34,348 bases of DNA from Candidatus Sungiibacteriota bacterium (lineage in GTDB: Bacteria; Patescibacteriota; Minisyncoccia; Sungbacterales; HO2-52-23): the NCBI GenBank assembly GCA_016206285.1, contig JACQRW010000011.1, positions 1-34,348 on the forward strand. The letters are read 5' to 3'. Shown piece by piece: positions 1 to 34,348 of this stretch (its first letter is position 1; every line of letters starts with the position of its first letter). The translations under genes were made by a program, and so were the position numbers. A model generated the notes under the pieces. The model had not been told where the DNA came from and ran no database searches. It saw only the letters and a program-made list of their open reading frames with translations.

Positions 1-1
1 C

Positions 2-526
2 ATTACAGACACCACTGCCAATCTTGCCGCGCATCTCAATATGCAAGGCCATAGAATCCTTGATGTATCAAAGATTTCAGGCTATCTGGGCAAGTGGAGC
101 ATAGATGAGGAGGGGACCCTCATGACTACCAAGGTGGTGACGGATGAGGTGGTGACAAAGGTGCTTAAAGCGCAACATGCCATATTTGGTTCTGCAGAGA
201 AGCCGGAGGGGATTACTATTTATGATAAAGCGACCAGCCAGCCCAAGTGCGTGATTGTAGAAAACGATGTTATTAAAATTGCATCCGGCGCGTGCGATGC
301 TCTATCTCCACCTCCCCCAGCCCCTTCTTTACAAGGAGGGGAAGCAGGAGTGGTAGCTCCTGCTTCGATAGCGGAACCCGAACCCGAGCCACCAGTGGTG
401 AACGCAGTTGAACCAACTCCGCCTGCGGAACCGGAAGCGACTCCGGAACCGGAAGCAACCTCGCCTGCCGCATCTGAACCAGCTCCCGAAACTCCACCCG
501 AAACCACGCCTCCGGCAGTGGAATAA
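2..526 (+). CDS. C-terminal part of a larger surface/tail-type protein with Pro/Glu/Thr-rich C-terminus (5' truncated by window)
   Basis: Frame open from window base 2 (ITDTTANLAAHLNMQGHRILDV...); low-complexity PEPEPPVV...PEATPEPEATSPAASEPAPETPPETTPPAVE tail; stop at 524-526. Confidence 0.6.
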   Translation: MTDTTANLAAHLNMQGHRILDVSKISGYLGKWSIDEEGTLMTTKVVTDEVVTKVLKAQHAIFGSAEKPEGITIYDKATSQPKCVIVENDVIKIASGACDALSPPPPAPSLQGGEAGVVAPASIAEPEPEPPVVNAVEPTPPAEPEATPEPEATSPAASEPAPETPPETTPPAVE

Positions 527-731
527 CGACTGAAAAAACTATCTGTTTTTATCTCACGATTTTCTCCCAAATCTCCATTTCCCCGCAAACTCGTGAGATG
601 AAAAAAATATGAAAAAAGATTTCCATGACGCGCCTTTTGGACAGCAAACGCCTTTTGCGTAAAATTAATGTTCTCTCGATAAAGGAGTTTAAAGAATTAG
701 ATGAAAAATTTGATATGTTGGTAAAACAGAC

Positions 732-755
732 GATCCCGCCATTGCTGGCGGGATC
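732..755. repeat. Perfect inverted repeat GATCCCGCCA-TTGC-TGGCGGGATC
   Basis: 10-bp perfect arms with a 4-nt loop. Confidence 0.8.
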
Positions 756-944
756 TCGGAGGCCGAAGCCGTTTGTAGGATAAGTATATCAGAATCAAAA
801 ACTATGTCAAGTTGTCCATCTATGGAAAACCAAAAAATCTCCCCTACCACCAAGAAAATTCGCGGTTAGTATTGGGATTTGGAGATTGAGATTTGATGAG
901 CAATTAGAGCAATTAGGTCAATTAGAAATTACTTCAACAAGCCC

Positions 945-2687
945 ATGACCAATCGCGAAATCGCAAACATATTGTACGAGATGGCGATGTTCTTTGAGAT
1001 GGAAGGCGCGGCTTTCAAGCCGGCCGCGTACGAGCGGGCTGGCCAGTCTATCGAATCGCTGGATACGGAGCTTGCCGGATTGTATCGCGAAAAAGGGAGA
1101 AATGCATTTGCGGATATCCCTGGCGTGGGAAAGGGGATTGCGGACCATCTGAAGGAGCTTTTAGAAAAAGGCGATTTTCGCGAGCATGCGGCGCTCGTTA
1201 AAAAGTACCCGGTCAAGATTGCCGAGCTTGCGGCCGTGCAAGGCGTGGGGCCGAAAATGATCAAACTGCTCTGGCAGAAACTGAAAATTAAAAATCTTGC
1301 GGATCTTGAACGCGCGGCAAAAGCCGGAAAAATCCGCACGCTGCCCGGGCTTGGCGAAAAGTCGGAACAAAAAATACTGAAGGGAATCGAATTTTTGAAA
1401 ACATCCGGCGGGCGGAAGCTGCTGGGCTCGATTTTGCCCGAAGTGCGTACGCTTGAGAGTCTGGTCCGTTCGTTTCCGGAGACGGAAGAGGCGGCTGTTG
1501 CCGGATCCATACGCAGGAGAAAAGAAACTATAGGAGATATAGACATTTTGGTTGCGTCGTCACAGCCGGAGGCGGTCATGCAAAAGTTTCTCGCGCTTCC
1601 CATTATCTCGCACGTGTACGGGCATGGGCAGACCAAAACCAATGTGCGGCTCAAGAACGGTTTGGATGCGGATTTGCGCGTGGTGCCGAAAAAGTCATGG
1701 GGTGCGGCACTCAACTACTTTACCGGCTCCAAAGAACACAATGTGGCGCTTCGCGAGCGCGCGATCAAAAAGGGATGGAAGCTCAATGAGTATGGATTGT
1801 TTTCCGCCAAAGGCGGACAGGCCGGCGCGAAAATGGTTGCAGGAAAGACTGAAGAGGAGCTCTATAAAAAACTCGGGCTTCGGTATATTGAGCCGGAATT
1901 GCGGGAAAATATGGGTGAGATCGAAGCGGCTCGCATGAACAAGCTACCGCATCTGATCGGGTATGGAGATATTCGCGGAGATCTGCAGGTGCAGACTGAC
2001 TGGACAGACGGGGATAATTCGATTGAAGAAATGGCGCTAGCCGCGTCTGACGCGGGGCTTGAGTACATTGCGATCACGGATCACACCCAGTATCTTGCTA
2101 TGACCAGAGGGCTTGATGAAAAAAAAGTCATCAAGCAAATGGCGGAAATTGACCGCGTGAACAAAAAACTGCGTGGCCGGGCGATCACGTGCCATGTGCT
2201 CAAAGGAACTGAGTGCGATATTCACAAAGACGGCTCGCTTGATCTAACCGACGATGTTCTCTCAAAACTTGATGTGGTCGGAGTCTCGATCCACTCGTAT
2301 TTCAAGCTCTCGCGCGAAGAGCAGACAAAACGCGTGATTCGCGCCATGGAAAACCCGCATGTTGATATTGTTTTCCATCTGACCGGCCGGCTGATTAACA
2401 AGCGGCCGCCCGTTGACGTGGATATTGATGCGATCATTGCCGCGGCAAAACGCACCGGTACTGTATTGGAAATCAACGCATCGCCGGAGCGGCTTGATCT
2501 GAAAGACGAGTACATTCGAAAATGCGTGGAAGCAGGGGTAAAAATGACCATAGACTCGGACGCGCATGCAGCCGATCATTTTACATTTCTCGAATACGGC
2601 ATAGCCCAGGCCCGCCGCGGCTGGGCGACCAAGAATGATATTATCAATACGCGTCCGCTCAAGGACTTTTTGCAGGCTCTGAAGTGA
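945..2687 (+). CDS. polX: DNA polymerase/3'-5' exonuclease PolX (family X polymerase + PHP domain)
   Basis: HhH repeats (VQGVGPKMIKLLW, LPGLGEKSEQKIL), GDIDILVASS polymerase motif, C-terminal PHP domain (GDLQVQTDWTDGDNS, ITDHTQ, IDSDAHAADH). Confidence 0.93.
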   Translation: MTNREIANILYEMAMFFEMEGAAFKPAAYERAGQSIESLDTELAGLYREKGRNAFADIPGVGKGIADHLKELLEKGDFREHAALVKKYPVKIAELAAVQGVGPKMIKLLWQKLKIKNLADLERAAKAGKIRTLPGLGEKSEQKILKGIEFLKTSGGRKLLGSILPEVRTLESLVRSFPETEEAAVAGSIRRRKETIGDIDILVASSQPEAVMQKFLALPIISHVYGHGQTKTNVRLKNGLDADLRVVPKKSWGAALNYFTGSKEHNVALRERAIKKGWKLNEYGLFSAKGGQAGAKMVAGKTEEELYKKLGLRYIEPELRENMGEIEAARMNKLPHLIGYGDIRGDLQVQTDWTDGDNSIEEMALAASDAGLEYIAITDHTQYLAMTRGLDEKKVIKQMAEIDRVNKKLRGRAITCHVLKGTECDIHKDGSLDLTDDVLSKLDVVGVSIHSYFKLSREEQTKRVIRAMENPHVDIVFHLTGRLINKRPPVDVDIDAIIAAAKRTGTVLEINASPERLDLKDEYIRKCVEAGVKMTIDSDAHAADHFTFLEYGIAQARRGWATKNDIINTRPLKDFLQALK

Positions 2688-2766
2688 TGGTTGTGTATAC
2701 GTATGGAGCTTGACCCCGCCCGCGGAATTGTATATACTTGCTGTATCTACATAATTATCTATTGCC

Positions 2767-3024
2767 ATGACTACCAAAGTTCAAAAGTGGGGAAACAGTC
2801 TTGCGGTCAGAATCCCTAAAGAAATGATACGGCGTCTTGCCTTGAGAGAGGGAAGCGGTATTGTGGTGCGCGAGCATAAGGACACAATTATTATTCGTCG
2901 GCAAGAACGGCAGGATCGTTTCATAAGTAAAAATGACTGGAGACAATATCTCATTCCCATTAGTCGTAAAAAAGAGAACGTAAGCGGCGCGATAGACCAC
3001 ATTTTATATGGTGCATCTCGTTGA
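2767..3024 (+). CDS. AbrB/MazE/VapB-type antitoxin
   Basis: MTTKVQKWGNSLAVRIPKEMIRRLALREGS: SpoVT-AbrB fold signature; overlaps downstream PIN-domain ORF. Confidence 0.88.
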   Translation: MTTKVQKWGNSLAVRIPKEMIRRLALREGSGIVVREHKDTIIIRRQERQDRFISKNDWRQYLIPISRKKENVSGAIDHILYGASR

Positions 3025-3388
3025 TAGTTCGGTGTGGGTAGCCCTCTTTCTTGACTTTGATACTCAACACCGAAAAGCTGAACAAACAATCCCAAAACTA
3101 TCCGGCATGATCTATCTGCCGTATTGTGTCATTGCGGAGGTTACGACAATACTTGCCTACAAACATTCCAAGCGGTTGGCCGACAATTTTATTGCGTATG
3201 TAAAAGACAATCGCGACCTCAAGATTGTCAATAATGATGCGCTTGACGAAATGGGATTTTACCCGACGATCCCGCATAAACTGTCCTTTACAGATGCAGC
3301 GCTTATTTTTCTCTCCGACAAGCTTGGTGCATCGCTCGTTACATTTGACAAACAACTCGCGCGGATAGCGAAAAAGGTGAAAACATAG
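3008..3388 (+). CDS. PIN-domain ribonuclease toxin (VapC-like)
   Basis: HLVDSSVWVALF, conserved acidic residues, LSFTDAALIFLSDKLGASLVTFDKQL; 17-bp overlap with antitoxin ORF. Confidence 0.88.
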   Translation: MVHLVDSSVWVALFLDFDTQHRKAEQTIPKLSGMIYLPYCVIAEVTTILAYKHSKRLADNFIAYVKDNRDLKIVNNDALDEMGFYPTIPHKLSFTDAALIFLSDKLGASLVTFDKQLARIAKKVKT

Positions 3389-3415
3389 AAATATAGCAAC
3401 AGAAATTGAAAAAAT

Positions 3416-4165
3416 ATGATAGAGTTGCCATCGCATCAAAATCAAAACTATCTGCTTGATGTTGAGAATCTCTCGATTATCATCGACCGCGAGGAGATTT
3501 TGCATGGCGTTTCGTTTTCCGTTGAACAGGGAGAGGCGCTGGTCGTGATCGGGCCAAATGGCGCCGGCAAGACCATGCTGTTTCGCGCCCTGCTCGGGTT
3601 GGTGCCGTATCAGGGGATGATCACATGGCAAAAAGGCGTCAGTATCGGTTATGTGCCGCAAAAATTTTTGATTGACCGGTCGCTGCCCATGACCGTACAG
3701 GAATTTTTTCTCTTGAAATCAAAGAAGTTCTGGCAGCCGGGAAGCGAATTTCTTGCCCATATCAGCCATGAGCTTTCAATCGTGGGGCTGCATGATGCTA
3801 TTTTGCAAAAATCGGTCAGCGAGCTTTCCGGCGGAGAATTTCAACGCGTGCTGATTGCCTGGGCCATGCTCAACCACCCTGATGTGCTGTTGTGCGATGA
3901 GCCGACTGCCGGGATAGATGCGGAAGGGGAGCAGACCGTGCATGCCATCCTTCATCGTTTGCAGGAGGAGCGCGGCACCACCGTTATTCTGATCTCGCAT
4001 GATTTGAATGTGGTGTATCAGTACGCCACCAATGTATTGTGCCTCAATAAGAAAATGATTTGCCATGGCGCGCCGCAAGAGGTCTTAAATCCGCAGGAGC
4101 TTGCCAAGATTTACGGCGGCGGAACATTCTACAACCATCCGAAGAACGTAGAACATAAAACATAG
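3416..4165 (+). CDS. znuC: Metal (Zn/Mn-type) ABC transporter ATP-binding protein, ZnuC-like
   Basis: Walker A GPNGAGKT, LSGGEFQRV signature, LLCDEPTAGID Walker B; followed by ZnuB-like permease. Confidence 0.85.
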   Translation: MIELPSHQNQNYLLDVENLSIIIDREEILHGVSFSVEQGEALVVIGPNGAGKTMLFRALLGLVPYQGMITWQKGVSIGYVPQKFLIDRSLPMTVQEFFLLKSKKFWQPGSEFLAHISHELSIVGLHDAILQKSVSELSGGEFQRVLIAWAMLNHPDVLLCDEPTAGIDAEGEQTVHAILHRLQEERGTTVILISHDLNVVYQYATNVLCLNKKMICHGAPQEVLNPQELAKIYGGGTFYNHPKNVEHKT

Positions 4166-4181
4166 GACATAGAACAAACAA

Positions 4182-4949
4182 ATGGAAGCATCACTTCTTG
4201 AAACATTGCTTATTGCGCTGGTTGTCGGCGCCGCATCAGGCGCGGTGGGCTCGTTTATTTTGCTCAAACGCATGGCGCTGGTGGGCGACGCGCTCTCGCA
4301 CGTCGCATTGCCGGGGATCGCCCTCGCGCTCATCTATCATTTTGATCCGTTTTGGGGGGTGCTGTCGTTTCTTTTGGCTGCCGCAATTCTCGTCTGGTAT
4401 CTTGAACAGCACACGCGCCTGCCGTCCGATGCGCTGGTTGGTTTGCTTTTTACCGCGAGTCTTGCCATCGGTATCCTGTCCCTTCCCGGCGAGGAGATTC
4501 TTGATTCGCTTTTTGGCGAGTTCCCCAGTCTTGATCCGCTGACGTTTGCGTCTGTGATCGCGGCCGGAATCGTACTCACGGCGCTCGCATTTTTCCTGAC
4601 GCGGAAATTTTTGTTTTCTATCGTCTCAAATGAACTTGCCCGCGTACAGGGAGGGGGAAGCAGGGTGCAGCAGCTCGTCTTGCTTCTTATTTTTTCCGGC
4701 GTGGTGGCGCTTGGCATCAAGCTCGTCGGCACGCTCCTGATGGGCGCACTCACTATCATCCCCGCATCCATTGCAAAAAATATCAGCACGAGTGCTCGCA
4801 GCTATATTCTTTTAAGTACCCTGCTCGGTGCCCTTATCGCCGCTGCAGGCGCATTTGCGAGCCACGCTTTTCACCTTCTGCCCGGCCCCACGATCATACT
4901 TCTGGGTGTCGGAGTCTTTGTCTGCTCGCTGATTTTTTGGAGGGAATAA
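4182..4949 (+). CDS. znuB: Metal ABC transporter permease, ZnuB-like (ABC-3 family)
   Basis: Multi-TM protein with FILLKRMALVGDALSHVALPGIA, characteristic of ABC-3 permeases. Confidence 0.85.
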   Translation: MEASLLETLLIALVVGAASGAVGSFILLKRMALVGDALSHVALPGIALALIYHFDPFWGVLSFLLAAAILVWYLEQHTRLPSDALVGLLFTASLAIGILSLPGEEILDSLFGEFPSLDPLTFASVIAAGIVLTALAFFLTRKFLFSIVSNELARVQGGGSRVQQLVLLLIFSGVVALGIKLVGTLLMGALTIIPASIAKNISTSARSYILLSTLLGALIAAAGAFASHAFHLLPGPTIILLGVGVFVCSLIFWRE

Positions 4950-4966
4950 AAATTTATGAAATTAAA

Positions 4967-4994
4967 AATAACCCCGACATATGCCGGAGTTATT
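4967..4994. terminator. Bidirectional intrinsic terminator between convergent znuB and rplT
   Basis: AATAACCCCGAC-ATAT-GCCGGAGTTATT imperfect 12-bp stem, T/A-rich on both sides. Confidence 0.65.
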
Positions 4995-5020
4995 TTAAGA
5001 ATTTTTAAAACGAGCTCACA

Positions 5021-5368
5021 TTATTTCTTTACCGCAGCGAGTACTTTTCCAAAAGCAGACGGGTGGTTTTCGGCAAGATCGGCAAGGATTTTGCGGTCAA
5101 GTTCGATCTTCTTTTCTTTGAGTGCGCCGATGAATGCGCTGTACGACATGTCTTGGCTGCGGGTTGCGGCGCCGATTTTCACCTGCCAGAGGCGGCGGAA
5201 ACTGCGCTTTTTCTGCTTGCGTCCCACGAATGCATTTGGCCATGCGTGCAGCAGGGCCTGCCGCGCAAGCTTTTCTTTATTTTTCTGCCCCCAACGAAAT
5301 CCCTTTGCATATTTGAGCAATTTTTCGCGGCGCTTATGGGCTATGGTTCCTCGTTTAACTCTGGTCAT
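5021..5368 (-). CDS. rplT: 50S ribosomal protein L20
   Basis: MTRVKRGTIAHKRREKLLKYAKGF... typical L20. Confidence 0.96.
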   Translation of the reverse strand: MTRVKRGTIAHKRREKLLKYAKGFRWGQKNKEKLARQALLHAWPNAFVGRKQKKRSFRRLWQVKIGAATRSQDMSYSAFIGALKEKKIELDRKILADLAENHPSAFGKVLAAVKK

Positions 5369-5455
5369 AAATCACGATGCACGTAACACGTAGCACGATA
5401 CACAAGAAATGCCAGTCCTATTTCCTCTCTATCGTTTTACGTTCTCTGTTTTACG

Positions 5456-5635
5456 TTAATTATTAGCGTATGCTCTCATTTTTTTCGCAAGAGCAGGGGT
5501 AAAGCCGAGCATGCCTTTTTTGCGGCCTTGTTCGCCCTGGCCTTTCTTTGCATTAAAATGATTATGTCCCGCGCGGCGGCGGAGCACTTTTCCGGTTCGG
5601 GTGAATTTAATTCGTTTGAGAACAGCTTTTCGCAT
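5456..5635 (-). CDS. rpmI: 50S ribosomal protein L35 (59 aa, below the ORF-track cutoff)
   Basis: Manual translation of minus strand: MRKAVLKRIKFTRTGKVLRRRAGHNHFNAKKGQGEQGRKKGMLGFTPALAKKMRAYANN*; lies between infC and rplT. Confidence 0.9.
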   Translation of the reverse strand: MRKAVLKRIKFTRTGKVLRRRAGHNHFNAKKGQGEQGRKKGMLGFTPALAKKMRAYANN

Positions 5636-5701
5636 TGAAGTAGGGTTTAGAGTCGAGGGTATGGGGTATAGAAAAGAACTCTACACCCTAATACCTCAAC
5701 C

Positions 5702-6211
5702 CTATTTTTTCGTTATAACCGCAAGCAATCCATGGGGAAGGCGTTTTGGAGCAAGCTCTACGGTAAAATCCGTGGGAATCATTTCGAGAAACGCATTAAA
5801 TTTTTCAAGCGCCAGCGCACCATGGGCTTTCTGCCTGCCGACCAGCTTCATGTCTATGCGCACTTTGTGGCCTTCGTCAAGAAATTTCTTGATGTTCTTG
5901 GCTCGAAGCTCGAGATCGTGGGTGCCGGTCAGAAACCCGATCCGTATTCCCTTTACCTCGCTCGTATCTTTATGTTTCTTGCCCTGCTCGCGCTCGTTTT
6001 TTTCCCGCTCGTACCGGAACTTCCCATAGTCCATGATCTTGCATACGGGCGGCTTCACAGTCGGGGCGATCTCGATAAGATCAAGCCCGCGTTCGTTGGC
6101 GAGACGAAGTGCGTCGGTGGTTTCCATCACGCCCAGATTCGCGCCCTCGTCGTCAATGACTCGGATCGGGGTCGTGCGGATAAGTTGATTGATACGATAG
6201 CGTCGTTGGAT
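5702..6211 (-). CDS. infC: Translation initiation factor IF-3, with proposed non-canonical AUC start
   Basis: INQLIRTTPIRVIDDEGANLG...PPVCKIMDYGKFRYE...; no ATG/GTG/TTG between the predicted promoter and the conserved N-terminus, so the start position is inferred. Confidence 0.85.
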   Translation of the reverse strand: MQRRYRINQLIRTTPIRVIDDEGANLGVMETTDALRLANERGLDLIEIAPTVKPPVCKIMDYGKFRYEREKNEREQGKKHKDTSEVKGIRIGFLTGTHDLELRAKNIKKFLDEGHKVRIDMKLVGRQKAHGALALEKFNAFLEMIPTDFTVELAPKRLPHGLLAVITKK

Positions 6212-6251
6212 AGTAAAAAAGTTTAAAAAACTGATAAATAGCCTTACGTAT

Positions 6252-6280
6252 GGGACTATACAGGATAGGGGGAATAAAGT
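6252..6280 (-). promoter_or_regulatory. Sigma70-type promoter for infC-rpmI-rplT
   Basis: Minus strand TTGACT-17 nt-TATAGT, upstream of infC. Confidence 0.7.
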
Positions 6281-6357
6281 CAATGCATTCTCGTAGGCTG
6301 ACCTTGCAAGTGGTTTACCACGAGCGAGTGACGAACGTAAGTGAGGAACGAGTCGAG

Positions 6358-6757
6358 TGGAGATGGGGGGAATCGAACCCCCGTGTGAAAGATGTTGTGC
6401 TGGCACTGGTACGAGCGTAGCCGTGTTTGGTATCCAGGGCAAAGGTAGAAATGCGGCAAAATCCTTTGGCTGGTTTCCGGTATGATGTCAGCTGCCGCTC
6501 CCGGAGAATGGCAACTTAAGCTTGCGGTATGACACTGGCTGATCTGTCCTGCAAGCCGGACAGGCCAATGGCATGAGCTTAACTTTCGTTAGGCAAATGC
6601 GGGAGCAAATTGAGCCGCGCCAAACCAGTTGACGGCAACTCCTTTTGCTTTTTCAGATACGTTTGCACGTATTGGTCGGAGGGATTGGTACGAGGTTCCC
6701 TGCCACCCTCGACTCGATGCGTCACACGCCATGCCCTCATCGAAGCCGATCATCCCC
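6358..6757 (-). ncRNA. ssrA: Transfer-messenger RNA (tmRNA)
   Basis: Minus strand 5' GGGGATGATCGGCTTCGATGAGGG... and 3' ...GGGGGTTCGATTCCCCCCATCTCCA; 7-bp acceptor stem GGGGATG/CATCTCC; internal tag ORF ending ...AAQFAPAFA-TAA. Confidence 0.93.
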
Positions 6758-6768
6758 AAAATAAAAAT

Positions 6769-7215
6769 TTATCGTGTTTTCAAAGTCCGTTCAATCTCGC
6801 GCTTGGACTCGCGCTGTTTGATAACCTCGCGCTTGTCGCTGCTCTTTTTATGCCTGCCAAGTCCGATCAAAAGCTTCACATAGCCCGATTTATTATACAT
6901 CTTCAAAGGCACCATTGTCAATCCTTTGCGCGCCGCGCCGCCAATGAGCGATTTGATTTCTTTTGTATGCAGCAGCAGCCGCCGCGTGCGCGAAGGATCG
7001 TAAGTCTTGGGCGCGTTGGCAAGCTGAAATGCCGGTATGGTCGCGCCGATGAGCCATGCCTGGTTGTCCCGGATGATTGCAAATGAGCCGCTGATTTGGG
7101 CGTGTCCCGCTTTTGCGGACTTTACCTCAAAACCGAACAGCTCAATACCGGCCTCGATAGTCTCGAGAATTTCGTAATCAAATCTTGCCCGGCGATTTTC
7201 TATTACGGTTTCCAT
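6769..7215 (-). CDS. smpB: SsrA-binding protein SmpB
   Basis: METVIENRRARFDYEILETIEAGIELFGFEVKSAKAGHAQISGSFAII...; conserved SmpB; stop 11 nt from tmRNA 5' end. Confidence 0.94.
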   Translation of the reverse strand: METVIENRRARFDYEILETIEAGIELFGFEVKSAKAGHAQISGSFAIIRDNQAWLIGATIPAFQLANAPKTYDPSRTRRLLLHTKEIKSLIGGAARKGLTMVPLKMYNKSGYVKLLIGLGRHKKSSDKREVIKQRESKREIERTLKTR

Positions 7216-7243
7216 GATCCAATTCTGTCCTTTTTTATCCACT

Positions 7244-7271
7244 TTGAAAAGAGTTGGATGGGTGGTATACT
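7244..7271 (+). promoter_or_regulatory. Predicted sigma70-type promoter of the SIMPL-domain gene
   Basis: TTGAAA-16 nt-TATACT. Confidence 0.55.
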
Positions 7272-7310
7272 AAAAAGGACAGATACATTATCAATGGTAA
7301 AAACATTTCT

Positions 7311-8141
7311 ATGAACGAAAACACAAATGGTTTTGAAAAAATGATCGGAGCGAGAAATGCCAGCCGCGTGGTTGCGTTGGGGAGCGTCTTTCTCGCGGTA
7401 TTAATCCTGTATTTTACGGTATCAGCTGTAAAGCTCTTAAAAACGCGGCCTGAAGGCGAGCTGCCGCGCCAGATTGCGGTTTCAGGCGAGGGCAAGACAA
7501 CGGTCAAGCCGGATATTGCGGTCTTTACTGCGGGTGTTGTGGCGCAGGCAGCCAAAGTCAAAGACGCGCAGACCGAGAACACGAAAAAATCAAACGCAAT
7601 TATTGAGTTTTTGAAAAAGAGCGGGGTTGATGAAAAAGACATCAAGACCACCGAATATAGTATCTACCCCCAGTACCAGTCTTCGTACCCGCCCCCATGC
7701 GTATTTCCGGGACCGTGTCCGATGACAACAGTCCGGCCTCCGGAGATCGTTTCCTATCAGGTGCGCCAGACCATCGAAGTAAAAGTGCGCGATCTTGGCA
7801 AAGTGGATGATCTGTTGGACGGCGTAGTATCTGCCGGAGCCAATGAGGTCGGCTCCATCACCTTTAAAATGGACGATCCCGAAGCGGCGCGTGTTGCAGC
7901 CCGTAAAGAAGCCATTGACAAGGCAAAAGCAAAAGCGCAGGTGCTTGCGGATGATCTTGGAATCCGCCTGAAAAGAATTGTATCGTACAACGAAGAAGGA
8001 TCAGGATACCCCATCTATCCCATGGCCATGGAATATGCCAAAAGCAGCGGGTTGGGCGGAGGCGCCGCGCCTGCTCCGCAGGTCCAGCCCGGCGAGCAGG
8101 AGGTGACTGCAAACGTCACGATCGTGTATGAGTTTCGGTAG
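7311..8141 (+). CDS. SIMPL domain (DUF541) membrane-anchored/secreted protein
   Basis: N-terminal TM segment; ISVSGEGKTTVKPDIAVFTAGV-like motif (here IAVSGEGKTTVKPDIAVFTAGV) and C-terminal VTANVTIVYEF. Confidence 0.85.
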   Translation: MNENTNGFEKMIGARNASRVVALGSVFLAVLILYFTVSAVKLLKTRPEGELPRQIAVSGEGKTTVKPDIAVFTAGVVAQAAKVKDAQTENTKKSNAIIEFLKKSGVDEKDIKTTEYSIYPQYQSSYPPPCVFPGPCPMTTVRPPEIVSYQVRQTIEVKVRDLGKVDDLLDGVVSAGANEVGSITFKMDDPEAARVAARKEAIDKAKAKAQVLADDLGIRLKRIVSYNEEGSGYPIYPMAMEYAKSSGLGGGAAPAPQVQPGEQEVTANVTIVYEFR

Positions 8142-8162
8142 TCTGATTCCGACATGTGTACC

Positions 8163-8201
8163 GCAAGACCTCCCAATCAGTGAGTGGGAGGTCTTGCTTT
8201 T
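8163..8201 (+). terminator. Intrinsic terminator
   Basis: Perfect 13-bp stem GCAAGACCTCCCA/TGGGAGGTCTTGC, 9-nt loop, followed by TTTT. Confidence 0.7.
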
Positions 8202-8261
8202 GCAACTGATGAATCTGTGATAGAGTGCTGTAAACAGCTCTTCGATAAGGAGGATCTATAT

Positions 8262-8669
8262 ATGGAACCCCAAGGTCCAATATCTCCTGCCTCATATCCC
8301 TACCCTTATAATATCGATCCACGCGAGTGTACTATATCGGGAGAAGCGTGGGTTCTTTTATCCGAGAACCGTATGGAGGAAGTTATGGATATCATTGAGC
8401 GCGAGCGTCCGGATATCGCTGCATATATTGATTTACAACATGATGTCAATATTTGTGGTATCGTCTGCGATCGAACACCATACGTCGTTATGGTTTGGAC
8501 CACGGGGATTGCAGAGGAGCCTCTTGAACTCGTCCGAGATATAATTACAACAAACGATCCCGAGGCAAAACCGTGCGCAGACGCCGATCTTGAGACATTT
8601 CTCACGAGTACGGCCCTTCAAGAATGGGTAGATAAGTTTGTCGCGGCAGAGCAGATAAGTCGGAATTAG
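8262..8669 (+). CDS. Hypothetical protein
   Basis: ORF with SD-like AAGGAGGAT upstream of ATG at 8262; no family recognised. Confidence 0.55.
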   Translation: MEPQGPISPASYPYPYNIDPRECTISGEAWVLLSENRMEEVMDIIERERPDIAAYIDLQHDVNICGIVCDRTPYVVMVWTTGIAEEPLELVRDIITTNDPEAKPCADADLETFLTSTALQEWVDKFVAAEQISRN

Positions 8670-8690
8670 TCCGTCATCATTTTCTAAAGT

Positions 8691-8713
8691 AAGGCCCCCG
8701 GCCTTTTCTTTTT
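8691..8713 (+). terminator. Short intrinsic terminator
   Basis: AAGGCC-CCC-GGCCTT followed by TTCTTTTTG. Confidence 0.55.
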
Positions 8714-8737
8714 GCTCTTTTTTGGTACAGTAGGCGT

Positions 8738-10525
8738 ATGGTGCGTTCGGAAATTCAGAAAAAAATTCAAGATGCGGTTGCAGCGCTGTATCCTGATACG
8801 GCGGTTTTGCCGGTGGAGGTGAGTGTGCCGGAACAACGCGAACATGGCAACTATTCGTCGAATGTAGCACTTCTTCTTTCTCATGCGCTCAAAAAGAATC
8901 CCATGGAGATTGCGCAGCAACTTTCCGAAAAACTTTCCGATTCGACTATGTTTACCAAAGTGGAAGCGGTTAAACCCGGATTTCTTAATTTTTTTATTGC
9001 CGATCAAAAATTATTTGAACTGCTCCAGAGTGTTATTGAAAATCCGGAAATGTTTGGTCAAAGCACCATCGGCAAAGGAAAGACGGTTATGGTTGAATAC
9101 TTTCAGCTCAATATCGCCAAGCGTCCGCATATCGGCCATATCCGCTCTGCAATCATCGGTGATGCGCTGAAGCGCATGTTTTTGTCGCAAGGGTACCACG
9201 CGATTTCCGATACGCACGTGGGCGACTGGGGAACGCAGTTTGGAATTTTACTTTTGGGATATAAAGGGGCCGGGGCCGATTTGCACACCAAAGAAATTAC
9301 GGAAGATCCCTTCGGCGAACTCGAGGAAATATATTTGGCTGAAAACGCAAAGATAAAAGAAGATCCGCTGCGCCGCGAACGAGCCAAGCAAGAATTTGTA
9401 AAACTTGAACAAGGTGATCCAGAAAATCGGAAAATTTGGGTGTGGATGGTGGAGATATCAATGCAAAAATTATTTGAGGCTGCAAACCGACTCGGGTTGC
9501 TCCCTTTTGACGAGCACCGGGGTGAGAGTTTTTATGAAGACAAAATGCAGCTGATCGTGGAATCGGCCTTACAAAGGGGCGTTGCAAAGAAAATCGATGA
9601 CGGTGCGGTGATTGTCGATCTGACCAATGAAGGACTTGATGAAGCCGTGCTCATTAAATCAGACGGCGCGTCAACGTACCTTTTGCGTGATCTCGCCACG
9701 ATCCAGTATAGAAAAAAGGAGTGGAATTTTTGGAAAAATCTGTATGTGGTGGATGTGCGGCAATCCCATCATTTCAAACAGCTGTTTCGGGTTGCGGAAA
9801 TGCTCGGCTTTGACGGCGCGGGAGAAAGCCAACATGTTGAATACGGATTTATGAAGTTGCCGGAGGGGGGAGCGATCAGCACTCGCGGTGGGACCGGCAT
9901 TTCGCTTGAAAAAGTTTTAAATGAAGCCGAAGAACGGGCGGCCGCAGTGATTGCGCAAAAAAATCCTGCACTTGCCAATGCAAAAGAAGTCAGCCACATG
10001 GTGGGGCTCGGCGCGTTAAAATATTTTGATCTCTCGCATCACCGCAAGTCGGACATTACGTTTGAATGGGATCGCGTGCTTTCGTTTGAAGGAAATACCG
10101 GACCGTATCTGCAGTACACGCATGCGCGTCTTAAGAGCATTTTGCGGAAAGCAATTTCTCATCATCCTGAATCCGCCGCGGCGGAGGAAGGATCTCTTAT
10201 GTCACAGCATGAGATTCTTCTCCGTCAACTGACGGATCAGAATGACACGATAGTGCTTGATCCGATACAACGGAATCTGCTCGCTACACTTATCCGCTTT
10301 CCTGAAGCAATTGAAGACGGGCTGGCTGTCTGGTCTCCGCACGTACTCGCAGGATATCTGTACGAACTTGCCGTTCGCGGGAACGAGTTCTACCATACCA
10401 CGCCTATTCTGACCGAAGCTGACGAAGAAAAAAAACAATTTTTTCTTGCGTTGGTTTTTGCCGTTTCCACGGTGCTCAAAAAAGGACTGTACCTGCTCGG
10501 CATTGACGCGCCGGAGGAGATGTAA
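8738..10525 (+). CDS. argS: Arginyl-tRNA synthetase
   Basis: NIAKRPHIGHIRSAIIGDALKRM HIGH-motif region, SDTHVGDWGTQFGILL, GNTGPYLQYTHARLKSIL, C-terminal DALR domain. Confidence 0.95.
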   Translation: MVRSEIQKKIQDAVAALYPDTAVLPVEVSVPEQREHGNYSSNVALLLSHALKKNPMEIAQQLSEKLSDSTMFTKVEAVKPGFLNFFIADQKLFELLQSVIENPEMFGQSTIGKGKTVMVEYFQLNIAKRPHIGHIRSAIIGDALKRMFLSQGYHAISDTHVGDWGTQFGILLLGYKGAGADLHTKEITEDPFGELEEIYLAENAKIKEDPLRRERAKQEFVKLEQGDPENRKIWVWMVEISMQKLFEAANRLGLLPFDEHRGESFYEDKMQLIVESALQRGVAKKIDDGAVIVDLTNEGLDEAVLIKSDGASTYLLRDLATIQYRKKEWNFWKNLYVVDVRQSHHFKQLFRVAEMLGFDGAGESQHVEYGFMKLPEGGAISTRGGTGISLEKVLNEAEERAAAVIAQKNPALANAKEVSHMVGLGALKYFDLSHHRKSDITFEWDRVLSFEGNTGPYLQYTHARLKSILRKAISHHPESAAAEEGSLMSQHEILLRQLTDQNDTIVLDPIQRNLLATLIRFPEAIEDGLAVWSPHVLAGYLYELAVRGNEFYHTTPILTEADEEKKQFFLALVFAVSTVLKKGLYLLGIDAPEEM

Positions 10526-10542
10526 AAATAACTGTATTCTGT

Positions 10543-10588
10543 TTATAATCCAGTAATTCAGACGATCGTCCAAAGTTCTGGATTATAG
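10543..10588. repeat. Palindrome family A, left copy (degenerate right arm)
   Basis: TATAATCCAGTAATTCAGACGATCGTCCAAAGTTCTGGATTATA; outer arms and GACGATCGTC core conserved. Confidence 0.85.
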
Positions 10589-10609
10589 ATTATAGTATTG
10601 CTGTTCATT

Positions 10610-11137
10610 ATGAGAAGTGTTCTTGCAAACATCATAGTTGAAAAGTTGGCAGAGCTCGGAGAGGGGACGCTGGAAGCCTTTTTCCCGAAAAACTATGCAT
10701 ACACGGCGCTATGGCGGCCGCTGCTTGGATTGGACAAGCGAAAAAAGATCACCCGGCACAGCGTCTCATCGTGTTTGTGGGAGCTGCAGCGCCAGGGGTT
10801 GGTTGAGCGCAAGGGTCCTGCGCGGAAATCAGCGTGGACGCTTACGAAAAAGGGCAAAGCATATAGTGGTTTGCACAAACGGAAAAAAGAAGAACAGAAA
10901 AAAGACGGTATTACCCGACTCGTGATTTTTGATATTCCCGAACGTGAACGGCGCAAACGAACTATCATTCGGACGGAATTGGTTGCCTGCAAATTCTCAC
11001 AACTCCAAAAGAGCGTTTGGATTGGAGCATATGCCCTGCCAAAAACCTTTATCGCGCTCATGGATGATCTTGAACTTCACGGCAAACTGCATGTTTTCAG
11101 CATTGCACAAAGAGGGACCATCAAGAAAAATCTATAA
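10610..11137 (+). CDS. PaaX-like winged-helix protein with Cas2-like C-terminal fold (copy 1)
   Basis: N-terminal wHTH (ITRHSVSSCLWELQRQGLVERKGPARKSAWTLTKKGKAY) followed by TRLVIFDIPERERRKRTIIRTELVACKFSQLQKSVWIGAY, the Cas2/PaaX-C pattern; the stop codon TAA lies inside the right palindrome. Confidence 0.75.
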   Translation: MRSVLANIIVEKLAELGEGTLEAFFPKNYAYTALWRPLLGLDKRKKITRHSVSSCLWELQRQGLVERKGPARKSAWTLTKKGKAYSGLHKRKKEEQKKDGITRLVIFDIPERERRKRTIIRTELVACKFSQLQKSVWIGAYALPKTFIALMDDLELHGKLHVFSIAQRGTIKKNL

Positions 11138-11177
11138 TCCAGTAATTCAGACGATCGTCTGAATTACTGGATTATAG
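11132..11177. repeat. Palindrome family A, right copy: perfect 46-bp palindrome
   Basis: CTATAATCCAGTAATTCAGACGATCGTCTGAATTACTGGATTATAG. Confidence 0.95.
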
Positions 11178-11183
11178 GACAGC

Positions 11184-11211
11184 TTGATTTTTGGCCGCAG
11201 GATTGTATAAT
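11184..11211 (+). promoter_or_regulatory. Predicted promoter of ileS (apparently leaderless)
   Basis: TTGATT-16 nt-TATAAT, with ATG at 11219. Confidence 0.7.
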
Positions 11212-11218
11212 AAAATGT

Positions 11219-14200
11219 ATGATGGATGACATAGCGCGCGAAAAGAAAAAATCCATTCCGGAGCGGGAAGAGGAGATTTTGAAGTTTTGGGAGGAGCACA
11301 AGATTTTTGAAAAAAGCATGGCGGCGCGCAAGCGCGGCAAGAGTTTCGTATTTTACGACGGGCCGCCGTTTGCGACCGGGCTGCCGCACTACGGGCATAT
11401 CTTGGCGAGCGTGATCAAGGATGCGATCCCGCGCTTTGAAACCATGCGCGGCAAATATGTGGAGCGGACCTGGGGGTGGGACTGCCACGGCCTGCCTTTG
11501 GAAAATTTGGTGGAGCAAGAGTTGAATTTGAAAACGAAAAAAGACATTGAGGAGTATGGGATCGGGAAATTTAATCAGTACGCAAAAGACAGCGTGCTGC
11601 GATATGCGAGCGACTGGAAAAAAATCATCCCGCGCATCGGCCGCTGGGTGGATATGGAGGACGACTACCGCACCATGGACTGGAAGTATTCGGAAACGGT
11701 CTGGTGGATGTTTAAAAATCTCTACGACCAGGGCCTGATTTACGAGGGTTATAAATCCATGCACATCTGCCCGCGGTGCGAGACTACGCTTGCAAATTTT
11801 GAGGTGAGCCAGGGGTACAAGGATATCAAGGATTTGTCGGTGTATGTGAAGTTTAAACTCAAACCAGGCCAAAGCATTGGGTATCTCGGAACGGTACCGG
11901 AAAACTGCTTCATCCTCGCTTGGACAACTACTCCGTGGACGCTGCCGGGTAATGTGGCATTGGCTGTTGGTGTAGATATTAACGGGGATGGTGATATTGA
12001 GTACGAAATGTGGAAGAGAAATGGTGAATACTTCATTGTCGCGCTAAACCGCAGAGAAGCAATCGGTGTTGAGGGAACGCGAGAAATTACACCTATCCCG
12101 GGTAAAGATCTTGTGGGTTTGGAATATGAACCGTTTTTTGATTATTATTCCTCCGATCCAAAACTAAAAAATCGCGAGAATGGATGGAAAATTTATCCGG
12201 CGGATTTTGTGACTACGGATGAGGGAACCGGGGTGGTGCATTTTGCGCCGGCGTTTGGCGAGGAAGACATGGAGATGGGGAAGAAGTTTGATTTGCCGTT
12301 TGTGCAGCATGTGGCGATGAACGGGACATTTAAGCCGGAAGTGAAAGATTTTGCGGGGTTGCCGGTAAAGCCAAAAGGAGAGCATCAGGCGACTGATAAG
12401 AAAATTATCTCGCTGCTTGAATCGCGCAATGTTTTGTTTGCCAAAAAAGAGATCACACACTCGTACCCTCATTGCTGGCGGTGTGATACGCCGCTGCTCA
12501 ATTATGCCGCATCTTCATGGTTTGTGGATGTGACAAAGATCAAAAAAGATTTAGTGGCGAATAATAAAAAAGTTTCGTGGGTACCGGAGCATATTAAGGA
12601 GGGAAGATTTGGCAAGTGGCTGGAAGGCGCGCGCGACTGGGCGATTTCGCGCTCGCGGTATTGGGGTGCGCCCTTGCCGGTGTGGAAGTGCAAGAAATGC
12701 GGAAAGGCGGAGGTGATCGGATCACTGGAGGAGCTGGATAAAAAACAAGGCGGCGCGAAAAATACGTATCTGATCATGCGCCATGGCGAGGCGCTTTCCA
12801 ATGTGAAGAATGCGACTGCCGTGCGGAACGGGAAGTATCCGCTGACGCTCAAAGGCACCGCGCAGGTTGAGAAAACGGCGAAACTGCTCAAGAAGGAAAA
12901 AATTGATCTCGTCGTATCGTCTCCGGTGATGCGCGCCGCCCAGACCGCGGATATTGTCGCCAAAGCGTTGGGAATCAAGACAGTTGATGTTGACGAGCGG
13001 CTTGAGGAAATACGCATCGGCGTTTTTGAAGGCAAGCCCGGCAAAGAATACCAAAACTTTTTTGGTTCTTTTGCGGATCGTTTTACGATGCGCCCCCCGG
13101 GAGGCGAGACGTGGAGCGATCTCCGGGCGCGCATGCTTGATGCGGTTGCGGATCTTGAAAAAAAATACTCGGGCAAAAAGATTTTGATCGTAAGCCATGA
13201 GGCGGCGCTCTGGATGCTCACTGCAGGAGCAGAGGGGCTTACCATCGAGGAAGCGGGAGCGTTGGGGGATAAGCTAAGTACTGGCTTTTTAAAGTTGGCC
13301 GAAGCGCGGAAACTCACATATCGCCAGCTGCCGCGCAATCACGAAGGCGAGACCGATATGCATAGGCCGTACATTGATGCGGTGAAATTTCCGTGCGCGT
13401 GCGGAGGAGAAATGCAGCGCGTACTGGAAGTGTTTGACTGCTGGTTTGAGTCCGGTGCCATGCCATACGGGCAGCAGCATTATCCGTTTGAAAATCAAAA
13501 GCAATTTGATCCGCTTAAACGTGTCGGTTTTCCAGCTGATTTTATTGCTGAAGGACTTGATCAGACGCGCGGATGGTTTTACTCGCTGCTCGTACTTTCT
13601 ACCGCGCTTTTTCGCCAGTCCGCGTACCGCAACGTGATTGTAAACGGGACGATTCTTGCCGAAGACGGGCAGAAGATGTCGAAACGACTCAGAAATTATC
13701 CGGACCCTATGGAAGTTGTACAAAAGTATGGAGCGGATGCCATGCGTCTGTATCTGCTGTCGTCTCCGGTGGTGTACGGAGAGGATTTGAATTTTTCGCT
13801 CAAAGATCTTGATGAGGTGTATAAAAAGTATTCGCTGATTGTTTTGAATACGCTGAACTTTCTTCTGCTGTACCGGGGAAATAAGAAAGCAAAAACATCG
13901 GGCGGTGCTGTCTCAAAACATGTGCTTGACCAATGGATTGTTTCGCGGCTCAACGGCACCGCAAGCGAGGTGACCGAGGCACTGGAGCGATATGAGATCA
14001 GCCGCGCAACCCGGCCGCTGCTCGAATTTGTGCAGGACCTCTCGCTTTGGTATGTGCGCCGAAGCCGGGATCGCATGAAATTTGACTCTCCGGATGGGCG
14101 CGCCGCTCTCGCTACGCTTGAGGCCGTGCTGATTGATCTGTCTCGTCTGACAGCACCTTTCACGCCGTTTCTGTCTGAGATGATCTGGCGCGATCTTGGC

Positions 14201-14767
14201 GCGAAAGAAAAAAAATCAGTGCATCTGAGCGACTGGCCAAAAGCCGACAAACGGCTCGTCAAAAAAGATCTGGAAAAAGATATGGAGGCGGTGCGCAAGA
14301 TCGTGTCCGAAGCGCTCAAGCTGCGCGCAGATGCGGGTATTAAAGTGCGGCAGCCGTTGGCAAAGTTGCAAATTCCAAATGATAAATTACAAAAAGGACT
14401 ATTGGAATTGATTCGGGACGAAGTGAATGTGAAAGAAATCTCATTTCCTGGCCGGACAGGCGGCAAGGAGATGGCACTTGATACCGTGCTCACACAAGAA
14501 TTGCGCGAGGAGGGGATGGTGCGCGAGCTGGTGCGCAATATTCAGGAAATGCGGCGCGACATGGGGTTGAAACCCAAGGATGTGATCCGGTGTCAGTTTA
14601 TCGGAGATGCGACAATCGAGGCTGCGGTAAGCCGGTTGCAAAAGCAGTTGCAAAAAGATGTAAATGCCAAAACCATCATGATCGGGGGCAAATCCGCCAG
14701 TGGGCGGACTAAAGTCGAGCGGGAGATCGAGATAGACCAAAAAAAAATCTGGGTGAGAATCCTCTAG
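11219..14767 (+). CDS. ileS: Isoleucyl-tRNA synthetase with an inserted histidine-phosphatase (phosphoglycerate-mutase-like) domain
   Basis: HYGH and KMSKR motifs, editing domain WTTTPWTLPGN; ~200-aa insert carrying LIMRHGEALSN...SSPVMRAAQTA...EEIRIGVFEG...ILIVSHEAA. Confidence 0.93.
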   Translation: MMDDIAREKKKSIPEREEEILKFWEEHKIFEKSMAARKRGKSFVFYDGPPFATGLPHYGHILASVIKDAIPRFETMRGKYVERTWGWDCHGLPLENLVEQELNLKTKKDIEEYGIGKFNQYAKDSVLRYASDWKKIIPRIGRWVDMEDDYRTMDWKYSETVWWMFKNLYDQGLIYEGYKSMHICPRCETTLANFEVSQGYKDIKDLSVYVKFKLKPGQSIGYLGTVPENCFILAWTTTPWTLPGNVALAVGVDINGDGDIEYEMWKRNGEYFIVALNRREAIGVEGTREITPIPGKDLVGLEYEPFFDYYSSDPKLKNRENGWKIYPADFVTTDEGTGVVHFAPAFGEEDMEMGKKFDLPFVQHVAMNGTFKPEVKDFAGLPVKPKGEHQATDKKIISLLESRNVLFAKKEITHSYPHCWRCDTPLLNYAASSWFVDVTKIKKDLVANNKKVSWVPEHIKEGRFGKWLEGARDWAISRSRYWGAPLPVWKCKKCGKAEVIGSLEELDKKQGGAKNTYLIMRHGEALSNVKNATAVRNGKYPLTLKGTAQVEKTAKLLKKEKIDLVVSSPVMRAAQTADIVAKALGIKTVDVDERLEEIRIGVFEGKPGKEYQNFFGSFADRFTMRPPGGETWSDLRARMLDAVADLEKKYSGKKILIVSHEAALWMLTAGAEGLTIEEAGALGDKLSTGFLKLAEARKLTYRQLPRNHEGETDMHRPYIDAVKFPCACGGEMQRVLEVFDCWFESGAMPYGQQHYPFENQKQFDPLKRVGFPADFIAEGLDQTRGWFYSLLVLSTALFRQSAYRNVIVNGTILAEDGQKMSKRLRNYPDPMEVVQKYGADAMRLYLLSSPVVYGEDLNFSLKDLDEVYKKYSLIVLNTLNFLLLYRGNKKAKTSGGAVSKHVLDQWIVSRLNGTASEVTEALERYEISRATRPLLEFVQDLSLWYVRRSRDRMKFDSPDGRAALATLEAVLIDLSRLTAPFTPFLSEMIWRDLGAKEKKSVHLSDWPKADKRLVKKDLEKDMEAVRKIVSEALKLRADAGIKVRQPLAKLQIPNDKLQKGLLELIRDEVNVKEISFPGRTGGKEMALDTVLTQELREEGMVRELVRNIQEMRRDMGLKPKDVIRCQFIGDATIEAAVSRLQKQLQKDVNAKTIMIGGKSASGRTKVEREIEIDQKKIWVRIL

Positions 14768-15360
14768 TTATACCCGTTCATCGCGCGTTCGGGGCCATCG
14801 GTGACGGTTTGTTCGAGCGCATCTACGGTGCATTTATTTATTTTTTTCACGAGTTTTTGTTCGTCCGGGGTGAATTTTTTGAGGACGAGTTTTTCGGCTG
14901 GTACGTCTCTTTTTCCCGCAATGCCGATGCGAAAGCGCCAGAAGGAGGTGGTTTTTAATGCTCGGATCACGGATTCAACACCCTTGTGTCCGGCGGAGCG
15001 TTTGTCAAAGGAGAGTTTGCCGAGTCCGAACGCAATATCGGCGTCGTCGTGTACGAGTACGATATGATCGGGTTTTACTTTAAAGAATTTGGCGATCGGC
15101 GCCGTTGCGGCGCCCGATTTGTTCATAAATGTATTGGGGAGCGCAAGAACTACTTTATTTTTTCCGAATTTGCCCTCTGATACATCAGCATTCCATTTTT
15201 TCTCAAAACGAAAGTCTGGAAGCTCCTGTTGCTTTCGGAACAATTCTACTATTTCGCGGCCGATGTTGTGGCGTGTGTTTTGATATTCGTCTCCCGGATT
15301 GCCGAGACCCACGATCAGAAATGGCGACGCACTGGCTGACTTTTTTTGTTTTTTTATCAT
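14764..15360 (-). CDS. pth: Peptidyl-tRNA hydrolase
   Basis: FLIVGLGNPGDEYQNTRHNIGREIVELF..., NTFMNKSG, VHDDADIAFG, GHKGVESVI. Confidence 0.94.
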   Translation of the reverse strand: MIKKQKKSASASPFLIVGLGNPGDEYQNTRHNIGREIVELFRKQQELPDFRFEKKWNADVSEGKFGKNKVVLALPNTFMNKSGAATAPIAKFFKVKPDHIVLVHDDADIAFGLGKLSFDKRSAGHKGVESVIRALKTTSFWRFRIGIAGKRDVPAEKLVLKKFTPDEQKLVKKINKCTVDALEQTVTDGPERAMNGYN

Positions 15361-15365
15361 AATAT

Positions 15366-15393
15366 TTGCCAATATCTTAAAAGTAAGTATACT
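15366..15393 (+). promoter_or_regulatory. Predicted promoter of lepB (apparently leaderless)
   Basis: TTGCCA-16 nt-TATACT, with ATG at 15400. Confidence 0.65.
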
Positions 15394-15399
15394 ACATGC

Positions 15400-15972
15400 A
15401 TGGAAGAACGTGAAGAGAAAGTTTTGAGCAGTACGGTCGGGTACGAATTGTGGGACATCATAAAGGTGCTCTTTATCTCGCTGGCGATCGTCTTGCCGAT
15501 CCGCTATTTTTTGGTGCAACCTTTTATCGTCCGGGGCGCTTCAATGGAGCCGACATTCGAGGATAGTGAATATCTTATCATAGACGAACTTTCCTACGCT
15601 ATCCGGCAACCAGCTCGGGGAGAGGTGGTGGTTTTTCGGTATCCGCGCGATCCCAAGCAATTTTTTATTAAGCGGATCATCGGTCTTCCCGGTGAGGAAA
15701 TTGATATCAGGGGCGGACGCGTGACGATCATGAATGCGGAGCATCCGTCAGGTTTTGCTGTGGATGAACAATATCTTGATCCGCCGAACCGGCCGACGTA
15801 TCCCGAAGTGCATCGCAAGCTCGGGATTGATGAATATTTTGTTCTTGGCGATAACCGCGATTTCAGCTCGGATTCGCGCATCTGGGGAATTTTACCGAAA
15901 AAATTAATTACCGGCCGGACGCTGCTTCGCGTATGGCCAATAGACCGTTTCGGAGTGGTCGCAAAAAACTGA
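15400..15972 (+). CDS. lepB: Signal peptidase I
   Basis: VRGASMEPTFEDSEYLIIDE, KRIIGLPGEEIDI, YFVLGDNRDFSSDSRIWG. Confidence 0.94.
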   Translation: MEEREEKVLSSTVGYELWDIIKVLFISLAIVLPIRYFLVQPFIVRGASMEPTFEDSEYLIIDELSYAIRQPARGEVVVFRYPRDPKQFFIKRIIGLPGEEIDIRGGRVTIMNAEHPSGFAVDEQYLDPPNRPTYPEVHRKLGIDEYFVLGDNRDFSSDSRIWGILPKKLITGRTLLRVWPIDRFGVVAKN

Positions 15973-15985
15973 TTAAGATGTATGA

Positions 15986-16060
15986 GTCATTCTGAGCAAA
16001 GCGAAGAATCTCAGCCATAGAGCCTTTGATCACGAGATCCTTCACTTTGTTCAGGATGAC
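15986..16060. repeat. Intergenic inverted-repeat element (GTCATTCTGAGC...GAATCTC / GAGATCC...CAGGATGAC)
   Basis: 27-nt arms in imperfect inverted orientation; related element at 20485-20567. Confidence 0.75.
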
Positions 16061-16074
16061 AGTTGCAATAAACT

Positions 16075-17484
16075 ATGCCCTCCCGAAAACTAAAACAAAT
16101 GCACGAAGAGAAATTTTTTACTCCGCACGACCGGCTGCCTCAACACGAGGCCGTGGTTATGCATCTTGATGCGGCAGCTGCTGCGGTTGCCGAGTTTTAC
16201 GGATTTGAAAAGATCGGAACATCTCCCGTTGATGAGTCAAAATATCTGGTGCCGCTCGCAAAAGCAAAACTGCTTGAAGAGCGCATCCCCGTAACATGGA
16301 ATCCGCAGGTTAGCGGAGTGTCCGGCGGGCCATTTATGCTGCGGCTTTCCGGCACGCTTTCGATTTTGCGAAATTACTCCGTGCTTAAGATGAATGATCT
16401 GCCGCACCCATTGAAGTTTTCTTTCGAAGGCGAAAGTTTTTTTGTACAGGGGTCATGGGACCGGAGCGGCGCTTCCGGACGGCGGATAGAAAGCGTTGAG
16501 GAACGTGGCCTGATGATGATCGGAGAGGATACGGCCATTGCGGAAGCCGAAGTGATTCATGTGATCTGGAAAACGCTCGCAAGTGTTGGAATGCAAAGTC
16601 ATGCACTGCAACTTACGGTGAATGCCATAGGGTGCACGCAGTGCAAAGGACACTTTCGGTCTTCATTTCTTGCCTATTTTCGGACTCGGGGACAGCGCAT
16701 GTGCCGTAATTGCCGCCGGGATCTGAAGCAGCTTCCGACACGCGTGCTGTTGTGCGAAGAAGAAAAATGCAGGATGCTGATGCATGGAGCGCCGCAAGTA
16801 CTTGATTTTTTGTGCGAAACGTGTAAAAAACACTTACGGGGCGTGCTTGAATTTTTGGATGAAGCCGGAATCCCGTATTTTCTTGATTCGCGGCTTTTTC
16901 GCGAAGGATCGTGGTTTTACCAGTTTGTCTTTGAAATTGCCTTTCGTCCGGAGATCGCGGCATCTGCCGAACTGCATGAGGAAGGAGAAGCATCCGACGC
17001 AGCCGGCGAGACCATATTGCTTGCCGAAGGCGGACGGGTATCTTATGCGGGAGAGCTCATGGTAGGACGGCGGATTGATGCGGTGGCCGGGGTTATTATG
17101 CGGGATGTGCTGGAACGGATATGCCGGAAAGAGCATATCCGCCTTGAGCTTCCGGTGACCCAGAAGGTATTTCTGGCGCAGCTTGGGGATCTTGCGAAGC
17201 GGAAAAGTCTGGGACTGATGGAAATGCTTCGCCAAGGCGGTATTGGCGTGGTTGAGTCGCTCGGCAGGGATTCGATGAAATCGCAGCTTAAAGTCGCGGA
17301 GCGGGTGCAGGCGGAGATGGCCCTGATTCTTGGGCAGAAAGAGGCGCTGGATAATACCGTGATCGTGCGCGATGTGAGCTCCGGCATGCAGGAGACGGTG
17401 CCGCAGGAAAAATTGGTCGAGTTTTTAAAACGGAGGATGCCTCCCCACCGGAGTTTTAACGAGGGAGAAAAAAGCGGACAATAA
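16075..17484 (+). CDS. Histidyl-tRNA synthetase-like protein with divergent catalytic motifs
   Basis: HisRS-like core and C-terminal anticodon-binding domain (VFLAQLGDLAKRKSLGLMEMLRQGGIGVVESLGRDSMKSQLKVAERVQAEMALILGQKEALDNTVIVRDVSSGMQETVPQEKL); motif 2 and the RGLDYY motif are degenerate. Confidence 0.8.
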   Translation: MPSRKLKQMHEEKFFTPHDRLPQHEAVVMHLDAAAAAVAEFYGFEKIGTSPVDESKYLVPLAKAKLLEERIPVTWNPQVSGVSGGPFMLRLSGTLSILRNYSVLKMNDLPHPLKFSFEGESFFVQGSWDRSGASGRRIESVEERGLMMIGEDTAIAEAEVIHVIWKTLASVGMQSHALQLTVNAIGCTQCKGHFRSSFLAYFRTRGQRMCRNCRRDLKQLPTRVLLCEEEKCRMLMHGAPQVLDFLCETCKKHLRGVLEFLDEAGIPYFLDSRLFREGSWFYQFVFEIAFRPEIAASAELHEEGEASDAAGETILLAEGGRVSYAGELMVGRRIDAVAGVIMRDVLERICRKEHIRLELPVTQKVFLAQLGDLAKRKSLGLMEMLRQGGIGVVESLGRDSMKSQLKVAERVQAEMALILGQKEALDNTVIVRDVSSGMQETVPQEKLVEFLKRRMPPHRSFNEGEKSGQ

Positions 17485-17485
17485 T

Positions 17486-17830
17486 ATGGACTGTATTTTT
17501 TGCAAAATCGCCCGTGGGGAGCTGGCATCAGACACCGTGTATGAAAATAATGCCGTGCGGGCGTTTCGTGACATACATCCCAAAGCTCCGGTGCACGTGC
17601 TTGTTATCCCCAAACAGCATATAGAGTCGATTGCCCATCTCGAGACCGACCATAACGAGATCATTTCGGCACTCATCTATACTGCAAAAGACATTGCGGC
17701 GAAGATCGGACTGAAAGGATACAAACTGGTGTTTAATGTGGGACGCGAAGGCGGGCAGGTCATTGATCACCTGCATCTGCATATATTGGGCGGATGGGGC
17801 GAAGGGGTCGAGAAAAAAGCTGAAGTATAA
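17486..17830 (+). CDS. HIT family protein
   Basis: CIFCKIARGELASDTVYEN..., VIDHLHLHILGG histidine triad. Confidence 0.94.
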   Translation: MDCIFCKIARGELASDTVYENNAVRAFRDIHPKAPVHVLVIPKQHIESIAHLETDHNEIISALIYTAKDIAAKIGLKGYKLVFNVGREGGQVIDHLHLHILGGWGEGVEKKAEV

Positions 17831-17839
17831 TAAACGAAA

Positions 17840-17918
17840 AACGTAGAACGTAGAACGATAGAAGGGAAAAAAGAAGAGTATTCGCATTTCTCGTGTGTCG
17901 TGTTACGTGTTACGTGTT
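17840..17918 (+). repeat. Heptad-tandem hairpin-forming leader upstream of rpsU
   Basis: AACGTAGAACGTAGAACGA (17840-17858) can pair with TCGTGTTACGTGTTACGTGTT (17898-17918). Confidence 0.65.
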
Positions 17919-17927
17919 TATGATTTT

Positions 17928-18170
17928 ATGGTAGAAGTACGAAGAAGACAACATGAGACAACGGGAGCAATGCTCCGGCGCTTTACGCGGCGGGTGCAGC
18001 AGTCCGGCATTTTGATCAATGCGCGGCGGCTGAAATCATACAAGCCGGCTTCGAGCAAGCGGCAGACGCGCGAGCATGCCCTGCGCCGCGAGCAAAAGAC
18101 GGCGGAGCGCATGCGGCTGGATAAGCTTGGCAAACTTCCGGAACCTACGCGGGGGCATGCCCGGGCATAG
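17928..18170 (+). CDS. rpsU: 30S ribosomal protein S21-like
   Basis: MVEVRRRQHETTGAMLRRFTRRVQQSGILINARRLKSYKPASSKRQTREHALRR; S21-like; followed by yqeY. Confidence 0.75.
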   Translation: MVEVRRRQHETTGAMLRRFTRRVQQSGILINARRLKSYKPASSKRQTREHALRREQKTAERMRLDKLGKLPEPTRGHARA

Positions 18171-18176
18171 TTTCAT

Positions 18177-18668
18177 ATGCAAGAAATAAATCTCCAGAAA
18201 CAAATCGAACAGGAGATGCGTGAGGCGATGAAACGGCACGAAGAAGTGCTGCTTTCGACATTGCGCATGCTGCGTTCGGCCATGTCCAATCGTATGATCG
18301 AGAAACGGGGCAAGATGGCAAAACAAGGCGGCAATGCTTCTCTGGTTCTTGAACTTTCCGATGAAGAAGTGCTTGAGGTCATCAAATCTGAGGCAAAGAA
18401 ACGCAAAGATGCAATCACAGAATTTACTCGCGGCAATCGTCCGGAGGCCGCGCAAAAAGAAACCGCCGAGCTGGCTATTCTTGAAAAATATCTTCCGGCT
18501 GAATTGAGCGATGAAGAAGTGGCACGGCTGGTAGCCGAAACAATTGCGGAAACCAAGGCAGTATCGGAAAAGGACTTCGGACGCGTGATGGGAACTGCCA
18601 TGAAAAAAGCCGCCGGGCGCGTTTCAGGAGACCGGATTCAGGATATGGTGCGAAAAGCCCTCTCATGA
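18177..18668 (+). CDS. yqeY: GatB/YqeY domain-containing protein
   Basis: LQKQIEQEMREAMKRHEEVLLSTLRMLRSA..., LEKYLPAELSDEEV, DFGRVMGTAMKKAAGRVSGDRIQDMVRKAL. Confidence 0.93.
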   Translation: MQEINLQKQIEQEMREAMKRHEEVLLSTLRMLRSAMSNRMIEKRGKMAKQGGNASLVLELSDEEVLEVIKSEAKKRKDAITEFTRGNRPEAAQKETAELAILEKYLPAELSDEEVARLVAETIAETKAVSEKDFGRVMGTAMKKAAGRVSGDRIQDMVRKALS

Positions 18669-19045
18669 AATTTCAGGAGCAATTGATAAAACTCTCCAAA
18701 TTTTTTCCTGTTGCGATCAGGAAAAAAATGCCTGCTGAAATCCATATTGTTTGGGTGAGTATTGCTGCTTCCCGGCGCTTGAACCGTCTCTATCGCAAAA
18801 AAGACAAGCCAACTAATGTGCTGTCTTTTCGCTATGGCGCCGAATACGGAGAATTATTGCTCTGCCGGCCGGTTGTTCAACGCGAGGCGCGGGCAGCGGG
18901 TGCCGCTTTTCATGCACAGATGACATGGATGATTGTTCATGGTATGCTGCATTTGGCGGGAATCCATCACGAAGCATCGGCCCAAGCGGAGCGCAGATTT
19001 GAAAAGATAGAAGAGGAGGTAATGAGAAAAATGACTAATTTCTAA
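18665..19045 (+). CDS. ybeY: rRNA maturation endoribonuclease YbeY
   Basis: LNRLYRKKDKPTNVLSF and metal-binding HGMLHLAGIHHE; ATGA overlap with yqeY stop. Confidence 0.88.
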   Translation: MKFQEQLIKLSKFFPVAIRKKMPAEIHIVWVSIAASRRLNRLYRKKDKPTNVLSFRYGAEYGELLLCRPVVQREARAAGAAFHAQMTWMIVHGMLHLAGIHHEASAQAERRFEKIEEEVMRKMTNF

Positions 19046-19060
19046 TTGACCTAATCAAAT

Positions 19061-19084
19061 CCCAATGTCCCAATGTCCCAATGT
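19061..19084 (+). repeat. Tandem 8-bp repeat CCCAATGT x3
   Basis: Three exact adjacent copies in the ybeY-ftsA intergenic region. Confidence 0.85.
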
Positions 19085-19145
19085 TCATGATTAGTCATTG
19101 ATTAGAAATTAGAGCAATTAGGTTAATTGGTTTTTCTTATTTATT

Positions 19146-20378
19146 GTGGCACATACGATCATTGCAGCACTTGATGTGGGGAGCTCGACAATCCAGACGG
19201 TGATTGCCGAGCAGCGGCGCGGGGAAAACTCGCTGCATGTTTTGGGTGTGGGAGTTGCCGCATCCGCCGGGGTGCGCCGCGGCGTGATCGTAAACATAGA
19301 TGATGCGACTGCCGCGATCCGGCAATCCGTAGCGGAGGCCGTGCAGGCATCGGGCGTACCGCTGCGGTCGGTTTGGCTTGCAGTGGGGGATGCGCATGTG
19401 ACGGTGTCGTCATCGCGGGGCGTAGTGGCGGTTTCCCGCGCGGATCAGGAAATCTCTCCCGAAGACGTGCGCCGCGCGATTGCTGCAGCGGAAACATTTA
19501 TTCCCAAAAACGCGAACAAAGAAATTTTGCATATTATCCCGCGGGATTTTCGCGTGGACAACGAATCCGGGGTCAAAGATCCGGTCGGGATGCATGGAGT
19601 CCGGCTGGAGGTGGATACGCTCATCATTGAGTGCTCGACGCCGTTTCTGAAAAACTTGCTCAAATGCGTGGATGGCGCAGGCCTGAAAGTTGAAGACTAT
19701 ATTTTCAGTCCGTATGCCGCGGCCGAAGTCGCTCTGACCAAGCGGCAAAAAGAGCTTGGCGTCATGCTTGTGGATATCGGCGGGAGCACGTCGAGCTTTA
19801 TGGTGTTTGAGGAAGGCGTGCCGATCCATGCAGGAGTGGTGCCTATTGGTGGCAGCCACATCACCAACGACGTCGCGATCGGATTTCGCACGCATATTGA
19901 TATTGCCGAGCAGATAAAGCTGGTGCATGCTTCATGTTTGCCGGATGCAATTCCTCGCAAAGAGCAGATCAAATTGGCCGATTTTGTTCCGGAATCCCCG
20001 TCCTCGCACAATCGGCGGGAACTCGCCGAGATTGTGGAGGCGCGCTTGCAGGACCTTTTCGAACTGTTGCAAAAAGAGTTGAAAAAAATAGACCGCACGC
20101 GCCTGCTGCCTGCCGGTGTCGTGCTGGTTGGCGGGTCCTCCCTGCTGCCCGGACTGGTGGAGCTGACTCGCGAAGAACTGGGATTGCCGGTGGAGCTTGG
20201 CAGACTCGAACACGCTCCGATTGCCGATGAGAGTATGGCACTCTCGCTGATCCCCGTATTTGGCGTACTGCAATGGGCAAGCCATCGGTCAGAACAACCC
20301 GGCTCCATGTGGAGCCCCCGTCTTTCGCGCCTGAACACGAATAAGGTAAGCAAATGGCTTAAATCCTTGCTGCCGTAG
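19146..20378 (+). CDS. ftsA: Cell division protein FtsA (GTG start)
   Basis: IIAALDVGSSTIQTVIAEQ, LVDIGGSTSSFMVFEEGVPIHAGVVPIGGSHITNDVAIGF, VVLVGGSSLLPGLVEL; upstream of ftsZ. Confidence 0.93.
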   Translation: MAHTIIAALDVGSSTIQTVIAEQRRGENSLHVLGVGVAASAGVRRGVIVNIDDATAAIRQSVAEAVQASGVPLRSVWLAVGDAHVTVSSSRGVVAVSRADQEISPEDVRRAIAAAETFIPKNANKEILHIIPRDFRVDNESGVKDPVGMHGVRLEVDTLIIECSTPFLKNLLKCVDGAGLKVEDYIFSPYAAAEVALTKRQKELGVMLVDIGGSTSSFMVFEEGVPIHAGVVPIGGSHITNDVAIGFRTHIDIAEQIKLVHASCLPDAIPRKEQIKLADFVPESPSSHNRRELAEIVEARLQDLFELLQKELKKIDRTRLLPAGVVLVGGSSLLPGLVELTREELGLPVELGRLEHAPIADESMALSLIPVFGVLQWASHRSEQPGSMWSPRLSRLNTNKVSKWLKSLLP

Positions 20379-20484
20379 GTACTGGAAAACATGTGGATAG
20401 TATGGGGAGAAACATGTATTTGCGAAGTGAACGCTGGTGTAGTAGGGTACCTATATAAATAAGATTAGGGTTTACGCGCTTCAC

Positions 20485-20567
20485 GTCATCCTGATCCGCC
20501 ATTTGGCGGAGAAGGATCTCTTGGCTTAAACACTGAAACACGAGATTCTTCGCTTCGCTCAGAATGA
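20485..20567. repeat. Intergenic inverted-repeat element between ftsA and ftsZ
   Basis: GTCATCCTGA-TCCGCCATTTGGCGGA-GAAGGATCTC ... GAGATTCTTCGCTTCGCTCAGAATGA; related to 15986-16060; left arm carries an internal hairpin. Confidence 0.75.
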
Positions 20568-20607
20568 TTTGGTACGTGACAAACGTGTCAGTTCTAAAGA
20601 TAAATTT

Positions 20608-21735
20608 ATGCCTCAATTCAAACCGGAAATCGAAACGTATGCGCGCATCAAGGTAGTGGGGGTGGGCGGATCGGGCGGCAAGGCTGTAACCCGCATGATT
20701 GACCACAAGATCAACGGCGTTGACTTTGTGACCGTAAATACCGATGCACAGGACCTGCATTTTACGAAAGCGCGCACCAAAATCCATATCGGGAAAAACT
20801 TAAGCAAAGGACTTGGTGCGGGCATGAACCCGGAGGTGGGCCGCCAGGCAGCCGAAGAGAACCGCGACGAGATCCATGAGGCGCTCAAAGGAGCCGACAT
20901 GGTATTTTTGACGTGCGGTCTTGGCGGCGGTACCGGTACAGGAGCCGCACCCATTATTGCCGAAGTTGCCCGCGATGCCGGAGCGCTCACGATTGGCGTG
21001 GTAACCAAGCCGTTCAGCTTTGAGGGCGTGCATCGCGCAAAAATCGCGGAAGAAGGCTGGCAGCAGCTGAAAGATCGCGTAGATGCGCTGATCACGATCC
21101 ACAACGACCGGCTGCTTGGCGTGATCACCAAAGAAACGCCGCTTCTGCAGGCGTTTGCCATCTGCGACGACGTGTTGCGCCAGGCCGTGCGCGGTATTTC
21201 AGACTTGATTGTGACTCCAGGCATTATCAACGTGGATTTTGCGGATGTGCGGGCAATCATGAAAGATGCCGGATCCGCGCTCATGGGCGTGGGTGTCTCC
21301 TCGGGTGAGGATCGCGCGGTGGAGGCTGCCCGGGCAGCCATCAATTCGCCCCTGCTTGATGTCTCGATCAACGGCGCGCGCGGCGTACTCTTCAATGTTT
21401 CAGGCGGGCAGGATCTGACCATGTGGGAGATAAACGAGGCTGCCAAAGTTATTACCGAATCCATTGACCGCGATGCCAAAGTCATATTCGGCGCCGTGCA
21501 TGACGACACGCTGAAAAAAGGCGAGGTCAAGATCACCGTTATCGCCACCGGCTTCATGACCCAGCAGGCCCGCGATGCAGGTTCCTATGAGCCAAGCATG
21601 GAGGAGCGCATAGAAATCGTGCGAAAGCCGATTGAACGTCCGGCACCCAATGCTGAAAAAAACCCTAACCCCACAACCGATGCCGAAGACGATTGGGGAG
21701 CCGTACCTGCATTTTTACGGAGAAATAGGAGGTAG
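20608..21735 (+). CDS. ftsZ: Cell division protein FtsZ
   Basis: IKVVGVGGSGGKAVTRM, TCGLGGGTGTGAAPIIAEVA tubulin signature, C-terminal DDWGAVPAFLRRNRR. Confidence 0.97.
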   Translation: MPQFKPEIETYARIKVVGVGGSGGKAVTRMIDHKINGVDFVTVNTDAQDLHFTKARTKIHIGKNLSKGLGAGMNPEVGRQAAEENRDEIHEALKGADMVFLTCGLGGGTGTGAAPIIAEVARDAGALTIGVVTKPFSFEGVHRAKIAEEGWQQLKDRVDALITIHNDRLLGVITKETPLLQAFAICDDVLRQAVRGISDLIVTPGIINVDFADVRAIMKDAGSALMGVGVSSGEDRAVEAARAAINSPLLDVSINGARGVLFNVSGGQDLTMWEINEAAKVITESIDRDAKVIFGAVHDDTLKKGEVKITVIATGFMTQQARDAGSYEPSMEERIEIVRKPIERPAPNAEKNPNPTTDAEDDWGAVPAFLRRNRR

Positions 21736-21761
21736 CCCCTTAATTTGATCTGGAGTTTTTG

Positions 21762-21805
21762 TACATTACGTAAAATAATTTCCGATAGGTATAAATTTTA
21801 TGTAG
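21762..21805. repeat. Palindrome family B, left copy
   Basis: Contains CCGATAGGTATAAATTTTATGTAG (21782-21805), the exact reverse complement of 22421-22444. Confidence 0.9.
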
Positions 21806-21815
21806 TTTTTGTGCT

Positions 21816-22397
21816 ATGGCCTCTCTCCGTACCATACATGACTACTCAAAAGTAAAAACACTCACGAAGGCAATCCTGGTCGTTCTGGGGACCGGGACCA
21901 TCCTTGCGACTGCCGTCATTGCGCCGAATGCAGTCCAAATTTTGAAGCCATTTCTCGGTGAACGAGGACGGAAGAATCGTGAACGAGAAAGGATTCATCA
22001 AGCGCTTCGCACGCTCCAGCGGCGTCGTCTCATTGAATATATCGAGCGTGATCAAAAAATCCATATTCAGGTCACCGAAGACGGCAAAAAATATGTGCGG
22101 CAGTTTGAAGTGGACACACTTTCATTTCCGCAGGGAGAATGGGATAAAAAATGGCGCATCATTCTTTTTGATATTCCCGAGCAGAGGGGAATCGCCCGAC
22201 GCGCATTTCAAAAACGGCTCCAGTCGCTCGGATGTTTTCCGCTTCAGAGGAGTGTTTTTGTCTATCCGCACGCATGCCAAGATGAAATTGACTTTCTTGC
22301 TTCGTTTTGGGAGGTAGGTGATTATATCCGGTATCTGGAAACTCCTGATTTGGGAAAGTCTGAGGGAGAAGCCAGAAGTTTTTTTGGGTTTCTGTAA
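21816..22397 (+). CDS. PaaX-like winged-helix protein with Cas2-like C-terminal fold (copy 2)
   Basis: wHTH (RIHQALRTLQRRRLIEYIERDQKIHIQVTEDGKKYV) + KKWRIILFDIPEQRGIARRAFQKRLQSLGCFPLQRSVFVYPHACQDEIDFLASFW. Confidence 0.82.
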   Translation: MASLRTIHDYSKVKTLTKAILVVLGTGTILATAVIAPNAVQILKPFLGERGRKNRERERIHQALRTLQRRRLIEYIERDQKIHIQVTEDGKKYVRQFEVDTLSFPQGEWDKKWRIILFDIPEQRGIARRAFQKRLQSLGCFPLQRSVFVYPHACQDEIDFLASFWEVGDYIRYLETPDLGKSEGEARSFFGFL

Positions 22398-22420
22398 GAA
22401 AATGGGCGTGTTTTGGCGAT

Positions 22421-22460
22421 CTACATAAAATTTATACCTATCGGATAATAATTTATGTAG
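22421..22460. repeat. Palindrome family B, right copy (40-bp imperfect palindrome)
   Basis: CTACATAAAATTTATACCTATCGGATAATAATTTATGTAG; 24 bp inverted identity to left copy. Confidence 0.9.
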
Positions 22461-22507
22461 TAATGGCATTAAAAAATACAACAGAGGATGCCGTAGAAAT
22501 TTATTTA

Positions 22508-22545
22508 GCCGAGGATCCACGGGGATCCTCGGCTTTTGGTTATTT
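22508..22545. terminator. Intrinsic terminator between convergent genes
   Basis: Perfect 11-bp stem GCCGAGGATCC-ACGG-GGATCCTCGGC followed by TTTTGGTTATTTTTT. Confidence 0.8.
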
Positions 22546-22755
22546 TTTATGGCGTGAATGTTTTTTGCGGGACTTCTTTTCTTTAAGTTTTCTCAATGCT
22601 AGCAGATTTTCAAACCAATTTCTGAGGAGCGACTTTGCCTCCTCGCTAATCTGCCGTTTCTCATCTTCCGTCAGTTCAGCGTCATCTAATTCTTGAAAAA
22701 CGGGAAGATCAAGAAGGGATTTTACAAAGGATTCTCTTGTATCTTTTTTGGCCAT
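22540..22755 (-). CDS. Small hypothetical protein with basic C-terminus
   Basis: ATG preceded by AAAAAGGAGCGAAAA (SD-like) on minus strand; MAKKDTRESFVKSLLDLPVFQELDDAELTEDEKRQISEEAKSLL... Confidence 0.6.
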   Translation of the reverse strand: MAKKDTRESFVKSLLDLPVFQELDDAELTEDEKRQISEEAKSLLRNWFENLLALRKLKEKKSRKKHSRHKK

Positions 22756-22855
22756 TTTTCGCTCCTTTTTGTAATAGAAAGATCAATAACGTATTTCATA
22801 TCTTGACACTCTTATACAAAAAAGTCAACCTTTGGTGTCTTATCCACAGATTTTT

Positions 22856-22883
22856 TTGACTGGGATTTTGGGGAGCGTATACT
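22856..22883 (+). promoter_or_regulatory. Predicted strong promoter of nrdJ with ~95-nt leader
   Basis: TTGACT-16 nt-TATACT. Confidence 0.7.
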
Positions 22884-22984
22884 ACAAAACAGCGACGCAA
22901 ATTTTATCAATTTTTTCCTGAAAAAGTCCTCTCTCTTTCGTGAAAGATCCCTTGCGAACGAGAGAGAATTTTTGTCTATAATCT

Positions 22985-25750
22985 ATGGCAAAGTCAGCGG
23001 TAGCGAGCAGAACAGCAGGGGGAGTAAGCACGCCACGGGGGCAGGTAAAAGCAGGGGATCCGAAAAAAAGGCTGCCGGTGAAGCGGCTGTTCACCAAAGA
23101 AGGCGTACATCCGTTTGACCAGGTGGCATGGAAAAAAATCAAAGTGACCGTGCGGGGTAGCGGCATGAATACGACCACCGAGGAGCGGGAGCTTGAATTT
23201 CCCGAAACGTGGTCTGATAACGCCACGAGCATCACCGGATCCAAGTATTTCCGCGGCAGAATCGGCTCGGACGGGCGCGAAACTTCGGTGCGCCAGATGA
23301 TTGATCGCGTGGTGGGCGTGATCCGCGGCTGGGGTATCAAATTCAATTATTTTGAAAATGAACAGGAAGCGGATATTTTTGCCGCCGAGCTTTCACATAT
23401 CGTGCTGCACCAAAAAGCCGCGTTTAATTCGCCGGTCTGGTTTAATGTGGGAGTAGAAGAAGTGCCGCAGTGTAGCGCGTGCTTTATCTTGGCCGTGGAA
23501 GATACCATGGAATCCATTCTTGACTGGATCCATACCGAAGGTGTGATTTTTAAGCGCGGTTCCGGCTCCGGAGTCAATCTGTCGCCGCTCCGGTCTTCGG
23601 CTGAAACCTTGTCCGCCGGCGGCCGTTCATCAGGCCCGGTGTCGTTTATGCGCGGAGCCGATGCGGTTGCGGGTATGATCGCATCCGGCGGCTCCACACG
23701 GCGTGCGGCAAAAATGGTGGTTATGAATATAGACCATCCGGATATCATGAAGTTCATCCGCTCAAAGGCGGACGAAGAGAAAAAAGTTCATGCCCTGATT
23801 GAGTCCGGATACAATATGTATGATCTCAACGATCCGGCATGGAATTCCATCCAGTATCAAAATGCCAATAATTCCGTGCGCGTGACCGACGAGTTTATGC
23901 AGGCGGTTGAAGATGACGAGACCTTTGCCACGCGCTATATCCAGAGCGGAAAAACGGCTCAGGAATACCGCGCTCGCGATCTGATGCACGAGATTGCCAA
24001 AGCCGCATGGGAGTCCGGCGACCCGGGCATGCAATATGACACCACGATCAACCGCTGGCACACGGCGTCCAATACCGGCAGGATCAATGCGTCCAACCCG
24101 TGCAGCGAGTACATGCATCTCGATAACTCCGCATGCAACCTGGCATCCATTAATCTGCTCAAGTATCTGAAGGCGGATGGCAGTTTTGACGTAAAAAGTT
24201 TCCTGCATACGGTTGATGTGATCATCTTGGCGCAGGAAATTGTGGTGGACGGTTCGCGCTATCCGACCGAAAAGATCGCCGAAAACGCGCACAACTTCCG
24301 TCAGCTTGGCATGGGGTATGCAAATCTTGGCGCGTTGCTCATGACGTGGGGGCTTCCGTACGATTCAGAAGGCGGCCGTCATACCGCGGCTGCCATTACC
24401 GCACTCATGTGCGGAGAGGCATACCGCTATTCGACCGAGGTTGCCAAACGCATGGGACCGTTTGCCGGATATGAGGTCAATAAAGATCCCATGCTCAAGG
24501 TGATCGAAATGCACGGGACTGCCATAGGCCGGGTGCGAAAGGACCGGGTGATTGATCCTGCGATCCATGAAGCTGCCAAGAAGGCATGGGAAGACGCACT
24601 TACGCTCGGCAGACGTTACGGCGTGCGCAATTCGCAAGTAACCGTGCTTGCGCCGACGGGCACCATTGCGCTGATGATGGATTGCGCCACGACCGGCGTG
24701 GAACCGGAATTTGCCCTGGTAAAAAATAAAAAATTGGTTGGCGGCGGCACGATGAAGTTTGTAAATACATCCGTGTCCGATGCGCTCTCCAAGCTTGGAT
24801 ATGACGCTGATATGGTGGACGGCATTATCGCGCATCTTGAACGAACCGGTACCATTGAAGGCGCTCCGGGCCTGAAAGACGAGCACTTGGCTATATTTGA
24901 CTGTGCGGTAAAACCTGCGGGAGGACAGCGGGTTATTTCATGGCAGGGGCATGTAAAGATGATTGCCGCGATCCAGCCGTTTATTTCCGGCGCCATTTCA
25001 AAGACATTTAATATGTCAGCCGAAACCACGGTTGATGAAATCATGCAGGCATACATGATGGGATGGAAGCTGGGTCTGAAAGCGTTTGCCGTGTATCGCG
25101 ATGGATCAAAAGCCGCCCAGCCGCTTACCACATTCAATGCTCCCTCCGGGAAAAAAACAGAGCCGGCGCGTTCGGTGCGCCGCCGCCTGCCCGCGACTCG
25201 CCGGTCCGAAACGCACAAATTTTCCATTGCCGGACACGAGGGCTATATTACCTACAGTTTCTTCGAGGAAGGCGACTTGGCAGAGCTTTTTATCCGCATG
25301 TCAAAGCAGGGGTCAACGCTCGCGGGTCTGCTGGAGGCGCTTGGTTTGACGGTTTCCATTGCGCTCCAGTACGGGGTGCCGCTCAAAGCGCTGGTGCAGA
25401 AGTTTTCCTACTGGAGATTTGAGCCGTCCGGCTATACCGACAACCCGGACGTGCAGCTGGCGACTTCCATCACCGATTACATCTTCCGGTATCTGGCATT
25501 GCGTTTTCTTTCCGAATCGGACCTTGAAGAACTTGGCGTGCATGCGCCCGCCAAGGAGCTGGTCTCTGCAGATGCCAGGCCGGTTGAAATGGTAGAAATC
25601 AAGGAAACGAGCAGAACTACGGAAACGGTTGCCGAGATCAAGCGCGTGGTCTACGCCGACACCATTTGCCGCGCCTGCGGCGGCATGATGATCCAGACCG
25701 GCACCTGCAAAACCTGCATCCAGTGCGGGACCAGTAATGGAGGGTGTTAG
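22985..25750 (+). CDS. nrdJ: Vitamin B12-dependent (class II) ribonucleoside-diphosphate reductase
   Basis: FNSPVWFNVGV, CSACFIL, RGSGSGVNLSPLRS, NPCSEYMHLDNSACNLASINL, C-terminal Cys-rich ICRACGGMMIQTGTCKTCIQCGTSNGGC. Confidence 0.95.
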   Translation: MAKSAVASRTAGGVSTPRGQVKAGDPKKRLPVKRLFTKEGVHPFDQVAWKKIKVTVRGSGMNTTTEERELEFPETWSDNATSITGSKYFRGRIGSDGRETSVRQMIDRVVGVIRGWGIKFNYFENEQEADIFAAELSHIVLHQKAAFNSPVWFNVGVEEVPQCSACFILAVEDTMESILDWIHTEGVIFKRGSGSGVNLSPLRSSAETLSAGGRSSGPVSFMRGADAVAGMIASGGSTRRAAKMVVMNIDHPDIMKFIRSKADEEKKVHALIESGYNMYDLNDPAWNSIQYQNANNSVRVTDEFMQAVEDDETFATRYIQSGKTAQEYRARDLMHEIAKAAWESGDPGMQYDTTINRWHTASNTGRINASNPCSEYMHLDNSACNLASINLLKYLKADGSFDVKSFLHTVDVIILAQEIVVDGSRYPTEKIAENAHNFRQLGMGYANLGALLMTWGLPYDSEGGRHTAAAITALMCGEAYRYSTEVAKRMGPFAGYEVNKDPMLKVIEMHGTAIGRVRKDRVIDPAIHEAAKKAWEDALTLGRRYGVRNSQVTVLAPTGTIALMMDCATTGVEPEFALVKNKKLVGGGTMKFVNTSVSDALSKLGYDADMVDGIIAHLERTGTIEGAPGLKDEHLAIFDCAVKPAGGQRVISWQGHVKMIAAIQPFISGAISKTFNMSAETTVDEIMQAYMMGWKLGLKAFAVYRDGSKAAQPLTTFNAPSGKKTEPARSVRRRLPATRRSETHKFSIAGHEGYITYSFFEEGDLAELFIRMSKQGSTLAGLLEALGLTVSIALQYGVPLKALVQKFSYWRFEPSGYTDNPDVQLATSITDYIFRYLALRFLSESDLEELGVHAPAKELVSADARPVEMVEIKETSRTTETVAEIKRVVYADTICRACGGMMIQTGTCKTCIQCGTSNGGC

Positions 25751-25752
25751 AT

Positions 25753-26274
25753 ATGCTCTACATTTTTACCGGAAACGGAAAGGGGAAGACCACGGCGGCG
25801 TTGGGACAGGCGATGCGGGCAGTGGGGGAAGGGAAGAAAGTGCTGATGGTGCAATTTATCAAGGGGCCATGGAAATCCGGCGAGGATTTTTTGGCGACTT
25901 CGCTTGAGCCGCACTTTCGCTTAGTCAAAATGGGCAAGGGGTTTGTGGGGATTTTGGGAGACACGCTGCCGCGCGAGGAGCACGAACAGGCCGCGGACGA
26001 TGCGCTCGAATACGCGCGAAAGGAAGCGCTGACCGGCAACTGGAATCTGCTGATCCTTGACGAGATCAACAATGCTCTGCAGCTTGGGCTTCTCTTTAAA
26101 GAAGACGTGCTTGAATTTGTTGATGAGATCAAAGACAAGATCGAGCACTTGATCTTGACCGGCCGCGATGCCATCCCAGAATTAATCGAACGTGCAGATC
26201 TGGTAACCGAAATGCGCGACATCAAGCATCCCTACGCCAAAGGCATCAAAGGCAAGCGCGGGTTGGAGTATTGA
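25753..26274 (+). CDS. cobO: Cob(I)alamin adenosyltransferase, CobO/BtuR type
   Basis: LYIFTGNGKGKTTAALGQAMRAVGEGKKVLMVQFIKG...LLILDEINNAL...LILTGRDAIPELIERADLVTEM. Confidence 0.92.
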   Translation: MLYIFTGNGKGKTTAALGQAMRAVGEGKKVLMVQFIKGPWKSGEDFLATSLEPHFRLVKMGKGFVGILGDTLPREEHEQAADDALEYARKEALTGNWNLLILDEINNALQLGLLFKEDVLEFVDEIKDKIEHLILTGRDAIPELIERADLVTEMRDIKHPYAKGIKGKRGLEY

Positions 26275-26338
26275 TTTTTATGTGGTTTTGTGGTAAATAC
26301 AATTTAAGATTTGCTGCTCTTTGAAGGGAGAAATAACC

Positions 26339-26707
26339 ATGGAGAATGCCGATTGCGAAAAAACAGTTTTTTCTGTTACCGAGCTGCGTCCAAATTTTGC
26401 GAATGTTGCTGGGCGAGCGCGATGGGCTCAGGAGCGTATAGGGATTTCGCGCAGAGGTAAGATTTTGTGGACAGTACTACCCATAGAAGACGTAGTTCGA
26501 TTACTCGGCCTTCCGTACTACAGAACAAACATTCCTTCGATGGTTACCGTTGAATCAGTGGAATATACGCGTAAATATTTAAGCGGCGTCCTTAACCGAA
26601 TAAGGAAAAGGAAGAATTTGATCACCATAGTTCTTGCTCACAAAAAACCGCACATTGTGATTATTTCTATAGAAATGATGTGTCGCTTAATGTTATCAAT
26701 AGTATAA
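26339..26707 (+). CDS. Phd/YefM-like protein with two tandem antitoxin-like domains
   Basis: TVFSVTELRPNFANVAGRA...GISRRGKILWTVLPIEDVVRLLG and a second unit VTVESVEYTRKYLSGVLNRI...ITIVLAHKKPHIVIISIEMMCRLM. Confidence 0.6.
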   Translation: MENADCEKTVFSVTELRPNFANVAGRARWAQERIGISRRGKILWTVLPIEDVVRLLGLPYYRTNIPSMVTVESVEYTRKYLSGVLNRIRKRKNLITIVLAHKKPHIVIISIEMMCRLMLSIV

Positions 26708-26720
26708 CAGGGCAACTTTT

Positions 26721-27500
26721 TTACTTATTCCGCTCATTTCTTACAAAAAAGTAGGTGCCGAGGGCGAGGAAGATGCTGAAAAATAACGTGATGACCAACA
26801 GATTTGTGACCGTGCCATAGAGCACGGTTTTTGCGTACTCCGGCGTACCGGCGTAGTAGACGTTTCGCACCAGATCAACGGCATAGGTGAGGGGAGTGAT
26901 GCGCGAAAGGAAAAAAAGGATTGGCGGGAGATTGTGAATGGGGTTTATGGCTCCGGCAAGAAAGAATTGTGGGAAGATGACCAGTGGAAATATCTGATTT
27001 GCGCGTCGCTGGGTGCCGAGATTGGCAAGCACAAATATGCCGAATGCGCCGCCGAGAAAACAGGCAATAATTGCTGCGGGTATGAGCGCCAACAATGTCC
27101 CAAGGGTAAGCGGGACGCCGAGAATAAGGCCAAAAACAACAATGCCGATTGCTTGCGCCAGCGAAACAAGAGATTCGCCGAGAATTTTCCCGAGAATAAT
27201 AGAGTAGCGGGAAACCGGCGCCACAAATACCGCCTGGCTGAAGTCGTTTTCCCGGTCTTCGATCAGCGAGATGACGCCTGATGCGGTTGATTGGAACAGT
27301 ACTTGTGCGAGTACACCGGTAAATATGAATGCCAGAAAATTAAATCCTGCCGTACTGCTCAAATTTGCGTCAAATGTTTTGCCGAGAATGCCGATAAACA
27401 AAAGCGGAAATACGAAGCTGATCAACAGCCGCGGCTTGTCGCGCAGAAATTTCGTAAAATCCCGGTATGCTATGGTAATGATGGCGTTGAATTCACGCAT
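26721..27500 (-). CDS. ABC-2 type transporter permease
   Basis: Multi-TM, DKPRLLISFVFPLLFIGILGKTF, PQFFLAGAINPIHNLPPILFFLSRITPLTYAVDLVRNV. Confidence 0.88.
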   Translation of the reverse strand: MREFNAIITIAYRDFTKFLRDKPRLLISFVFPLLFIGILGKTFDANLSSTAGFNFLAFIFTGVLAQVLFQSTASGVISLIEDRENDFSQAVFVAPVSRYSIILGKILGESLVSLAQAIGIVVFGLILGVPLTLGTLLALIPAAIIACFLGGAFGIFVLANLGTQRRANQIFPLVIFPQFFLAGAINPIHNLPPILFFLSRITPLTYAVDLVRNVYYAGTPEYAKTVLYGTVTNLLVITLFFSIFLALGTYFFVRNERNK

Positions 27501-27564
27501 AAAAGTCAGAGATTAGGTGTTAGAAATTAGAGATTAGAAAAGTTTTTTGACTACTCGCTACTCG

Positions 27565-28506
27565 CTACTCTCTAATTTCTTTTTGTATCATTTCCAAATA
27601 CGCTTCTTCAAGGGTTGGATTATGGATTTTTAATACGGTGAGCGGAGTGCGGAGTTCTTTCACGATCTGATATGCGGTTTTGTTGCCAAGCGAAACCTGA
27701 AACAGATCAGCAGCGGTAAATGCAAGTCCGAGGTGGGTAAGCTCGCTTCGCAGGGCTTTGCGGTCTTTTGCGTCTATAAGCAAATATTCGGCGATCAGGC
27801 CTTTTTTTGTTTCCGCAGGCGTGCCAAGCGAAATGATTTTGCCATGGTCAATAATACAGATCCGGTCGGCGTTTTCGGCTTCGTCCAGATAGTGCGTAGT
27901 CAGAAATATAGTAGTGCGTTCTTGCGACCGCATCTGCTGCAGATACTCCCAGAGATTTTTGCGGCTGACCGGATCAAGGCCGGTGGTCGGCTCGTCGAGA
28001 AACAATATAGCCGGACGGTGCATGAGCGAGCGGATGATCTCAAGCTTGCGCCGCATGCCGCCGGAAAAAGTTTTAATCGGATCAAACAGCGCGTCCGTGA
28101 TGCCAAGCACATTCGCAAGCTCATGAACTCGTTTTTTGTATTGCTCCGGCATAAGGCCGTACCACGGCCGGAACGGGTACAGGCCGTAGAGGTTCGCATG
28201 CAGACGCACGTTTTCCTCGGCGGTAAGATTGAGATCCAAACTTGGCTGCTGAAAAATAACGCCGATGTTTTTGCGCACTGCGCTTGCGCCGCGGTCAATA
28301 TCGCGGCCGGCAATCGTGACAATTCCGGAGGTCTTGGCAAGCGTGGTGGTGAGTATGGAAATGGTCGTGGTCTTGCCTGCACCATTGGGTCCGAGCAGGG
28401 CGAAAAATTCTCCGGCATTTACAGAGAACGAGATATCATCCACCGCATTCGTATCAGCTTTGCGGTACCGCTTCACCAAATTTTTTACCTCAATAACGCG
28501 CGGCAT
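27565..28506 (-). CDS. ABC transporter ATP-binding protein (DrrA-like)
   Basis: GPNGAGKTTTISILTTTL, FSGGMRRKLEIIRSLMHRPAILFLDEPTTGLDP. Confidence 0.92.
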   Translation of the reverse strand: MPRVIEVKNLVKRYRKADTNAVDDISFSVNAGEFFALLGPNGAGKTTTISILTTTLAKTSGIVTIAGRDIDRGASAVRKNIGVIFQQPSLDLNLTAEENVRLHANLYGLYPFRPWYGLMPEQYKKRVHELANVLGITDALFDPIKTFSGGMRRKLEIIRSLMHRPAILFLDEPTTGLDPVSRKNLWEYLQQMRSQERTTIFLTTHYLDEAENADRICIIDHGKIISLGTPAETKKGLIAEYLLIDAKDRKALRSELTHLGLAFTAADLFQVSLGNKTAYQIVKELRTPLTVLKIHNPTLEEAYLEMIQKEIRE

Positions 28507-28556
28507 GATAGTGCCATGCTATCAGAAACCGGCGGGTTTGTGAAATATGCCCATTC

Positions 28557-28591
28557 ATAAAAAACCCGTCCGGCGATGAAGCGCGAACGGG
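28557..28591 (-). terminator. Intrinsic terminator of pyrD
   Basis: Minus strand CCCGTTCG ... CGGACGGG followed by TTTTTT. Confidence 0.6.
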
Positions 28592-28603
28592 CGGATAGAG
28601 GCA

Positions 28604-29890
28604 TTATGCGGCTTTGCGCCGGTAAACTGTCTCAAGAGATTGGTGTATGAGCAGTGGTCCTTCAAGAATACTTCCGCTCAACGAAAACACGGCGTGTGCG
28701 CCGATATCAAACAGAAAATGCTCCACCTGTTCGGGCGTGCGGATACCTCCGCCTCCGATGAATCCGAGCCTGGATTTTCTCCGCCGGAGAATCGCTGCCA
28801 GCACCCTGGCACGATCTTCGGCGATCGGATACAGGCCGTCTCCAGAAACGCCTCCTTGAGCTTGATCCGGAATGAAATATGTCTCCTGATCAAAAGCATT
28901 GCGCGTTTCGTGCCGAATTACGCGCGCGCGCGGGTCAGTGGTCGTGTTGAATCCGACCAGTCCGGCAAATCCGCACTTTTCGGCAATCACGATTATATGC
29001 TCAAGTTGTTCATCTGTAATACTGTTATAGGTAACAAATACTGCATCTCTTTCAGGGAGAGGTTCGTGTGGTTTTGCGGTGTTGTCCGGGGGCAGTTTGA
29101 GCAGGAGCAGGGGAGTCGGCACGCCGAATTCTTCTGCGAGCGTACCTATGCCCTCCTGAACCAGTGCGAGGAGCTCTTCAAGCCGCAGAAAGACGGCGAG
29201 CAGGCCAGGGGTATTGGGGGAACTCACGCCGATTTCAATACAGTCGCCTTTTCGTAGCAGGGGTATAAACGGTCTTGCGGCAAGGAGCAAATCCTGCGCG
29301 ATCAGGTAAAGGTAATCCGGCAAAGTCGGATCTCGCTCAACGGTAGTCCGGTTTGGGGCAACCTGGATTATTAATCGGGCGAAAAACACATGCCGCTTCA
29401 TTACTTTTTTAAGCCGCTGCGCGACGCGTTCGCAGCCGTCAGAAGGAAACCCGAGCCAATTCACGATCGTCCAGTAAGTTCTTTTGCTGCTGTCTAAGAG
29501 AGTAATAACCTCGTGCCATATTCGAAAGACACGCCATATTCTCGTCTTTTTGTTTCCGTTCTGCGGGCGCAGAGTAACTCCACCGATCGTGAGAAAGCCG
29601 GGTTCGCACATCTCATCCACTGCCGCAGCAGCTTCGGGCCAGTTTTTGAAGGCTCCTCCGGGAAATCCGAAGAAATTTGGAAGGGAAAAAGATTCTCCAG
29701 CCATGACCGGTTGGTTTGTGTACGGACTGTGATATAGCCAACGCAGAATCCAAACAAGGTGCAATCTCCATGTCCAAACTAAAAATATAGTCAGCATATC
29801 GTGGCTTTTTTCTGCGTCAATTTGGAGCGCAAAAAAAATACTTCGTATCATTTGATAGAGTACATTACCCAGCTTCATGCGGAATGGCAT
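28604..29890 (-). CDS. pyrD: Dihydroorotate dehydrogenase-like (class 2 type)
   Basis: IEIGVSSPNTPGL, GLVGFNTTTDPRARV, GGVSGDGLYPIAEDRARVLAAILRRR, GFIGGGGIRTPEQVEHFLFDIGAHAVFSLSGSILEGP; start chosen at MPFRMKLGN. Confidence 0.85.
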   Translation of the reverse strand: MPFRMKLGNVLYQMIRSIFFALQIDAEKSHDMLTIFLVWTWRLHLVWILRWLYHSPYTNQPVMAGESFSLPNFFGFPGGAFKNWPEAAAAVDEMCEPGFLTIGGVTLRPQNGNKKTRIWRVFRIWHEVITLLDSSKRTYWTIVNWLGFPSDGCERVAQRLKKVMKRHVFFARLIIQVAPNRTTVERDPTLPDYLYLIAQDLLLAARPFIPLLRKGDCIEIGVSSPNTPGLLAVFLRLEELLALVQEGIGTLAEEFGVPTPLLLLKLPPDNTAKPHEPLPERDAVFVTYNSITDEQLEHIIVIAEKCGFAGLVGFNTTTDPRARVIRHETRNAFDQETYFIPDQAQGGVSGDGLYPIAEDRARVLAAILRRRKSRLGFIGGGGIRTPEQVEHFLFDIGAHAVFSLSGSILEGPLLIHQSLETVYRRKAA

Positions 29891-30032
29891 ACGGGTCTCC
29901 CTCTCAATGTATGTCAATGTGCTATTGTATATATGAAGCATATCGTATCGCACCGGTTGTGAGTCGTCAATGAACATATGAATATATGGGCGGCGTGTTT
30001 TTGTGTTTTGTTTTCTGGTACACTTGCTATTG

Positions 30033-31574
30033 ATGGCGGCCATGCATTCCTCGCGGATTTTTCTTCTGGCGCTTCTTTCGCTCATTGCCGGAGTGGCGCT
30101 CCGGTCGTTTATTGCTATTCCTTATATTGTGGCGTTTGCCGGTCTACTCGCCGGATGTGCAGTATGCGCACTTGGGGTTTCTGCGCAAAATCGCAGCCGG
30201 ATGATCTCAAGTCTTATCATCGCAAGTTTCTTCATAGGCATGCTGCGTTTCGATGCGGCAACGCGCCCGAATCCCGATGCCGCCTTGCTGATCGGCAAAC
30301 CGGCAACGGTTGCCGGAACCGTATGGCTCGAACCGACATTCGGCCCACAAAGTCAGATGCTGCATATGCGCGTTTCCATAATACATGAGCGCGGTATGGT
30401 TGAGCCGTTTATGCTTCGGGCAATCGCCAAAAAATATCCCGCGTATGAGATAGGCGAAGAGCTTATCCTCTTTGGTAAGATCGGCGATCCCGCAGATAAT
30501 ACCGGCTTCCAAAGCAATGCGCCGGTGCAGGAGCCGGTCATGCTTTTCCCGCATATTGAAAAAACAGGCGCGTCCAACCAGCGGCCGATCATGCGCGGTC
30601 TTGCGCGTCTCAAACATGCGTTTGAAAAAAATATAGACGCCGCCTTGCCGGAGCCGCACGCAGCTTTCTTAAAAGGACTCTTGTTGGGTGAGCGCGCGTC
30701 TCTGCCTGCGGATCTGATCGAGAGTTTTAAAAAAACCGGCACCTCGCATATGATCGCGCTGTCGGGATATAATATTACCATTGTAGGCCGGTCGCTCGCG
30801 TCCGTGCTTGCCATGGTGGCGGTGCCGTTCTACGCGTCGTTTTGGATTGCGCTTTCAGCCATGATTCTGTTTGTCATTATGACCGGCGCTTCCGCTTCTG
30901 CCGTGCGTGCCGGCATTATTGCCGCACTTGCGCTTATTGCGCACCGCGAGGGACGGCACTACCAAATGACCAACGCGCTTGCGTTTGCGGGCGCTGCCAT
31001 GCTTATGGCTGATCCGGCATTGCTGCGTTTTGATGTCGGGTTTCAGCTCTCATTTCTTGCAACCATGGGATTAGTTTATCTTTCGCCCGGAATTGAACGG
31101 CGCTTTAAACAGTTTGCGGATTATGTTAAAAAATTTTTTGGGATGCGGCCCGTATCTGCCGCACTCAAACGGAATACAGACGAAACAACCGTGCATGTTT
31201 TTTTCACCATGAAGCGTGTACTTATCGAGACGCTTGCAGCCGAGCTTGCCGTGCTGCCGCTGCTCCTGTATCTTTTCGGGTATCTTTCTCTTATCAGTCC
31301 GTTTGCCAACATTGCCAGCCTCATGGCCGTGCCCTACGCCATGGGAGCCGGGTTTTTTACCGCACTCGCCGGGTTTTTCTCGTCAACACTGGGCAGCGTT
31401 GTCGGAGTCGCGAGCTGGCTTTTACTTGAGTACATCATGGATGCCGTGAGATTATTTGCCTCGTTTCCGTATGCAACCGTTGAGCTTGGCGCTGGCGGCA
31501 TATGGATCATAGTGTTGCTGTACGGCGTGGTTGCATGGAGACTGTATCGAAATCGAAGGTCTGTTATTTCATGA
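30033..31574 (+). CDS. comEC: ComEC/Rec2-type competence membrane protein (lacking C-terminal MBL domain)
   Basis: GLLLGERASLPADLIESFKKTGTSHMIALSGYNITIVGR competence-domain signature, multi-TM. Confidence 0.9.
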   Translation: MAAMHSSRIFLLALLSLIAGVALRSFIAIPYIVAFAGLLAGCAVCALGVSAQNRSRMISSLIIASFFIGMLRFDAATRPNPDAALLIGKPATVAGTVWLEPTFGPQSQMLHMRVSIIHERGMVEPFMLRAIAKKYPAYEIGEELILFGKIGDPADNTGFQSNAPVQEPVMLFPHIEKTGASNQRPIMRGLARLKHAFEKNIDAALPEPHAAFLKGLLLGERASLPADLIESFKKTGTSHMIALSGYNITIVGRSLASVLAMVAVPFYASFWIALSAMILFVIMTGASASAVRAGIIAALALIAHREGRHYQMTNALAFAGAAMLMADPALLRFDVGFQLSFLATMGLVYLSPGIERRFKQFADYVKKFFGMRPVSAALKRNTDETTVHVFFTMKRVLIETLAAELAVLPLLLYLFGYLSLISPFANIASLMAVPYAMGAGFFTALAGFFSSTLGSVVGVASWLLLEYIMDAVRLFASFPYATVELGAGGIWIIVLLYGVVAWRLYRNRRSVIS

Positions 31575-32440
31575 AAAATCTTCGCACATACGGATCAGTA
31601 TATTTTCTTATCCTGCTTGTTGCGGCAGCAGGCGTTATTTGGTATGCGGTTTTTACGCTTGAGGGCAGCCACCATCTTCGTCTGATCGTATTTGATATCG
31701 GCCAGGGCGATAGTATATTTATTCAGGCGGAAAACGATACGCAAGTTTTGATTGACGGGGGACCAAGCAATGCAGTGCTGGCAAAGCTCGGGAGCGTGAT
31801 GCCGTTTTGGGATCGCTCGATTGATCTGGTCGTGCTCACGCATCCGCACGCGGATCATATGGCCGGATTGATCGAAGTACTCAAACGGTATGATATCGGC
31901 ATGGTGCTTGAGTCCGGCGCCGACTACTCAACAGCGGAATACCGCGAGTGGCACGCGCTGCTTGAACAAAAACATATTCCGATAGCGGTCGCGCGCGCGG
32001 GACAAAAAATTCATCTCTCGCCGAAAACAGAGCTTGATATTCTTACCCCCTTTGAATCTTTTATCGGGAAGTCGCCAAGCAACGTGCACGATGCCATGGT
32101 GGTATCAAAGTTAATCTATGCGTCTTCGTCCGCGCTGCTGACCGGAGATGCGGAAAAATATCTTGAGTACCGCTTGCTGCTTTCCGGCGTTGACCTCAAG
32201 TCGGATATTCTGAAAGTGGGGCATCACGGATCAAAGACATCCACTGTGCCGGATTTTGTCGCCGCAGTCGCGCCCGAGTACGCGGTGATTTCCGCGGGCC
32301 GCAAAAACCGCTACGGCCACCCGACTCAACAAACCCTCGACACGCTCGCAAAATTCAACATCAAAACCTTCCGCACCGACCAGAACCGCGATGTGGAATT
32401 TACAAGCGATGGAAGTAAATTTGAAAGAGTGCTAAAATAA
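31571..32440 (+). CDS. MBL-fold metallohydrolase, ComEC C-terminal-like
   Basis: LRLIVFDIGQGDSIFIQ, VVLTHPHADHMAGLIEVL, ALLTGDAE, ILKVGHHGSKTST; ATGA overlap with comEC. Confidence 0.92.
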   Translation: MKNLRTYGSVYFLILLVAAAGVIWYAVFTLEGSHHLRLIVFDIGQGDSIFIQAENDTQVLIDGGPSNAVLAKLGSVMPFWDRSIDLVVLTHPHADHMAGLIEVLKRYDIGMVLESGADYSTAEYREWHALLEQKHIPIAVARAGQKIHLSPKTELDILTPFESFIGKSPSNVHDAMVVSKLIYASSSALLTGDAEKYLEYRLLLSGVDLKSDILKVGHHGSKTSTVPDFVAAVAPEYAVISAGRKNRYGHPTQQTLDTLAKFNIKTFRTDQNRDVEFTSDGSKFERVLK

Positions 32441-32447
32441 TCCGCTT

Positions 32448-32492
32448 CTATAATCCAGTAACTGAGACGATCGTCTGAAATACTGGATTATA
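32448..32492. repeat. Palindrome family A, solitary third copy
   Basis: CTATAATCCAGTAACTGAGACGATCGTCTGAAATACTGGATTATA; three mismatches between arms. Confidence 0.92.
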
Positions 32493-32508
32493 AAATTCAC
32501 GAGGGGTC

Positions 32509-32537
32509 TTGCATATTTTTCCGGCATCTGGTACATT
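32509..32537 (+). promoter_or_regulatory. Predicted promoter of the adenylate-kinase-like gene
   Basis: TTGCAT-17 nt-TACATT, ATG at 32547. Confidence 0.55.
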
Positions 32538-32546
32538 CGGGTGTAT

Positions 32547-33644
32547 ATGAATGATACCAATAAAAAGGGATTGTCTTTTCCTGTTTTCAAAACAAAAATT
32601 GCAGGAGACACGTTGAAATTTTCTCTTGAAGATCCGGTCGAGCGGCGGAAATATTTTGATCACAAAGCCGGACCCGAGATCGAGAAGCTGCGCGAGTACT
32701 TGCGCACCGGCACGTTCGTGGGATTTTTGCTTGGCAAGAAAAATTCAGGCAAGGGCACCTACTCCAAACTTTTTATGGAGGCTGTCGGCAAAGAGCATGT
32801 CGCGCATATTTCGGTGGGGGACATCGTGCGAAGCGTGCACGGCGATCTGGGCGACGAGCAGAAGAAAAAAGATTTGATAGTATTTTTGACCGCACGGTAC
32901 CGCGGGTTTATACCCGTTGATCAGATTTTTGATATTATTGAAGGGCGCGATACTAAAACGCTTTTGCCGACCGAAGTTATCTTGGCGCTGGTGGAGCGGG
33001 AGATCAGCCGACTCGGCAGAAAGGCGGTTTTTGTTGATGGATTTCCGCGCGAGATGAGCCAGATCTCCGCGGCGCTGTATTTCCGGTCTATCATGGGCTA
33101 CCGCGACGATCCGGATTTTTTTGCGTTCATTGATGTGCCAAACACGGTGATCGACGAGCGCATTAAGACGCGCGTGATATGCCCGATATGCAATACGCCC
33201 CGCAATATCCGCCTGCTCCGCACCAAAGAAATCGGCTATGACCAAGATAAAAAAGAAGCTTTTTTGATTTGTGATACCCCCACCTGCGCCGGTTTCGGAA
33301 CTGCACGCATGGTTTCAAAAGAAGGGGACGAGCTTGGCATTGAAGCGATCCGCGACCGCATCGAGGCGGATGACAAGATCATGCGCATACTGCTTGATCT
33401 GCAGGGTGCGCCAAAAGTGCTGCTGCGAAACTGCGTGCCCGTAACCGAAGCAACAGATGCGATTGACGAGTACGAAATGACTCCGGGCTACCGCTATGAG
33501 TGGAATGACGCAGACAAGAAAGTGGATGTGATCGAAGAGCCGTGGGTCATCAACGACGACGATGGCGTACCCTCGTACAGTCTGCTGCCCGCAGCCGTGG
33601 TGGTGTCATTTATCAAGCAGATTGTCAGCGTGCTGGGGTTGTAA
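32547..33644 (+). CDS. Adenylate kinase-like nucleoside monophosphate kinase with N- and C-terminal extensions
   Basis: P-loop GKKNSGKGTYSKLF, VFVDGFPREMSQ, Cys4-type LID (CPIC...CDTPTC), longer than a standard ~215-aa Adk. Confidence 0.8.
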   Translation: MNDTNKKGLSFPVFKTKIAGDTLKFSLEDPVERRKYFDHKAGPEIEKLREYLRTGTFVGFLLGKKNSGKGTYSKLFMEAVGKEHVAHISVGDIVRSVHGDLGDEQKKKDLIVFLTARYRGFIPVDQIFDIIEGRDTKTLLPTEVILALVEREISRLGRKAVFVDGFPREMSQISAALYFRSIMGYRDDPDFFAFIDVPNTVIDERIKTRVICPICNTPRNIRLLRTKEIGYDQDKKEAFLICDTPTCAGFGTARMVSKEGDELGIEAIRDRIEADDKIMRILLDLQGAPKVLLRNCVPVTEATDAIDEYEMTPGYRYEWNDADKKVDVIEEPWVINDDDGVPSYSLLPAAVVVSFIKQIVSVLGL

Positions 33645-33672
33645 AAGTTTGAAATACCCCCCCAAAAAAAAA

Positions 33673-33698
33673 CCATCCCTCTGCCAAGGATGGATTTT
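33673..33698. terminator. Intrinsic terminator
   Basis: CCATCC-9 nt-GGATGG flanked by A-run and ATTTTT. Confidence 0.7.
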
Positions 33699-33769
33699 TC
33701 ATCCCCCCAACCCGCTCCTGTGGATAACCCGCTCTTCTTCCACTCTCTGTGGCGTGATATAATTTGTCC

Positions 33770-34348
33770 ATGCCACAGCACAAAGCCAACGTGCTTTTAT
33801 TCTATTTAGCATTGATGCTAACTGCTTTTTGCTTTGTCCCTGTTTCCACCTATGCCGCACCTCTTCCGGACTACTTCTCCAATGACACCATAGCAAATTT
33901 CTTTCTCAAGATCGTTCCGGCCCCCAAGGTCATGCAGATGCACCTGCATGCTTCCACATCTCCGGCCACTCCCGCACCCAAAGCTCCATCCCAAGCCTCT
34001 CTCCTCTCCTCCTTCACCTCATTCTTCTCCAATGACACCATAGCCAACTTCTTTCTCAAGATCATACCTTCGCCTTCCCCCAAACCCGCACCCAAGCCAT
34101 CCACCCCCTCCCTCGGTACGTCCGAAGCTCCAGCGCAGGCGACCCCTGCCATTACCGGCTCTCCCGCTGTCCCGACTCCACCCGCACCCGGTACCCCGAC
34201 CCCGCAGGGCGTCGGGGCATCCACCCCCTCCCCAACCATCATCACCCGCATCACCGAACGCATCCTGCAACCAATAACTCAGATCACCAAGATCATTGAA
34301 ACCACCACCATAGACAATACATCCCTTTCCTCTTTCGAATCAAAGCTC
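33770..34348 (+). CDS. N-terminal part of a secreted/surface Pro-rich protein (3' truncated by window; not in the ORF track)
   Basis: Manual translation: MPQHKANVLLFYLALMLTAFCFVPVSTYAAPLPDYFSNDTIANFFLKIVP...; signal peptide-like start, repeated SNDTIANFFLKI motif, Pro/Ala/Thr-rich linker; open to window end. Confidence 0.7.
   Translation, partial: MPQHKANVLLFYLALMLTAFCFVPVSTYAAPLPDYFSNDTIANFFLKIVPAPKVMQMHLHASTSPATPAPKAPSQASLLSSFTSFFSNDTIANFFLKIIPSPSPKPAPKPSTPSLGTSEAPAQATPAITGSPAVPTPPAPGTPTPQGVGASTPSPTIITRITERILQPITQITKIIETTTIDNTSLSSFESKL

Follow-up and report, generated by a model that had tools for sequence, protein, structure and literature searches.

We found that short genes of one family in CPR bacteria, each encoding a winged helix with a PaaX_M/Cas2-like domain after it, lie nearly always between matching copies of a palindrome whose arms are specific to the gene. 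This arrangement was present in about 90% of 160 genes. The association is almost certainly real, was replicated, and is apparently undescribed; full-text searches of CC-licensed papers turned up no account of it. Gene and palindrome together probably constitute a minimal selfish mobile system, consisting of one gene and its cognate palindrome and driven by the PaaX/Cas2-like protein.

The window, a stretch of 34,348 nucleotides, is contig C7 of the source genome, G000 (754 kb, 91% complete). In a profile scan of genome contigs built on 13 closer family sequences, the nearest named relatives of G000 were Candidatus Sungiibacteriota/Sungbacteria MAGs, that is, CPR/Patescibacteria. The features of interest in the window are as follows.

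10542..10589, no strand assigned: 5' palindrome of unit A, a degenerate copy with core ACGATCGT at 10562-10569
10610..11137, plus strand: unit A gene, winged helix and PaaX_M/Cas2-like domain, 175 aa (Pfam, AlphaFold)
11132..11177, no strand assigned: 3' palindrome of unit A, 46 bp without a mismatch; its core ACGATCGT is at 11151-11158
21767..21806, no strand assigned: 5' palindrome of unit B, core CCGATAGG, arms unlike those of unit A
21816..22397, plus strand: unit B gene, paralogous winged helix and PaaX_M/Cas2-like protein, 193 aa
22421..22460, no strand assigned: 3' palindrome of unit B, in the opposite orientation to the 5' copy, core CCTATCGG
32447..32492, no strand assigned: solo copy of the unit A palindrome, 93% alike, between an MBL-fold gene and an adenylate-kinase-like gene

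The first-pass annotation had described unit A as a gene with a perfect palindrome at its 3' end and a partly degenerate copy at its 5' end. We confirmed both, the former as 23 + 23 nt and the latter as a copy 89-92% alike. The reading frame starts at ATG 10610 or at an alternative TTG at 10598, and the 3' palindrome contains and supplies its stop, TAA at 11135-11137, as had been claimed. It was also correct that no T-run follows this palindrome. That annotation overlooked the third copy of the unit A palindrome within the window and five further copies elsewhere in G000, which bring the family to 8 sites, and it likewise overlooked unit B and four paralogues elsewhere in the genome. G000 has six winged helix and PaaX_M/Cas2-like genes in total, two of them within the window. 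The unit B gene sits between ftsZ and a ribonucleotide reductase gene, and its 3' palindrome has a solo copy elsewhere, at contig C22:6176.

Two other features of the window were recorded. The IleS open reading frame downstream of unit A (11219-14767) has a His_Phos_1 domain (Pfam; histidine phosphatase, E 4e-37) at residues 518-680, within the synthetase catalytic region, and positions 2767-3388 encode a MazE/AbrB-type antitoxin and PIN-domain toxin pair.

Unit A had been proposed as a candidate mobile or self-regulating unit, for which one would expect homologous genes in relatives to be palindrome-flanked as well, further palindrome copies to be dispersed, and empty sites to exist. We examined the flanks of 94 genes from the relatives of G000. 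The left and right repeats matched at a score of at least 11 in 90% of these genes versus 17% of mismatched-gene pairs, and at a score of at least 15 in 81% versus 1.4%. A palindrome was present in at least one flank of 91.5% of the genes, compared with 3.2% of 463 control windows from the same loci. In the replication set, 66 independent CPR genes from Giovannoni-, Moran-, Kaiser-, Wolfe-, Harrison-, Davies- and Berkel-bacteria and other lineages, the flanks matched at the higher score in 83% versus 2%. Homologues in relatives are thus flanked as expected. Among asymmetric flanking pairs 13 were direct and 8 inverted, with no fixed inversion, and the core of the 5' palindrome lay a median of 43 nt upstream of the first ATG.

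The palindromes are 28-54 bp long and share a nearly invariant core, C-G/T-A-T-C/A-G, in which the C at -3 and the G at +2 are conserved at 99-100%; the usual cores are CGATCG, CTATAG, CGATAG, CGGTCG and CGGCCG. The arms are gene-specific, and only proteins more than about 65% identical have similar ones. Since arms are alike only for close proteins and are matched on both sides of the gene, they change fast, and together on the two sides, around a fixed core. When we compared how the winged helix and the Cas2-like domain track the arms, there was no difference between the two. In each family a constant outer arm of 8-12 nt is separated from the constant core by a variable spacer of 5-8 nt. 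In most families examined the spacer positions are mostly non-complementary, which fits a dimer reading duplex DNA better than recognition of a hairpin.

The layout had been likened to REP/RAYT systems, in which a rayt gene is flanked by REP palindromes that keep compensatory changes (PMC2817692). As far as layout goes the comparison stands: there is one gene between two short palindromes, solo copies lie in extragenic DNA, and the repeats change fast, are matched to the gene and have one gene copy per repeat family. The sites themselves, in which spacer complementarity is mostly not kept, look like recognition sites in duplex DNA and not like the hairpins used by RAYTs. Unlike REP/RAYT, moreover, the present palindromes are longer with an invariant centre, the repeat families have no common GT(A/G)G head, there is no fixed inverted orientation, and the hosts are CPR bacteria rather than gammaproteobacteria. 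We rejected RAYT membership because the 94 proteins contain no Y1/HUH domain and the repeats have neither a GTAG head nor a fixed inversion.

The reading of the unit A protein as a winged helix with a Cas2-like segment was supported by Pfam (PaaX_M, E 5e-15; Cas2, a weak match). Its AlphaFold model (pLDDT 85) matched both folds, with E. coli PaaX (8a39) the best structural match and Cas2 among the weaker ones. PaaX_M was matched in all 94 family proteins and PF07848 in one, and no Y1/HUH or other transposase family was among the Pfam matches of these proteins. The proteins resemble PaaX repressors in that a PaaX_M Cas2-like domain comes after a winged helix, but they are only about 180 aa long, are missing the C-terminal PaaX domain, and are multicopy with dispersed palindromes. 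Nor are they linked to phenylacetate genes, the neighbours being argS/ileS, ftsZ/nrdJ and others. Membership of the PaaX equivalog was rejected at 22.6 bits against a cut-off of 264.6. With CRISPR Cas2 they share a ferredoxin-like domain, the FDIP...QKSV motifs and a conserved Asp; unlike Cas2 they are fused to a winged helix and fall below the Cas2 cut-offs (21.3 versus 23.8 bits). The reported absence of cas1 extends to the whole genome: we found Cas1 nowhere in G000 and a Cas1 match in 5 of 55 relatives. A role in CRISPR adaptation was rejected because G000 is without Cas1.

Across the 94 sequences, whose mean column identity is 22%, G82, D108, R117 and S135 are invariant. D108 is aligned with the Asp that ends the first strand of Cas2, a residue with a catalytic role in that protein. 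The invariant Asp108 would be the residue behind a putative metal-dependent nuclease activity of the Cas2 type.

The distribution of the family is patchy. It was present in 67 of 193 sampled CPR genomes at 1-11 copies, and the relatives of G000 carried 0-13 gene copies each. There was no conserved partner gene; at most 5 of the 94 loci had a neighbour in common, and all such neighbours were housekeeping genes. A phage or plasmid origin was rejected, as the family had no matches in viral contigs, phages or plasmids. Within the genus, the genes are inherited mostly vertically, as orthologue pairs in G000 and its sister species G001 show. There is one gene per palindrome family within G000, and thus no sign that the gene itself amplifies.

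The palindromes are far more numerous than chance would give. The ACGATCGT octamer occurs 45 times in the 754 kb of G000 versus 2 for its reversed control, and about 36 of the 45 sites are palindrome centres belonging to at least seven arm families; the dispersed copies expected of a mobile unit do exist. Some arm families in G000 match a resident gene, and others are orphans for which the gene was found only in relatives or nowhere. The orphans include L115, L119, L160 and L165 (arm TTAACAAATTATG); their cognate genes may lie in the missing 9% of the assembly or may have been lost. The gene-rich relatives G001 and G004 have 42-60 ACGATCGT sites and the four gene-less relatives have 3-18; in G005, which carries three genes, most of them of other core types, there are 11. 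Of about 23 solo sites, 8-10 lie between convergent genes and none between divergent ones, according to mechanical ORF calls that make these counts approximate.

Empty sites were found in relatives at orthologous junctions, both for solo copies and for gene units. Seven solo sites sampled in G000 were all empty in G001, which belongs to the same genus. The copy between UvrC and DnaJ is cleanly absent over about 75 bp, and the others lie at RuvC/TyrS, ClpP/PGM, TpiA, TsaD/DHFR, cysS and one more junction. The G001 orthologue of the unit A gene has different arms (TATATCCCAT vs TATAATCCAG), so the copies of the unit A family in G000 most simply arose after the two species split. For gene units, the map-ruvX junction holds a unit in G000 and G004 and has 3-70 bp between the genes in several relatives. 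The family genes at this junction, L025 and L107, are sisters; the empty site in G001 may therefore reflect loss of an old insertion, and its polarity is uncertain. The argS-ileS junction is occupied in G000, G001 and G004 and nearly empty in G003 and G005. In G009 it holds a solo perfect palindrome only, with arms that match a G009 gene elsewhere. These relatives, at 75-80% DNA identity, are too diverged to fix an insertion boundary or a target-site duplication.

We also noted that certain junctions recur among the loci of several genomes: argS-ileS (L023, L036, L100 and L105), map-ruvX (L025, L039, L066 and L107) and ftsZ (L020, L053 and L076; plus L177). The same housekeeping junctions are apparently occupied by different branches of the family, which suggests preferred sites.

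Two palindromes lie in frame inside mfd on contig C14 of G000 (L008:2039 and L167:1265). Both probably belong to one family with arm CATCTTAACAATT, of which the second has only part. They encode peptides of the HF(L/S)DDRQKIV type, and one of them is a clean in-frame insertion of 14 aa that is absent in G001. Palindromic repeats that insert in frame into protein genes are known from Rickettsia as RPEs (PMC10969869). The mfd copies resemble these in kind; the RPEs differ in measuring about 150 bp, and in the system described here a cognate gene is flanked by the repeat. We know of no cognate gene for RPEs.

There were traces of exchange between half-sites. In G001, identical spacer halves recur with different partners in five cases, and the hybrid palindromes L242:646 and L232:371 have two arms from different families. 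A column-shuffle test of reshuffling gave P values of 0.09, 0.02 and 0.016 for three families, which are only weakly significant, so that half-site reshuffling is suggestive only. Taken with a hybrid site, it weakly suggests rejoining at the core. At C32:18314-20385 in G001 (L191, L097), two palindromes of one family beside a PaaX/Cas2-like gene enclose three passenger genes, one of which codes for a TrmB-like regulator; at this place G000 has the gene alone. A 1.9-kb direct repeat of half a palindrome on G001:C18 proved to be an ordinary tandem duplication.

Matched flanks, an invariant core with fast-changing arms, solo copies, empty sites and patchiness together lead us to favour a selfish mobile system. 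In such a system the protein would act as the mobilising enzyme, with the Cas2-like domain as its catalytic part. A dimer would set two winged helices on the gene-specific arms and a Cas2-like dimer on the common core; a constant core with variable arms is the trace expected of a catalytic centre with separate recognition parts. DNA would be broken and rejoined at the core, and palindrome copies would spread, through putative intermediates and by a putative route, to new intergenic sites and occasionally into genes in frame. Two copies would be maintained around the gene itself, and the 5' copy may also repress it. That the Cas2-like domain cleaves the core is a possibility we hold at somewhat less than even chances. 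Cas2-like domains can lack catalysis, as in PaaX and in CRISPR Cas2 acting as a structural subunit, which counts against a mobilising enzyme. The mostly vertical inheritance within the genus, the single gene per family in G000, the weak significance of half-site reshuffling, the map-ruvX gap as a possible loss, and the lack of matches in viral contigs, phages and plasmids also weigh against the mobile reading. We are equally tentative about the fullest version of the proposal, in which PaaX-like proteins would be stand-alone site-specific recombinases or transposases that cut the duplex palindrome at the CNNNNG core and rejoin half-sites. They would represent a new branch of the Cas2 fold with a chemistry of its own, and would form very compact autonomous elements of one ~550-bp gene and a ~46-bp palindrome, widespread in CPR bacteria, with a specificity that evolves by matched changes in winged helix and arm.

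An ordinary PaaX-like autoregulator, with the flanking palindromes as operators and the solo copies as a small regulon or as chromosome-organising sites, appears unlikely to us. The PaaX repressor binds operators that are palindromic, and this general knowledge, the best fold match being to PaaX, the short distance of the 5' core from the first ATG, and the retention of arms and core in solo copies while spacers drift, as for binding sites, all speak for it. It leaves unexplained an equal palindrome copy downstream of the gene and families without a gene in an assembly that is 91% complete. The absence of solo sites in the sister species, the in-frame copies in mfd and the lack of solo sites in divergent promoter regions (0 of about 23, by the same approximate calls) also argue against it. 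With T-runs after only 2 of 68 3' palindromes (3.2 expected) and no solo sites between divergent genes, the palindromes are neither terminators nor ordinary operators. The idea that they are bidirectional terminators or mRNA hairpins of an ordinary gene, to which the solo copies between convergent genes lend some support, is largely refuted, and it offers no explanation for gene-specific arms, a common core or an equal 5' copy.

Quite improbable, too, is an IS200/IS605- or RAYT-like element whose palindrome is read as a single-stranded hairpin in replication, with a Cas2-like fold in place of HUH. Both folds are ferredoxin-like, which counts in its favour. So does the layout, like that of rayt flanked by REPs (PMC2817692), but the HUH/Y1 domain is found in 0 of 94 proteins and the spacers are mostly non-complementary, against the compensatory changes kept in REP palindromes (PMC2817692). 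We consider it highly improbable that the protein is a hairpin-telomere resolvase or a site-specific recombinase that rearranges or protects the chromosome without being mobile. Such an enzyme would fit the length and perfection of the palindromes, their fixed core, the exchange of half-sites with one hybrid site, and the three G001 passenger genes between two palindromes of a family. However, some carriers, such as G005, are single-contig and so do not require several linear ends, and selfish spread accounts better for the sporadic occurrence and the orphan families.

To our knowledge, no mobile element driven by a protein of the PaaX/Cas2 fold is known, and full-text searches of CC-licensed papers found none; we also know of no such compact elements described in CPR bacteria. 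If the selfish mobile system is real, CPR bacteria would possess a large family of minimal mobile elements, and the evolution of DNA specificity could be studied on hundreds of protein-palindrome pairs that have diversified in nature. Orphan palindromic elements, those of Rickettsia among them, would gain a testable model in a palindrome that is recognised by a protein and also inserts in frame into genes. Such a system would also assign a DNA-mobilising role to the common fold of PaaX and Cas2, and would bear on the origin of CRISPR adaptation proteins.
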